The notes under the pieces: model-generated
What the model saw: the letters and a program-made list of their open reading frames with translations, nothing else
Database searches by the model: none
What the model was told of the DNA's origin: nothing
Position numbers and translations under genes: made by a program
DNA from: Aureococcus anophagefferens
Lineage: Eukaryota > Sar > Pelagophyceae > Pelagomonadales > Pelagomonadaceae
DNA: 64,000 nt
Reading direction: 5' to 3'
Assembly (NCBI RefSeq): GCF_000186865.1
Contig: NW_008705563.1
Location: forward strand, 1,944,055 to 2,008,054
Part shown: positions 1-64,000 of the stretch, piece by piece
Layout of the letters: every line of letters begins with the position of its first letter
Position numbering within the stretch: the stretch's first letter is position 1

Positions 1-2
1 GC

Positions 3-713
3 CGGCGCGACGACGGCGCGGACGACGACCGGTGCCCGCTGCCCGTCGCGCCGCGGCCCGTGGTCGTCGCGCGGCACCCCCTGCGCACCATCGAGTCGCT
101 CGTCGCGGGCTTCTGCCCCGTGTCCGAGACGACGGGCCGCGCGGCCGCGGCCGCCGGGCCCCACTTCGTGCCCGGGCCCGCGAGGGCCGCGGCCGCGCTC
201 CTCGGGCCCGACGCGCCGCGGCCGCTGGACCTCGACCACCTCGCGACCGTCTCCTGCGCGGAGGCGCTCGCGCGCTACTGGCGGGCCTACTACGCGGCCC
301 TGCTGCCCCTCGTCGACGCCGGCGACGCGTCCCTCGTCGCCCGCGAGGACGCGGACGCGACCTGCGCCGTCGTCGACGCAGCGGCGCAGCCGGACCGGCC
401 GTGGCCCGAGAACCCGCGGCTCGCCGCCGCGAAGCGCGCCTGCGCGGGGAAACGCTTCGCGTCGCTCCGCGTGCTCCTGCCCTTCCTCCGCCAGGAGCTC
501 AAGGACTTTTTGCGCGACGGCTGGAACAACGACTACGACAACCACCTCAACGGGCCGAAGAAGGCGACGGGCCTCCGGGGCCTCGGGCGGACCCGCCACG
601 ACGCGCCGCCCCACGTCGACCTGTCCTGGGCCGACCTCCGGGCCTGGGACCCGGCGCTCGCCGCCGACATCGCGGCCATCGCGCGCCGCTTCGGCTACGA
701 CGACGCGCCGTAA
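3..713 (+). CDS. Sulfotransferase-like protein, 5' end cut by window edge
   Basis: The frame is open from the window edge to TAA at 711-713, giving 236 residues, and has no credible internal start, so this is the C-terminal part of a longer protein. The segment VVVARHPLRTIESL resembles the strand plus R-x-P-x(5)-S element that binds the 3'-phosphate of PAPS in sulfotransferases. It is followed by a W/Y-rich helix (ARYWRAYYAALLPLV) and an REDADATC stretch, laid out like the family's C-terminal half. The P-loop would lie upstream of the window. Three other sulfotransferase-like genes occur in this window. Function is inferred from this one motif and its layout; the acceptor is unknown. Confidence 0.55.
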   Translation, partial: RRDDGADDDRCPLPVAPRPVVVARHPLRTIESLVAGFCPVSETTGRAAAAAGPHFVPGPARAAAALLGPDAPRPLDLDHLATVSCAEALARYWRAYYAALLPLVDAGDASLVAREDADATCAVVDAAAQPDRPWPENPRLAAAKRACAGKRFASLRVLLPFLRQELKDFLRDGWNNDYDNHLNGPKKATGLRGLGRTRHDAPPHVDLSWADLRAWDPALAADIAAIARRFGYDDAP

Positions 714-875
714 CAGGCGTTTGGTTGAAGTGCTCGTTGCAGTGCTCTCTCAACCCAGCGGGAGAGCGCATGGCCATCGCCTCGACGCCGGCGACCGGTG
801 CTCGCTGAGGCTGGGGTCGTCGACCGCGACGAAAGCTGCTGGGGTCGTCGCTCGCACAGCACGAGAAAAAAGACC

Positions 876-1736
876 ATGGCATCCTGGACGACGCGGGACG
901 CCGAGGCGTCGCGGCAGAAGGTCGCGGCGGGGACCGCGTTGACGGCGGACCCCGACGCGGACCGCTGGGCCATGATCCGGGCCTTCGCCGTGACGCTGGC
1001 GGACTTTTGGGCGGCGCACAAGTACGACTTCAGCAAGTTCTGGATCGAGCTCGACGCCGACGCGCGCCGCAACCTGCTGCTCACGGTGTCGCCCGCGATG
1101 CCCAAGTCCGTCGACGACCCGCGCTCGACCGCGGGCGAGGCCGTGCCCATCGCGCCCCTCGTGCCCGAGCTGAACCTCGCGGACCTCACGGTGTCCGCGA
1201 GGGCCATGCTCGCGCTCTTCGGCCAGCGCGCGCTCGGAGTCGACGCGCTCTGGGACCTGCAGACCGCGGACATCGTGTACGCGCAAAAGGTCATGGACCT
1301 CCCCGCGGCGACGCAGTTCCTCGCGCGCGACGCGCGGCGCCGCGCCGAGGGCGAGTGGCTGCCCGTGGACTCCGGCGCGGGGCCGCCGGACCCGAACCTC
1401 CAGCTCTTCGACGCGCACTTCGTCCGGGGCATGCTCGAGCGCGAGATGTTCCTCTGCTCGACGCTCGCGTCCGTCGCCGACGAGTACCGCACGGAGGTCC
1501 TCAAGGACACGGACGTCTGCGTCGCGTCCGCGCCGGCCTGGGCGCCGCCGAAGCTCCGCACGGCCGAGGCCGCGGACCTCGCCGACGCCTGGGACGCGTA
1601 CCAGCGCGCCGCGGGGCTCAAGGGCGCGGACGCCGTCGAAAGCCCGGACGCGCCCGTCGACTCGCCGCCGCCGTCGCCGACGAAGGCCAAGCGGAAGAAG
1701 AAGAAGAAGAAGAAGGGGGCGAAGGCGAGTAGTTAG
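876..1736 (+). CDS. Hypothetical protein with lysine-rich C-terminal tail
   Basis: A single-exon frame of 286 residues starts at the first ATG after a stretch without a frame (context GACCATGG). I recognise no family. Residues ~1-230 are a mixed, probably globular domain with a W/F-rich segment (TLADFWAAHKYDFSKFW). The end is Pro/Ser-rich and finishes in a run of seven lysines followed by GAKASS, which could be a nuclear or nucleic-acid-binding tail. Its stop lies 5 bp from the stop of the convergent helicase gene, so the two transcripts probably overlap at their 3' ends. The frame is well supported; the function is unknown. Confidence 0.7.
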   Translation: MASWTTRDAEASRQKVAAGTALTADPDADRWAMIRAFAVTLADFWAAHKYDFSKFWIELDADARRNLLLTVSPAMPKSVDDPRSTAGEAVPIAPLVPELNLADLTVSARAMLALFGQRALGVDALWDLQTADIVYAQKVMDLPAATQFLARDARRRAEGEWLPVDSGAGPPDPNLQLFDAHFVRGMLEREMFLCSTLASVADEYRTEVLKDTDVCVASAPAWAPPKLRTAEAADLADAWDAYQRAAGLKGADAVESPDAPVDSPPPSPTKAKRKKKKKKKGAKASS

Positions 1737-1741
1737 CTTCC

Positions 1742-4700
1742 TTAGTCGCCATCCCACTCGCCGTCGCTGTCGTCGTCGGAGGCGCGGCGCTTCTTCGCGG
1801 CCTTTTTCGGCTTCGCGGCGGCGGCCTTCGGCGCCGACTTGGGCTTCTTCGCCTTGGGGCCCTGCGTCGCCGCGGGCTTCGCGGGCTTGCGCTTCGGCGG
1901 CGCCGCGCGCGGGGGCGGCGGCGCGTCGAGGATCACGACGTCGTCGTCGTCGTCGTCCATCGGCGCGGGCGCGGGCGGCGCGGCCGGCGGCGGCGGCGGC
2001 GGCGCGGCGCGCGCGGGCGCCGCGGCGCCGCGCGGCCGCACGCCCGCGTCAATGCAGGCGAGCGCGAGCTTGCGCTCGCAGGCCTCGCGGTCCAGCACCC
2101 AGGTCGCCGTCCAGAGGCGCACGAAGACCCAGTTGCTCCGCTCGAGCACGCGCTGCTCCTTGACGGCCGCGAGGTGGTCGTCGAGCGACCCCGCGCCGTC
2201 GACGCAGACGCAGATGCGCCGGTCCTCGCCGAGGGCGTCCTCGAGGACGGCCGTCGACGCCGCGATGCTGCAGTGGTCGTCGCAGCGGTAGCCCGACGCC
2301 TCGAGGAAGCGGAGGACGGCGCCGGGCGCGTCGTCGCGCGCCGCGTCCGACGGCGACCGCCGCGGCGCGGCGCGCGGCGGCCGCGCCGCCGCCGCCCGCT
2401 GGAAGAAGGCGAGCGTGCGGTGCTTGAGGTCGTCGGCGTTGGGCACGTCCTTGAGCTCGAGGCTCCGGAAGAGGACGACGCGGTCGCGCGCGCGGCTCAG
2501 CGCGACGTTGAACCGCTGCTCGTAGAGCCTTCCCACCTGCGCCGGCGCCTCCTTCGGCGAGGCGACGAGGCTCAGGAGCACGACGTCGCGCTCGTCGCCC
2601 TGGAGCGACGCCGGGTCGCCGACGACGACGTCGTGGCGCGCGAGCTGCGCGGCCGTGAGCGCCTCGAGCGCGCGCCTCCGGATGGACCGCGCCTGCTCGA
2701 CGCCGAGCAGCGAGATGACGCAGACCGACGCGCCGCGCGTCGCGAGCTCGCCGCCGGGCGCCAGCTGGGCCGCGAGGTAGGCGACGACGGCCGCCGCCTC
2801 GGCCTCGTTCGTCTTGCCCTTCTTTTTCCCGCCCGGCACTTTGACGTCGACGAGCGCGGGCGTGAGCCGCTGGGACCGCGGCGGGAGGCGCCGCGGCAGG
2901 AGCCGGTCGTGGTAGAACTGGGCGTTGGAGAAGGCGATGCACTGGGGCACGCAGCGAAAGTGGTGCGACAGCGCGCAGCGCGCGTCGGCGAAACACGTCT
3001 GCGCCAAATCGAAGACGGACCGCCCCGGGAGCACCTGCTCGACGAAGGGGTGGCCCGACGCCAGCAGGCTCCGCTTCAGGTCGCGCACGGCGGCCTCCGA
3101 CACGAAGGCCGACGTCGGCGACACCTGCTTCTGGTCGCCGACGACGAGCACGCGCGCGCCGCGGAGCAGCGCGGGCAGCGCGGCGACGTCGGACTGGGAC
3201 GCCTCGTCCAACACCACGAGGTCGAAGGACGCCAACGTCGCCGGCAGGCACGACGAGACGCGGTACGTGGGCATGATCCAGCAGGGCACCGCGTCCGAGC
3301 AGTCGGCCATCGCGCTCGCGAGATCCTCGCGGTGCCGCGCGGCGCGCACGCTCTCCTTGGACCCGCCGGCCGTCGCGCCCGCGGCGGCCACGGCGGACAC
3401 GAGGCGCACGAGGGCCGCGCAGGTCTCCGGCGCCATCGCGCCCCGGAGCGCGTGCCGCGCGACCGCGGCGACGAGCGACCGGACCGCGTCGTCGCGCCGC
3501 GCGAGGAGGCGCCGCCCGGCGCCCGCGCGGCCCGCGTCGAGGACGCCGTCGCGCTCCAGGGCGCGACCGAGGGCCTTGCGCACGGCCGCGGCGGCCCAGG
3601 AAACGCGCGCGTCGCGCGGCGCGACGGCGTCGACGTCCGGCCCGAGGCGGTGGTCCACGACGCGCTTCGCCCAGGCCGGCGCGATGCGCGCGAGCTTCGC
3701 CCTGGCCAAGGCGCGCAGCTTGTCGACGTCGCCGAGCGCCGCGCGCGCCTCCCGGAGCGCCGCGCGCGCGCGCCGCCACTCCCGGACGCCGTCGTCGACG
3801 GACGTCTCCAAACCGCCGAGCGCCGCCGTCGCGTTTCGCAGGGCGTCGACGGGCGACGGGTCGTCGTCGCCGGCCCGCGGCGCCTCGCCGAGCTCCGCCA
3901 GAAGCGCCGCCTGGAGCTCCGCGGCGTCGCGCGCGTCCGCGGACGTCGCGGGCTTGAGCGCGCGCCGCAGGAGCCGCAGCTCGCCGTCGAGCGCCGCGGC
4001 GCCCCGCGCCGCCGCGTCGGCCAGGTCCGCCCCGAAGGGCGACGCGCAGGCGCGCCGCGCGCCGCTCGACAGGCCGCCGACGGCGCCGAAGGCCCGCGCG
4101 AGCTCGCGGAGCGGTTTCGCGAGGTCGTCGCGCGCGCGCGCGGCCAGCAGCGCGTCGTCGCCCCCGTCGGCCGGCGCCGGCACGGCCGCGCCGGGCGTCG
4201 GCGGCGCGCCCTCGCCCCGCCGCGCGTAGCCGTCGAGCCGCGCGAGCGCCTCGCGGAACCGCTCCGCGCAGCCCCGGAGCACGAGCCGCGCGAGCACGAG
4301 CTCCCACTCGTTGGGCGTCTTGGGCCGCCGCCCAAAGACGGTGATCTCGTCGAGCTCCGCGGCGAGCGTCGCCGTCGGCCGCGCGCGGACCAGACCCGCG
4401 AGGAACGGCCGCCGGTCGGGCCTCAGCGCGCGCCACCGGACCTCCTCGAAGAAGTCGTTGGCGCCGACGACGGCCGCCGCGACGGCCGCGTCGTCGTCGT
4501 CGTCCGCCGGCGCGGCGAGCGGCGCGTCGAGCTTCGCCGCCGAGACCATGCGCAGCAGCACCGGCGGCACCTCGGTCTCCGCCGCGGCCGCGCGGCCCGC
4601 GCGCGCCGCGAGCTGGCCCGCGAGCCAGGCCGCCGCGCAGACGTCCGCCGCCGCGCGGTCGTCGTCGGCGCGGCGCAGGAGCCGGAGCAGCCACCGCCGG

Positions 4701-6736
4701 CCGTCGAGGGCCTCGAGCGCCTCGACTTGCTTCCGCGCCGCCGCGAGCGCGTCGGCCAACGCCGCGGCTTCCGCCGCGTCGACGACGCGCGGCAGGTCGC
4801 CGCGGCGCACGAGGGCCGCGACGTCGTTGCGCTCCCGGAGCCGCTGCGCCGCGTCGCGGGCGGCGCCGACGTCGAGGCGCTCCGCGAGGGGCGCGCGCGC
4901 GGAGCGGGCGACGAGCTGCGGCTCCCAGCGGAGCGCCGCGGCCGCGGCCGCCCGCAGCTCCCGGAGCTCGTCGAGGAGCCGCTGGTCCGGCGGCGGCCGC
5001 CGCGGGTCGACGTCGACGTCCGCGAGGAAGGGCGCCTCGCCGACGCGCGCGACGGCCTCGGCCGCGTGGCGCGCGGACGAGCCATCGCTGAGGCCGAGGA
5101 GCCGGAGGTGGTCCGCGTGGCAGCCGAGGTCCGCCGCCAGGTCGGAGCGGCCGAAGTACTTGCGCGCGCGCGCGGCGTCCTCGGCGTCGAAGGCGTCGAG
5201 CTCCGCCCGGGCCGCGTCGTGGCGCTGCCGCGCGCGGTCCGCGGCCGCTCGGAGCTCGCGCTCGGGCGCCTGGGCAGGAAACAAAAATATTCAACACGAC
5301 TTCAATGTGCATCTTTTCGAGAAATTTCGACATAGTTTTTTCACTCATTGAAGAGAACTCACCGAGAGAAAACAATCCGTCCAAAAATCAGCCGAAACGA
5401 CTTCGATTTGACCGAGATAGAGAGGTTTGAAGCTTTTTCTGGACGGGGCGTTCCACTGGTTGTTTCCGGCGCAGTCGGGCGCCGCGGCGACGGTGTCCGC
5501 GAGGTACTCGACGGCGGCCTCGAGGCGCCGGAAGGACCCGCCGTCGCCGGAGCCCAGGGACACGCAGAGCTCGCGGATGCCGTCGGGCAGCTTCTTGCGC
5601 AGCACCTCCGTCGCCGGCTCGCCCTTGGACGTGACGAGCACGCGCCGGCCGAGCGCGAGGTAGTGGCAGATGACGTTGGCGATGGTCTGGGACTTGCCCG
5701 TGCCCGGCGGCCCGACGAGGACGGCGCAGCCCTTGGCCTCGAGCGTCGCGACGACGGACGCCTGCGCGTCGTTGCTCGGCAGGCCGAAGTAGACGGGCGC
5801 GGCGGCCGCCGCCGCGGGCCCGCGCCACCATTTCGCGGCGGCCCGCCAGAGGCCCGCGACGCCCGCCGGCGCCGGCGCCGGCGGGGCCGAGAAGTCGCCC
5901 GCGAGGCGCCGGAGCGCGGCGGGCAGCGGCGCTGTCCGCCGCCGGAGCGCCGCGGAGAGCGCCTCCGCGTCGCGCGCGCCCGCGCGGTCCGCGCCCGACT
6001 CGCGGCAGAAGAGCACGGCGCAGTTGTGCACCGTCGGCCGGTCCGGCGCCGGCGCTGCGGCGGGCTTCGAGGGCACGGGCGCCGCGTGCGGCCCGTCGAC
6101 CAGGACGCCGTCGGGGCCCAACAGGTGCGCGGCGCGGTGCAGCAGCGGCCGCCACGCGTCCCGGTCGAAGGGCGACGGCGCCTCGCGCCGCCGGCCCAGC
6201 AGCCCGTAGTCGCGCCCGCAGGTCTCGAGCTCCGGGACGATCTGGCCGGCGCCCGCGACGCCCGGCATGGGCCAGAGCGCCGCGCCGACGCCCGCGAAGC
6301 GCCGCACGAGGAAGCTCCCGTCGGCCGCGAGCTCGAGGGACGCCGGCACGAGCACGAGCGGGTGCTCGACGCCCGCCGCCGGCCAGCGCAGCAGGCCCAC
6401 GCCCAGCGTGAGCGCCGCGCCGCGGCCCTCGCGGAGCGCCTCCTGCCGAGCGCCGAAGAGCTCCGCGTACAGCGACCGCGCCGCGGCCCCGCGCTTGCCG
6501 GCGGCGGACTGCCTCGACGCGCCCGTCGCCTCCGGCCGCCGCACGCGCAGCCACGCGCCGCACGGGCCCTCGAACTCGACGGCCCCGGCGCCGGCGACGT
6601 CGCGGAGCAGGGCCTCGTGGACGACGATCGGCGCCGACGCGAGGTCCTTGCAGGGCTCGCTCTCGGACGGGGCGCTCATGTCCTTGACGTAGCCCAGTAG
6701 GCCGAGCAGGCGCTCCTTGGCCTCGGCGTCGGCCAT
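1742..6736 (-). CDS. Large SF1 (UPF1-like) helicase with C-terminal Vsr-like nuclease fold
   Basis: Two exons, complement(5483..6736) and complement(1742..5269), join in phase 0 across a family-B introner to give 1593 residues. Visible superfamily-1 motifs are Walker A GPPGTGKS (342-349), motif II LDEASQSD (~1100), motif III GDQKQVSP, HFRCVPQCIAFSNAQFY, QGDERD (motif V) and NVALSRARDR (motif VI, ~1338). About 700 residues separate Walker A from motif II. Residues ~1405-1480 (CVDGAGSLDDHLAAVKEQ, then NWVFVRLWTATW) align by eye with the Vsr/MTES_1575 endonuclease-like domain that ends bacterial DUF4011-type helicases; the usual E-C-D-G is C-V-D-G here, so catalysis is doubtful. Helicase identity is strong; the nuclease-fold assignment is inference. 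A bacterial origin is possible. Confidence 0.85.
5270..5474 (-). mobile_element. Introner, family B (copy B1)
   Basis: A 205-bp AT-richer insert flanked by a perfect 8-bp direct repeat, TCGGGCGC (5262-5269 and 5475-5482). Its ends are CTGGGCAGGAAACA and, inverted, CTGCGCCGGAAACA. It forms the only intron of the helicase gene: on the minus strand the intron starts with GC of the repeat (position 5482) and ends with CAG at 5270, 213 bp in all. Excision restores the open frame in phase 0. The body contains CGTCCAAAAATCAGCCGAAA, shared with family A. Body orientation is antisense to the host. Confidence 0.92.
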
Positions 6737-6781
6737 GGTTCGCTGCCCTCTCGCTCTACGCGCGCGGCATGCTCCCCGATG

Positions 6782-6831
6782 NNNNNNNNNNNNNNNNNNN
6801 NNNNNNNNNNNNNNNNNNNNNNNNNNNNNNN
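6782..6831. other. Assembly gap (50 N)
   Basis: Fifty N lie between the 5' side of the helicase gene and the 5' side of the PDZ-like gene, so this is probably a shared divergent promoter with sequence missing. The 175 bp right of the gap up to 7006 holds no frame and has short repeats of CTCTGC and CTCGC. Confidence 0.95.
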
Positions 6832-7006
6832 CGCTCGCACCGCGCAGTGCAGCATCTCTGCAAGATCTCTGCACGACTGACTCGCGAGCGAGAAGCTTCT
6901 CGCTCTGGTGTTGCTCGGGAGAGCGCCGGTGTCGAGCTGTGCCAATCGATCCGAGATTCGTGATCACGAGTCGAGCGAGAACGCTCGGCCGTTTCGGGAG
7001 AGCGCC

Positions 7007-8278
7007 ATGCGTGGTAGTGCCATCGACGCGCGCCGCCGCAGCAGCGCGTGCGTCTCGACGCTGCGCGTCGCGTTTACGCGGAAACCGCTGGGCCTGAAGC
7101 TCGATCACAATGGCTGTGTCGCCGGCGTCATGCTCGACGCCGCGGAGAGCCCGACGAAAGCCCTGCGGTGCGGCGACCAGCTCGTCGGCATCAACGACAC
7201 GGTGTTTGTCGAGGACGACGAGGAGTGCGTCCAGCCCGACGAGGTCGTGGACCTGCTCTCCGAATACTTGGGCGCGGACGCGTTCCCGCTGTCGCTGACC
7301 TTCCGGCGCGACGGCCTCGCGTGCCGCCCCAAGGACCTCTTCGAACGCCAGACGCTGGTCCCCGCCCGCCGCGCGTCCGAGGGCCGACGCCGCAGCCGCG
7401 CCTCCGTCGACCTCGTCTGCCAGCCGAAGCGCAAGAAGCGGCGGACGACGCTCGCCGGCGTGGAGACGGCGCGGGACGACGAGAACGCTCCGCCGCGGCC
7501 GGACGACGACGGCGACGCCGCGGCGCCGCCGCCGCGGCCGGACGACGACGGCGAGCCGCGGGCGAGCGCGACGTCGGTCACGGGCATCACGGGCTCGAGC
7601 GCGCAGGCCGTCCCCGCGATCGAGGGCCTCGCGGACGCCGCGGAGACGACGGCGCCGGGCCGCGACTGCGTCAAAGTCCTCAAGCGCATCTTCGACGCGC
7701 GCGCGCCCGAGGGCTCCGAGGTGATTCTCCGCAAGTACGCGCCGGCCGCGCAGCGCCTCAAGGAGGGCCCGCGCAAGGCGTTCCTCGACGACTGCCCGGA
7801 GACGCTCTCGCGCGCCGAGCTCGACGCGATCTGGGCGCGGCACAAGAAGCTCTCGGCGCTGCTGCCGCTCTCCAAGTTCGCCTGCGCCTCCAAGTTCCAG
7901 TGCTTCCTCGTCGACACGCCGGAGGCGCGCGAGGACTACGCCCGCGTCAAGGCGGCGCTCGAAGCCGGGCCGCCGGAGGCGCCGCGGGAGGAGGAGCCGC
8001 CGCGGTCGCCGCCGGAGGAGCGGGCGCTGCCGCCGCCGCTGGAGGAGCCGCCGCTCGAAGAGGAGTCGCCGCTCGAAGAGGAGTCGCCGCTCGAAGCGCC
8101 GCCGGACTCGGCGGACCCGGAGACGGAGCCGATGGACTGCAGCGGCTTCCTGGCGCCGCGCGACGAGGAGCCGGCGTCTCCGCCGCGTGAGCCGTCCCCG
8201 CCGCCCCTGGCCTTGTCGCCGGTCGAGGAGCGGGTCTCGGCGACGTCGACGGTCTCCCTCGAGGAGGCGGGGCTCTAA
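7007..8278 (+). CDS. PDZ-like domain protein with acidic/proline-rich tail
   Basis: 423 residues in one exon; the ATG at 7007 is the first in frame. Residues ~20-80 (PLGLKLDHNGCVAGVM, then ALRCGDQLVGINDTVF) follow the PDZ pattern: a carboxylate-binding loop near LGL and a GDQLVGIN strand. A basic patch (QPKRKKRR) follows and could be a nuclear signal. The middle (~200-310) is helical and charged. The end is a Pro/Glu-rich stretch with a repeated PLEEESPLEEESPLE unit. It is probably a scaffold or adaptor binding C-terminal peptides. The PDZ call rests on visual similarity; no catalytic domain is seen. Confidence 0.7.
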   Translation: MRGSAIDARRRSSACVSTLRVAFTRKPLGLKLDHNGCVAGVMLDAAESPTKALRCGDQLVGINDTVFVEDDEECVQPDEVVDLLSEYLGADAFPLSLTFRRDGLACRPKDLFERQTLVPARRASEGRRRSRASVDLVCQPKRKKRRTTLAGVETARDDENAPPRPDDDGDAAAPPPRPDDDGEPRASATSVTGITGSSAQAVPAIEGLADAAETTAPGRDCVKVLKRIFDARAPEGSEVILRKYAPAAQRLKEGPRKAFLDDCPETLSRAELDAIWARHKKLSALLPLSKFACASKFQCFLVDTPEAREDYARVKAALEAGPPEAPREEEPPRSPPEERALPPPLEEPPLEEESPLEEESPLEAPPDSADPETEPMDCSGFLAPRDEEPASPPREPSPPPLALSPVEERVSATSTVSLEEAGL

Positions 8279-8467
8279 TACTTGCTCTAATGTAGGTTCC
8301 TTCAACGCCTTCAACGAAGTATAGTATCTAGATGTTTGTGTTTTCACAAACGCAGTCTCCGACGCTAAATCACCAATAATAATAATAATACTTGCTCTAA
8401 TGTAGGTTCCTTCAACGCCTTCAACGAAGTATAGTATCTAGATGTTTGTGTTTTCACAAACGCAGTC
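8276..8467. repeat. 82-bp direct repeat, period 110, with hairpin
   Basis: Positions 8276-8357 and 8386-8467 are identical over 82 bp, separated by 28 bp ending in (AAT)n. Each copy is AT-rich, carries TTCAACGCCTTCAACG, and ends in the stem-loop TTTGTG-TTTT-CACAAA. The first copy begins on the stop codon of the PDZ-like gene; the second ends 46 bp before the ATG of the phosphoesterase. The pair therefore fills the whole spacer and may duplicate a 3'-end or start signal. Confidence 0.9.
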
Positions 8468-8513
8468 GGCTGCCCCGACGTGCCCCGACCTTCAGCCTTC
8501 CACGCAAGTCGCG

Positions 8514-10136
8514 ATGTGGCGGGTCGGGGACTACACGCGGGTCCCCGAGGACGCCCCCTCGCCCGACAGGAGGCGGCGCTGGGCGCTCCTCGGGCTCGTC
8601 GCGGCGACCTGCGGCGTCGCCGTCGGCCGGACCCTGGCGTCGACGCCCTCGCCCGCCGCCTTCGTCGAGGCCACGGCGACGGACGACATCGCGGCGGGGA
8701 CCGCCGGCGACGACGACTGGCCCTACGAGGAGATGTACACGCCGAACCTCGACGGCGTGCCCGTGAACGTCATCCTGTCGGCCCCCACGCCGACGTCCAT
8801 CATCGCGAGCTGCTGGTGCTCGACGGGCAGCAACGTCACCGTCACCTACTGGGAGGCGGGGAAGCCGGCCACGGCCAAGGCTCTGGGCGAGCCCTGCGGC
8901 GACCAGGCGGCCATGCGCCTCACGCTCTACCACCTGACGCCGGGGACCAAGTACGCGTACGTCGCGTCGATCCGCGGCGGCGCCGACGTCGCGACGACGG
9001 CGGAGCACGGCTTCTCGACGCCCGGCGCGCCGACGACGCGCTTCACGGTGAGCGCCGACGCCCACCTCTACAGCAGCGAGGCCCACCGCGCCGTCACGGA
9101 GGCCATGGCGTCGAGCGTGTCCGCGCGCGCGCCCGACTTCCACGTGCAGGTCGGCTGCGCGTGGATGCTCGACCAGTTCGTGGAATACGAGGCCAACTAC
9201 AGCGACGTCTTCGACTTCATCCGGGGCACGCGCTACTGGTTCGGCGGCATCGGGTCCGACGCGGCGCTCTACCACGTGCAGGGCCCCCACGCGGGCGAGA
9301 ACTTCATGGACTACCACACGTGCCGCGTGGGCCGCAACCTCAGCGCGCCCGCGCTGGCCATGCGGAGCCAGTGGTCCGCCATCGCGCGGCGCTCCGCCTA
9401 CCCCGCGCCCGAGGCCAACGCGTTCTACTCGGGCAGCGACGTCGAGGACTCGTACCTGCCCTGCGTCTTCGACGGCGAGTCCATGGCGCTGAGCTACCCG
9501 GCCGTCGAGGTCGGCAACCGCCGGTCCTACTACGCCTTCGAGACCGGCGGCGTGCTCGTCATCGCGCTCGACACGTGGTGGTACTACGACGTGAACCAGC
9601 TCAACGGCACGAACTGGATGTTCACCCTCGGCCGGAAGCAGTACGAGTGGCTCCAGGAAACCCTATCGACGAAGAACGCGTCGCGCACCGTGGTCATGAC
9701 GCACAACCTCGTCGGCGGCTACGCGAAGACCTTCGACTACTCGACGCAGCGCGGCGGCGCGCGCGCCGCGCCCATGTTCGAGTGGGGCGGCCGGGGCCAC
9801 GGCGGCACGCTCGAGTTCGACCGGTACCGCCCGGGCTGGACCGCGCCCATCCACGACCTCCTCGTCGCCCACGGCGTCGACGCGGTCGTCCACGGCCACG
9901 ACCACGTCACGGCCGTCGAGTTCGTCGACGGCGTCATGTACCTCGAGCTGCCCTGGATGCTCGGCGGCGGCGCGACGGACATCGAGATCGAGGCCTACCT
10001 CGGCACGGACAAGGCCTACTGGGACCGGGAGCGCCCGAGCTACGCGTCCTTCGAGTCGAGCGAGGACGGCGGGCTGCGCCTCTCCATCGTCGACATCTTC
10101 ACGGACGAGGAGGCCTACGGCCACACGTTTCAATGA
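8514..10136 (+). CDS. Membrane-anchored metallophosphoesterase (PAP/PhoD-like)
   Basis: 540 residues; the start is at ATG 8514 just after the repeat. A basic stretch (RRRR) and a hydrophobic helix (WALLGLVAATCGVAVG, ~22-40) form a signal anchor. Residues ~65-175 look like the fibronectin-type domain preceding purple acid or PhoD-type phosphatases (LTPGTKYAYVAS). The catalytic part has an Asp-His near ADAHLY, MTHNLVGG, and HGHDHV, a typical metal-binding His block; the central GD and GNH(D/E) blocks are not obvious, so metal coordination may differ. A role in scavenging organic phosphate at the cell surface is a guess. There is no intron. Confidence 0.75.
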   Translation: MWRVGDYTRVPEDAPSPDRRRRWALLGLVAATCGVAVGRTLASTPSPAAFVEATATDDIAAGTAGDDDWPYEEMYTPNLDGVPVNVILSAPTPTSIIASCWCSTGSNVTVTYWEAGKPATAKALGEPCGDQAAMRLTLYHLTPGTKYAYVASIRGGADVATTAEHGFSTPGAPTTRFTVSADAHLYSSEAHRAVTEAMASSVSARAPDFHVQVGCAWMLDQFVEYEANYSDVFDFIRGTRYWFGGIGSDAALYHVQGPHAGENFMDYHTCRVGRNLSAPALAMRSQWSAIARRSAYPAPEANAFYSGSDVEDSYLPCVFDGESMALSYPAVEVGNRRSYYAFETGGVLVIALDTWWYYDVNQLNGTNWMFTLGRKQYEWLQETLSTKNASRTVVMTHNLVGGYAKTFDYSTQRGGARAAPMFEWGGRGHGGTLEFDRYRPGWTAPIHDLLVAHGVDAVVHGHDHVTAVEFVDGVMYLELPWMLGGGATDIEIEAYLGTDKAYWDRERPSYASFESSEDGGLRLSIVDIFTDEEAYGHTFQ

Positions 10137-10284
10137 GCCGCCCGCCTGCGGACCCGTGGCCAAGCGCCGCGCGCTCGTCTTGAACCGCTCTCCGAGCGGG
10201 GCGAGATCGGCCCGCAGGCGGCTTGCCACGGTGTTTAACTTAACTTTTTGTGTTTTTTTTCGATGCTTACCTTCGCGCGCGCGC

Positions 10285-11987
10285 CTACATGAAGTCCATC
10301 GACGCGACGTTCGCGTCGTCGGCGTCGCGGATGGCGCCCGGCGCGTCGCCGAGGTCGTTGGCGGACTTGAGGATGAAGGTCGGGTTGAGGGAGATCTTCT
10401 CGGCCATCTTGTCGACGATGGCGCCGAGCCTGAGGGCCGCGGCCATCTCGCCGTGGAGCGTCGCGGCGATCGCCTGGGCAGGACAAGAGAGATTCAACGT
10501 CGCTTCACGTGAGTGTTCCGCGCGCGCGCGTTCCGGAAAAAGCATCCACGCTTCGAGACCGTTCCAAGAGATGATCGCTCGTCCAAAAATCAGCCAAAAC
10601 GAGTGGAAAACGGCCGAGATATGAGGCTTTGAAGTTGGGAATTTTCGCTCTCTTGTCCTGCCCTGGCGATCGCCTCCTCGGACGCGGCGCCCGGCCCCTC
10701 CTCCTCGGAGAAGTGCGCGACGCGCGCGGCGTCGTCGATGGTCACGCGGAGCTCCTGGCGCTTCGCCATGTTGAGCAGCAGCGCCTCGGCCGCGTCCGCG
10801 TCCGGGAGCCCCGCGCGCGCGGCGACGTCCGCTAAGGGGAGGTTGAGGTACGTGTGCGTGAGCTCCACGGCCTTGGCGCGGCGGAGCGCGTCCGGGAGCC
10901 GCGCGGCGAGCTCGGCGTTGCCGTCGCGGGCCAGGGCCTCGGCGTGCTTGGCGAGGGCCGCGTCCAGCGCGCCGAGGTCGCCGCCGGCGACGGCCTCGGC
11001 CAAATCGTGGTACGGCGCCGCGAGGGTTTTCGACGCGCGCGACACGACGCTCGAGCAGTACTTGGGCAGGTTCCCCGCGTCCCCGGGGTCGCCCCGGCGC
11101 GCCAGCAGGCGGCACAGCACGAGCTTTTTGAGGCAGGCGACGGCGACGGCGCTCAGCGACACCGCGGGCGCCGTCGCGCCGACGGCGAAGAGCTCCGCGG
11201 CGTCGCGCCAGCGGCCCAGGCCGCAGCACACGACGCCCCCGTAGTAGGCGTACTTGAGGAGATCCACGGCCTGGACGCCCGCGGCGGCGAGGCCCGACGC
11301 CGGCGACCCGCGCGCCGCGCGCGGGCCCGGCGCGGCGTCCGCGAGCGCGTCGGCCGGGAAGCCGCCGCCGCCGCCGGCGTCGGGCCCGTCGCCCGGCGGC
11401 GGCGTCGGCGGCGGCGCCGCGGCGCCGCTCTTCCGCGGGAAGGCCGCGACGCGGAACACGGGCGCGTCCTCGAGGAACCGCGCGCCGCGGCCGTAGCGCC
11501 GCGCGGCGACGCAGCACTGGAGGCAATCGCCGTGCGCGGCCGTGAGGCACGCGGGCTCCGGCGCGAGCTTCGCCGCCAGCGACGCGAGGGCCTCGGCGGC
11601 GACGGCGGCGGCCGCGCCGCCCTCGCGGCACGCGAGCGCCGCGAGGCGGTGGCCCGCCGACGCGGCCAACTTCGGCGCGACCTCGAGCTGCGCGCGCGCC
11701 GCGCGCGACGCCCAGGCCTCGGCGCGCCGCGCGAGGGGCAGCACGCGGGACACCGCCGCCGCGTCGTCGCCCGACGCCTCGAGGCACCGGAGCCGCGCCG
11801 CGAGCACGTGGAGCAGGCCGAGCGCGTGGCGCTCCGCGTCGAGCGCGTCGAACGCCTCGCCGACGGCGCCGGGCGCCGCGACGAGGGCCCGCAGGTTCTC
11901 CTCGCGGCTCCGCAGCTGGTCGTGGAGCGCGCGGAGCTCGGCGTCGGACGTGCCCGCGCCGACGATGAGCTGGACGACCTGGTCCAT
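10285..11987 (-). CDS. CSN3: COP9 signalosome subunit 3
   Basis: Exons complement(10674..11987) and complement(10285..10473) join in phase 0 over a family-A introner to give 500 residues. CSN3 removes NEDD8 from cullins as part of the eight-subunit signalosome. Recognisable family segments are VDLLKYAYYGGVVCCGLGRW, NLPKYCSSVV, PYHDLAEAVAGGDLGAL, then the PCI region with THTYLNLPLADVAARAG and a winged-helix stretch (RQELRVTIDDAARVAHF). The introner falls just after the PCI domain; the C-terminal exon (TLHGEMAAALRLGAIVDKM) gives the tail helix. A Pro/Gly-rich insert at ~190-250 is unusual. The start is ATG 11987; three further codons upstream begin with TTG. Confidence 0.88.
10474..10665 (-). 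mobile_element. Introner, family A (copy A1)
   Basis: 192 bp, perfect 8-bp target duplication GCGATCGC (10466-10473, 10666-10673). In host sense it starts CAGGGCAG and ends CTGCCCAG. The intron is complement(10474..10673), 200 bp, GC...AG, phase 0. The body is in the F orientation (the AAATTCCCAACTTCAAAG-type end lies at the host 5' side). Confidence 0.95.
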
Positions 11988-12373
11988 CGGTGGCAAGGGT
12001 CTGTTGGTGACGGGCGCGCGCGTCGCTGTGTTTGCTGTGGCGCAGCCGTCGGCCGTCGGCGACGCGAGGCGAGGTGTGGTCGGCGAAGCGGCGACCCGAG
12101 GCGAGCGGCGCTCGGCGCGTCGGCGTCGGCGAGCAAGGCGGCGTCGAGCCTCGACCTCGAGTCGTCGAAGGCGAGGTCGCAGGCCGGGGTCTGGCCTCGC
12201 CGGGCCCGGCAGCGCCCGCCCGCGGCGTCGTACGCGTCGCAGGCCTCGTCGCCTCCCGCCGCTTCACGCGCCGCTCCCCACCCTCCTCAGCGACCTCGGC
12301 GGCGACGCGAAAGGTAAGCGGGGGGGCGGGGCTCTTTTGCGAATCGTGGCGTGGACCGCGCCGGCGGCGAAAA
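11988..12373. other. Intergenic: CSN3 upstream region and 3' flank of the PFK-2 gene
   Basis: 386 bp between two leftward genes. It should hold the CSN3 promoter and 5' UTR and the 3' end of the gene to the right. A G-run (GGGGGGGCGGGG) lies near 12318-12330. I see no conserved frame, repeat or RNA gene in it. Confidence 0.5.
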
Positions 12374-14098
12374 TCAGACGTCCTTCTGCCCGTCCTTCTG
12401 GAGGTCCGGGACTTTGCCGTCGTCGTAGGGGATGCGGACCTCCTCGAAGTTGCGCCAGCCGTCCCAGGTGATCTTGATGACGTTGTGGAGCGGGATCTCG
12501 ATCTTGGGCGCGTCGGCGCGGGGGATGCCGACGAGGTAGGAGTAGAGGATGCGGAGCGTCGCCTGGTGCGAGACGACGAGCAAGGGCTCCGTGTAGGACT
12601 CGAGCTCGTGCATCAGCGGGTCGAGGCGCGCGATCAAATCGAGGTAGGATTCGCCCCGCGGGTAGCGGTACCCGAGCTTGTCGCGCTTGCGCAGGAGGCT
12701 CTCCTCGTTGAAGGTCTCCTCGATCTCCTTGTACGTCATGCCCTCGCAGTCGCCCGCGAAGATCTCGTCGAGATTCCGGTAGACGCGCGGCGACATCTGG
12801 TGCCAGACGCCGCCCTGGCGGAGCTCGAGCACGGGGTGGGGGATGTGGCGCGCCGTGTCGATCGTGCGCTTGAGCGTCGACGTCCACAGCCGCGCGGGCA
12901 CGATGGGCCGGAGCGAGCTCTCGCCCGTGGACGGGTCGACGCAGGGGAAGAGGCGGCCGAACAGGGGCCGCGCGCAGGTGTCCGGCGGCGGGCCGTCGGC
13001 CTCGTCGGCGTCGTCGTCCGTGGGCGCCGCGGAGTGGGGCCGCGCGTCGCTCCCCTTGCCGTCCTTGCGCGTCCAGACCTCGCCCGGCACGAACTCGCCG
13101 AGCCACTTCGCGTAGCGCTCGCCGGCGTCCGTGAGGCCCGGGTTGCCCCCGATCTTCTGGCAGGCGTTGTAGAGCGACTGGCCGTGGCGGCTCAGGTAGA
13201 CCGTGCGGGGCTTGGGGTGCACGTGGCTCAGGTACTTGACGATCTGCATCAGCAGGAAGCCGCGGATGCGGTTCGTGACGACCTTGTCGCCGTAGTCGAT
13301 GAGCTTGACGTAGCTTAGCTCGTCCTCGGAGCCGTCGTCCTGGATCGTCACGAAGCTCCGCCCGTACTCGTTCAGCGCGCGGTCCGTCGCGCGGAGCCTC
13401 CCCGCCAGCTGCTGCGGCCCCAGGCGCTCGCCGTCGGGCCCGACGGCCAGTCGCTGCGTGAGGAACTTGCGCACGACGCCCTTGTCGCAGACGATGACCT
13501 CGATGAAGAGGAGCTTGACGCGCACGCGCATGGACGCGAGGTGCTTCTGCATCGCGTAGCGGCTGTCTTTCGTCGCGCCGGACCACGCGCGCGACAGCGT
13601 CGAGAAGCCGTCGGACGTGTCGAGGATGGCGATCTTGCCCGAGTCGACGTTCTTCTTGAGGCGATCTAAGGAATCGTCGTCGATGCCCTCCATGGAGCGG
13701 ATGAGCTGCGTCGTCGCCGTCGCGTCCTCCTCCTCGAGGTACGCGGAGAGCGCGTCGCCGAGCTCGACGTCGCTGCCGTACTCGGGCTTGGCCAGGTCGA
13801 AGATCTCGCACTGGGCGCCGTGGAAGAACTTGAGGTAGCGGCAGAGCCGCTCGGCCATGAACTGCTTGCCGCGCGCGGGCAGGCCGATGAAGCAGATGAC
13901 GTGGCGGTCGCCGAGCGCGCCCGCGAGGCCCGCGACGGGCGGCGGCATCATCGTCGGCTCCGGGTTCCGCGTCGACGCCGACAGCAGGTGCTCCTGGGAC
14001 TTGACGTAGTTCTTCGGGTAGTCCGCCGCCTTGGGCGAGCTCCCGTTCTTGCGGCTGGCCTCCGCGGTCTTGGGCGACGCCATGTCGAGGGAGGCCAT
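12374..14098 (-). CDS. 6-phosphofructo-2-kinase / fructose-2,6-bisphosphatase, kinase degenerate
   Basis: 574 residues, one exon, ATG at 14098. The enzyme normally makes and breaks fructose-2,6-bisphosphate. The N-terminal half has the kinase framework, but the P-loop reads GLPARGKQ where the family has GLPARGKT/S, and the usual DATNTT segment reads LDTSDGF. The C-terminal half is a complete histidine phosphatase: YLSRHGQSLYN (catalytic His), GLTDAGERYA, STLKRTIDTAR, LDEIFAGDCEGMTYKEIEE and VVSHQATLRILYSYL. A ~45-residue acidic/proline insert sits between RHG and the later blocks. I infer a mainly or solely bisphosphatase enzyme. The alternative is a kinase using another metal-coordinating residue. 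Confidence 0.9.
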   Translation of the reverse strand: MASLDMASPKTAEASRKNGSSPKAADYPKNYVKSQEHLLSASTRNPEPTMMPPPVAGLAGALGDRHVICFIGLPARGKQFMAERLCRYLKFFHGAQCEIFDLAKPEYGSDVELGDALSAYLEEEDATATTQLIRSMEGIDDDSLDRLKKNVDSGKIAILDTSDGFSTLSRAWSGATKDSRYAMQKHLASMRVRVKLLFIEVIVCDKGVVRKFLTQRLAVGPDGERLGPQQLAGRLRATDRALNEYGRSFVTIQDDGSEDELSYVKLIDYGDKVVTNRIRGFLLMQIVKYLSHVHPKPRTVYLSRHGQSLYNACQKIGGNPGLTDAGERYAKWLGEFVPGEVWTRKDGKGSDARPHSAAPTDDDADEADGPPPDTCARPLFGRLFPCVDPSTGESSLRPIVPARLWTSTLKRTIDTARHIPHPVLELRQGGVWHQMSPRVYRNLDEIFAGDCEGMTYKEIEETFNEESLLRKRDKLGYRYPRGESYLDLIARLDPLMHELESYTEPLLVVSHQATLRILYSYLVGIPRADAPKIEIPLHNVIKITWDGWRNFEEVRIPYDDGKVPDLQKDGQKDV

Positions 14099-14381
14099 GG
14101 GCGCGGCGAGCGGCGGTGGTTGCTGCGTGCGATCTCTCGGAGCGGCGCGGAGCGCGGGCGCGCAGAGGGCCTCGGCACGTGCGCGGCGGCGAGCGCCAGA
14201 ACCCGATTGGCAGCGGCGGTCTGACGGCACAGGCGAGAGGCAAGATCGGAGGTGGGGACGATCATGATGAAGGGGGGTGCCGCGATGTTGAGGCTGGCCA
14301 ATGGGCCGCCTGAAACGAGCGATATATGCGAAATAATGCGTCGCAGCCTTGCTAACGACTGCTAGCGCCACCGCCGCACGT

Positions 14382-16613
14382 ATGGCCACGCAGCCGAAGC
14401 GCGCGCGCGTCGCCGCCTACGTCGAGCTCGTCGGCGGCGCGGACCACTGCGAGACCTGCCTCCTCGTCGTCGTCGCGCGCCTGTCGTCCGACGTCGAGCG
14501 GACGCGCGAGGCCTGCTACGCGTTCCGCTGCGGCGAGGGGAGCGGCCGCCTGCTGGGCGCCTGCGGCGTGTCGACCGCGGGCCTGCGCGCGGTCTGCTGC
14601 CTCGACGCGGCCGACGCGTTGGGCGCTCCGGAACTGGCGTTGAACCACCGGTCGGCCGGCGGCGCGGCGCTCGCGGTGGTCTGCGGGTGCGACGACGCGC
14701 GGCGCGTCGCCGCGGCGGCGGTGGCGGCGACGAGCCCGGGCTGCGGCGCGGACATCGTCGGGGTCTACGCGGACGACCACGTAACGATCGCCGCGGAGCC
14801 CGACGGCCGCGGCGCGGCGCGGTTCCGCGTCGTCGTCCGCGGCGGCGGCGGCGACGGCGACGCCGTGGTGCTCGTCTGCCCCGGCGCCTACGACGGCGCC
14901 GCGGCCCGGGTCGCGCTCCACCGGGGCGGCGCGGGAGCGCCGGGAGAAGCGCCGGGCGCCGCGGCCGTCGTCGACTACGGCCGCGACGGGTCGAAGCGGG
15001 GCCTGCGGCGCGCGAACGAGCACGCGGCGCGGCGCGCGGCCTTTTTTCCCGCGGGCGCCGTCGCCGCCGCGCTCGACGCCGAGGCGACGGCCGAGGGCGT
15101 CCTCCGGGTCTACGCGCAGCCCGCCGTCGTGGTCGAGCGCGGCGCGGGCGACTACGACGCCGAGTCGCCGGCCCGGCTCTTCGCGCGCTGCCGCGCCGAG
15201 GCCGCGGCGGCGGCGGCGGTGGACGATGCAGCGGACGACGACGCGCCGCCGGAACGAGCGCGGGGATCTTCGAGTATCCCCTCGGAAGCGGCGTCGGAGC
15301 CGGGCGACGGACCCGCGACGAAGCTGCTGTTCCTCGGCACGGGGTCGTCGAAGCCGTCGAGCAAGCGCGGCGAGTCGGCGATCCTCGTCGAGTTCCGCGG
15401 GCTCCGCGCGCTCTTCGACTGCGGCGCCGGCACGCTCCGCCAGCTGCGGCGGCTCCTCGGCGCGTCCGGCGCCGCGGCCGCGCTCGGCGGCCTCGACGCG
15501 ATCTGGATCTCGCACGCGCACCTCGACCACTGCGGCGGCCTGCCCGCCGTCGTCGCCGCGGCGCTGGAGGCGCGGCGACGGCGGAGCGACGCCGCGAACG
15601 CCGCGGCCGCCGCCGCGCTCCGCGGCGGCGGCGCGGCGGCGGCCGCGCCCGCGTTCCCGGCCGCGAAGCTCCTCGTCGCCGCGCCGCCGCGGGCCCTCGA
15701 CGCGCTGCGCGCCTGCGGCGGCTACGAGGGCGACTGCGCGCTCCGCGAGCTCGCGGGCCCCGCGGCGTCGCTGCGCTGGGGCCCGGCCGAATTCCGGAGC
15801 GTCCGCGTGAACCACTGCCGCGACGCCTACGCCGTCGTGCTGGCCGTGGGCGGCGCCCGCGTCGCCTACAGCGGCGACTGCCGCCCGTCCGACGCGTTCG
15901 CGGCGGCGGCGGCGCGCGGCTTCCCGGCGTCGGCGTGCGAGGTTTTGATCCACGAGGCGACGTTCGACGACGGCGAAGTGGCGCACGCGGTCGCGAAGCG
16001 CCACTCGACGGTGAGCGAGGCGCTGGACGTGGCGAAGCGGGCCAAGGCGACGACCTGCGTGCTGACCCACTTCTCCCAGCGCTACGGCGCCATGTCCGCG
16101 CCCGCGGCCTTCGACGGCCTGACGTTCCGCCCGGAGCACGCGGCCGCGTTCGCGGCGCGGTCGCGGCGCTGCGAGGCCTACCTGGCGGCGCGCGCCGCGG
16201 CGCGGAAGCGGCCGCTCGACGGCGACGACGACCCGCGGCCGCGGCCCGGCGCGGCCCTCGCGCGGTTCCGCGAGTCGGCGGCCGTCGCGCCCGTCGACGG
16301 CGGCGACCCGCTCGCCGCGGCGCTGCTGGCCTTCTACGGCGCCCGCGCGCCGGACCGGGTCGCGGACGTCGCCCGCGTGCTGCCGCTCTTCCGCCGCAAC
16401 CCGGCGGTCATGAACGGCAAGCTCCTCCGCAAGTACGGCGCGGCGCTCCCCGAGGACGCGTTCCGCGCCGCGGACGCGGCTCCCGCCGACTCGGACTCCG
16501 ACGACTCCGACGACGGCCTCGCCGCCGCCCTGCGCGCGCCCGGCGGCTTCGCGGCGCTCGCGGCCGCGGGCGACGACTGCCTTCCGCCGCGGCCCGCGGG
16601 TAAAATTCGTTGA
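14382..16613 (+). CDS. Long-form tRNase Z (ELAC2-like 3' tRNA processing endonuclease)
   Basis: 743 residues, ATG 14382, no intron. The C-terminal half is the catalytic metallo-beta-lactamase domain: KLLFLGTGSSKPSSKR, the zinc signature SHAHLDHCGG, NHCRDAYAVVL, YSGDCRPSDAF, LIHEATFDDG, KRHSTVSEALD and LTHFSQRY, all in family order. The N-terminal half is the pseudo-hydrolase of the long form, followed by an acidic linker. After the catalytic core (~580 on) comes a basic/acidic tail not typical of the family. The role is endonucleolytic removal of 3' trailers from pre-tRNAs in nucleus and/or organelle; no clear targeting peptide is seen. Confidence 0.93.
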   Translation: MATQPKRARVAAYVELVGGADHCETCLLVVVARLSSDVERTREACYAFRCGEGSGRLLGACGVSTAGLRAVCCLDAADALGAPELALNHRSAGGAALAVVCGCDDARRVAAAAVAATSPGCGADIVGVYADDHVTIAAEPDGRGAARFRVVVRGGGGDGDAVVLVCPGAYDGAAARVALHRGGAGAPGEAPGAAAVVDYGRDGSKRGLRRANEHAARRAAFFPAGAVAAALDAEATAEGVLRVYAQPAVVVERGAGDYDAESPARLFARCRAEAAAAAAVDDAADDDAPPERARGSSSIPSEAASEPGDGPATKLLFLGTGSSKPSSKRGESAILVEFRGLRALFDCGAGTLRQLRRLLGASGAAAALGGLDAIWISHAHLDHCGGLPAVVAAALEARRRRSDAANAAAAAALRGGGAAAAAPAFPAAKLLVAAPPRALDALRACGGYEGDCALRELAGPAASLRWGPAEFRSVRVNHCRDAYAVVLAVGGARVAYSGDCRPSDAFAAAAARGFPASACEVLIHEATFDDGEVAHAVAKRHSTVSEALDVAKRAKATTCVLTHFSQRYGAMSAPAAFDGLTFRPEHAAAFAARSRRCEAYLAARAAARKRPLDGDDDPRPRPGAALARFRESAAVAPVDGGDPLAAALLAFYGARAPDRVADVARVLPLFRRNPAVMNGKLLRKYGAALPEDAFRAADAAPADSDSDDSDDGLAAALRAPGGFAALAAAGDDCLPPRPAGKIR

Positions 16614-16689
16614 GGTAGGTCGTGCCTTGGATTCGAAAGATTGGATTCGCCGATAGAAGGGGAATTTCGGCTTCGTTCTGCCCATCACG

Positions 16690-19600
16690 ATGCGTTCCTG
16701 TGCGCTGCTGACCGTCGTCGCCGCCGCGTCGGCCCAGGAATTCACGCGCATCCCAAAGGACCTGAGCGGGCTGCCCCACGGCTTGGTCGTGCCCGAGACG
16801 CTGCGGGCGCCGGCGCACGCCGAGGCGCACGCCGCCGTCGCGCGCCACGCGGGCCGGCGGGACCTCGGCGCCGCCGGGCGCCGCGCCTGCGCGGCGCGCG
16901 CGGAGCTCCTGCGGTCGCTCGTCGCCGCGGGCGACCTCGAGGCCGCCGTGGATCTGTCCCTCGCGGCGGACGCGGCAACGCGCGCGGCGCTGCCCGCGGG
17001 CTGCGTGCTCGAGGACCGGCCCCACGCGGGCTTCGCGGACGTCGTCACCAAGGTCCAGCGCAAGGGCATGGACGGCGAGCGCATCTCCCACGTCCGGCTC
17101 GCCGCGGGCGAGAAATTCGCCAGGGTCGAGCCCGTCGGCTCGCGCGCGTTCTCGGGCTCCATGAAGCAGGTCCCCGTCGTCGGCTTCGAGCTCAACGGCA
17201 CCTTCTACCTCGCCGAGTCGGCGATCCACTGCGACAAGGCCGCCCTCTGCGTCGGCGGCGACGGCGCCCCCGCGCAGCTCGCGAGCCTCGACGAGGCCGC
17301 GCGCGTCTCCGAGTCGTTCGCGCGCCGCGCGTCGGAGCGCCGCCTCGGCAAGATCAAGAAGGACCCCTTCGCGTCGGGCGCCATGGGAAGCATGAAGCCC
17401 CTCGAGGCGAACGTTCGCCTGCCCTGGGTCGCCGTCGCGGAGGACGAGGTCACGGACTACGTCACGGGCGCCAAGTCGCTGCTCATCGTGCCCGTGTGCT
17501 ACAACGACGAGTCCTGCGACGAGTCCTGGGACTCCCTGGGCCTCATCGCGTCGGCCCACGACGGCGACCCCTACGCCTACTTCGAGGAGGTGGTCTCCGT
17601 GCTCAACGCCTACGCGGACCAGTCGTCGTTCGGCCGCGTGAGCTTCGAGGCCACGTACGCGGACATGGTGACGCTCGACACGGTGAGCGTGGGCCAGTGC
17701 GGCTCCATCGACTCCATCAACTACTGGTCCGGCGGCGACAACGCCTACGACACGCTCTCCTACCCGGTCCTCAACGACGCGGGCACCTACGGCTCCGTGC
17801 CCGAGGACTGGGACTACGTCGTCATCATGCTCCCGGGCTGCGACTCCCTGTCCTGGAGCGGCATCGGCTGGGTCTCCTACCCGGGCACGGCCCAGTCCGT
17901 CTACGCCTACGACTACGACGCGTCCGTCGCCCACGAGCTCGGCCACAACTTCGGCGCGAACCACGCGTCCTACATGACCGGCGGCGAGCGCGGCGCGGTC
18001 GCGTACGCGGACGACGAGGGCTCCTGGGTCGAGTACGGCAGCCCCTACTCGACCATGGGCCAGGGCGACATCGAGGACGACCTCGGCGCGTCGGCCCAGT
18101 TTTTAGCGTCGACGAAGATGGTCTTCGACTGGATCGACGACGACCAGGTCGAGTGGCTCGAGCCCTACGACTTCGCGGACGGTTCCGCCCAGTGCAACCC
18201 CTGCGGCCCCTACACGCTCAACCGCATCGACGACGGCACGCTCCCCGCCGAGGGCGACGGCACCGTCGCCGTCGTCGCGCTGTCGTGCGAGGCCGCGGAC
18301 ACGTACTTCTTCCTCGAGCACCGCGTCACGGACACGTCGGGCACGGGCGTGCTCCTCCACTGGGCGTCCATCGACGACACCTACGGCGGCACGGGCTACG
18401 TGTCCAACACCGTCACCGTCGACGCGCACGCGGACACGTCGTCGTGGGCCGACGCGGCTCTCTACCCCGGCGAGTCGCTCACCATCGACCTCACGTCGTC
18501 GTCCGGCGCGTCCTACCCCGTCATCGTCGAGGCCGTCGAGACGGACGCGGGCGCCCTCGAGGTGACGATCACGGCGTCGGACACGGCGCCGCCGACGGTC
18601 ACGCCCGCGCCGTCCACGGCCGCGCCGATCCGGTCGCCGACGACGGAGTCCGAGTCCTGCGGCAGCGTCTGCTGCGACACGCTCAGCGGCCTCTCGAACA
18701 CCTACTCCTGGAGCGACGCGACGCGCATCGCGCGCACCGACGACGAGGACGGCTACTGCTGCTCCGAGCACTGCTCCTTCGCGATCGTCGAGGGGTCGAC
18801 GACGTACTACCTCCAGTACGTCTGGAGCAAGTACTACATCACGGCGACGGACCCCTGCCACTCGTCGGGGAGCCTGTCCTACTACGACACCTTCCAGGTG
18901 GAGGACGTGGAGGCGGCCTGCGTCGCCGAGCCCACGGCCATGCCGACCGACGAGCCCGACGCCGTGCCCGTCCCGACCGCCCCCCAGCCGACGCCCTACG
19001 CGCCGACGAAGACGCCGACGGCCGAGCCGTCGCCCAAGCCCACGAGCAACCCGTCCTACGGCGCGACGGCCATGCCCACGGTGTTCGTCGGCGACCCCAC
19101 GCGCACGCCCGTGTCGGCGCCGACGCCCGCGCCGTCCGCGGTGCCGTCCTACGCCTGCGGCGAGGGCCAGCACCTCTACTGGCTGCAGAAGGGCCCCTCG
19201 GAGTCCGCGGACGAGTGGGAGGCCGCGACGATCAAGGCCTTCGTCGGCGACGGCATCGGCCTCGGCGACCAGGCGAACACGCTCTACGACCTCACGCCCG
19301 GCGAGCACTCCGCGGGCGGCAAGCGCCAGTACCTCTGCTTCCCCAACGCCTGCATCACGCTCTCCATCGACTTTGGCATGGAGGAGGACATGCCCGACGA
19401 GGACGCCTACATCCGCTTCGGCTCCGAGACGGGCGAGACGACGACGTTCTACTTCTCCGAGGACGCGGCCGTCGACACGCTCTTCACCTTCGTCATCTGC
19501 TTCGCCGACGGCGCCTTTGGGAACGTGCCCACGGGCTTCCCCTCGGTCATGCCCGCGCCCCTGCCGACGCCCGAGCACACGCTCGCGCCGACGCCGCACC

Positions 19601-20623
19601 CGACGCCCCGGCCGACGCCCAGACCCACGCTCTACCCGACGCTCCAGCCTTCGGACCGCCGCATCATCGAGGAGCCCGCGCCGACGCCCGTGCCCACGAC
19701 GACCCCCGCGCCCTCGTCCTTCGTCTGCGAGGACAGCGCGACGCCGGTGCCTCGCCGTCGCCCCGCCCCCGCGCGCCGACGCGCGACTCGCTCGCAGGCA
19801 CGTCCTGGTACACGAAGAAGAGCAAGAACACGTGCGAAAAGTACGTCGCGAAGAAGGCGAAGAACTGCAAGAAGACGGACGACTTCGACGTCAAGGGCCA
19901 GGTCCGCGCGCGGCGTCCGCCGACGCGCGCGCGCGCGCGCGAAACGCCCCGCCGCAGGTCGCGTGCGCCCTCACGTGCGGCGAGTGCATGCCGCCGCCGT
20001 CGCCCTACCCGTCGTCGGCGCCCACGGTCACGCTGATGCCGACGACGCCGGCCGACGACTGCGCGGACTCGACGTCGTGGTACTGCGCGTCGCCGGCGCC
20101 CCGTTTCCTTGCCGGATACGCGCGCCGCCCTGTTTCCCTCCCGCGAAGTAACACCACACCCCCCCGCGACGCAGACAAGAAGAGCAAGGACACGTGCGAG
20201 GACTACGTCGCGAAGAAGAGCAAGAACTGCAAGAAGTACGGCTTCGACGGCACCCAGGCCAAGTACGCGTGCCCCGCGCTGTGCGGCGAGTGCGAGGTCG
20301 AGGTCGACGACGCCGCGTGCGCCGACTCGACGTCCTGGTACTGCGAGAGCCGGCGTCCCGCACGTGCGACGTCGGCGGGGCGCGACGTGACGCGGGACGC
20401 ACCGCGCGATTGCGCCGGGGGACGCGTCGGCCGGTGCGCCGGCGGCGGCGCGCATTTCGCCCGCCCTCCCCCCGCCCACGCGATCGCGCTTCCCCTCGCA
20501 GACAAGAAGAGCAAGGACACGTGCGCCGACTACGTGACGAAGAAGAGCAAGAACTGCAAGAAGGACGGCTTCGACGGCACGCCGGCCGAGTCGGCCTGCC
20601 CCGTGACCTGCGGCGCGTGCTAG
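16690..20623 (+). CDS. Secreted gametolysin-like (M11) zinc metalloprotease with ShKT-like repeats
   Basis: Five exons: 16690..19735, 19798..19901, 19958..20084, 20175..20342, 20502..20623, giving 1188 residues. A short signal peptide (LLTVVAAASAQ) is followed by a propeptide-like region. The catalytic signature is HELGHNFGANH (HExxHxxxxxH), as in gametolysin-type proteases that digest cell walls. Threonine/proline linkers (PTPAPS, PTPRPTPRPT) join a middle domain and three six-cysteine ShKT-like modules built on CxDSTSWY...KKSK...TC...KNCKK...ACP..CG.C. Introns 1, 3 and 4 interrupt each module at about the same place (in or just before SWY) and use GC-AG; intron 2 is GT-AG. Splice sites were chosen because they restore the repeat exactly. 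Likely extracellular. Confidence 0.88.
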
Positions 20624-20808
20624 GCGCGCGACCCCGCGCGCCGCCGCCCCTCCGCCGACGCCGCCACCGATCGACCCCCCGATCCGACAAGGCCCCGACC
20701 CCGGGCGGCGTGGTAACCCATCATACCGGCGAGAAGCGTGGGAAGGCTCGGGCCGCGCGGCGGACGGCCGCGGCCGTCGACGCAAGCTTATAGGCTTAAG
20801 AGATGAGC

Positions 20809-21953
20809 TTACAGCCCGAAGGCCTCGATGAGCCCTTTCCTCATGGTTGCGCTGTCGGCCATCAAACAACTCGAGAGCTTGGCCTTCTTGCAAGCGGCGC
20901 GGAGCTTCTTGAAGGTCATCTTCTCGATGGCCGCCAAATCGAGGCCCGCGGGCGCCGCCTTCACCACGGCCTCGGGCGCGAAGTCGAGCGCCAGGTCGCG
21001 CGCGATGGAGTGCGCCTTCGCGGCCCCCGCCGTGCGCGCCCGCGCGTCGCCGCGGACGCCGTCGAGGTCGCCCGCGGTGGCCTCGGACGCCGCGCTCAGG
21101 CCGTCCATCGCCGCGGCGTAGGCCGCGAGGTGGGGCGTGAGCTTCTCGTAGACGCCCGGGCCCTTGCAGAATCCGCCGGCGACGGCCTCCTGCACGACCA
21201 TGGGCGGCAGGTCCAACGCGCCGTCGGCCTTCTTAGGCAGTTTCGAGCAGTGGCGCTGCCAGAGGTCGTCCGGCATTGCGTCCGGGTCCAAAGCCGCGGC
21301 GCGGACGAAATGAGTAAGCATAGTCGACAATAATAACCACTCGCGCACCTCCTGCGACGCGCAGAGGCCGAGGACGAGGTAGACCATGTCGTCGTCGGCC
21401 TGCGGGAATAACACGACGAGCGCCGCGGAGTGCGCGAACAATAAGGGTTCCTTGAACGTGCTGTCGACGCGGGACACGGCGCGCCACGTGTTTGACAACG
21501 AGATTGTCACTGGAATCATTCGCCCTTTATACTTCACTCCTGCCGAGTGCTTTAACTCCGAGGCCGACGCCGCCGACGCGTTGAGGCATCTCAAGTTCAC
21601 GAACGTTCTGACACCCACCGCGTGAGACACCCGCTTCTCGCTGCGCGCGTCCGCAGATACTTTGAACAGCGCCGTCGGTTGCGTCGACCGCAGGTCCATT
21701 GTCCGAGAGGCCGCATTGGCGGCCGTCACGACACCTCGGACCGCGCTCGCGACATCGAAGGTCCCCCCCGAGAGGCCCTCGAGCTTTACGATCGTGCCTC
21801 GCGGGACGAGCGGGCACTCCAGGAGCGCATCCAGCAGCGCCGTGTTAATGCAGGTGATCTTTTTGGCCGAACCTCCGGCGTTTGGAGACGCATTCCAATT
21901 GAAATATTGTTTTCCTCTCGCTGTGTAATTCTTCTTGTACCAGATCTCGTAGA
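20809..21953 (-). CDS. Unknown protein with SAP-like C-terminus, 5' end lost in gap
   Basis: The frame is open from TAA at 20809-20811 back into the N gap, ~381 residues, so the N-terminus is missing; the first in-frame ATG is internal (MDLRSTQP). No family recognised. The last ~36 residues (MTFKKLRAACKKAKLSSCLM to the end) look like a SAP helix-extended-helix, often DNA/RNA-binding. The middle has a hydrophobic stretch (SAALVVLFPQADDDMVYLVLGLC) that suits a buried core rather than a membrane helix. The 21240-21950 part is clearly less GC-rich than neighbours and uses A/T-ending codons more often, which could indicate recent acquisition. Confidence 0.6.
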
Positions 21954-22003
21954 NNNNNNNNNNNNNNNNNNNNNNNNNNNNNNNNNNNNNNNNNNNNNNN
22001 NNN
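21954..22003. other. Assembly gap (50 N)
   Basis: Separates the truncated minus-strand gene from the coiled-coil gene on the plus strand. GCGCGTTCCAC occurs twice just to its right (22008-22018 and 22029-22039). Confidence 0.95.
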
Positions 22004-22022
22004 GGCAGCGCGTTCCACTAAC

Positions 22023-23045
22023 ATGGTAGCGCGTTCCACGTCTCGTAAGAGTGGCAAGTCAGGCGCGCCGACGAGCGCGAGCGACGACGCGACCGCCGCG
22101 GCTGCCGCGGCAAAAGTCGCGCACGCCAGGGCGCTCGCCACGGCGCGCAAACGCCGCTTCGACGAGCGCCAGAAGGAGCTGCTTCTCGTCAAGGGCGACG
22201 ACGTGGGCGACGATGTCTTCAAGGCGCGCGAGCGCGCTGCGCTGCGTCGCGCGCGGGACGTCTTGATCTACCACCACAAGAAGCAGGTGCGCGAGGAGCA
22301 GCGCGTCGAGTTCGAGGAGCTGCTCGTGCAGCAGCGCGTCGACATCGAGGAGCAGCGCGAGGACGCGGCCAAGGAGCGCGCCGCGGCGAAGCAGGCCAAG
22401 GCCGTCGCCGCGACGGCGCGGGCCGCGGCGAAGCAGGCCAAGGCCGTCGCCGCGACGGCGCGGGCCGAGGCGGAGAAGGCCAGGGCCGCCGAGCTCGAGG
22501 AGCGCGAGGCGCGGGAAGAGGAGACGGCGCGCCGCGTTGCCGCCGAGGAGAAGCTCGCGGCGCTCGACGACGGCAGCGACGACGACGATGGTAGCGACGG
22601 CGACGGCGGCGACGACGACATGAGCGACTACGACAGCGAGGACGACGACAAGGCGACGGCCACGGCGGCGCTGAGAGCGATCAATAAATCGTTAAAATAC
22701 GCGCGACGCGGCGTCCTCACGAGCGCCGACGTGCGCGCCATCGGCGGTCCCCCCGCCCTCTCTCTCGGCGCGGCGTGTAAGTGTCGCGTTCAACTAAGCT
22801 ACGCGTCCGGGTCGACGAGCATGTTGAAGAGCCGGGACCGGTCCGCCCTTTGGCCGGAGACGTCGGCGCGTTTTTTCCAGAAGCGGGCCTCCTCCTCGGC
22901 GGCGGCGAGGGCGTCCTGCCAGGGCGCGCGCGTCGGCGGCGGCGGCGCGCAGTCCGGGTGGGCCGCGGGCTCGCCGTCGTCGCCGCCGCCGCCGTCGCGG
23001 CGCGCGCGCGCGACGCCCGCGTCGACGCTCGGCGCGGGCGAGTAG
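22023..23045 (+). CDS. Charged coiled-coil protein; 3' end uncertain
   Basis: The frame starts at ATG 22023 (MVARSTSRKSGKSG), 19 bp right of the gap, and runs open to 23045. Residues ~30-190 are one long, highly charged helix (coiled coil), with an 85-bp tandem duplication in its centre, then an acidic Asp/Ser/Gly stretch (SDDDDGSDGDGGDDD). Beyond ~22798 the frame lies opposite the last exon of the myotubularin gene and its composition becomes shadow-like. The true end is therefore probably near 22750-22790, through an unrecognised intron or stop. No function is assigned. The start could also be downstream if the gap hides exons. Confidence 0.5.
   Translation: MVARSTSRKSGKSGAPTSASDDATAAAAAAKVAHARALATARKRRFDERQKELLLVKGDDVGDDVFKARERAALRRARDVLIYHHKKQVREEQRVEFEELLVQQRVDIEEQREDAAKERAAAKQAKAVAATARAAAKQAKAVAATARAEAEKARAAELEEREAREEETARRVAAEEKLAALDDGSDDDDGSDGDGGDDDMSDYDSEDDDKATATAALRAINKSLKYARRGVLTSADVRAIGGPPALSLGAACKCRVQLSYASGSTSMLKSRDRSALWPETSARFFQKRASSSAAARASCQGARVGGGGAQSGWAAGSPSSPPPPSRRARATPASTLGAGE
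22380..22463 (+). repeat. 42-bp tandem repeat, two copies, within coding sequence
   Basis: 22380-22421 and 22422-22463 are identical and encode two AAAKQAKAVAATAR heptad-compatible units inside the coiled coil, an in-frame duplication that lengthens the helix by 14 residues. Confidence 0.92.
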
Positions 23046-25353
23046 CGCAGGAAGTAGTCGCGCCAGAGGCCGACGCCCCGGAGGACGACGGTGAGCGGCG
23101 GCAGGAGCGCGTGCTCCGACGTCGGCGCGCGCGCCGCGAGGTCCGGCGCCGGCGGCCGGTACGCCGCGCTCGCGAAGTGGGCCCTGTTGTGGTCCAGGTA
23201 GGCCCAGAGGCTCGGCGCGTGGGGCGCGTGGGCCTCGCGGTCGCCCTCCGTGTCGAAGAGGAACGTGCCGAAGCGGCAGCCGTGGGCCGCGTCCGCGACG
23301 GCGACGAGGTACGCGGACCCGAACTCGAAGTGCTCGGGGAAGAGCGCCGTGAGCTGGAAGGCCGCGTCGAGGAACTGCACCAAAATCGGCGCCGCCTGGT
23401 CGTCGGCGCCCCGGTCGCCGCCCCGCTCGCGGCCGTGCGCGAGCCGCGTCGCGAACGGGTGGCCGAAGGCCACAAAGTCCTTCTCCACCAGCCGCGCGAA
23501 GCCCCGCATGGTCCGGCACTCGGCGTCCAGCAGGAGCTGGGCCAGGGCGGCGACCTGGGACGTGCGGTCCCAGCCGTGGGAGCAGTGGACGAGCACGCGG
23601 CAGCGCCGCCGGTGCGCGCGGTCCGCGACGTGCCACGCGGCGCGGAGGAGCCGCCGCACGGCCGCCTGGGCAGCACAAGAGATATTCAACGTCGCTTCAA
23701 CGTGAGTGTTCCGCGCGCACGCGTTCCGGAGAAAGCATCCACGCTTCGAGACCGTTCCGAGAGATGATCGCTCGTCCAAAAATCAGCCGAAACGAGTGGA
23801 AAACGGCCGAGATAATATTATGAGCCTTTGAAGTTGGGAATTTCGCTCTCTTTTGCTGCCCTGACGGCCGCGAGCCAGCCGCTCTCCTCGACGAGCCCGA
23901 GCCAGCCGAGCTCGCGCGACGCGTCGAAGCCCTCGTCGTCGAAGACGGAGTGCGACGCGTCGTCGCCGGGCCGCTTCTCCCGGTCCCTCTCCTTGTCCGG
24001 CGCCTTGGCGACGGCGGCCCAGACGCGGCCCGAGAGCGAGCTCGACCCGGGCTCCGGCGCGGGCGCCTCGGCGTCCTCGCCGCCGCCGCCGCGGCTGCCC
24101 CGCGCGTCGAGGGCCAGGGCCTCCAGCGCCTTGTGGGCCGCGCGGACGGCGTGGATGTTGCCGACCTGGGCAGGAAAAGAGTGCGAAATTCCCAACTTCA
24201 AGCTCCTCTCTCGGCCGTGTTCCACTCGTTTTGGCTGATTCTTAGACGAGCGATCATCTCTCGGAACGGTCTCGAAGCGTGGATGCTGTTTCCAGAACGC
24301 GCGCGCGCGGAACACTCACGTTGAAGCGAACTTGAATCACTCTTTTCCTGCCCTGTCGCCGACGCCCGCGAACGAGAGCCGGCACTCTTTGTAGCGGTCG
24401 CGGTCCTCCGTGCCGTAGCCCCCGAGCTTGTTCGCCGACGCCGAGCTCCGCGGGCGGCAGTCGATGATCTCGCAGAGGGGCCGCGACCGCGCGCGCCGCT
24501 CGCCGCCGTCGGCCGACGCGATGGCCCGCACGAGCGCCTCGTCGGACGCGGACGTCGCGCCGGCGACGCCGACCTTGGGCTGCGACGCGCGCCAGACGCT
24601 CGCGCCGTCGCGCGCGTCGCCCCAGGTCAGCGCGGGCACGCGGCCCTCGGCGCGGAACTTGCCCGCCGCCGCGACCTGGCCGTCGCCGACGGCCGCGGGC
24701 ACGACGAGGAGCTCCGGGTACGACGCGCAGACGGCGCGGCCCGCGTTCGCGCCGCTCAGCCGCCAGGGCACGGGCGCCTCGAAGAGCACGTTGTCCCGCG
24801 ACCGGCGGAAGCCGAGCCAGGCCGCGAAGGACGCCTCGGCGTCGTAGCGCCACCACCGCGTCTCCGTCGCGCCGGGCGCGGGCACGACGCTCGGGTGCGC
24901 GAGCGCGAAGAACGCCGCGCCGGGCGCGCCCGGGTCCTCGCGGAAGGCCACGGCCCGCAGCAGCTTCGCCGCCTCGGCGCCGGCCTCGGGCAGCACGAAG
25001 GCCACCTCGCGCACGTCCTTGCACCGCAGCGTCAGCTTCCACCCGCCGTCGCCGAGCGCCAACGTCCGCAGCCGCCGGACGCAGCCCAGCGCGATCTCGA
25101 AGTAGGTCGCCGGCATGTGCGCCAGGCTCCCGGGGGGTCCTTCCCGCAGGAACCGCAGGCGGTACGTCGTCATCTCCAGCGCGCCCACGACGGCGATGCC
25201 GTCCGCGGCCACGCAGAGGCACCGCGGCAGCAGCATCATCACCGACTCGCCGCTCAGGTAGGACCGCCGCGGCCCGGACGACTGCGGTGGAGCCGGCGGC
25301 GCCGGCGCCGGCGCCGCGACCGTCTCCTCGTCGGAGTCGAAGAGCCGCGCCAT
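22799..25353 (-). CDS. Myotubularin-family phosphoinositide 3-phosphatase
   Basis: Three exons, complement(24364..25353), complement(23872..24165) and complement(22799..23665), all phase 0, separated by two family-A introners; 716 residues. Residues ~30-150 resemble a PH-GRAM domain. The phosphatase domain has the ordered family landmarks WWRYDAEASFAAWLGFRRS, PRSSASANKLGGYGTE, VGNIHAVRAAHKALEAL (created by splicing), ESGWLAAVRRLLRAAW (also created by splicing) and the C-x5-R loop VHCSHGWDRTSQ. The loop's third residue is His where active myotubularins have Asp (CSDGWDR); the catalytic Cys and Arg remain. Likely role: turnover of PtdIns3P or PtdIns(3,5)P2 on endomembranes. Activity may be altered. 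Confidence 0.9.
23666..23863 (-). mobile_element. Introner, family A (copy A2)
   Basis: 198 bp with perfect 8-bp target duplication ACGGCCGC (23658-23665, 23864-23871). Host-sense termini CAGGGCAG and CTGCCCAG. The intron is complement(23666..23871), GC...AG, phase 0. F orientation. It is slightly longer than the 192-bp norm through an AATATTAT-like insertion. Confidence 0.95.
24166..24355 (-). mobile_element. Introner, family A (copy A3)
   Basis: 190 bp. Flanks TTGCCGAC (24158-24165) and TCGCCGAC (24356-24363) differ at one base, so the duplication has begun to decay. The intron is complement(24166..24363), GT...AG, phase 0. R orientation, opposite to copy A2 in the same gene. Confidence 0.93.
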
Positions 25354-25474
25354 GCTTCTAGCCGACCATGCTGGAGGAATTCCCCCTTCAATGTTGGCTT
25401 GGGGCAGCGTCTCGGGCATGGGTGCCGCTGGGCCAGCCTCCAGGTTGTAGCTCTGGTGGAATCAGTGGCCGACG

Positions 25475-26602
25475 ATGGGCGCCGCCAAGGAGGCGGCGGC
25501 CGCGGACTGCGACCAGAAGCGCGCCGCGCTCAAGGCGAAGACATCGCTCTCGCCCGTCGAGGCCGCTTCGGTCGAGCTCGCCGTCGACGTCGACATTTTG
25601 CTCGCCGTCGCGCAGGCCATGGCCATGAGGGGAGCGCAGACTGAGGCCGCCGCGGGCGCCGACAGCGTCGCGGGGGAGATATTGCGCGAAATCCAAGAGA
25701 ACCCGGCCTGCGAGCGCGTGCGCGCGGCCGTGCAGCGCCTCGGCCTCGTCGACGAGGCGAGGGCGAAGATCGCCGAGAAATCCGAGCGCGACGCCGAGGA
25801 CGCGAACGTCGACGACGGCGCCGAGGCATTCGTGCGCCGCGCGATGGAGGGCGCGGGCGTGGCACCGTGGCTGGTCAACGAGAAGCTTCCCGAGGCTACG
25901 CGCGTATTTCACGACCATCTGGCAGAGTGTCATGGTGTGTGGCCAAGGGCGGAGGTGATGTTTGAACAGTACTTTGACAAAGCGCTGGAGGTCAGGAAGA
26001 AGGAGTATGAGAGACATTTCCGCGAGAACATCTACAACATCCGCGTGAACGCCGAAAAGATCGTGTGGAAGGTTTTGTCGGACGCGGGCTGTCCACCGGA
26101 GATCATCGAAGAGCGGATGCCCATGCACATGAATTACTTTTGCTCGCATATGGCTCTGGGTCGTAGTGCTTCATCAGCGGAAAGGGAATTCAAGGAACTT
26201 ATTGAAGAAGGGCTAGCTCAACACGAAAAAGAATTGTCGGAGCCCGCAGAGCCGGTTTCGCAGAAAGAGTCGCGAAGTTCGGAGGAGGAGCAGGAGGGGA
26301 AAAAGATTTTCCTAACGTTTCTAAGCCATCGTCAGAATCCCGACCTCAGCGGCGCGCTGTATGTGCTGAGTCTCCTCGATAAGCTCGACGCGAAAGAGGC
26401 GCGAGCATGTGCAGCCCAGTCGGAGCAGCAAAATGCCTCCGAAACAAAGACATCCGGATGGCGACACGCGAGCAAGGAAGATTACGGACGGGCGATGCGA
26501 GGGGCTCTCGAGGAGCTCGCGGAGAGCGACCGCCGTGAGGTCCAGCGTATCCACCAGGCGTACGAGAAGCAAATCCGCGACTATAATTCAAGAGGCTCGT
26601 AG
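25475..26602 (+). CDS. Hypothetical helical protein
   Basis: 375 residues, one exon, ATG 25475. I do not recognise it. It is mostly alpha-helical and charged, with no signal peptide, membrane segment or catalytic motif. A central region around HFRENIYNIRVNAEKIVWKV and a later one around IEERMPMHMNYFC look like ordered helices; the end is Glu/Gln-rich. The 3' half (26000-26600) is noticeably less GC-rich than most genes here. It is divergent from myotubularin (121 bp between ATGs) and its stop is 9 bp from the convergent neighbour's stop. Confidence 0.65.
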   Translation: MGAAKEAAAADCDQKRAALKAKTSLSPVEAASVELAVDVDILLAVAQAMAMRGAQTEAAAGADSVAGEILREIQENPACERVRAAVQRLGLVDEARAKIAEKSERDAEDANVDDGAEAFVRRAMEGAGVAPWLVNEKLPEATRVFHDHLAECHGVWPRAEVMFEQYFDKALEVRKKEYERHFRENIYNIRVNAEKIVWKVLSDAGCPPEIIEERMPMHMNYFCSHMALGRSASSAEREFKELIEEGLAQHEKELSEPAEPVSQKESRSSEEEQEGKKIFLTFLSHRQNPDLSGALYVLSLLDKLDAKEARACAAQSEQQNASETKTSGWRHASKEDYGRAMRGALEELAESDRREVQRIHQAYEKQIRDYNSRGS

Positions 26603-26611
26603 TCTATTCGC

Positions 26612-27874
26612 CTACGTGCAAGACATCGTCGGGGAGCACCCGTTCCACGTGAAGAGCTCGTCGGCGGCCCAGCGCGTGCCGTCGAGCGCGCCCCAGAACT
26701 CGACGCCCTGGACGCCGCCGGGTCCGGCCGAGTAGAGCATGTGGCCCGTCGGCCCCGGCGGCGGCGGCCCGGTCCCCGGGCACGGGTTCGACACGTTGAA
26801 GGCGTGGTAGGGCACGCCGCGCGCCTCGTGGAGCAGCGCGAAGGCGTCGAGCGAGACGTCGCGCCGCGTCGCCGTCGGGTCGTCGGCCGCCATGATCTTG
26901 ACGTGGAAGTCCAAACCCCGGTCGAAGCCCGTGCCCTCGCCCACGTTGGCGGCGTGGAGCTTGTTCATCCAGGCCTGGTAGGCCGCCCAGCCCTCGACGG
27001 CCCCGTCGTTTTGCACGAACACGTACTCGAGGTCGTACCCAAAAAGAACGGGCCTGCCGTCGAAGGGCGCCGTCGACGTCACGAAGCGCAGCAGCTCGCA
27101 GTCGCCGTCGGCCTCGAAGTCCACCTGGAGGTCGGGCAGGAAGGCGTCGAGGAACGCCGCGGCGTCGTCGTCGAGGTCGGCGACGGCGACGCGGAGCTGC
27201 GCGACGATCGGCGCGGGCAGCCCGCCCGAGGTCGTGTTCCAGCCCGCCGCGGCCGCTTTCCGCAACCACGCGTCGTAGTAGCGCGCGTCCTTGGGCAGCG
27301 CGCGCGCCTGGACGCACTCGCTCGGCGCGAAGGGCGCAAACTCCGCGTCGTCGCAGCCGGCGCACGCGGGGCTCTGGAGCTCCAGGGCCTGGCCGCTCCC
27401 GGGCGTGCGGACGAGCGCGACGTAGCCGCCTCCCGGCGCGCGGCGGGTCGCCGTCGAGACGTTGTCGGCCTTGAACGCCCGGACGTGCGGCCCGAGGTCC
27501 GGGATCCAAAAACTCGTCGCGTAAAAGTCGAACGCCGACAGCGGCGGCGCCGCGAGTTTGCGCGCTTCCCAGTCGCGGAGCGACGCGCCGTCGACGGACT
27601 CGGGCGTCACGTAGGACTGCGGGAAATGGATGCCGAATTTGTCGGGCAGCGCCCAGCCGAGGTCGCGATCGAGGCAGCCCTTGTCGTGCGTGGCGCTGGG
27701 GTCGGGCCTTCCAAAATACCTTACGAAGAACGCGAGGTCCGCGGCGCCATCTGTAGTCGCGAAGGTCCGCTTCGTCGTCACGTATGCCGCCGAGGCCGCC
27801 GAGAGGCTCCACACCACTGCGGCTGCCCGCAGCATGCTCCTCCGATTGGCCAAGGAGGCCTCGTGATTGGCCAT
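26612..27874 (-). CDS. Hypothetical secreted or membrane-anchored protein
   Basis: 420 residues from ATG 27874 (MANHEASLANRR). An N-terminal hydrophobic helix (MLRAAAVVWSLSAASAAYV, ~14-32) after basic residues suggests a signal peptide or anchor. Several N-glycosylation sequons (NVS, NTT) and cysteines (PACAGCDD, NGCSPTMSC) fit an extracellular protein. The repeated alternation of hydrophobic strands with DFHVKIM and VEFWGALDGTRW suggests a beta-rich fold; no family is recognised. It shares a 125-bp divergent promoter with the TtcA-like gene. Confidence 0.65.
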   Translation of the reverse strand: MANHEASLANRRSMLRAAAVVWSLSAASAAYVTTKRTFATTDGAADLAFFVRYFGRPDPSATHDKGCLDRDLGWALPDKFGIHFPQSYVTPESVDGASLRDWEARKLAAPPLSAFDFYATSFWIPDLGPHVRAFKADNVSTATRRAPGGGYVALVRTPGSGQALELQSPACAGCDDAEFAPFAPSECVQARALPKDARYYDAWLRKAAAAGWNTTSGGLPAPIVAQLRVAVADLDDDAAAFLDAFLPDLQVDFEADGDCELLRFVTSTAPFDGRPVLFGYDLEYVFVQNDGAVEGWAAYQAWMNKLHAANVGEGTGFDRGLDFHVKIMAADDPTATRRDVSLDAFALLHEARGVPYHAFNVSNPCPGTGPPPPGPTGHMLYSAGPGGVQGVEFWGALDGTRWAADELFTWNGCSPTMSCT

Positions 27875-27999
27875 CGACGAAGTTGAGCTTCGTGTTGAAT
27901 GACATTGCCCTTCAAGCGGCTTATGGCCGCCCGCGAAAACGAGCTTCTGAAGCAGCCTGAGGAGTCCGTCGTGAGCTTCTGAAGTCCAAAAGGTCCGTG
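27875..27999. promoter_or_regulatory. Divergent promoter between secreted protein and ttcA-like gene
   Basis: 125 bp separate the two ATGs. The region is less GC-rich than the genes and contains TTGAG, GTTGAAT, CTTCAAG and a repeated GAGCTTCTGAAG (two copies). No TATA box is seen. The bidirectional role is inferred from position only. Confidence 0.5.
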
Positions 28000-29076
28000 A
28001 TGATGCGCGCATTCCGCATACTCACCTTCGCTGTCGCGGCTGCCGCGTGGCTTGCGCCGCCAACCATTCGGCGCAGTCTCGCACCGCGGCGCGTCCTCGA
28101 GGAGCGAGTCGACGCGGCGCCGACCCATGTCCTCCCGGAGGGCGAATCGACCGTCGAGCGACTCGACGAGGCATCAACCACCGACGCGGCGCCGTCCCAT
28201 GTCCTCGACGTCGAGGCGCTCGAGTGGAAACTGCTCAAGAGCCTGCGGTCCTGCGTCTTAGAGTACGGCATGATCGAGGACGGCGCCAAGGTCCTCGTGG
28301 CGTGCAGCGGCGGCAAGGACAGCAACGCGCTCCTCTACCTGCTCAAGCAAGCGCAGCAACGCCGGCTCTTCCGCGGCATCGATTTCGACGTCGTCGCCGT
28401 CCATCTCGATCAAAAGCAGCCCGGCCACGACGTCGAGCCGCTGCGCGCGTGGCTCGAGGACGACGTCGGCGTCGACTTCCAGGTCATCGAGGAGGACACG
28501 TACAGCGTCGTCGTGGACAAGACGAAGGCGGGCAAGTCCTACTGCTCGCTGTGCTCGCGCCTGCGGCGGGGCATCCTCTACACGCACGCGGAGCGGCGCG
28601 GCGCGGGCGTCTTGGCGCTCGGCCACCACCGGGACGACGCGCTCGAGACGCTCCTTCTCAACATGGTGCACAACGGCCAGCTCAAGTCCATGCCGGCGCG
28701 CTACGTCGCCTCAAGGGGGGTCGACGTCGTGCGGCCGCTCATGTACGCCGCCGAAGCCGACCTTCTCGCGTACGCGGACGCCATGGCATTCCCGATCCTG
28801 CCCTGCAACCTCTGCGGCAGCCAGCCGTCGGGGACGTCGCAGCGCGGCGAGGCGAAGCTGCTCCTCCACGCCCTGGACGCGTTCGCCGGCGCCGACGACG
28901 CGCGGCGGAACATGCTCCGCGCGCTCTCGGACGTGCGTCCGAGCCACCTGCACGACCGCGCGCTCCGCGAGGCCGCCGGCCTCGACCCTCTGACGGGGAG
29001 CCCCGTCCACGCGCGCGCCCTCCCGATCCACAAGGACCCGACGGGCGCGTCGGACGCGCTCCTCAACGATAATTAG
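28000..29076 (+). CDS. TtcA-type tRNA 2-thiocytidine synthetase
   Basis: 358 residues with an N-terminal hydrophobic, basic extension (MMRAFRILTFAVAAAAWLAPP) that looks like an organelle-targeting leader; the mature part begins near residue 75. The family order is complete: PP-loop VACSGGKDSNALL, cysteine pair CSLCSRLRRGILY, LGHHRDDALETLLLNMVHNG, RPLMYAAEADLLAYA and FPILPCNLCGSQ, which gives the third and fourth cysteines for a 4Fe-4S cluster. The reaction is ATP-dependent thiolation of cytidine 32 in tRNA. The match is to bacterial TtcA rather than cytosolic Ctu1/Ncs6, so a plastid or mitochondrial role or bacterial ancestry is likely. ATGs at 28000 and 28003 are both possible. Confidence 0.92.
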   Translation: MMRAFRILTFAVAAAAWLAPPTIRRSLAPRRVLEERVDAAPTHVLPEGESTVERLDEASTTDAAPSHVLDVEALEWKLLKSLRSCVLEYGMIEDGAKVLVACSGGKDSNALLYLLKQAQQRRLFRGIDFDVVAVHLDQKQPGHDVEPLRAWLEDDVGVDFQVIEEDTYSVVVDKTKAGKSYCSLCSRLRRGILYTHAERRGAGVLALGHHRDDALETLLLNMVHNGQLKSMPARYVASRGVDVVRPLMYAAEADLLAYADAMAFPILPCNLCGSQPSGTSQRGEAKLLLHALDAFAGADDARRNMLRALSDVRPSHLHDRALREAAGLDPLTGSPVHARALPIHKDPTGASDALLNDN

Positions 29077-29095
29077 CCCGAGTCCGGCGTGCGTC

Positions 29096-30610
29096 TCAGG
29101 GCGAGAAGCTCGTGATGGACTCCTCCATGAGCGCGTCGTCGTGCTTTTTTCGCACGGGCGTCTGGTTCGGCGTGTCCGCGAGCGGCGAGAGCGGGCCGAC
29201 GTCGCAGGGCGTGCCGTCGGCCTTGTCGGCGGCGGGCGGCGCGGCGGCGTCGTCGCGCGCGGGCGTCTCGGCGTCCTTGGCCTCGTCGGCGCCGGGGCTC
29301 TGCGGCGTCGCGTCGTCGTCGTCGTCGTCGCTGTCGTCGGCCGCGGCCATGGACCCCCACTTCTTCGTGTTCGACGCCGAGTCGGGCGTCGCCGGCGAGA
29401 GCATGGACCGGCCCGGCGCCTCGCCCTCGGCCGTGCGCACGGACGCGTCGTCGTCGTCGTCCGCCGGCGGCGGCGCGGGCGCCTCGTCGGGCTTCGCGTC
29501 GTCCGCCGGCGGCGGCGCGTCCTCCTCCGCGTCGGGCTTCGCCTCGGGCTCGGGCGCCTTCTCCTTCTTCGACGACGAGAGCTTGGACCAGAGGCTCCGC
29601 TTCGGGGGCTTCGTCTTCGGCGGCGTGAGCTCCTTCTCGCGCGCCTTCACGGGCGTCTCCGTCGCCGCGTCGACCTCGGACGGCGTGAAGCCCGCGGACT
29701 CGCGGCCGTCGTCGCCGGCGTCCTCGGGCGGCGGCGGCGCGGCGGCGGCGTCGCCGTCGCCGGCGGGCGCGGGCGGCGGGTCGTCCGCGGGCGTCGGCGC
29801 GGCCTTCTTCTTCGACGACGGCTTCTTCGACGACTTCGGCGTCTTGGCCTTCTTCGGCGTCTTCGCCGCGGCCTTCTCGTCGGCCTCCGCGGCGTCGAGG
29901 AGCCCGACGAGCTCGTCGAACTCGAGGAGGACCTTGCTCAGGGCGTCGAACTTGAGCTCGCCGCGCTTCGCCTTGGCGTGGATGCCCTTGAACTCGGAGA
30001 AGTCGACGAGGCCGTCGCCGGACGTGTCGATGTCCTGCATGATGGCCTCGACCTCGTCGTCCGTCGGCGTCGACCCCGTGACCTTGCGCAGCAGGAACTT
30101 GAGCTCGAACTTGTCGACCTTGCCGCTGCCGTCGGTGTCGATGCGGTCGAACTGCTCCCGGAGCTTCGCGCGCTCGAACTGCTCCGCGGCCGCGTGGTCC
30201 TTCTGCTCCTTCTTGCCCATCTTCTTCGGCGTCGCCGCCTTCTTCGCCTCCTTGGCCCTCGCCTTCTCCTCGGCCTTGGCGGCCTTCTCCTCGGCCTTGG
30301 CGGCCTTGGCCTCGGCCTTGGCGGCCTCCTCCGCGGGGTCCTTGGGCGCCTTCGCGAAGCACGCGAAGAGGCCGGGCTTCTTCGGCGCGTTCGGATCCGG
30401 CGGCGGCTTCTCCTTCTTCGCCTTCTTCGCCTTCTTCTCCTTCTTCGCCTTCTTCTCCTCCTTCTCCGCGGCCGCCGCGAGGCCGCGCTTGGCGGCGTCA
30501 CTGATGGCCGGCGGCGCGTCCGCCGGCGCCTCGTCCGCCTTCTCCTCGGCCTTCGTCGCGAGCTTCGGCGCCAGGCTCTTCGCGCAGGGGTCGTCCTCGT
30601 CGTCCGCCAT
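29096..30610 (-). CDS. EF-hand protein with Lys/Ala/Glu- and Pro/Asp-rich flanks
   Basis: 504 residues, ATG 30610. Residues ~1-140 are low-complexity, Lys/Ala/Glu-rich. Two EF-hands follow at ~150-215: DRIDTDGSGKVDKFE and QDIDTSGDGLVDFSE, both with all calcium-coordinating positions. The remaining half is disordered: Lys/Pro/Ser segments, acidic runs and many Ser/Thr-Pro sites (TPVKAREKELTPPKTKP). Likely a calcium-responsive structural or regulatory protein; no enzymatic domain is seen. A broken copy of its start region is duplicated at ~31951-32040. Its stop is 19 bp from the TtcA-like gene's stop. Confidence 0.85.
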   Translation of the reverse strand: MADDEDDPCAKSLAPKLATKAEEKADEAPADAPPAISDAAKRGLAAAAEKEEKKAKKEKKAKKAKKEKPPPDPNAPKKPGLFACFAKAPKDPAEEAAKAEAKAAKAEEKAAKAEEKARAKEAKKAATPKKMGKKEQKDHAAAEQFERAKLREQFDRIDTDGSGKVDKFELKFLLRKVTGSTPTDDEVEAIMQDIDTSGDGLVDFSEFKGIHAKAKRGELKFDALSKVLLEFDELVGLLDAAEADEKAAAKTPKKAKTPKSSKKPSSKKKAAPTPADDPPPAPAGDGDAAAAPPPPEDAGDDGRESAGFTPSEVDAATETPVKAREKELTPPKTKPPKRSLWSKLSSSKKEKAPEPEAKPDAEEDAPPPADDAKPDEAPAPPPADDDDDASVRTAEGEAPGRSMLSPATPDSASNTKKWGSMAAADDSDDDDDDATPQSPGADEAKDAETPARDDAAAPPAADKADGTPCDVGPLSPLADTPNQTPVRKKHDDALMEESITSFSP

Positions 30611-30745
30611 GGGTGTGCGCCGCGGGTGCGCTCGTCGTCGCGCGCGCCGGAGCTGCCCCCACACCCTGGGGGCCTCGAACCGTCAAGTGCTTAAAATGTT
30701 CAATCTGTCGTTATTGAAGAACAGAGCTCGAGGGCAGCCAAGGCG

Positions 30746-31888
30746 ATGGCGGCACGACCCGCGCTACGCACCATTGCTCTTCTGGCGCTGCGCGGCTGCT
30801 TGGAGCTTTCGGCGTCGGCGGCTCCGCTCCCGGCGTTTGTGACGCCGCGCTTCAACGCGTCGCGTTCGCTGGCGTCGCTGCCCGGGATCGACGTGCGCGA
30901 TCCCACGACGGCGCTCTGGGACCCCGCGTCTCGCACCTGGCATCTGTACGCGACGCATCAGCCCTCGGGCGCCGAGGGGTACGCGGCGGGCCAAATTTCG
31001 CACTTCTCGCTCAACGCCTCGCGGTTCGACGACCCGACGGCGCGGTGGCGGCACGAGGGCGAGGTCGTCGCCGGGTCCGGGACCGCGGGCGCCTTCGACG
31101 CCCACGCCGTCTTCACGCCGGGCGCCGTGCGGGACTGCGCGGCGAACGGCGGCGGCTGCGCGTGGTTCCTCTTCTTCGGCGGCGTCGCGGACCCCGGCGG
31201 CGCGCACGCGGAGTCGATCGGCGTCGCCGAGTCGTCGTCGCCGTGGGGCCCCTTCGTCCGGCGCTCGCGCGAGCCCGTCGTCTCGCGCGAGGACGGCGCC
31301 AACGCCGCGTGGTGCGCGGCCCAGGGCATGGCGTGCGCGCGGGTGGACGAGATCAAGCCCCTGCGCGCGTCCGACGGCGCGAGGTACCTCGCCGTCAAGT
31401 CGGTGTGCGCCAACGCGACGACGGGCGCCAACGTCGCGCTGCCCGCGCTCTACCGGCCCCGGAACGCGAGCGGCTGGGGGCCGCCCTACGAGCCGCTGCC
31501 CGCGCCGCTCTTCCCGCTCTTCCTGGGGACGCCGACGTGCGAGTCGCGCGGCTTCGAGGAGCCGACGTTCTTCGCCGCCGCGGACGGCTTCCTGCACTTC
31601 ATCGCCCACGACCACGGCAGCTGCGCGTCGGGCCGCTACGCGCACTACGTGAGCGCGAGCCACGCGCTCGACGCCTGGGTCGAAGCGCCGGCGTTCGCCG
31701 GGCCGCAGGGCGGCCCCGCGAGATTCACGGAGCCCGTGCCGGTGCCGCTCGCCGGGGACGGCGTCTACGGCGGGCCCGTCTTCGGCGAGTGGATCGACTT
31801 CGGCACGTGGCTCAACGCCTCCAGCCGCAGCATGGAGCTGGTCTACAGCACCGTCAGCTGGGTATGGAGCAACGCCTCGGGCGCGTGA
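30746..31888 (+). CDS. Secreted beta-propeller protein (glycoside-hydrolase GH43/GH32-like fold)
   Basis: 380 residues from ATG 30746 with a signal peptide (TIALLALRGCLELSASAAP). Repeated motifs such as RDPTTALWDPASRTWHLYAT, CAWFLFFGGVADPG and FEEPTFFAAADGFLHFIAHD resemble the blades of the five-bladed propeller in GH43/GH32-type enzymes, where an Asp near the first blade and a Glu near FEEPTFF could act in catalysis. There are many N-glycosylation sequons (NAS, NAT). A polysaccharide substrate is a guess. No intron. A TTCAAT/TTGAAG pair lies 27-47 bp before the ATG. Confidence 0.6.
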   Translation: MAARPALRTIALLALRGCLELSASAAPLPAFVTPRFNASRSLASLPGIDVRDPTTALWDPASRTWHLYATHQPSGAEGYAAGQISHFSLNASRFDDPTARWRHEGEVVAGSGTAGAFDAHAVFTPGAVRDCAANGGGCAWFLFFGGVADPGGAHAESIGVAESSSPWGPFVRRSREPVVSREDGANAAWCAAQGMACARVDEIKPLRASDGARYLAVKSVCANATTGANVALPALYRPRNASGWGPPYEPLPAPLFPLFLGTPTCESRGFEEPTFFAAADGFLHFIAHDHGSCASGRYAHYVSASHALDAWVEAPAFAGPQGGPARFTEPVPVPLAGDGVYGGPVFGEWIDFGTWLNASSRSMELVYSTVSWVWSNASGA

Positions 31889-31950
31889 GCCTCCCCTGTC
31901 GTCCAGGTCCGAGCGGCACCCTCGAGCGACGTGCTAGGCGTCGGCACCGG

Positions 31951-32040
31951 GCTCTTCGCGCACGGGTCGTCCTCGTCGTCCGCCAAGGCGTGAGGACGCG
32001 GGTCGCGCGCGCGGTCGCGCGCGCGCCGAGGCTGCCCCCC
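31951..32040 (-). pseudogene. Duplicated 5' fragment of the EF-hand gene, start codon lost
   Basis: 31951-32040 closely resembles 30575-30661. On the minus strand it still encodes (L)ADDEDDPCAKS, the first residues of the EF-hand protein, but the ATG has become TTG. The upstream part (GCGGGT..GCGCGC..GAGGCTGCCCCC) is also recognisable. The copy lies between the propeller gene and the fucosyltransferase-like gene and may carry duplicated promoter sequence. Confidence 0.75.
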
Positions 32041-32112
32041 AGCGTCTCATGGAGCATTGTTGCCGCGGACGTGCAGCGCTCAACGTTTGCATTGAAGGGG
32101 GCAGCGTCGACG

Positions 32113-34479
32113 ATGGTACGCCCCGTCGCCGTCGCCTGGCTCGCGGCCGCGTCGCTCGTCGCGGGGCAGGACCGGTCGCAGAAGGACCGGCTGAAGGCGC
32201 TCCGGCGGCAGCGGAGCTTCCCGTCGCCGTCGGCGGCCCTCGCCGCGCGGCAGCGCAACGCGACGCACCAGAGCAGCCGGACGCGCGCCTGGCCGCCGCC
32301 GCGGCTCCTGGAGCCGCTCCTGCCGGCGACGGTGACGCGCCACGTCTGGGCCGGGGGCTGCTGCGGCCTCGGCCACCGCACGTCGCGCCTCATGAAGCTC
32401 TACGTCTACGCGGTGAGCCGCGGGCGCCACGTGCTCGTCGACTGGGGCGCGTGCGTGGGCACGGGCGTCGCGAACCTCTACGCGGCGCTCTTCCAGGACC
32501 GCACCGAGCTCGCCGCCGTGCGGACGGGCAAGGTGCCCCAGGCCATCCGCGCGCCGGGCTGCCCCGGGGGCACGTGCGCGTCCAAGGGCTCGTGGCTCGA
32601 TATAGGGAAGCGCGACGGCAGCTTCTTCCCCAACGAGCCCCCGGAGGAGTGGCTGCCCCCGGGCGCGCGCGTCGGCCACAAGAAGGGCGACGCGACCCAC
32701 AAGAACATGTTCCAGAAGGAGTGGGGCATGTTCATGGTCCACGGCGCCGTGCTCCCCAGGGCAGCAAAAGAGAGAGAAATTCCCAACTTCAAAGGCTCAT
32801 ATCTCGGCCGTTTTCCACTCGTTTTGGCTGATTTTTGGACGAGCGATCATCTCTCGGAACGGTCTCGAAGCGTGGATGTGTTTTCCGTAACGCGCGCGCG
32901 CGGAACACTCACGTTGAAGCGACGTTGAACCACCCTTGTGCTGCCCAGGTGCTCCCCTACGCGGAGCACTTTGCGGCGGGCATGGTCGCCGCGCTGCGCG
33001 ACGAGTGGCGGGAGCTCCTCGACGACTTCATCCAGAAGGAGTTCCACCGGGGCGCGCCGCCGCGCGGCGCCGCGCGCCGGGGGCCCCACGACCGCGTCCA
33101 CGTCGTCGGCGTCCACTTCCGCCTCGGCAACGGCGAAAAGTTCGCGCGCATGCCGACGAACCACACGCACGTCGTGCTCCGGGCCGCGGCGGGCGTGAAG
33201 AAGGTCGCGGCGCAGCTCGGCTACGACCGCTTCCGCGTGCTCGTGGCGACGGACGACCCCGTCGCGCTCGAGATCTTACGGAAGCACACGGACCTCGACG
33301 TCTTCGCGCGCGAACAGTGGCGGCCAGGGCAGGAAAAGGGTGATTCAACGTCGCTTCAACGTGAGCGTTCCGCGCGCGCGCGTTTCGGAAACAGCACCCA
33401 CGCTTCGAGAGCGCTCCGAGAGATGATCGCTCGTCCAAAAATCAGCCGAAACGAGCGGAAAACGACCGAGAGAGGAGCCTTTGAAGTTGGGAACGTCGCG
33501 CCCTTTTCCTGCCCAGGTGGCGGCCGCCCGCGGGCGCGGGCATCGTGTTTTCCAGCTGGCGCGTCAAGGAGGTCGACAAGGACAAGTCCGTCGCGGCGCA
33601 GAAGGAGATGACGGGCTCCGCGGACGCGTGCCTCCGGAACTCGGCCGACATGCTCATCGACTCGCTCCTCCTGGGCTACGCGGACGCGCTCGTGCTGCCC
33701 GTGCCGTCGACGTTCACGGTGCTGCCCAAGGTCATGGCCCACAGCCGCGGCGCGCCCTACTGCGCCTTCCTCGGCGAGACGTGGCACGCGGCCGGGCTCC
33801 ACGAGGAGCCCATCGCCATGACCTGCTTCCGGAAAGACGCGAAGACGGGCCACGCGTCGGACTGGACCGTGGCCTCNNNNNNNNNNNNNNNNNNNNNNNN
33901 NNNNNNNNNNNNNNNNNNNNNNNNNNCGTGCTCCGGGCCGCGGCGGGCGTGAAGAAGGTCGCGGCGCAGCTCGGCTACGACCGCTTCCGCGTGCTCGTGG
34001 CGACGGACGACCCCGTCGCGCTCGAGATTCTACGGACGCACACGGACCTCGACGTCTTCGCGCGCGAACAGTGGCGGCCGCCCGCGGGCGCGGGCATCGT
34101 GTTTTCCAGCTGGCGCGTCAAGGAGGTCGACAAGGACAAGTCCGTCGCGGCGCAGAAGGAGATGACGGGCTCCGCGGACGCGTGCCTCCGGAACTCGGCC
34201 GACATGCTCATCGACTCGCTCCTCCTGGGCTACGCGGACGCGCTCGTGCTGCCCGTGCCGTCGACGTTCACGGTGCTGCCCAAGGTCATGGCCCACAGCC
34301 GCGGCGCGCCCTACTGCGCCTTCCTCGGCGAGACGTGGCACGCGGCCGGGCTCCACGAGGAGCCCATCGCCATGACCTGCTTCCGGAAAGACGCGAAGAC
34401 GGGCCACGCGTCGGACTGGACCGTGGCCGTCGAGCCCCAGGGCCGCGCGTCGGCGCTCGGGGCCACGTTCTGGCACTAG
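32113..34479 (+). CDS. Fucosyltransferase-like (GT23/NodZ/O-FucT fold) protein; locus misassembled
   Basis: Exons 32113..32748, 32949..33316 and 33517..33876 (into the gap), with 33927..34479 a second copy of the C-terminal part; two family-A introners give the introns. The protein has a signal peptide (VAVAWLAAASLVAGQ), WAGGCCGLGHRTSRLM near the start of the catalytic region, VVGVHFRLGNGE (H-x-R-G type nucleotide-sugar motif), FRVLVATDDP and a C-terminal block (LRNSADMLIDSLLLGYADA, then STFTVLPKVMAHSRGAPYC) as in GDP-fucose-dependent transferases. A Golgi location is inferred. The complete gene probably ends at TAG 34477-34479; the true product would be ~460 residues if the duplication is an assembly artefact. 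Confidence 0.75.
32757..32948 (+). mobile_element. Introner, family A (copy A4)
   Basis: 192 bp, perfect target duplication GTGCTCCC (32749-32756, 32949-32956). The intron is 32749..32948, 200 bp, GT...AG, phase 0. Host-sense termini CAGGGCAG and CTGCCCAG; F orientation. Confidence 0.95.
33325..33516 (+). mobile_element. Introner, family A (copy A5), with empty site present at 34068-34088
   Basis: 192 bp, perfect target duplication GTGGCGGC (33317-33324, 33517-33524). The intron is 33317..33516, 200 bp, GT...AG, phase 2. R orientation. The same sequence without the insert and with a single GTGGCGGC occurs in the second copy of this locus, so the exact unoccupied target is visible. Confidence 0.97.
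33877..33926. other. Assembly gap (50 N) inside the fucosyltransferase-like gene
   Basis: Fifty N joining the two copies of the same coding segment; probably an artificial scaffold join. Confidence 0.95.
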
Positions 34480-34490
34480 GGGCGCGTGCG

Positions 34491-35524
34491 CTAGGGGAGC
34501 TTGCAGTAGGCGTCCCACGCGCGCGCGTCGTCCGCGTAGAAGCGGCGGAGCGCCGCGTCCGTCGCCGCGGCCTCCGCGGGCGTCTCGGCGCAGGCCGCCG
34601 CCGGCGCGGCTTTCAGCGCCGTCGCCTTCGTGTTCGCCGTGAAGGACACGTTCGCCGCGGCGCCGACGTCGCAGCCGAAGACGGCCGCGAGCGCGTCCGT
34701 CGTCCGCCGGAGGAACCTGGGCAGCAAAAGGGTGCGAAATTCCCAACTTCAAAGGCTCCTATCTCGGTCGTTTTCCGCTCGTTTCGGCTGATTTTTGGAC
34801 GAGCGATCATCTCTCGGAGCGCTCTCGAAGCGTGGGTGCTGTTTCCGAAACGCGCGCGCGCGGAACACTCACGTTGAAGCGACGTTGAATCACCCTTTTT
34901 CTGCCCTGGCAGGAACGCGGCGCCGTCGTAGCAGACGACGACGGCGGACCCGTTTCTCGGCCCCAGCAGCGGGTTGTACCAGTAGGCCTGGGGCCAGAGG
35001 GCGAAGGGCTTGTAGCTCCGCTTCTCCGCGAGGACCTTGGCGACGGCGTCGACGCGGCCCTTGACGCTCCGGGCGCCGCCGAAGGACCCGAGGGCCCGGG
35101 CCAGGTCCGCGACGCAGGCGTAGCGCCGCCAGGCCGTCGCGTTCGGGTGCTTGGCCCGCAGGAAGGTCCACGCGCTCCGGAACCGCGCGACGGGCTCCCG
35201 CAGCGTGACGATCGCGTTCGACGCCGCGGCCGCGGCCGCGGCCGCGCGCTGGTCCGCCGCGATGCCCCGGAGCGCGTCCGCGTCGCCGTCGCCGCAGGCC
35301 TGGCGCGCGCAGCCGACCTCGTGCTTCTCGCTGACGCGGAGCCGGTCGCCGCAGGGCTTGAGAGGCATGACGCCGTAGACGAAGGCCGTCGTCGCCGTCT
35401 TGGGATTCCGCAGCCACGTGACGTCGGCGGCGTCGTTGCGCGTCGACGACAGCACGGCGTAGGACCGGCTACGGTCCGCGGCGGCGCGCGTGGCCATGGT
35501 GGCAAGAAGGATGGTGGCCTTCAT
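34491..35524 (-). CDS. Sulfotransferase-like protein (carbohydrate type)
   Basis: Exons complement(34917..35524) and complement(34491..34716) join in phase 2 across a family-A introner; 277 residues. A signal peptide or anchor (MKATILLATMATRAAA) precedes WLRNPKTATTAF, equivalent to the PAPS 5'-phosphosulfate loop (PK-x-x-T-T), and VTLREPVARFRSAWTFL, the 3'-phosphate element. These are the two diagnostic blocks of membrane-bound carbohydrate sulfotransferases. Splicing yields YDGAAFLRRTTDALAAVFG. Substrate unknown; Golgi location inferred. The stop is 11 bp from the stop of the convergent fucosyltransferase-like gene. Confidence 0.78.
34717..34908 (-). mobile_element. Introner, family A (copy A6)
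   Basis: 192 bp. Flanks GGAGGAAC (34709-34716) and GCAGGAAC (34909-34916), one mismatch. The intron is complement(34717..34916), 200 bp, GT...AG, phase 2. Host-sense termini CAGGGCAG and CTGCCCAG; R orientation. Confidence 0.94.
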
Positions 35525-35774
35525 GAAGCAAGGGCGCGTCCAAGGATTCAGGTGGTGCTCATGCTGCTTGGGCTGCACATAATTATTTCGAGTGGGCTTG
35601 CAAGTTCGGGTTCAACACGAGTTCGAGCTGTGCATGTCGACGATGGTGCATCTCGGCTCGGCCATGCCGCCGCCGCGCTCCGCCAGCTGAGGCTTACCCG
35701 AGATCCTGGGAGCGAGTGCTCTCCGCCGAAATCCTACGAGCGGGTTTACGAAAGCCTGCAGCAATTTAATTCCG

Positions 35775-37199
35775 ATGGTCCATCCCTTCGAGGCTGCCCT
35801 CGGCGCCCTCCCCAGCGAGCGCGCGCCCGAGGCGTCGTTCATGGAAAGCCAGCCGATCGTCCTCGGCGCGCGCACGGAGGCGCTCCTCGACCGCGCGCCT
35901 CAAAAGGCCGCGCCGCAGTCCTTCGCCGCGTGCCTCGGCGCCGACGTCGCGCCCTGGGCCGACGACGCGCGCGCGGAGCCCGACGTCGCGCGCGCGCGCG
36001 GCGCCGCGGTGCAGGCGGCCCTCTATAAGACCGTCCGAAACCACGTCGAGGCGAGCGCGGCCGCCGGCTGCGCGCGGCGCCAGCCCGAGCGGCCGGCGCC
36101 GGCGTCGTGGGCGTGCCTCGGCGACGACGCCGCGGGCTCGCCCGACGACGCGCCGCTCGAGCTCGTCGCCTTCCTCGCGTCCCACGTCGGCTCCGAGGAC
36201 CGCGTGGCGAAGCTCGCGCGGTGCCTCGCGTCCGTCGACGGCGCCGCGCTCGACGGCGTCTACCTGTCGTGGTCCGCGGACGCGGCCGTCGCGGCGGACG
36301 CGGCGGCCGTCGTCGACTTCTTCACGAGCCGCATCCCGGGCTTCGCGGCGTCGCGCGTCGAGGGCCGGGCGAGCCAGTTCGAGCACTTTTCGCGCCTCGC
36401 GTTCGCGCTCGGCGGCGACGGCGACGGCGACGCGTGGGTCCTCTTCTCGGACGACGACGACGTCTGGCACCCGGACCGCGCGACGGCGTACCGCGCCGCG
36501 GCCAACGCGGCGCGCGCCGACGCGTCCTGCGTGGTCTGCTCGCGGCTCGCGCGGCCCGCGGGCGGCGCCGCGGCGCCCGCGGACGCGGCCGCGGTCGCGG
36601 CCGCGGTCGCCGCGGGCCGCGCGGCGACGACGGACGCCTACGACGAGTACTTCTCCTACTGCTGCCGCCGGCGCGTCCTCGACGCCTTCTTCGCCGTCGC
36701 CACGGAAGACCTGCGCCGGTGCCAGTACTGCGACGTCGCGTGGTACCGCTACCTCACGAGCCGCGAGGCGTCGCGCGCGTTCGCGCCGCGCGACGCGCGC
36801 AACTGGCTCTACTTCTACGACAAGACCGCGAGCGGCGCGTCCGCGCGCGTCGAGGTCCGGGAGCAGCACCGCGCCGTCGCCCGACGCGTCGCCGACGCGG
36901 ACCCGGAGGGCGCGCCGCCCGCGGCCGTCGTCGCGCGGGTCCTCGCCGCGCGCGACAACGCCGCGGAGCTCTACTGCGCGTGCCACGTCGGCGCGCCGAC
37001 GGCCCTCGCGGGCGCGCCCTTCCTCGACGACGGCGAGGCCTTCGTCGGGGCCCAGCTCGCGTCCCTCGGCGTCCTGCCCCGCGCGCTCCTCGACTGGCTC
37101 CGGCCGACGCACCGCGACGCGCTCTTCTTCGCCGCGTCGAACTTCGGCGTCGCCTTCGAAGCCGAGGCGACGGCGCGCGGCGACGACGCGCTCGAGTAG
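35775..37199 (+). CDS. GT2-like glycosyltransferase (GT-A fold) protein
   Basis: 474 residues, one exon, ATG 35775. Residues ~125-260 have the GT-A layout: a strand (LELVAFLASHVGSEDRVAKL), a central segment, then WVLFSDDDDVWHPDRA with a DxD-type metal-binding cluster. Downstream, DEYFSYCCRRRVLDAFF and YCDVAWYRYL look like acceptor-side elements. No signal peptide or membrane helix is seen, so the protein may be cytosolic or the N-terminus incomplete. Donor and acceptor are unknown. Tail to tail with the fluoride channel gene, 11 bp between stops. Confidence 0.6.
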   Translation: MVHPFEAALGALPSERAPEASFMESQPIVLGARTEALLDRAPQKAAPQSFAACLGADVAPWADDARAEPDVARARGAAVQAALYKTVRNHVEASAAAGCARRQPERPAPASWACLGDDAAGSPDDAPLELVAFLASHVGSEDRVAKLARCLASVDGAALDGVYLSWSADAAVAADAAAVVDFFTSRIPGFAASRVEGRASQFEHFSRLAFALGGDGDGDAWVLFSDDDDVWHPDRATAYRAAANAARADASCVVCSRLARPAGGAAAPADAAAVAAAVAAGRAATTDAYDEYFSYCCRRRVLDAFFAVATEDLRRCQYCDVAWYRYLTSREASRAFAPRDARNWLYFYDKTASGASARVEVREQHRAVARRVADADPEGAPPAAVVARVLAARDNAAELYCACHVGAPTALAGAPFLDDGEAFVGAQLASLGVLPRALLDWLRPTHRDALFFAASNFGVAFEAEATARGDDALE

Positions 37200-37210
37200 C
37201 CCGCCTTTCT

Positions 37211-37609
37211 TTAGGGCGCCGGGCCCCGCGGCGGCCGCGCCTTCGGCGGCGCGAGCGCGCGGCGCGCCTTGAACGCGCCGTAGGCGCCGCCGATGCTGCC
37301 GACGTTGTTCAGCGCGACGTAGCCCGCGGCCTTGGCGAGCTGCTCCGCCTCGACGAGCGCGACGACGTCGACGGCGAAGGTGCTGAACGTCGTGAACGCG
37401 CCGCACGCGCCGACGCCGAGGAGCAGCTTGTGCCGGGGGTGCATGTCCTCGTCGGCGGCGATGGCGCCGAGCACCGCCGACCCGCCGATGTTGATGGCGG
37501 CGATGTGCCAGGGGCCGATGGCCGCGCCGGCCGCGTCGACGATGCCCTTGCGCGCGAGGCCGCCGATCGTCGCGCCCACGGCGACCATGAGGCCGTCGAC
37601 CCAGACCAT
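37211..37609 (-). CDS. crcB: CrcB/Fluc-type fluoride channel, single domain
   Basis: 132 residues, a typical length for a bacterial CrcB subunit. Four hydrophobic segments are visible, with GATIGGLARKGI, INIGGSAVLGAI and the hallmark GACGAFTTFSTFAVD between them; the Phe box and TTFSTF line the twin fluoride pores. Such subunits act as antiparallel dimers exporting fluoride. Many eukaryotic FEX proteins are fused two-domain forms, so this stand-alone subunit looks bacterial in type. It could have been acquired by transfer. ATG 37609 is in good context (ACCATTG on the plus strand). Confidence 0.88.
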   Translation of the reverse strand: MVWVDGLMVAVGATIGGLARKGIVDAAGAAIGPWHIAAINIGGSAVLGAIAADEDMHPRHKLLLGVGACGAFTTFSTFAVDVVALVEAEQLAKAAGYVALNNVGSIGGAYGAFKARRALAPPKARPPRGPAP

Positions 37610-37819
37610 TGCGTCGTTTGAACTGCGCGCGCAGCTGCTGCGTTCTGGTGCGCAAGCAGCTGCTGCAAACGGACTGCAAATGGGCGCGCGGGCGCGCTGG
37701 AGCCGGACGAGGCGCTCGACTCGAGGAAGCCGCTCTCGAAGTTCGAGACGATGATGTTGAACTTCAACCAGGCCTTCAACCAGGCTGCCCGCCGCCGATG
37801 GCGCCTCCCAGCCTGATCG

Positions 37820-39081
37820 ATGCTGCGCGATAGGTTGCCGGTCCTGCTCGCGGCGTGCATCGCGGCGCTGTGCCTGGCGACCTTCATCCGGTTCGACGCC
37901 TCTTCGCCGGAGCAGCCCGAGGCCGCGGCGCACCCCGCGCCGCCGCCGACGACGGGTGCGCCGCCGGAGCGACGCGACGCCATGCCCGCCTTCTACGACG
38001 ACGGCAGCGGCGCGCCCATCGTCGACGGCCTGGAGCGCTGCGCCGCGTTCCGCGCGGCGAGCTCCGACGCGCGGCGGCCGGCCGTCGCGGGCCTCTTCGA
38101 CGCCGGCACGAACCAGGGCAGCAAAAGAGAGCGAAATTCCCAACTTCAAAGGCTCCTATCTCGGCCGTTTTCCACTCGTTTCGGCTGATTTTTGGACGAG
38201 CGATCATCTCTCGGAACGGTCTCGAAGCGTAGATGCTTTTCCCGGAACGCGCGCGCGCGGAACACTCACGTTGAAGCGACGTTGAATCACCCTTTTGCTG
38301 CCCAGGCACGAACCTCCTCGCGAAGCTGCTCCGCGCGAACTGCGTCCTGCCGCGCGAGTGCGCCGGCGTCGCGACGCGCGGCGCGCCGGGTCACTCCGAC
38401 GCGTCCGCGGTCGAGGCGGAGATCGCGCTCTTCGCCGCGTTCCACGGGACGCGCAAGGGCGACCGGCTCCTCGCGGGCTGCGCGCCGTTCCTCCCGCAGG
38501 TGCCCTGGGGCAAGCACAACCCCTACTCGCACGCGGGGCGCCACCGCGCGCCGAGCTACGAGCGCGTGAATTCGTCGGAGGTGCTGCCCGTCGTCGTCGC
38601 CAAGGACCCGCTCGCGTGGGTCGGCTCCGTGTGCCGCGAGCCCTACGCGTTGCGCTTCGCCGGCGGCGCCTGCGCCGCGGTGGGCGACGTCGCCGCGCCC
38701 TGGCCCGCGGGGCCGCGGACCTACGCGAGCCTCTTCGACCTCTGGGCCGCGTGGCACGGCGAGTACCTCGACGCGGCGACGCCGCGGCTGCTCGTGCGCT
38801 ACGAGGACCTCCTCTGGCGCGGCGAGGCGACCGTCGCGGCGATCTGCGCCTGCGTCGGCGGCGACATGGCTCCAGCCTTCGACGCCGTCGCGGCGAGCGC
38901 GAAGGACGGCGGCCGCGGCCACGCGGACAAGGCGCGGACGTCGCGCGGGGACGCGCTCCGCCGCTACGGCAACGCGACGCTGCGGCGCGCCGGGCTGTCG
39001 GAGGCCGACCTCGCCGCCCTCGCGCGGCTCCCGGACGCGCGCCTCCTCCGGCGCTTCGCCTACGACCGGGGCTACCGATAG
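37820..39081 (+). CDS. Membrane-anchored sulfotransferase with introner in the P-loop
   Basis: Exons 37820..38105 and 38306..39081 join in phase 1; 353 residues. An N-terminal signal anchor (PVLLAACIAALCLATFI) and a Pro-rich stem suggest a type II Golgi enzyme. Splicing at the duplicated target gives AGLFDAGTNLLAKLL, which lines up with the PAPS loop AGLPRTGSTLLHRLL of the sulfotransferase at 53.7-55.0 kb. The later blocks VVAKDPLAWVGSVCREPYA (3'-phosphate site) and LLVRYEDLLWRGEATV complete the family pattern. Retaining the introner's alternative donor would add four residues (TNQG) in frame. Acceptor unknown. Confidence 0.85.
38114..38305 (+). mobile_element. Introner, family A (copy A7)
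   Basis: 192 bp, perfect target duplication GCACGAAC (38106-38113, 38306-38313). The intron is 38106..38305, 200 bp, GC...AG, phase 1. Terminal inverted repeats read GGGCAGCAAAAG at both ends. F orientation. Confidence 0.96.
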
Positions 39082-39183
39082 CGCGAGTAACACGTCGCGC
39101 CGGCACCATCGATTCAATGTTTCTGGGAGCACCTGTGGTGCACATCCGGTTATGGTCGCAGTGCTCCACCCGAAGCCATAGTC

Positions 39184-42048
39184 ATGAGCGCGCCGCGCGC
39201 GGCAGCGCTGCGAGAGGTGTCGTCGAACGTGGACCCTCCCGAGGCCCACCAGTGGGTCGGCGTGCCGTCGTGCGTGCGGTCCGGCATGAAGGCCCTCTTC
39301 AAGCAGTGCGAGGAGCAGCGGCGCCTCCTCGAGGACGGGCGCCTGAAGCGCGAGCAGCTCGAGCGCAACGCCGCGCGCCTCGAGCAGCGCTGGGACGCGC
39401 TGAGCGCGTCCGTCGAGGAGACGCGGGGCCTCGTGCTCGAGTGCCGCCGCGAGGCCGCGGCGTTCGCCGACGGCGCGATGAAGAGCGCGTCGGAGCGCGC
39501 GGAGGAGACGGTCAACGAGCTCGCGCGGCGGCCGTCGCGCGACGAGGTCGAGCGGCTCGTGGCGACGGCGGGCGTCGGCGCGGCCGGCGACGTCGCGAAG
39601 CGGCTCGACGCCGCGGAGCGGCGGCTGCGGGGCGACGCGGCGCGCACGGCCGAGGCCATCGCCAAGGGCGTCGCGCGGCGCGACGACGACGCGCGGAAGC
39701 AGTTCAAGAAGGCCCTCGACGCCCAGCGCCACTGGCTCGGCGAGAGCCTGGGGAGCGACGGCGCCGCGCGCCGCGAGGAGGCCGCGCGCGCGAGCCAGAG
39801 CCTCAAGAGTTGTCGCGCCGAGGTCGACGCTTTACGCCTCCGCGTCGCCGTGCTCGAGCGGTCCGCGGCCGAGGAGCCCGCGCGCCTCGAGGCCGCCGTG
39901 GATCGGGGCGCCACCGTGGCCCTCGAGTGCGCGCGCGACGCCGTGTCGAAGATGGCCGACGGCGACGGCGACCGCGCGGCGACGGCGTCGGAGCTCGTGC
40001 TCGCCGGCGGCCGCGGCGCGGCGACGTCCGCGGCCGAGAGCCTCGCGCGCGAGCTCGAGCGCCTCGCCGGGTCGCGGGTCGACGCGTGCCGCCGGTCCCT
40101 CGAGGACGGGCTCCGCGGCGAGGAGGACGCGCGCGCCGCCGGCGAGCGGAAAACCGCGCAGGACGTCGCGCGGTGCTCCCGGGCCCTCGACGACGCCGCG
40201 GCGAAGCTCGGCGAGGACCTGGCGGCGGCGCAGGCCGCGCAGACGACCGAGGCCGCGAGCCTCGCGCGCGTCGCCGCGGAGAAGGTCGCGGAGGAGCTGA
40301 ACGAGCGCGTGGACGGCCTCGAGGCGACGTGCGCGGCCGCCGCGGACGTCGAGGACGCGCAGCGGGCGCTCGAGGCGGCGCTCCGCGAGGAGCACGCCGC
40401 GGCCCTGGCAGCCGTCGCCAAGACGGCCGCGGAGAAGGCCGAGTCGACGAAGCTCGATTTCCTGCAGGTCGACCTGCCCTCGTTCTGGCGCGACCGCCTC
40501 CCCGAGGTCGAAGGCAAGGCCAAGGACGCCGCGCGCGAGGCCGCGGCGAACGAGGCGTCGCTCATCGTGCGCCGCTTCGCGGAGGAGGAGAAGCGGCGCC
40601 GCAAGGCCGACCGGAAGCGCCTCGCGGACGAGGGCGCCATGGCCGACGTCCTCACGGCCTGCGACGGGGCGACGACGCCCCAGGCCGCGGTCCCGAAGAA
40701 GCAGGCGGACCGCAGCGACGACGACGACGACGCGGTCGAGGCCGCGGGCGAGTCCGAGCGGAAGGCGTTCGCGGCGATCGCGAAGACGCTCCGGCGGCTG
40801 AGCCACCGCGACAAGGAGACGCGGCTGCGCCTCGGCAAGCTCGACGAGCGCGTCGGCGACGCCGTCGCCGCGGCGTCGTCCGAGTTCCGCGCGGCGCACG
40901 GCGAGCTGGAGGAGCGGCTGAACCAGACGCTGGGCCACCGCGTCGACGACGCCGCGACGCAGGCGCGCGACGCGCTGGCCGTCGCCGAGTCCCTGCGGGG
41001 CACCGTCGCCGCCTGCGACGCGAAGCTCTCCGTCGCGCTCAAGGACTCGTCGGCGACGAGCGCGGAGCGCGCGAAGCTCGCGAGCGACGTCGCCGTCGCG
41101 CAGCGACGCCTGGAGGACTACGGCAAGCGCTCCGTCGCGCTCGACGACGGCCTCGAGAAGGTGCGCGAGGCCGTGCGCCACGTCGCCGCGCGCGCGGCGG
41201 CGGCGAAGCAGGCGGCGACGAACGTCGCGGAGGACGTCGCCGCCGAGAAGCGGCGGGCCCAGGACGACAAGCTGCTCAAGGAGGCCGAGGCGTCGTCGCT
41301 CGACGACGCCAAGTTCAGCTCCCTGGCCGCGCGCCTCGAGGCCATCGAGCGCGGCGGCGGGTCCGCGGGCGTCGCCGCCAAGGCCGCCGAGGACGCGCGC
41401 GCGGCCGCGGCCGCCGCGGCGGACATCTCGAAGCGCGGGAAGAAGCGCGCGGACGAGGACCGCCACAAGTACGACGCGCTCGTGCAGGACGTCGCCACGC
41501 TGACGCGCCTCACGCAGTCGACGCTGGAGGTGCTCGACGCCGCGAAGCGCGACGGCCCCGCGCCCGCCGCGGGCGCCTACGCGCCGCCGCCGCCGCCGCC
41601 GGCGACGGACCTCGCCGCGGTCGCGAAGACCGTCGACGACGCCGCGCGCCGCTGCCGCGACGACGCGGCCAAGGACGCCAAGGAGCTCGTCGACCACGCG
41701 GAGCGCAAGCTCCGGCAGTGGACGGAGCTCCAGCTGCAGCCCCTCGCGGCGCGGCTCGAGCGCCGCGAGAAGCGCGACGACGACGGCCGCCCGGACGTGG
41801 AGCGGCTCCAGCGCGACGTCGACGCCGTCGCGAACCTGACGCAGCAGGCGCTCAACGTCATGGAGCAGGCGCAGGAGGAGCTGGCGAAGAAGTGGGACGC
41901 GAGCCAGCGCGGCGCGCTCGACGACGCCGCGGCGCGCGACGCGCGCGTGTCGGCGCTCCAGACCGTCGCCGCGGACCTCCAGCGGCGCTACGCGAACCTC
42001 GCGAACAACGTCGCGTCGCTCTTCGACCGGGCCCGCGACGACGCCGCC

Positions 42049-42087
<39 letters not shown>

Positions 42088-42300
42088 GCCGACGCCGCGC
42101 CGGCCGAGGCGCCGCGCGACGTCACGGGCGAGCTCGAGCGCGAGCAGCGCATCCAGGAGATCCTCACGGAGCGCGTCCGCACGATCGAGGCCATCGAGTC
42201 CATCAACACGCAGCTCGACCGCGGGGACAACTCCTCCGAGGAGGAGACGGCGCGCGTGCCGCTGCGCCTCGACGCGCTCCTCGAGGGCCTACCGCCCTAA
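39184..42300 (+). CDS. Long coiled-coil protein
   Basis: 1038 residues in one exon from ATG 39184. After a short N-terminal segment (HQWVGVPSCVRSGMKALFKQ) nearly all of residues 45-950 is charged heptad-like helix rich in Ala, Glu, Arg and Lys, interrupted by short breaks and a poly-Pro stretch (~800). A run of twelve prolines (~958-969) precedes a conserved-looking tail (EREQRIQEILTERVRTIEAI). A cytoskeletal, ciliary or scaffold role would fit but no family is recognised. The stop codon overlaps the stop of the convergent WW-domain gene. Confidence 0.8.
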
Positions 42301-45070
42301 GTCGTCCTAAGCAGGCGCCGCAGGTCGCCGAAGGTGACGCCGTGGCGCGCGTCCGGGTGCGCGTCGCGGCGGTAGACGAGGAAGGTCCGCGGCGCGAGGT
42401 CGAAGCGCGGCCGCGGCAGCGCGCCGGCGACGAGCCAGCCGCGGTCCCGGGCGCCGCGGAGCGCCGCGTCGCCGCGCGCGACGTCGGCCTCGGCGAGCGC
42501 GGACACGGGCGCGAGGTCCGGCGCGCCGTCCACGCCGTCGTAGAGCGGCGCCGCGAAGACCGAGGGCGCGACGGCGACGTAGCCGAGGTCCGCCAACGCG
42601 CCCGTGGCGCAGACCCGCACGAAGGACACGGGGTCGTCGTCGGCGACGCGCGGCGTCGGCGGCTTGGCCGCGCGGCGCGCGGCCGTCGCGTCCCGCGCGG
42701 CCGCGCCGTCGCGGCCGCGCCACTGCGAGGCCAAGTCCTCCGTGTACGTCGGCGCCACGCGGTTGAGCGCCTCGTCGGTGCTCGGGGACCGCGCGAGGGC
42801 CTCGGCGACGGCGCCGTCGTCGAGATCCAGGCGCCAGCCGTCCACGCAGGCCGAGGCCCAGTCCGCGAGCGCGCCGCACGCCGGGGCCTCGTGGAGCGCC
42901 AGGCGGTGCCCGAAGCCCAAGACCGCGCCCATGGCGCGGCCGAGCGCCGCGTCGAGGGCCGCGAGCTGGTCCGCGGTGGACCGCCGGTCGTCGTCGAACG
43001 CGCGGATCGCCGCCGCCGCGGCGTCGCAGACCGCCTCCAGCGCGTCCGCGCCGCCGAGCGTCGGATCCTGCAGCGCGCCGCCGACGGGCGCGAGCAGCGA
43101 CGGGTAGAGCTGGACGAAGAAGTCGACGTAGGCGTCGTCGCCGTAGGCCGCCACGAGGCGCTCCGCGCCCCGCAGGTAGAGGTCGACGTCGAGCGCGCGC
43201 TTGGCCGCGCGCCGCCGGTCGCCCCGGAGCCTCGCCAACGCCTCGTCGACGGCCGTGTAGGCGAGCCACTTCGGCGGCGGCGCCGCCGCGTCGTCGTCGA
43301 GGGCCGCGGCGCGCTGCGCCAGCTCGTCGTCGTCGAATTCGGCCCGGAGCGCCTTCGCCGTGAGGCGGGGGTCGTTCGCGGTCCGCAGGCAGCCGTCGCG
43401 CGTGGCGTACGCGTCGGGCATGCCCAGCGACTGCGTCGCGAGGCGCTGCATGACGGAGCGGCCCCCGAAGGACGGCTTCACGAAGAGGCCCGCCAACGTC
43501 GCGCAGAAGGGCCGCGAGCTCGGCAGCGCGCCGAGCCGCGCGAGCGCGAGGACGGACCGCTTCGGGAAGATCGCGAGCGACCGCCGGAGCGTCGCGCGCC
43601 GCTGGGGGTCGTGGAGCGCGGCCGCGGCCCGGCAGAGGAGCAGGGGCCGCAGCACCCCGAGCACGGCGCCGTACTTCGCCGGCAGCTCCGACGCGTCGTC
43701 CGCGTTCGCGAGCGCCTCGAGGAGCTCCGGCGCGCGACCCGCGCCGCCGGCGACGGCCCGGCGCAGCGCGGCCGAGAACGCGGCCGCGAGGCGCGGCTCG
43801 TCCATGGCCTCGGCGGCCGACGCGGCCTCGAAGGCGTCGGCGAGGGGGTCGTCGGCGCCGTCGTCCGGCCCCGCCGCCGCGCGCCGCGACAGGTAGTAGA
43901 CGGGCTCCGCGAGCGCCTCGACCAGATAGGCGCGCGCGTCCGAGCCCGCGACGGCCGCGGCGCGGTCCACGAGCGTCGGCAGCCGCGCCAGCAGCGCGTC
44001 GACGGCCGCGGGCCAGGCGCCCGGGTCCGCCGCGTCGACGAGCGCGGGGCAGGCCCGGCAGTCGCGCGCGAGCGCCGCGTAGAACGGCGCGTCGGCCGCG
44101 GCCGCGCGCGCGTCGAACGCGTCGTCGTCGGCCGCGCGCGCGGCGTCGAGGAGCGCCTCGAGGTCCGCGCGGAGGGCGTCGCGTATGAGCTCCCGGTGCG
44201 CGTCGGCGACGGCGTCCGGCGCGGGCGCCTCCGCGTCCGTCGCGACGTCCCAGGCCTCGTCGAGCCTGGGCGGGAAACCGAAAACATGCAACACGACACG
44301 ATTTCGACAGAGTTGTTCAGCCCTCTGAAACGAACGCGCCGAGAGAAACCGACCCGTCCAAACATCGGCCGAAACGGCTTCGATTCGACCGAGCTCGAGA
44401 GGTGTGACGTGGCCGGGGCCGTCGTGTCACGCGCGGCGTCGAGCGGCCCCGACGACGGCTTCGTCCACGTCGTCTCGCCGCTTCGGACCTCGTAGTAGTA
44501 CTCGCGGCCGCTCGCCGGGTCCGTCGCGCGGCGCCAGCCGGGCGGCAGCGCGCGCTTCTCGAGGCGGCGGGCCAGCGCGGCGACGGCGCACGCGGACGCG
44601 GCGCTCGCCTCGAGGCCCCGCGCGCCTCCGTCGCGGCCCGGCCCCGGCGCCGGCGCCGGCGCCTCGTCGCCGAAGGCGTCGCGCCAGGTGCGCGCGTCGT
44701 CGGGCGCGCCCGGGAGCCAGAGCTTGACGGGCCGCGGGCCGAGGCCCTCGAGCACGACGTCCGCGCGCCGAGAGCCCCGCGAGGCGGCCGGCACGAGCGT
44801 CGCCCTGGAGATCTCGCCGGCGAAGAGCACGGCGCCGGCGCGCCCGCGCACGCGGCAGGTCCGCGACCCGTGGAGCTCGACGACGACCTCGTCGGCGACG
44901 TCCCGGGCCGCGCCGCCGAGCCGCATCCTGGCCACGAGGCCCCGGGGCGCCGCATCGTCGGAGGGTGGCGGCTGCGTGTTCTGGCTCGGCACGAAGAAGA
45001 GCGACGACAGGAACGGGTACGAGTCCGTGTCCGCCGCCGTCGACCCGGGCTGCAGGAAGGATGGGAACAT
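42297..45070 (-). CDS. WW-domain protein with large helical domain resembling the PX-associated DUF3818
   Basis: Exons complement(44445..45070) and complement(42297..44265) join in phase 2 over a decayed family-B introner; 864 residues. Residues ~30-135 are a beta-rich, possibly PH-like region. The WW domain is at ~177-205 (LPPGWRRATDPASGREYYYE, then TTWTKP), ending a few residues before the intron. The rest is helical; FVKPSFGGRSVMQRLATQSL recalls the AQPFGGRSLLQRI-type signature of the PX-associated region in fungal membrane-contact proteins, but I see no PX domain. WW implies binding of proline motifs. Start chosen at ATG 45070; the frame also continues 15 codons upstream to a TTG. Confidence 0.7.
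44266..44436 (-). mobile_element. Introner, family B (copy B2), decayed
   Basis: 171 bp, perfect target duplication CGTCGAGC (44258-44265, 44437-44444). The left end CTGGGCGGGAAACC matches the family; the right end is eroded. The intron is complement(44266..44444), GC...AG, phase 2. The core ACATCGGCCGAAACGGCTTC shows G/C drift relative to the other copies, so it is probably the oldest of the ten. Confidence 0.88.
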
Positions 45071-45324
45071 CAGGGATCGTCCATCATGACGGGGTTCACC
45101 TTCATCATTCTGCAAACATCAATCTTGGTCAACATCATGCCTACCCTAGCTGCCCTTGCTGCCGCGCGACGCGCTTGTAGCTGCCGCCGCCGCGGCGACG
45201 TGCCCGTCGCGGGCGCTCCTCACGTCGTCCAGACCCGTTGGCCGGCGGCGCGGCGTAGCCGTCTCACCGAAGGGCGCGCGCGGAGCTGCCCCGGCCGCCG
45301 GTCTTCGGCTCACATTTTACGACC

Positions 45325-45801
45325 ATGCCGTCCGAGAGCAAGGGCGGCGAGGAGAAGGAGGAGCGGAAGATGGGCGCCGACGGGCTCATCGGCGAGGTGC
45401 GCAAGGTCCTGATGGGGGCCGAGTTCGTGCGCGAGTTCGAGACCTTCGCCGAGAAGCACATCGAGCCCTTCCTCGACGCGCTCGTCAAGGGCGAGTCGCC
45501 GACGTCCGACGGCGGCGACCACAGCCACTCCTTCTACGACACCTACAAGGTCTACCTCGAACACTTCGAGCGGCGCGTCGAGCAGCACATCGTCGCCGCC
45601 GGCGCGACCGTCGGCGACTTCATGGCCGTCGCGCGCGAGGCGCTCGAGAACGCGAGCGACTTCGACCCGAACCGCTTCTTCCTCGAGGCGCTCCTCGCGA
45701 CGACGGAGTACGAGACCTTCATCGTCCTCATGATGAACGAGGCCAAGAGGATCCGAAAACAACGGAACGACGAGGCCGAGTCCAAGGACGGCCACAAGTA
45801 G
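45325..45801 (+). CDS. BART-like domain protein (ARL2BP/CFAP36 type)
   Basis: 158 residues, one exon, ATG 45325. Residues ~17-145 form an all-helical domain: LIGEVRKVLMGAEFVREFETF, then FYDTYKVYLEHFERRVEQHI, then FFLEALLATTEYETFIVLMM. This order, a first helix, then a Y..Y...E helix, then D-F/Y-E-x-F near the C-terminus, resembles the BART domain that binds GTP-loaded ARL2/ARL3 small GTPases. The charged ends are probably flexible. The assignment is by pattern only; a different helical domain is possible. Confidence 0.5.
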   Translation: MPSESKGGEEKEERKMGADGLIGEVRKVLMGAEFVREFETFAEKHIEPFLDALVKGESPTSDGGDHSHSFYDTYKVYLEHFERRVEQHIVAAGATVGDFMAVAREALENASDFDPNRFFLEALLATTEYETFIVLMMNEAKRIRKQRNDEAESKDGHK

Positions 45802-46244
45802 GGGGGCGCCCTGCCCGGCGGCGGTAAGGGCAGAGGACGTCCCTGAGTGGGCGACCGACCCCATGCGTTCTTGGTGAGGTGGCTACGAGCGGGATAAAGA
45901 GCCCAATATGTCCCGCCGCGGCCGGCGGGATGGCTATAGGTCAGCCACAGCGCTGTCAGCGCTTCGAGTAGCCGACTCGGACATCTCCTAACATCGTTGA
46001 GTCCGCGGACGGCGCCGAGCCCGCTGCCGCCCGCGGCCATGATAATAGATTGTAAAACGCACCAGAGCCAGCCAGGTTCGATAAATGTGCAACTGCGGAT
46101 CACGGATGCCTATAAGAACTGCAACAGTTGGCGACTTCATGATGCAGAGAAGCTGAAGCTCTGCAAAATTGATTGCAAATGGCGGCATTTCTGCCGCTAC
46201 ACAGCGGTGGTCGCGCTGACCAGCGCTAATCGCGGCCGCACGAG
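45802..46244. other. Intergenic region with inverted repeats
   Basis: 443 bp without a supported frame. 45880-45960 has nested inverted repeats (GTGGCT...AGCCAC enclosing GCGGGAT...GTCCCGC and a CCGCC/GGCGG hairpin). 46010-46240 is markedly AT-richer and probably contains the promoter of the fusion gene. No tRNA cloverleaf fits. Confidence 0.45.
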
Positions 46245-49170
46245 ATGATGCTACGCTTCGTCGCAACAATCGCGCTGCTGCTGCCGCTGGCGCGCGGCCT
46301 CTCGCCGCGCCGGCTGCACGTCGCGGCCTGGCAGGGCGCCGCGAAGACGGCGGACGTCGCGGCGAACGTCGCGCGCGTCGTCGACGAGGCCGCCGCCGCC
46401 GCCGCCGCGGGCGTGGACGTGCTCGTCTTCCCGGAACTGTTCCTGCACGGCTACGACGCCACGAAGGACCAGCTCGAGGCGACGGCGCTGCGGCGGGACG
46501 AGCTCGGCGCGTGCGCGGCGGCGGCCGAGGCGCACGAGCTCTGCCTCGCGGTGCCGTACTGCGAGCGCCGCGGTTCGAGGCTCTACAACGCCATGGCCGT
46601 CTTCGACGCGCGCGGCGCCCTCGCGAGGAACTACCGCAAGGTCAACCTGTGGGGCGCCTGGGAGCGCGACGTCTTCGCGCCCGGCGCGCCGGGCTCCTTC
46701 GAGCCCTTCGACCTCGAGACGAGACGTCTCACCGTGCGGGCGGGCTGCCTCATCTGCTTCGACGTCGAGTTCCCCGAGCCCGCGCGCCACTTGGCCGTCG
46801 CGGGCGCGGAGCTGTGTGGAATTCAAATCTTCAACCCGACTTCAATGTGCGCATATGCGACAGTTTCGACGCAAGCTTTTCAGCTGTGCTTCGAGAACTC
46901 GACGAGAGCAATCGATTCATCCAAAAATCAGCCGAATCGACTTCGATTTGACCGAGCTAGAGAATTCTCAAGTTTGGTCAGGACCACCCAAACCAGTGGT
47001 TGAATTCCACACAGGCGCGGAGCTGCTGCTCGCGGCGACGGCGCTCGGCGCGGGCCCCGTCGACGACCTGACGCCGCGCAAGGTGGTGCCGACGCGCGCG
47101 CTCGAGAACCACGTCACCGTCGTCTACGCGAACCTCGAGGGCCTCGCGGCCGCCGGCGACCGCGGCGTCGCCGCCTTTTGCGGGTGCTCGGCCGTCGTGG
47201 ACCCCGCCGGCGCGGACCTCGCGAGGGCGGGCACCTTCGTCGGCGGCAGGCGCGTCGGCGCGGTCGTCGACCTGGACGCCTACGCCTCCGACGTCGCGCG
47301 GAACCCCTACCTCGCGGACCGCGCGAAACGCGCCGGCGAGGGCCACTACGCGGCGCTGCGGTATCCGCGCGCGAGCCTCGCGGCGCGCGTCGGCCGCCGC
47401 TTCGCCGGGGCCCGCCGCGCCGTCGCCGCGCGCCTCGTCGCCGGCCGGCGGGACGCGCCGACCGACGCGTCGTCGGACCCCGGCGGCGCGCCCGACGCGG
47501 CGTCGCGGCGCGAGGCGACGCGCGTGTCGGCGTTCGTCGCCGGCCTCGCCCCGAAGACGCTGCGCTACGGCGACGACCCGGCGCAGCTCGTCGATATGTA
47601 CGCGGCGCCCGGAGGCGCCAACGCCACGATCGCCGTCGTCCACGGCGGCTTCTGGAAGCGGAAGTGGGACCGCGCGAACACGCAGACGACGAGCCTCGTG
47701 CCCTTCTTCCTGGACCGGGGCTTCGACGTCGCTCTGATCGAGTACCGGCCGCGCGACGTCGCGACGTGGCCCGGGCCCGAGGACGACGTCGCCGCGGCGC
47801 TGGAGTTGCTCGCGGAGACGCGGGAGATTTTGGTCGTCGTCGGCCACAGCGCGGGCGCGACGCTCGCGGTCCAGGCCTGCGAGCGCTCGCGCAAGGCCAG
47901 GGCGTGCGTGGCCGTCGCGCCCGTGCCGGACATGGCCGCGGGCTTCGCGGCGAAGCTCAGCGACGAGGGCGACGCCGTGGCGCGCTACCTCGGCGGCGCG
48001 CCGCGCGACGAGCCCGAGGCCTACGCGGCCGCGTCGCTGCCGGCGGCGCTGATGACGCCGACGCTCCTGGTCTCCTGCGCGCGCGACGCCGACGTGCCGC
48101 CGGACCTCGTCGAGGCCTACGACCCCGCGGGGCCCGCGACGAGGCTCCGCGTCGAGTGCGACCACTACTCGTGCGTCACCGCGGACGACGACGCCTGGCG
48201 CGAGGTCTGGCGCGCGACCCAGGCGCTGCTCGTCGACGAGGCGGGCGCGTGGACGCCGCCGGCGCCGGCGGACTACGGCGTGTCGCTCGACCGGGGCTTT
48301 CTGCCCGCGGAGGACCCGCTCGGCCGCCTGCCGGCCGGCGCCGCGTTCGACGCCTGGGAGGCGGCCGTCGGCGCGCTGCCGGGCCTGCTCGCGGCCAAGA
48401 ACGTGCGCTCGACGATCGCCGCGCTGCCGCCGCCGCCGCCGGGCTGGGTCGACGCGCTCGACGCCCGCGCGAAAGAGCGCGCCTACGGCCTCCTGAGCTT
48501 CCTCGGCCACGCGGCGGTCTGGGGCGAGGAGCCCTGCCTGACGTCTTTACCGGCGAACCTCGCGGTGCCCTGGTGCGCCGCGGCCGACGCCCTGAAGCGG
48601 CCGCCCGTGCTGACCTACGCGTCCTTCAACCTGCACAACTGGCGGCGCCTCGACCCGGACGGGCCCGTGGCGCTCGGCAACACGGCGCGGCGGTGGAACT
48701 TCCTCGGGNNNNNNNNNNNNNNNNNNNNNNNNNNNNNNNNNNNNNNNNNNNNNNNNNNGTTCTTCGGCGAGACGGGCGCGCAGTCGTCGCTCGTGCCCGC
48801 GCTCGACGCCGCGCTCGGCATCGGCATGTCCGAGGACGACCTGCTGCCCTACCTGCTGGCCATGCGCGACTACATGCCCGCGGAGCACGCGGCCTTCGTG
48901 CGCCACCTCGAGGCCGGCCCGCGGCTGCGCGACGCCGTCGTCGCCGCCGGCGACGGCGCGCTCGTCGCCGCGTACGACGACGCCGTCGCCGCGCTCGTCG
49001 TCTTCCGCAAGCTCCACTTCGAGCTGGCCTACACCTACGTGCGCCAGTGGGACAGCCGCCCCGACGACGACATCAAGGGCACGGGCGGCACGCCCTTCAT
49101 GCCCTACCTGAAGAAGCACCGGCGGACGACCTACGAGACCCTCATCGCGCCGGCCGCCCCGGAGGAGTAA
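46245..49170 (+). CDS. Tri-enzyme fusion: nitrilase - kynurenine formamidase - indoleamine 2,3-dioxygenase
   Basis: Exons 46245..46803 and 47015..49170 join in phase 1 across a family-B introner; 904 residues plus an in-gene gap. A signal or targeting helix (FVATIALLLPLARG) precedes domain 1 (~23-300), a carbon-nitrogen hydrolase with E64 (FPELFLHGY), K132 (YRKVNLWG) and C171 (LICFDVEFPE). Domain 2 (~350-600) is an alpha/beta hydrolase of the kynurenine formamidase type: VVHGGFWKRKW, nucleophile GHSAGA, acid SCARDADVPP, base CDHYSC. Domain 3 (~620-904) is IDO-like: FLGHAAVWGEEP, LTYASFNLHNWRRLD, MRDYMPAEHAAFVRHLE, FRKLHFELAYTYV with the presumed haem His, and KGTGGTPFMPYLKKHR. Domains 3 then 2 would convert tryptophan to kynurenine plus formate. 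The nitrilase substrate is unknown. Confidence 0.88.
46812..47014 (+). mobile_element. Introner, family B (copy B3) with perfect 15-bp terminal inverted repeats
   Basis: 203 bp, ends CTGTGTGGAATTCAA and its exact reverse complement, flanked by perfect target duplication GCGCGGAG (46804-46811, 47015-47022). The intron is 46804..47014, 211 bp, GC...AG, phase 1. Splicing restores the nitrilase segment AVAGAELLLAATALG. It has the best preserved ends of family B, so it may be recent. Confidence 0.95.
48709..48758. other. Assembly gap (50 N) in the IDO-like domain
   Basis: The frame is the same on both sides (RRWNFLG | FFGETGAQ). By comparison with the family only a few residues should be missing between these segments. 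Confidence 0.95.
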
Positions 49171-49516
49171 CGAGCGGGTGTTTTTTTTGTTGTGGGTGCT
49201 TGAGAGCGCTGCTGCCGCCGTGATGGCGAGTCGACACGTCCGACCGCGCGACGGCGACGCCGTCCCGAGGGCCCCGGGCGTCAGTCGGGCGACGACGCGG
49301 CCGCGGCTCGGATCCGCGGACCGCCGGGCGGGCGCCTCGAGCTCATCCTCCAGTGGACGACCGACCTCCACACCGAGCGCGTCGTCGCGCGCCTCCAACC
49401 GCGCCGCACCGGTCGACCGCCGAGCGCCTCCACGCCGAGCGCCTCGACGCCCGGGAGCCGCGTCTCCGCGCCGCGCCGCGCCGCGCCGGTCGCCCGGGAA
49501 CCGCCCCCCATCGACC
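49171..49516. other. Intergenic region before the NSRP1-like gene
   Basis: 346 bp: an early T-run (49182-49189), then GC-rich sequence with several ATGs in weak context and no conserved frame. The plus frame is open but its translation is low-complexity Arg/Ala and I do not treat it as coding. Confidence 0.4.
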
Positions 49517-50524
49517 ATGGCCTCCATGTGGTCGAAGAAGGCGTCCAAGGCCGGGGGCGGGAAGCGCTTCGGCCTCGTGAAGAAGCAGGGCTCGAATTCC
49601 GTGCCCGCCATCTTCGGCGGCGGCGCCGACGACGACGCGCCCGCGGACGCGCGCGGGGCCATGAACCGGAGGCTCCAGGCCATGGAGGCGTCGTCGAGGA
49701 AGAAGGCCGCCGCCGCCGCCGCCGACGTCGACCCGTCGATCTACGACTACGACGGCGTCTACGACCAGATGAAGGCCGACGAGTCCGCCAAGATCTCCGC
49801 GCGCGTCGGCGCCGCGGCCGGCGGCGACGGCGGCCGGAAGACGTCGCGCTACATCGGCACGCTCAAGCAGGCCGCCAAGGTCCGCGAGCGCGAGTTCGAC
49901 CGCGTCTACGAGCGCCAGCTCCTCAAGGAGCAGGAGGAGGAGAAGGCCAAGTTCGGCGACACGGAGCGCTACGTGACCGCGGCGTACAAGCAGCAGCTCC
50001 AGGAGTCGCGCAAGTGGGACGCGGAGGACGCGCGCGCCGCGGAGCTCGAGGAGCAGACGAGCGCCTCGAGCGCCGGCATGCACGGCTTCTACGCGAACCT
50101 GCTCACGAAGAACATCGGCATGGGCGCGGACGTCGACAAGGCCGCCGTGTCGTCGTACACGCACGGGTCCAAGCGGAACGCGCGCATGGAGCCCGTCAAG
50201 GAGGAGCCGGCGCCGGCGCCGGCGCCGGCCGCGGGCGACGACGACGAGGCCAACGCCGCCCGGGCGCTGTCGACCTTCGACGACATCTCCAAGGACGACG
50301 AGGCCCAGGCGGCGGCGCGCGCGCGCGCGGCCTTTTGCGCCGCGCGCGGCTACGCGGACGTCGCCGAGCGGCTGGCGAACAACGCGGACGTCGACGAGAA
50401 GCACCTCGGCGCGAAGCGGCCCAAGCCCGAGCCCGAGCCCGCGGCCGCGGTCGACTCTGCGGCCGCCGCGCTCTCCGCGAAGGAGCGGTTCCTGGCGCGG
50501 AAGCGCGCCAAGCAGGGGGCCTAA
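49517..50524 (+). CDS. NSRP1/CCDC55-like nuclear speckle splicing regulator
   Basis: 335 residues, one exon, ATG 49517 (context CGACCATGG). The N-terminal half carries the family's conserved domain: FGLVKKQ, YDYDGVYDQMKADE, RYIGTLKQAAKVREREFDRV, then ERQLLKEQEEEKAKFGDTE and YVTAAYKQQLQESRKWDAED. It continues with GMHGFYANLLTKNIGMG and a disordered Glu/Pro/Ala tail ending in a basic RFLARKRAKQGA. Members sit in nuclear speckles and influence splice-site choice. That is notable in a genome region crowded with young introns, but no direct link is implied. Confidence 0.82.
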   Translation: MASMWSKKASKAGGGKRFGLVKKQGSNSVPAIFGGGADDDAPADARGAMNRRLQAMEASSRKKAAAAAADVDPSIYDYDGVYDQMKADESAKISARVGAAAGGDGGRKTSRYIGTLKQAAKVREREFDRVYERQLLKEQEEEKAKFGDTERYVTAAYKQQLQESRKWDAEDARAAELEEQTSASSAGMHGFYANLLTKNIGMGADVDKAAVSSYTHGSKRNARMEPVKEEPAPAPAPAAGDDDEANAARALSTFDDISKDDEAQAAARARAAFCAARGYADVAERLANNADVDEKHLGAKRPKPEPEPAAAVDSAAAALSAKERFLARKRAKQGA

Positions 50525-50547
50525 TTTCTTTGTCTACTCTGGCGGCG

Positions 50548-50950
50548 CTATGGCGGCGGCGGCGGCGGCGGCGTCAGCGAGTTGACGACCTTGGCGACGA
50601 CGGCGTCGTGGCGCGCCTTCGCGCCGACCTGCGCGTCGTGTTCGTTCGAGTTGGCCGAGAACGCCCCGTTCGCGGTCGAGAGTCGGGTGGTCGCTCGAGC
50701 TGCCGATTCGCGATAGATGCTGGGGGGACGCGGCGCCGCGCGTCGCGCAGCCCGAGCGCGAAAAGCTCCGCGCGCTCGAGGACCGTCGTGTGCACGATCT
50801 CCGACGTCGTCGGCGAGTAGACATCGACGCGCCTACGGGTGGCGGTGATTTTCGTCGTTCCGCTTCGGACGGTTCGCGCCGGCCGACGCGCAGGCCCTCG
50901 TCGTCCGTGTCCTTGACCGTGATGACCTATCGATGGCTGTGTTTTTATGC
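50548..50950 (-). CDS. Possible small multi-exon gene, structure unresolved
   Basis: Three minus-strand segments in different frames look coding rather than random: a VITVKDTDDEGLRVG stretch (~50890-50935), TATRRRVDVYSPTTSEIVHT continuing to LERAELFALGLRD (~50745-50860), and FSANSNEHDAQVGAKARHDA continuing to VVNSLTPPPPPPP and TAG at 50548-50550. Short introns of ~30-60 bp would be needed and I could not fix the splice sites. The (GGC)n tract at ~50551-50572 encodes the proline run. It could equally be a decayed gene. Confidence 0.3.
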
Positions 50951-51144
50951 TATGCATTTCCGTTTTGGGACGCCGCGGCGGCGCATGCTGCTCGAAGCCT
51001 AGCTTTTTTACGCAGCGAAAGACGATGCTCATGATCTCACATGGCAGCGCGGGCGCTAAGCGGGCTGCCCATGCTTGCGCTGCTGCAGGTAGGCGTCAAA
51101 CTTGCCGGAAAGATGCACCACGCGTGTCTTGGCCCTCGCATCCA

Positions 51145-51240
51145 TCTTCCGCCGCAGCCGCTGCCAAGTGCTCGAGGTTTCGCGCCAACATCTCTTCCGC
51201 CGCAGCCGCTGCCAAGTGCTCGAGGTTTCGCGCCAACATA
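51145..51240. repeat. 48-bp tandem repeat directly upstream of a gene
   Basis: 51145-51192 and 51193-51240 are near-identical copies (unit begins TCTTCCGCCGCAGCCGCTGC and ends TTTCGCGCCAACAT). The array ends 8 bp before the ATG at 51249, so it makes up the 5' leader or core promoter of the next gene. Confidence 0.9.
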
Positions 51241-51248
51241 AGTCGACC

Positions 51249-51560
51249 ATGTCCCTCCTGAGACAGTCGGTGCGCTACGCCTACTACTTGGCAGCGCCGT
51301 ACCGCGACATGGCGAGCGCGCGGTCCGTCGTCGCGCAGACGAACGCGGCCTACCCCGTCGTCGTGTCCAACCTCGCCCTCTTCCAGAAATTCGTCGTGCC
51401 GTACGTCGTCGCCCTCACGGGCCTCGGCGCCTACGGCTACATGCAGTACACGGCGCCCGTGAAGGCGCCCATGGGCTTCCTGTACGAGAAGGAGGCCGTC
51501 GGCGAGGTGCCGCAGCTCGAGGAGCAATTCCAGCCGGTCGTCAAGCGCGTCTTCGTCTAG
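51249..51560 (+). CDS. Small single-pass membrane protein, possibly mitochondrial
   Basis: 103 residues, ATG 51249. The N-terminus is basic and amphipathic without acidic residues (MSLLRQSVRYAYYLAAPYR), like a mitochondrial presequence. One hydrophobic helix (FVVPYVVALTGLGAYGYM, ~48-66) follows, then a short acidic tail. Size and layout are those of accessory subunits of respiratory or ATP synthase complexes, but I cannot name one. Codon use fits neighbouring genes and the frame lacks competing overlaps. Confidence 0.6.
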   Translation: MSLLRQSVRYAYYLAAPYRDMASARSVVAQTNAAYPVVVSNLALFQKFVVPYVVALTGLGAYGYMQYTAPVKAPMGFLYEKEAVGEVPQLEEQFQPVVKRVFV

Positions 51561-51889
51561 GGCGCGCGAGCGACAGAACTTCGAGGCCTGATCGGCGGCG
51601 CGCGGCGTCACCGGCGGCGCGCGACATTCGTCGGCGGCGGAGGCGCGTCGACGCGCCGCGCGCGCCGCGGTCCGAACGGCGCCGCGTCTCGACTAGGAAA
51701 CTAAGCTTTGTATACTACGTACAGCTCACTCTTCGGCGCGTTTGTGCGCCGCGTAGAACCCCGCGCGGCGGCGACGAAAGCAACACGAAGCGCAGCATCA
51801 TCTCGACTTGCGCTCCGCACTTTGTACGGCACTGTCGGCGGCATTTTGGCTGCAAGGTTGGAGTGTCATGACACGATGGTGACGCGATA
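51561..51889. other. Intergenic region
   Basis: 329 bp between two plus-strand genes. GGCGGCGCGCG occurs twice (around 51594 and 51613). From 51700 the sequence becomes AT-richer (TTTGTATACTACGTACAG), probably promoter. No frame supported. Confidence 0.4.
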
Positions 51890-53696
51890 ATGGGCAGCCA
51901 TAACGCGATGCGGACGACGCTCGCGCTCTGCCTGCTGCGATCGATTACCGGCGTCCCGCACGGCCCGCCCTACACGACCGAGGTGCTGACCGCCGAGGAG
52001 CGCGCGCGCTGCGAGACGCCGCTGTCGCCGGCGTCCTGCATAGCAGGCATCGGGCGGCGCATCCGCATCCGCGGGCCCGACGTGCGCGCCGTGGCCCTCG
52101 GCGGGTCCATCACCGCGGGCCAGGGCGTCGCGGACGGCGACCGCTGGACCGAGCGCCTCGAGGCGCGGCTCAACGCGTCCGGCGTCGCGGCGCGCGTCCT
52201 CAACCGCGGCTACCACGGCGCCGACGTCTGTAGCTTCGCGGCCAAGGCCACGGAGAAGATCGTCGGCTGGTGCCGGGAGATCCGCTGCAACGCCTTCTTC
52301 GTCGAGACGGCCGTCAACGACCACAACCGCGTGGCCCTCGAGACGGGCAGGTGCGCCGAGGCGCTCGTCCGCATCCTGAGCGAGGCCGTGCCCGACGTCG
52401 CCATCGTCTTCGCGGACGTGCCGTCCGTCCGAGCGCGGCGTCCCGTCGATTTCGGGCCGGGGCACACCGCCGCGCCTCGCAGGTGAAGAGCCCCAAGGGC
52501 ACGAACTCGTCGAAGGCGACGTCGGTCGAGCGCGCCGCGGCGAAGCGGCCCCTCGACGCGGACGCGCTCCGGGCGAACGCGTCGGCGTGCGCGGCGGCGG
52601 CGCGAGCGGCGCTGACCTTCCCGCCGGACCACCCGCCGCGGACCGTGCCCGACCAGCTCCGCGGGTCCGTGCCCCACGAGGTCGTCGCGGCCCTCTACGG
52701 CCGCGTGGGCTACGCGTCGCTCGCGCACGCCGTCGCCGCGGAGCTCGGGACGGCCGACGGGTGCGCGGCTTCGCTCCGAGAGGCCGCGCGCCGACGCGCT
52801 TCCCTTTCTGTAGGCCCTGGCTCCGCGGCAAGATGGAGGAGGTGGACGGCCTCAAGCACCGCTTCTTCTCCGACTTCCACCTGTCCTTCGTCGGCCACGC
52901 GGCGCTCGGCGAGGTCCTGGCGGCCTACGTCGTCGACTCGTCGCGCATGTCGCCGCGGCCCGCGTGCTTCGGCGCGGCGCTGGAGCGGCCCGTGCTCCTG
53001 AGCGCCGCGGAGCTGCGGACGCACTTCTCGCCCGTCGTCCACCTCGAGGGCGGCGACCTCCGCGAGCGCATCGAGGCCGCGGCGTGCCTGTCGCCCGAGA
53101 GCCCGCGCTACCACTGCCCCGGCGCGGAGTCGCCCGACGAGAACGGGCCCGGCTGCACGTTTCCGAAACGCGCCTGCAGCTCGAAGCACATGGCCGGCGG
53201 CTGGCTCGCGCCCCACGGCCAGCGCGTCAACAACTTCCACCGCGTCTTCCAGCCCCGGCAGGCGGGCCTCTGGTTCTCGGGCGAGCCGTCGGTCGACCTC
53301 GGCCTCACGCTGCGGCTGCGGCTCGACGCGGGCCGCGCGCCGCCCCCCTACGCGCTCGAGCTCACGGTGCTGCGGTCCTACGAGCACGTCGGCCGCTTCG
53401 CGGTGGATTTGAGATCGGGCGCCTTCAACGCGACGTCCGTCGTCGACGCGCGCTGGGACGAGCCCATCTCCGTGCCGCGCGCGGTCGCCGCGGGCGTCGT
53501 CCCGGACCGGGCGGCGCTCGCGGACCTCGCCGTGACCTTCACGCCGCTCCCGGCGCTCCTCCCGGCCGGGCGCCGCCGGACGGGCATCCACGACGCGACG
53601 CTCGACTCGAAGACGGGCCAGCCGAAGGACGGCGACAACGTCGTCATCAACGCGCTCTCCGTCTTCAGCCTCGCGGGCGCGGACCCCGTAACTTAG
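51890..53696 (+). CDS. SGNH/GDSL-like esterase or acyltransferase-type protein
   Basis: Exons 51890..52426, 52483..52760 and 52814..53696, giving 565 residues; introns of 56 and 53 bp use GT-AG in phases 0 and 2. A signal peptide (TTLALCLLRSITG) precedes the SGNH blocks: VALGGSITAGQGV (nucleophile Ser), FVETAVNDHNR (Asn block) and, after the second intron, FFSDFHLSFVGH with the Asp-x-x-His pair. Splice sites were placed where they give FADVPSVKSPKGTNSS and ELGTADGPWLRGKM. A beta-rich C-terminal domain (~300-565) with several cysteines follows and is not recognised. Secreted or lumenal. Confidence 0.75.
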
Positions 53697-55045
53697 CGCC
53701 AGAACTCGGCGTAGGCGGCGAAGCGCCGGCCGAGGTCCGCCGCGTCGAGGCCGAACTGGCCCAGGCCGTAGGCCGCCCTGCCGTGCTTGTGCTGCGCGTT
53801 CTCTTCGAGGTGCCGCTCCATGGCCGCGCGCGCCTCCTCGCTCGGCGTCGCGCCGCGCGCCGCGTAGATGCGCTCGACGCAGGCGATCGGGTCGGCGACG
53901 AGGTCGTCGTAGCGCAGGAGAACCATCGCGGGGTGTAACCCGCGCGCGGCTCGCACGAACGCGCACTGGTTGGCCGCGTAGAGTTCGAGGCGCGACAGCA
54001 CCGCGGCGCCGTGCGCGTCCAGACCGCCTGCATAGTCGAACTTGACGGAGCACGCGACCTCGTCGAGGCCGCAGAGGCTCGGCACGCACCGCGCCGGGTC
54101 GCGCGACGTGAAGACGAGCGTGGCGTCCGGAAACGCGTCCGCCACCTCTCCCACAATCGCCGTGAGCGCGGGGCTCTTCAAGACCCAGAACCGGTCTTTC
54201 GGCAGCCGCTGCAGCGCCACCCAGGACGCGAGGTGGCGCGCGAGGAAGGACCGGTCCGTTTCGTCGTCCGCGAACCAGCGCGCGCGCGCCGCAACCGCCG
54301 CCGGCGCGAGGAGGGCCGTCTCCGTGTCCCAGACGTAGCGGCGCAGCAACCCCGCGACCTCCTCGATGGCCCGCGCGTCGACGTGGTGGAATTTTTTGAA
54401 CTCGTCCAACCCGTTCGGCGACAGCGCGGCCAACTTGTCGAAGCCCGCCTCGACGGCGGCCGCGCGCCGCTCGTCTTCGACCGCATCCTCGCCCGCGACG
54501 GCCTCGCCGGCGTCGTCGTGCATGAACTCCCAGTAGCGCGGCGACCGCGCGGCGGCGTCGGCGCAGAGCAGCCGGTGCAGGAGCGTCGAGCCCGTCCGCG
54601 GCAGGCCCGCGACGATGACGACGGGCGCGTCGATAGCGCGCTTCGGCGCCGCCGCGACGGCCTTCGCGAGGCGGATGCGCCGGCGCAGGCGCTTCGCGAG
54701 GTCCTTGCCGAAGACGTAGCGGCCGAGCGGCGTGAAGCGATTCCCGGGCGCGTCGACGCCGTGGAGCTGGATGCGGAAGAGCGACCGCTTCGCGGCGTCG
54801 GAGTCGGCGCCGTCGCGAAAGGCCACCTGCTCCGCGGCGAGCGCCTGTTCGTGCAAGTCTGTGAGTCCGTCCACATCACAGGTCGCGCCAACACCGACGA
54901 CGCGGCAGAGCCAGTTCGCCGCCCAAAAGACGCCGCGCAGCTTGACGCGCGACCGCGGGAGCCGGTAGCCGCGATGCGCGAGCACGAGGACCGCGGCGGC
55001 GGCGACGGCCGCCTTGGCCGCGGGCCTCTCGAATGGGCTGCCCAT
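53693..55045 (-). CDS. Sulfotransferase with N-terminal membrane anchor
   Basis: 450 residues, one exon, ATG 55045. An N-terminal hydrophobic stretch (AAVAAAAVLVLAHRG) is followed by the catalytic domain: PAPS loop VVIVAGLPRTGSTLLHRLLC (~145-164), WEFMHDD, RFWVLKSPALTAIVGEV, FTSRDPARCVPSLCGLD (3'-phosphate site) and LLRYDDLVADPIACVERIY. All family blocks are present, so an active enzyme is likely; the acceptor is unknown. Its stop codon overlaps that of the SGNH gene on the other strand. It is 56 bp from its divergent neighbour. Confidence 0.9.
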   Translation of the reverse strand: MGSPFERPAAKAAVAAAAVLVLAHRGYRLPRSRVKLRGVFWAANWLCRVVGVGATCDVDGLTDLHEQALAAEQVAFRDGADSDAAKRSLFRIQLHGVDAPGNRFTPLGRYVFGKDLAKRLRRRIRLAKAVAAAPKRAIDAPVVIVAGLPRTGSTLLHRLLCADAAARSPRYWEFMHDDAGEAVAGEDAVEDERRAAAVEAGFDKLAALSPNGLDEFKKFHHVDARAIEEVAGLLRRYVWDTETALLAPAAVAARARWFADDETDRSFLARHLASWVALQRLPKDRFWVLKSPALTAIVGEVADAFPDATLVFTSRDPARCVPSLCGLDEVACSVKFDYAGGLDAHGAAVLSRLELYAANQCAFVRAARGLHPAMVLLRYDDLVADPIACVERIYAARGATPSEEARAAMERHLEENAQHKHGRAAYGLGQFGLDAADLGRRFAAYAEFWR

Positions 55046-55101
55046 TGCTCAGCGATCAAGAAGTTGAACTTGTTGGTGCGTTCTTGACAATCCAGACACC
55101 A
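55046..55101. promoter_or_regulatory. 56-bp divergent promoter
   Basis: The only sequence between two opposite ATGs. It contains GTTGAAC (55063-55069) and TTCTTGACAATCC. Both genes must be initiated from within or beyond this very short stretch. Confidence 0.5.
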
Positions 55102-56446
55102 ATGGGCGCGATTCGTGGCCTGCGGCCGCTGCCGGCGGCGGGGCTCGCGGCGACGGCGGCCGTCGTCAATCTCTGTCTCTACACGGACGTCGTCGACGCG
55201 CTCCTCGTGACGCCCTGGCGGCACCGGCTGCGGTCCCTCCTGCCCCCTTGGGCCTGGCAGTGGCTGCCCCGGTCCTTTTCCGTCCGCTGGACGTCGAACA
55301 TCCCCGGTGCGTCGACGCGCGTTCCATCGCCCCAAGGAGCCCACGATCGCCGCAGGCAACCCCTACGGCTGCGACGCGCTCAGCGCGCAGATCGCGGGGC
55401 CTTTTCCGATGTCCGTGGACCAGTCCGCGTGCCTCGGCGCCGTGCCCACGCCGTTCGCGCTCGAGGGCCTCGCGCCGCGCGGCGCGCGCTACTGGTCCAT
55501 CCAGGTCTTCTGCAAGAAGGCGGCAGATCCGCTCAACGAGCGGCGCGGCGGCGCGGCCGACGACGACGGCGCGCGGCGCGCGCGCACGCTCTTCGACGGC
55601 GACCTATCGCTCGACGGCGACGGCCGCTACGCGGTCGCCGTGGGCGCATCGGCCGCCGTCGCCGGCTTCAAGGATGTCATCGACGTGGGCGACGCCGAGA
55701 AGTGCCTCGTCGTCATCCGGTGCCTCAAGCTGCCCGAGGGGAGGCGGTGGCGCGCGCCCGCCGTCCGCGCGCTGCCCGGCGGCGCGCCGTGGCCCGCCCG
55801 CGACGTCGAGCGGCGCTGCGGCCAGCTCGCGACCGCGGAGGCGCCGCGGGGGCCCGCCGCGCGCCTGCGCGGCTGCGTCTGGATCAACGCGGCGGCCGTG
55901 GCCCTGCGCCCGGAGCTCGCGCGCGCGCTCGTGGCGGGCGCCGCGCTCGCGCTCTCGCTCCGGTCCGCGCTCTCGCTCTCGCTCGCGACCAAGTACCGGC
56001 GCGACCGCGGCCGCGGCGTCCCGAACCGCGACGTCCGCGCCATCGCGGGCCTCGGCGGCTGCGCGGGCCACCTCTACTGGTCGGGGCCCTACGACTGCCG
56101 CGCGGGCGACGTCGCCGTGACCTTCGTCGTCGACGCGTGGGTCCCGGGGTCGCCGCCCGGCCTGCGCTACGCGGCGCTCAACGTCTACGCGTGGACGTCG
56201 CTCCCGCTGCCCTCGTTCGTCGACGTCGACTCGGCCGTCGCCGCGCCGCCCCGGAGCCTCGCCTCCGGCGACCGCGTCCGCTCGTGCGACGCGATCCTCA
56301 CGACGCGGCCCACGGGCGCGCGCGACAACGAGGTCGACGTCTCCGACGCGCCCGAGGGCTGCTTCACCGTCCGCGCGCTCCACCCGCCCACGGACGCCAT
56401 CGCGGAGGCCTGCGTCCCGACGGTGCGCTTCCTCGGCGCTCGCTAG
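55102..56446 (+). CDS. Hypothetical membrane-anchored protein
   Basis: Exons 55102..55306 and 55356..56446 with a 49-bp GT-AG intron (donor G|GTGCGT) in phase 1; 431 residues. N-terminal hydrophobic segments (~10-35). The second exon reads GNPYGCDALSAQIAGPFP, then ARYWSIQVFCKK and TLFDGDLSLDGDGRYAVAVG, faintly like DUF1254/DUF1214-type beta domains; I would not rely on that. The C-terminal half has paired cysteines and YWSGPYDCRAGDVAVTFVVD, suggesting a beta-sandwich. Probably secretory-pathway or organelle membrane. Confidence 0.6.
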
Positions 56447-56556
56447 CTAGCTTGAGGTTGCATTTCTGGAACCATCGGCAGAGGACAGCGATCGTGAACT
56501 TTCGACAAATTTCCTGAAAGTTGAAGTCAAGGTTCGCTGCACCTCTTGGAGCGACG

Positions 56557-57471
56557 ATGTCAGGTCTGCTAGCCGCCGCAGCAGTCCTCTGCTATGCGCT
56601 GTACCGGTTCCTGAATTGGTTCCTCACGCCTATCCACGCCGCTCGGGCGCGCGCAGCCCTCGAAGCGGAAGACAGGCGCGCGCGCGAGACGTGGCTCGCC
56701 GCGAGCACAAGCGACGCCGTCCACCTCTCCGTCGTCATCCCCGCCTACAACGAGCGGGAGCGGCTGCCGGTCATGCTGCGGGAGGCCGCGGCCTACCTGT
56801 CGGCGCAGTCCTTCGCCTTCGAGGTGCTCGTCGTCGACGACGGCTCGTCCGACGGCACGGCCGGCGTCGCCGAGGCGCTCGGCCGCGAGCTCTTCCCCGG
56901 CGGCGAGCTGCGCGCCGTCGTGCTGGCGCGGAACCGGGGCAAGGGCGGCGCCGTGCGCGAGGGCGCGCTGCGGTCCCGCGGCGCCTGGGTGCTCGTCGCG
57001 GACGCGGACGGCGCGACGCGATTCTCGGACCACGCGCGGTTGGAGCGGGCGGCGATGGACGAGAGCGCGGGCGTCGCCTGCGGGAGCCGGGCCCACATGG
57101 TCGGCACGGACGCCGTCGCGAAGCGGTCCGCGCTCCGGAATCTACTGATGCGCTGCTTCCACGTCGTCGTGACCGTCGTCGGCGGCGTCGCGGGCGTCGA
57201 GGACACGCAGTGCGGCTTCAAGCTCCTCTCGAAGCGCGCGTCGGCGGCGATCTTCGGGGCGCTCCACATCGAGCGCTGGGCCTTCGACGTCGAGCTTCTG
57301 TACATCGCGAAGCGCCTCGGCTTCCCCATCGCCGAGGTCGCGGTGACGTGGCACGAGGTCGCCGGGTCGAAGATCGACATCGCCGCCGACTCGATCCAGA
57401 TGGCCCGCGACATCGCCTGCGTCCGCCTCGCCTACCTCGCGGGGGTCTGGACGCTCCCGGACGAATTTTAA
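56557..57471 (+). CDS. ALG5: Dolichyl-phosphate beta-glucosyltransferase (ALG5-like)
   Basis: 304 residues, ATG 56557, no intron. A type II membrane helix (LLAAAAVLCYALYRFLNWFL) is followed by a GT2 domain: LSVVIPAYNERERLPVML, VLVVDDGSSDGTA, RNRGKGGAVREGAL, VLVADADGATRFSD (DxD), GSRAHMVG, DTQCGFKLLSKRA, ERWAFDVELLYIAKRLGF and VTWHEVAGSKIDI. The order and wording match ALG5, which makes Dol-P-Glc from UDP-Glc at the ER for lipid-linked oligosaccharide capping. TTGAAG lies 31 bp before the ATG. Confidence 0.93.
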   Translation: MSGLLAAAAVLCYALYRFLNWFLTPIHAARARAALEAEDRRARETWLAASTSDAVHLSVVIPAYNERERLPVMLREAAAYLSAQSFAFEVLVVDDGSSDGTAGVAEALGRELFPGGELRAVVLARNRGKGGAVREGALRSRGAWVLVADADGATRFSDHARLERAAMDESAGVACGSRAHMVGTDAVAKRSALRNLLMRCFHVVVTVVGGVAGVEDTQCGFKLLSKRASAAIFGALHIERWAFDVELLYIAKRLGFPIAEVAVTWHEVAGSKIDIAADSIQMARDIACVRLAYLAGVWTLPDEF

Positions 57472-57518
57472 TACTTTAAGTTGAAGCTGACGGTGCAGCC
57501 TCTCCCCTTTGGCAGCCC

Positions 57519-60515
57519 ATGAGCATGGCTGCTCGCGCAGGCGAGTTCCCAAAGCTCTCACACCCACCCGCCTTCGACGCGCCGCGAGCGCCGGATCCGG
57601 TCTTCCTCCTCGTCGCGCACGGCCAGCCGAGGGCCGTCGCGGCCTGCCTGGCCCACGCGCGGCGCCACTACCCGTCGGCGACGATCCTGGTGCACGAGTC
57701 CGGCACGGCCGTGCTGCGCGCCGTCGCCGCGCGATTCGGATGCGACTACACCGCCGGCCGCAATCTCCTGAAGCCCGGCCCGCGGTCCCGCTACGCCCAC
57801 TTCCACGCGGCGGCGGACCTCGCGGACTGGCTCGGGCTCTTCGATTACGCGTCCGAACGGGGCGACTGGGTCGTCTACCTCGAGCCGGACGTGCTCGTCC
57901 GGGGCGCGCTGCGCGCCTTCCCCGCGGCGGCCGCCGGCGGCAAGGCCCACGCCTTCAACCGGCTCCTCGGCGGCAAGCGGTCCTGGGTCGCGTCGCGGAG
58001 GGACCGGCACGGCGCGGCGCCGCGCGGCGACTACCACTACGCGACGGCCGGGGGCTGCTGCCTCCGGGCCGGGCCCTGCCGCGCCGCCGTCGCCGCGGCC
58101 GTCGCCGACGCCGCGGCGCTCTTCGCCGCGGGCGCCGGGGGCCCGTGGCACGGCGACGAGCTCCTGTCGGCCGTCTTGCTCGCGGAGGGCTTCGACGTCG
58201 CCGACTGGTGGGAGCTCACGGAGGAGGAGCACGAAACCGACGCCTTTCGCCGCGCCGCCGCGCCCCTGCTCCACAACTTCAAGCACTTCTACGGCGGCGA
58301 CGCGGCGCCCGCTCTCGCGAAACCGCCGCCGGCCGCGGACGCGCTCCTCGTCTACAGCGTGGGCACGGACGCGGGCAAGGTCGCGCTCTACGAGGCGACG
58401 GCGGCGCGCCACGGCGTGGCGACGACGGCCATGCTCGGCCTCGGCGGCGCCTGGCGCGGGCCCGACATCACCAAGGGCCCCTCGGGCGGCTTCAAGTTCG
58501 AGCTCCTCCGGGCCGCGCTCGCGGCCGCGGCCGACGACGCGCTCGTCGTCTTCACGGACTCCTACGACGTCTACTGGAACGCGGCCTTGCCCGACGCCGC
58601 CGCCCTCGCGGCCATCCTCGCCAGCCGCGGCTGCTCGCTGCTCTTCGCCGCGGAGACGCGGTGCTGGCCGACCGGCTGCGACAAGGGGGGCTACCCGCGG
58701 CCGGCCGCGGACGACCGGTCGCCCTACCGCTACCTCAACAGCGGCTGCTTCCTCGGGCGGGCGTCGACGATTAAACGGCTCGTCGCCGGCGTCGCGGCCG
58801 ACGACGACGACCAGCGGCGCTGCCACGCGTTCTACGCGGCGGAGGTCAACTCCGGGTCGCGCGACGTCCAGATCGACGCGACGTGCGAGCTCTTCCAGTG
58901 CCTCGGCGGCGTCGAGACGCTACCCCGGGGCGAGCTCGAGCTGCGCGGGGGGCGCTTCGGCGATTTCCTCGCGAACGCGCGCTACGGCACCGTGCCGGTG
59001 GCCGTCCACGGCAACGGCGGCCGAAGCGTGAAGCGGTCCTGGGAGGCCCTCGCGCGGCACCACCTCGTCGCCGCGGCGCCAAACGACGCGGCGCCTTCGG
59101 GAGGTCTCGCCGTCCGCGCGGTCTGCCTCGCGGGCCGCTGCGGCCGCTGGGTCGACTGCGCGGCGCACCTCGCCGGGGCGCTGCCCGGGGCCGACGTCGC
59201 CATTTCTCCCGCCGTCGACGGCGCGGGCGTCGTGGCCCGGGCCGGGGCGGCGCCGCGCGACGTCGCCGCCGTCGAAGCTGCACTCGACTGCGGCGTCTGG
59301 ACGGGCTGGGCCGTCGCCGACGCGGCCGCCGCGGCGCGCGCGTGCGGCGAGGCCGTCGACGGCGACGACGACGACGCCTGGCGCGGCTTCCGCGAGCTCT
59401 TCGCGCGCGGCGGCTGGAGCCCGAAGTGCGTCGAGGGCTACGCGAGCTTCCACACGCGCCACGTGACCCTCGGCGAGCTCGGCTGCGCCCTGAGCCACGT
59501 GCGGCTGTGGGACGACGCGCGATCCCGCGACGACACGCTCGTGGTCGAGGACGACGCGCGGTTGCAGGACGGCTGCCGCGCCGCGCTCGACGCGGCGCTG
59601 GGCCACCTCCGGTCGGCGCGCATGCCCTGGGACCTCGTCTACGTCCACAGCGCGCTCTACGACGTCGAGACCGTCGAGGTCGAGGTCGCGCGGGGTCCGA
59701 ACTGGCGCCTCGTCGAAGCCGCGCACCGCAAGCTGACGACGGCCTACGCCGTGTCGCGGCGCGGCGCGGCGACGCTCGCCGCGTCGGGCTTCCGCGCGTC
59801 GCTCTTCAGCGTCGACGACTTCCTGCCCGCGCTCTTCGGCCGGGGCCACCCGCGGCCCGACGTCATGGCGCTCGCCTGCGTCCGAAAGGTACGGCGAAGC
59901 GGCTTCGCGGCCTTCGCGCTGCTGGGGCTCGAGGCGCCGCTCTGCGACGTGGCCATCATGCGCACGGGCAGCGACACGGCGCGGTCGCCCTGCGTCGTCG
60001 GCGACTACGAGGCCCCCGGGCTCGGGCCCGACGGCGCCGAAATTCCGCGGCCCGCGGTCGCCGTCGCCGTCGCGAGCGACGACGCGGCGCTCCTGCGCTA
60101 CTGCCGCGAGAAGCAGGCGGAGCTCGACGCGAAGCTCGGGCCGCCGGTCGCGCGGCCGAAGCGCAAGAAGAAGGCCGCGGCGCCCAGGGGGTGGCACGCG
60201 GGCGCGGCGCCGATGGCGTGGTGGCCGCCCGCGGCGCCCGTCGTCGTCTTCGACACGCCCGTCCAGCTCCGCGTCGTCGGCAAGAGCGGCGCCATCGTCC
60301 GCGCGGCGCCGGCCAAGGACTCGGCCTTCGTCATCAAGGTCGGCGCGGGCATGCACTGCGTCGCGGACGCGGCGTGCGGCGACCGCGTGCGCCTCGCCCA
60401 GCCCCTCCCGGGCTGGGCGTCCCGCAAGCTCTTCGTCGAGGCGGACCTCTCGCGCGTCGAGCGCGAGGAGGCGCCCCGGGAGGCGGACCGCGCCGCGGGG
60501 ACGGCGTATTTGTAG
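57519..60515 (+). CDS. Triple glycosyltransferase fusion: unknown GT + PLOD-type GT + GT25, with SH3-like tail
   Basis: 998 residues in one exon. Domain 1 (~25-265) is GT-A-like (FLLVAHGQPRAVAACLAHAR; WVVYLEPDVLV). Domain 2 (~280-500) matches the glucosyltransferase module of lysyl hydroxylases: LLVYSVGTDAGKVALYEATA, FKFELLRAAL, VVFTDSYDVYWN (metal-binding DxYD), RYLNSGCFLG, and IDATCELFQCLGG. Domain 3 (~525-860) matches GT25 collagen/LPS galactosyltransferases: LGELGCALSHVRLWDD, TLVVEDDARLQDG, TTAYAVSRRGA. The tail (~905-980) looks like an SH3-type beta barrel. In animals these two activities successively build Glc-Gal on hydroxylysine. No signal peptide is evident, which is odd for such enzymes. 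Confidence 0.85.
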   Translation: MSMAARAGEFPKLSHPPAFDAPRAPDPVFLLVAHGQPRAVAACLAHARRHYPSATILVHESGTAVLRAVAARFGCDYTAGRNLLKPGPRSRYAHFHAAADLADWLGLFDYASERGDWVVYLEPDVLVRGALRAFPAAAAGGKAHAFNRLLGGKRSWVASRRDRHGAAPRGDYHYATAGGCCLRAGPCRAAVAAAVADAAALFAAGAGGPWHGDELLSAVLLAEGFDVADWWELTEEEHETDAFRRAAAPLLHNFKHFYGGDAAPALAKPPPAADALLVYSVGTDAGKVALYEATAARHGVATTAMLGLGGAWRGPDITKGPSGGFKFELLRAALAAAADDALVVFTDSYDVYWNAALPDAAALAAILASRGCSLLFAAETRCWPTGCDKGGYPRPAADDRSPYRYLNSGCFLGRASTIKRLVAGVAADDDDQRRCHAFYAAEVNSGSRDVQIDATCELFQCLGGVETLPRGELELRGGRFGDFLANARYGTVPVAVHGNGGRSVKRSWEALARHHLVAAAPNDAAPSGGLAVRAVCLAGRCGRWVDCAAHLAGALPGADVAISPAVDGAGVVARAGAAPRDVAAVEAALDCGVWTGWAVADAAAAARACGEAVDGDDDDAWRGFRELFARGGWSPKCVEGYASFHTRHVTLGELGCALSHVRLWDDARSRDDTLVVEDDARLQDGCRAALDAALGHLRSARMPWDLVYVHSALYDVETVEVEVARGPNWRLVEAAHRKLTTAYAVSRRGAATLAASGFRASLFSVDDFLPALFGRGHPRPDVMALACVRKVRRSGFAAFALLGLEAPLCDVAIMRTGSDTARSPCVVGDYEAPGLGPDGAEIPRPAVAVAVASDDAALLRYCREKQAELDAKLGPPVARPKRKKKAAAPRGWHAGAAPMAWWPPAAPVVVFDTPVQLRVVGKSGAIVRAAPAKDSAFVIKVGAGMHCVADAACGDRVRLAQPLPGWASRKLFVEADLSRVEREEAPREADRAAGTAYL

Positions 60516-60561
60516 TCAATTTGATGTTCAACATGCTGTTCGAGAGCGGGTCGGGCTCAGA

Positions 60562-61464
60562 ATGCAGCCTCGCGCCGCCGAGATCGAGCCCGTCGTCGAG
60601 GAGGACGAGGCGACGTCGCCCCTGGCGTCCTCCTGCGCGGCCAGCGAGCGCGACGAGCTCGACGACGACGAGGACTTCACGGTCCCGCTGCGCCCGCCGC
60701 CGCCGTCGCTTCCGCCGGGCTCCACGCCGACCCTCTACGACTGGCTCCAGGCCCACGCCTTCGCGCCGGACTCCTCCGAGTATCTCGAGGTGTGCGTGGC
60801 GTGCGATGAGTTGCGGGACGTCGTGAGGCTCGCGGGGCACCCGGACCTGGACGCCATCGTCGCCGGGTGGAAGCCGCTCCGGAAGCGGCGATTTTTGCGC
60901 GCGATCGGCGCCGACGAGGACCGCATCAAGGCGGCCGTGCCGACGAAGCCGGAGGAGCGGCGGCCGTCGCCGAAGCGGCCGGCGCCCGACGACCCGGAGC
61001 AGCCGACGAAATATCCGAAGAAGCGCGCGCGGAAGTCGAGGGAGGGCGGCGCGACCAACGCCGACACGCGGCGCTCGCGCTGCCGCGTGTGCGCGGGATG
61101 CAAAGCGCCAAACTGCGGCGACTGTTTTGCGTGCCGAGATAAACCCGAGTTCGGGGGCTCCGGGAGACTGAAGCAGGCGTGCACGAGGCGGCGATGCACG
61201 GACATGAAGGAGAGCAACCTGGAGCTCCTCGGACCCACCCCCGACGCCCGGGAGCGCACGATTCTGACGCAGCTCGGCGGCTACATCGCGAACCAGGGCG
61301 GCGACGAGGCGATGATCGCCGCCGCCGGCTGGCGCGCCATCATGGAGACGCGGAAGAACGGCGACACCGCGGGCGACTACGACATCTACTTCATCTCGCC
61401 GGAGGGCTCGAAGTTCCGCTCCAAGGTCGGCGTGGCGCGCCACCTCGGGCTCGTCGAATACTAA
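60562..61464 (+). CDS. CXXC zinc finger plus methyl-CpG-binding domain protein
   Basis: 300 residues, one exon, ATG 60562. After an acidic N-terminus and a small helical region (~55-120), a lysine/arginine-rich linker leads to a CXXC-type finger at ~175-216 (CRVCAGCKAPNCGDCFACRD, then FGGSGRLKQACTRRRC) with all eight cysteines and the KQ of the family. The last ~45 residues are an MBD: GWRAIMETRKNGDTAGDYDI, then YFISPEGSKFRSKVGVARHL. CXXC modules usually read unmethylated and MBDs methylated CpG, so this nuclear protein probably senses methylation status. TTCAAC lies 30 bp before the ATG. Confidence 0.9.
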   Translation: MQPRAAEIEPVVEEDEATSPLASSCAASERDELDDDEDFTVPLRPPPPSLPPGSTPTLYDWLQAHAFAPDSSEYLEVCVACDELRDVVRLAGHPDLDAIVAGWKPLRKRRFLRAIGADEDRIKAAVPTKPEERRPSPKRPAPDDPEQPTKYPKKRARKSREGGATNADTRRSRCRVCAGCKAPNCGDCFACRDKPEFGGSGRLKQACTRRRCTDMKESNLELLGPTPDARERTILTQLGGYIANQGGDEAMIAAAGWRAIMETRKNGDTAGDYDIYFISPEGSKFRSKVGVARHLGLVEY

Positions 61465-61524
61465 GGAATCTCGGGGCCATCGAATTCACAAGCGCACGAG
61501 TCGGCGGTCCTTTTTTAAAATCGG

Positions 61525-62487
61525 CTAGGCCGCCGCGGTCGTCTCCGTGCTGCCCGTGCCCGCGGCCGCGTCGGGGACCTCGAGGTTCCAGAGCTGGAGG
61601 ATGCCCCGGGAGCTCTTGTCGACGCAGCCCGTCACGAGGGTCCCGTCGGGCGCGACGGCCATGGCGTGCTCGCGGCCCGCGCGGACCCCAAACACGCCGC
61701 CCATCAGCCCCGCGTAGGACAGCCCCGCGATCGCGCCGCCGTGGGAGATGGGCAGCGTCGCGTGGATGCCCTGGACGGACACGAGGACGCTGTGGCCCGC
61801 CGCGTGGAGGCGCACGACCTTGACGGGCGCCTCCCACTTGGAGCCGCTGTGCCGCGCCAAAAGCACGTAGACGTCCTCCGAGTGGCGCGACACCGCGTGG
61901 ACGAAGAAGTCGACGGTCGCCAGGACCTCCGGCGGGCCGGCGAAGTCGTTCGACGCGTGGAGCGCCACGAGGCGCGTCGCGCAGTCGTCGCTCTCCTCGT
62001 CCGCGCAGTCGATCGCGCCCGCCAAGAGCCGACCCCGGTCCGGCTCCGCGAGCAGCGCGCGGACCATGGGCGCCTCGAGCAGGGCGTCCTCGGCGACCTC
62101 GTTTTTCACTAGATCGACGCGCCGCACGCTGCAGCGCGTCTTGTCGCCGCGGACCGCGCCCGCGGCGAAGCACGTGCGCTCGTCCCACGCGGCGACGGAC
62201 GTGAGGCGCATCGCGCCGCCGGCGTGGTGCGCCGAGCCGGCGACGCAGGCCACCGTCGCGGGCTCCGTCGCCGTGTCGACGCAGCAGAGCGTGCCGCGGC
62301 CGTCGGCGACGAGCACGCGCCGCGTGCCGGGCACGGCGCAGAGCGACTCGGCCTTGACGTCGAGCTCGACGCGGCGCAGGACGCTCTGCGACGCCTTGGA
62401 CACGAGGAAGAGCTCGCCCTTCGTCGACGACGTCACGGCCATGGTGTCGCCGTCGAGGAACGCGACGCCCTTGACGCCCGCGACCAT
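61525..62487 (-). CDS. Beta-propeller-like (WD40/NHL-like) protein
   Basis: 320 residues from ATG 62487 to TAG/TAA at 61525. Repeated strand patterns such as GVAFLDGDTMAVTSSTKGEL, RRVLVADGRGTLCCVDTAT, LTSVAAWDERTCFAAGAVRG, HAMAVAPDGTLVTGCVDKSS and ILQLWNLEV suggest five to seven degenerate propeller blades. A short Thr/Ala tail follows. No signal peptide. Propellers serve mostly as binding platforms; the partner cannot be told. Confidence 0.6.
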   Translation of the reverse strand: MVAGVKGVAFLDGDTMAVTSSTKGELFLVSKASQSVLRRVELDVKAESLCAVPGTRRVLVADGRGTLCCVDTATEPATVACVAGSAHHAGGAMRLTSVAAWDERTCFAAGAVRGDKTRCSVRRVDLVKNEVAEDALLEAPMVRALLAEPDRGRLLAGAIDCADEESDDCATRLVALHASNDFAGPPEVLATVDFFVHAVSRHSEDVYVLLARHSGSKWEAPVKVVRLHAAGHSVLVSVQGIHATLPISHGGAIAGLSYAGLMGGVFGVRAGREHAMAVAPDGTLVTGCVDKSSRGILQLWNLEVPDAAAGTGSTETTAAA

Positions 62488-62655
62488 CTTTGGTGCGGCG
62501 GCGCGGCAGGAGGTGTGGTGCGGCTACTTGTGGGCAGCTCTCTGTGGCAACTTTAGAACCTCTCTGCTCGCTGAAGGCATGGTTTTGAGTGAACTTGGCC
62601 CACATCATCGATCGACGGGCTGCCCCATCGCATCGATCGACGCCGCGCGCCGCAC

Positions 62656-63462
62656 ATGGCCCGCGCGACGCGGTGCGCGCTGCTGCTGCTACTCTTCCCG
62701 GCCCTGGTCGCGCGGGCCGATCGGGTAGACTGCTGCGACTCGCCGTGCGTGCGCCGGCGCCCGCTCCTGGTCGCGCGCCTCGTGTCTCTGAAAACGAAGG
62801 GAATGGCTCGCTTTAGGTACGCGCCGACGGCCGACGGCTGCGACTACGACGACACGTCCCTGAACGTGTCCACGGGGCTCACGTGCATCAAGGACGTGAG
62901 CAACTGCCAGACGTGCGTCGTCTCCGAGATCACGTACGGCGTGAGCTGCAAGAGCTGCTGCGCGAAGAAGCGCGAGACCTGCGACGACGACGACGACGTG
63001 CTCGTCTGGTGGATCGTCGGCATGATCGCGGCGCTCTTCGTCTTCGTGGGCTGCTCCGGGCTCATCTGCTGCGTGGAGACGCGGCGCCGCCGCGACGGCA
63101 TCACCGTCGCGGAGGCGTACACCGTGACGAACGTCATGGCCATGGCGCACGTGACGCCCGCCGCGCCGGCGGCGAGCGGGACCTTCCCGCCGCCGCCGGG
63201 CGGCGGCATCGAGGCCGTCGCGGCGCTTCGGCCGCGTCCGCCGAAGACATCCGTCCCTTTGGGGAGCGTTTCCGAAACCGCGAAGCGACGCCGCTCTCCG
63301 TAGGTGCCCGCGCGGCCCGCGACCGTCGGCATGCCCGTGCCCGAGGGCTACTGCGAGGACGACCTGCCCATGGAGAGCGCGACCGCCGCGGTCGTCGTCG
63401 GCTCGGAGGACCCCATGGAGCTCGGCGGGCCCGTCTCACGGTCGTCGCTGCTCCCGTCCTAG
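62656..63462 (+). CDS. Single-pass type I membrane protein with Cys-rich ectodomain
   Basis: Signal peptide (CALLLLLFPALVARA), a cysteine-rich ectodomain (CCDSPC, CIKDVSNCQTC, CKSCCAKKRETC) and a transmembrane helix (VLVWWIVGMIAALFVFVGCSGLICC, ~116-140) followed by RRRR. Unspliced, the frame stops at 63303. A short intron ending TAG at 63303, with donor GC at 63223 or GT at 63217, joins a second exon 63304..63462 encoding VPARPATVGMPVPEGYCEDD and an acidic tail ending LLPS; total ~241 residues. The second exon reads as genuine coding sequence. Function unknown; a small surface protein. Confidence 0.65.
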
Positions 63463-63747
63463 GATGGCGCGCGCGTCTAGAGGCCTGCTCGTCGCCCGGG
63501 GCTTCGGGTGGAACTGCTGCTCGACGACGTCGAGCGGCGACAGCGCCGGGTCCGGCGACCGGAGCGCCACACGCTCGCGCTGGGGGCGCTTCGTCGCGCG
63601 CCGCGCGCCGTCGACGTTGCCCGCGTCGTCGACGTCGCCGTAGTAGCAGCGGTCGCTGTCGCGCATGACGACTTTGTGGGCAGCCATTGGTGCGGTCCTG
63701 AGGAGAGCTGTGGACTGCGCCAGCAGCAGCAGCAGCGCGGACAGCAT
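63436..63747 (-). CDS. Small secreted or plastid-targeted protein
   Basis: 103 residues from ATG 63747 (MLSALLLLLAQSTALLRTAP), with a strong signal peptide. The mature part has KVVMRDSDRCYYGDVDDAGN and a basic tail. The stop at 63436-63438 lies inside the last exon of the convergent membrane-protein gene, a 27-bp overlap on opposite strands. The frame continues upstream without an ATG (from a TTG at ~63909), so an upstream exon is possible. No family recognised. Confidence 0.5.
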   Translation of the reverse strand: MLSALLLLLAQSTALLRTAPMAAHKVVMRDSDRCYYGDVDDAGNVDGARRATKRPQRERVALRSPDPALSPLDVVEQQFHPKPRATSRPLDARAILGREQRRP

Positions 63748-64000
63748 TTTTTGAATCGAGACCTTCGACGTGCGGCGGTCGACGAGCTTCGGCGCGGCGG
63801 ACGAGGCGATGCGAGGCACGAGGCGACCTCGAAGCTTGCAAGCTTGGCACGAGCTGATGACGCCACGGAGGTAAACGAAAACGTTGAAGGGCGGCCCGAC
63901 GCGCCGCAACGCGTCCGAGCGAAATTTGCCCCAGCCTCGCCACGGGCTGACGCGTCGTGCAGCCCCACGTGGCCGCAGAGGACGCTCACCTAAGCCGGGC

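Follow-up and report, generated by a model that had tools for sequence, protein, structure and literature searches.

Introduction

Introner elements were reportedly described in Aureococcus anophagefferens by Huff, Zilberman and Roy in 2016. In the accessible portion of a later study, the introners of this alga are presented as elements having terminal inverted repeats (TIRs) and a target site duplication (TSD), with splice sites derived from both the element and the target (Gozashti et al., 2022; PMC9860276), and the comparisons given there are made between orthologues of Aureococcus isolates, not between alleles. As for the introner elements of Micromonas, the available text of PMC3879977 describes a search for presence/absence polymorphism in metagenomic reads.

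Herein, we describe a site in A. anophagefferens for which a filled and an empty copy lie side by side in one assembly. The window, that is, the whole stretch of DNA analysed, comprises 64,000 nucleotides with a G+C content of 73%, and is part of contig C3 of the 49-Mb assembly (86 contigs) that served as the genome searched.

Results and discussion

Filled and empty copies of one introner site

The first-pass annotation of the window had placed an occupied and an empty introner site on the two sides of a 50-N gap, and the alignment confirmed this arrangement together with its coordinates. It demonstrated directly a filled and an empty state of one site, an 8-bp duplication, and the exact restoration of the empty sequence by removal of a GT-AG segment. 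The occupied copy of the gene segment (33173-33876) is located at the end of the left contig, the gap (33877-33926), which is probably a placeholder, separates two contigs, and the empty copy of the same segment (33927-34430; 504 bp) constitutes the start of the right contig, both copies being on the plus strand. In the occupied copy, the sequence GTGGCGGC occurs twice around a 192-bp insert with the ends CAGGGCAGGAAAAGGG...CCCTTTTCCTGCCCAG, designated introner B (33325-33516, plus strand), whereas it occurs once in the empty copy (34071-34078, plus strand), in which this single, unduplicated target carries no insert. The first TSD (33317-33324, plus strand) has a GT of its own as the predicted 5' splice site, the terminal AG of the element is the predicted 3' splice site, and the second TSD (33517-33524, plus strand) is situated directly 3' of introner B. 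When the stretch of 200 bp between the first GT and the AG of the element, both included, was deleted, the empty sequence was obtained exactly, as had been claimed, together with the correct reading frame, the splicing itself being a prediction. Since the predicted intron B (33317-33516, plus strand) is 200 bp in length and lies in phase 2, its retention would shift the frame.

In total, the occupied and empty copies differ by 200 bp (the introner together with one repeat), by three substitutions, and by a one-base gap. The earlier count of only three other differing bases thus holds for the substitutions (33275-33283, plus strand; 34029, 34030, and 34037 in the right copy) but overlooked the gap, which lies 2 bp short of where the left contig ends (GGCC-TC versus GGCCGTC) and may be an end-of-read error. 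The substitutions, from left to right copy 33275 C to 34029 T, 33276 T to 34030 C, and 33283 A to 34037 C, fall within 9 bp, 34-42 bp upstream of the insertion of introner B; two are silent, and one replaces Lys (AAG, occupied) with Thr (ACG, empty). They form a cluster, with two of them adjacent, roughly 100 bp into the right contig, and could be read errors. From the second TSD onward, 358 bp were identical between the two copies.

The host gene and its homologues

With introners A and B excised and the repeated segment counted once, one frame of 470 codons extends from 32113 to 34480 on the plus strand, corresponding to a protein of 470 aa. Introner A (32757-32948, plus strand) resides in the same gene in phase 0, its interior being inverted relative to that of B, and is flanked by the TSDs GTGCTCCC at 32749-32756 and 32949-32956 (plus strand). 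A profile built from 11 homologues matched NodZ fucosyltransferase structures (PDB 2hhc, E 4e-11), and a Pfam scan of four proteins yielded a match of P0003 to PF05830 and no match for P0001, P0002, and P0011; the host gene product is a putative NodZ-like fucosyltransferase. Introner B is inserted at the codons of the motif QWRPP, of which W336, R337, and P338 were invariant in all 11 aligned sequences (11 of the 14 matches, with P0012-P0014 left out).

The homologue P0001 is an uninterrupted protein, likewise of 470 aa, and differs from the host gene product by six substitutions, all upstream of the repeated segment. At the Lys/Thr site it has Lys as in the occupied copy, and is thus uninformative on the empty haplotype. 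Nor was it accepted as proof of splicing, because the contig it comes from might represent RNA or else a genomic copy with an empty site.

A further homologue, P0002, is the public A. anophagefferens gene model JL720_3291, which matched the host gene with 86% identity over 73% of its length. In the aligned portions of its exons, it is nearly identical to P0001. This model skips 19 residues immediately before WRPP. The empty allele reproduced it through a 57-bp GT-AG intron with the sequence unchanged, while the occupied allele did so only when a single indel was introduced; of 300 such variants, five gave the model, and four of these carry an identical deletion within a run of four C. The skip of P0002 at introner A was obtained when A was occupied, and none of the empty-A variants tested yielded it. 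The predicted gene structure hence favours a JL720 assembly in which A would be present and B absent. Because the model shows apparent frameshifts, P0002 is weak evidence, and JL720 was rejected as a decisive second strain, given that five single-indel occupied variants lead to the same protein; we regard it as supporting.

The introner family

A genome search for the introner returned 1,831 first-look candidates, of which 40, query included, were scored and proved to be 96-100% identical to the query. The TIR of B spans 16 bp, with position 2 as the sole mismatch. Among 39 copies having both ends, comprising 14 from the unselected C3 stretch (window included) and 25 from loci recruited by close matches, the 8-bp TSD was exact in 28 and had one mismatch in nine, two in one, and eight in one, the flanks of the last appearing to be shifted by one base. 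Outside this tabulation are the matches in which an end pair was not recognised (15 of 37), two of 20 loci whose ends are altered (L037 and L048), and one element truncated by the end of its locus. Within the unselected stretch alone (n = 14), nine TSDs were exact, and three, one, and one showed one, two, and eight mismatches, respectively. Flank pairs taken across different elements matched exactly in 0.13% of cases. The number of candidates (1,831, with 40 scored) and the frequency of exact TSDs (28 of 39 versus 0.13%) thus indicate that the filled/empty pair is not due to chance.

When read in the sense orientation, as defined by the AG end of the element, the upstream TSD started with GT (19 copies) or GC (19 copies) in 38 of the 39. 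In L029 and L040, the upstream TSD begins with GC and the downstream TSD with GT, which may reflect a donor that drifted from GT to GC once the element had inserted. With position 2 left free, 22 copies were divided into 13 with CAG...CAG and nine with CTG...CTG ends, and none was mixed; with the CAG...CAG form required, 18 of the 20 loci L029-L048 had it. Judged from the sequence, the element is an introner of the A. anophagefferens type, as indicated by its copies, TIRs, and 8-bp TSD, the predicted origin of its donor and acceptor, and the frame.

The copies fall into two mirror classes. In the window, the elements at 33325-33516 (B), 24166-24355, and 34717-34908 have interiors oriented as in B, and those at 10474-10665, 23666-23863, 32757-32948, and 38114-38305 have inverted interiors. 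In the unselected C3 stretch, six copies have the interior orientation of B and eight the opposite one, and both kinds read CAG...CAG in the sense orientation. End-pattern searches located at least about 100 exact places for each kind; the 546 and 674 matches obtained with one mismatch allowed are not class counts, because the patterns differ at one base and the match sets overlap. A single position-2 substitution in either TIR of a symmetrical ancestor, or a flip of the interior between the TIRs, would account for these classes. The combined proposal, in which the introner would segregate in the sequenced strain and the mirror classes would reflect separate gain of a 3' splice site at either TIR end or an interior flip, is put forward only tentatively.

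A second, distantly related introner-like family was also noticed, with members at 46830-46978 of the window and at L003:2271-2419. Its termini, CTGTGTGG...CCACACAG, read CAG outward on both strands, and the family could thus provide an acceptor in either orientation.

As regards a source of mobility, hAT-like MITEs have an 8-bp TSD and a terminus starting with CAGGG, and these features, as generally described for such elements, are common to introner B. A search for hAT transposase domains (PF05699 and PF14372) gave no match, and neither did its controls. The P-element-type RNase H domain PF21787 gave one match, at C25:178372-178818 (equivalent to L049:4372-4818), which is broken, contains three TAG, and is situated close to a long run of N. 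The introner-type end patterns tried were all absent from the 5,139 non-N bases of L049. Approximately 410 bp downstream of this match, at L049:5229-5300, a degenerate stretch is 82% alike to the introner interior over 72 bp.

Origin of the two copies

The filled and empty copies are best explained as two allelic contigs whose overlapping ends remained unmerged, in which case the introner is polymorphic for presence/absence in the culture that was sequenced. The two haplotypes suggested earlier are accordingly the best-supported reading, in view of the single gene, the lack of a third copy, and the placeholder-like size of the gap, although we infer rather than observe them, since a tandem duplication would look alike. 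Besides the two copies, the downstream 360 bp of the segment had no third copy in the 49 Mb (one 48-bp, 85% match), nor did the upstream 144 bp have one in the genome (one 68-bp, 78% match). When the joined flanks of 38 introner sites were used as queries (40 of 56 candidates scored), the site's own flanks were recovered in 38 of 38 cases, and a contiguous empty match in the assembly was obtained solely for the introner B site, at the right copy (1 of 38); seven imperfect matches (71-80%) that span artificial flank joins were excluded from this count.

Across 264 kb of C3, a length in which N is counted, there were 14 runs of N: eight of 50 N, two single N, and one each of 206, 353, 3,086, and 10,756 N, the long runs possibly representing withheld sequence. 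As the commonest size (8 of 14), 50 N looks like a placeholder. None of the other seven 50-N gaps in this stretch had overlapping flanks, one of the left flanks being only 42 bases long, and overlap is thus not usual at such gaps (one of eight); among all 14 N runs, the only other flank match was one of 24 bp near the 206-N gap.

A tandem partial duplication of the 3' part of the gene, with the introner arriving later in one copy and the junction lying within the gap, is equally compatible with the sequence. A tandem array broken by a gap shows homology to both edges, and consequently the homology observed up to both contig edges is non-discriminating: a duplication joined within the gap would yield these very ends. 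Such a duplication nevertheless requires its junction to fall inside a gap of placeholder size and would produce a 5'-truncated second copy, and it is disfavoured by the absence of both a third copy in the genome and a duplicated segment in any of the 11 aligned homologues; we consequently consider it unlikely.

Bacterial clones can lose inserts with inverted repeats between short direct repeats. The empty copy might hence be an artefact, arising either from a cloning deletion between the 8-bp repeats, to which an inverted-repeat insert so flanked would be prone, or from cDNA-derived sequence in the assembly, and its position at a contig start, where read support may be thin, fits with this idea. 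The right contig, however, extends for 14.8 kb before the next gap, and a further introner of this family (34717-34908, with minus-strand splice polarity) lies 790 bp from where the contig starts, indicating that the contig is genomic and that the empty copy is not a cDNA contig. In addition, a deleted clone of the same allele should not bring three substitutions unless these are read errors, and P0002 weakly hints at the empty state in another assembly. Taken together, an artefactual origin appears very unlikely.

Insertion or loss of introner B

The recent insertion claimed earlier is likely but not proven, since precise loss leaves the same empty sequence and B differs from the family consensus at five positions. 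In each of these differences (positions 42, 148, 170, 171, and 176), G/C replaces A/T. Two recur in other sampled copies, while those at 170, 171, and 176 occur in none of the 28 others, and the nearest sampled relative of B differs at four sites. In the F class, 29 copies of 192 bp were compared: four match the consensus fully, and 24 depart from it at 0-3 sites, but 25 of the 29 come from loci picked by similarity to B, a sampling that favours consensus-like copies. In the unselected C3 stretch, the four F-class copies of this length differ from the consensus at 5, 5 (B), 2, and 6 sites, and B is thus ordinary in age. Set against the three exon substitutions, the three unshared differences of B give a mild hint of greater age or of an unsampled source copy.

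Under the opposite scenario, B would be an older introner and the empty copy would have arisen by precise loss, for example through cDNA conversion or recombination between the 8-bp repeats. The empty sequence would then be identical to that observed, and the five consensus differences, three of them in none of the 28 other sampled copies, are in line with it. On the other hand, two of the five are common to other copies, the sampling is biased toward the consensus, and B is not unusual among the four unselected copies. Moreover, both TSDs of B are identical, and the empty site has no excision footprint; excision of a DNA transposon usually leaves one. Considering these points, we judge precise loss to be highly improbable, and insertion at the introner B site likely.

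Proposed course of events

In the proposed course, an introner-type DNA transposon, short and non-autonomous, would have inserted into the fucosyltransferase-like coding sequence in one chromosome copy or one cell lineage of the sequenced alga, thereby duplicating 8 bp of the target. The filled and empty sites are observed, and the direction, namely insertion, is deduced from the TSD and TIRs. The upstream TSD would supply the GT donor and the right end of the element the AG acceptor, so that the original reading frame would be recovered exactly once the spliceosome excises the 200 bp; the frame is evident from the alignment, and the splicing is predicted. The other allele would retain the empty site. 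The alleles would end at the facing ends of two contigs, the 200-bp indel presumably having blocked their merging and a 50-N placeholder having been added, and heterozygosity or mixed cells may be the source of the polymorphism. We consider this explanation as a whole, from introner insertion with an empty other allele to unmerged contig ends and presence/absence polymorphism, to be quite probable.

If the two copies are indeed alleles of one strain, they would present directly, with no need for outgroups, an insertion with an 8-bp duplication that creates an intron removable with no change to the protein. It would then be possible to measure splicing and any cost in an allele-specific manner, and, if the introner is segregating, one gene with and without a newborn intron could be compared in the same culture.

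Comparison with known systems

The introners known from A. anophagefferens are likewise short, non-autonomous elements in coding sequence, with TIRs, an 8-bp TSD, a donor from the TSD, and an acceptor from the element, and no difference of B from the known introner element of this alga was found. A preference for nucleosome linkers is a further trait ascribed to that type. In the Aureococcus sp. example in Figure 2F of PMC9860276, within the accessible part of that paper, 12 bp are added to the transcript, whereas introner B is predicted to add none.

In Micromonas, as described in the available text of PMC3879977, the IE-A1 elements have a GC donor in 53% of cases, comparable with the 19 GC of 39 copies found here, and both are repeat introns; Micromonas is, however, a green alga, and its polymorphism concerns strains and reads, in contrast to the facing contig ends of one assembly in the present case. 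The Daphnia pulex introns are likewise polymorphic, being found in some clones and absent from the homologous position in others, but the source of most of these new introns is given as unknown, possibly newly synthesised DNA, in the portion of PMC4202315 at hand, whereas a repeated TIR element is the source here.

Our literature search, which left most subscription papers outside its reach, retrieved no title reporting introners segregating within an Aureococcus strain. What the present site adds to the known A. anophagefferens introners is that the filled and the empty state of one site occur together in a single assembly. Since the element class and its mechanism have already been described in this alga, the pair supports the established model, and is a clean example of it and no new kind of system.
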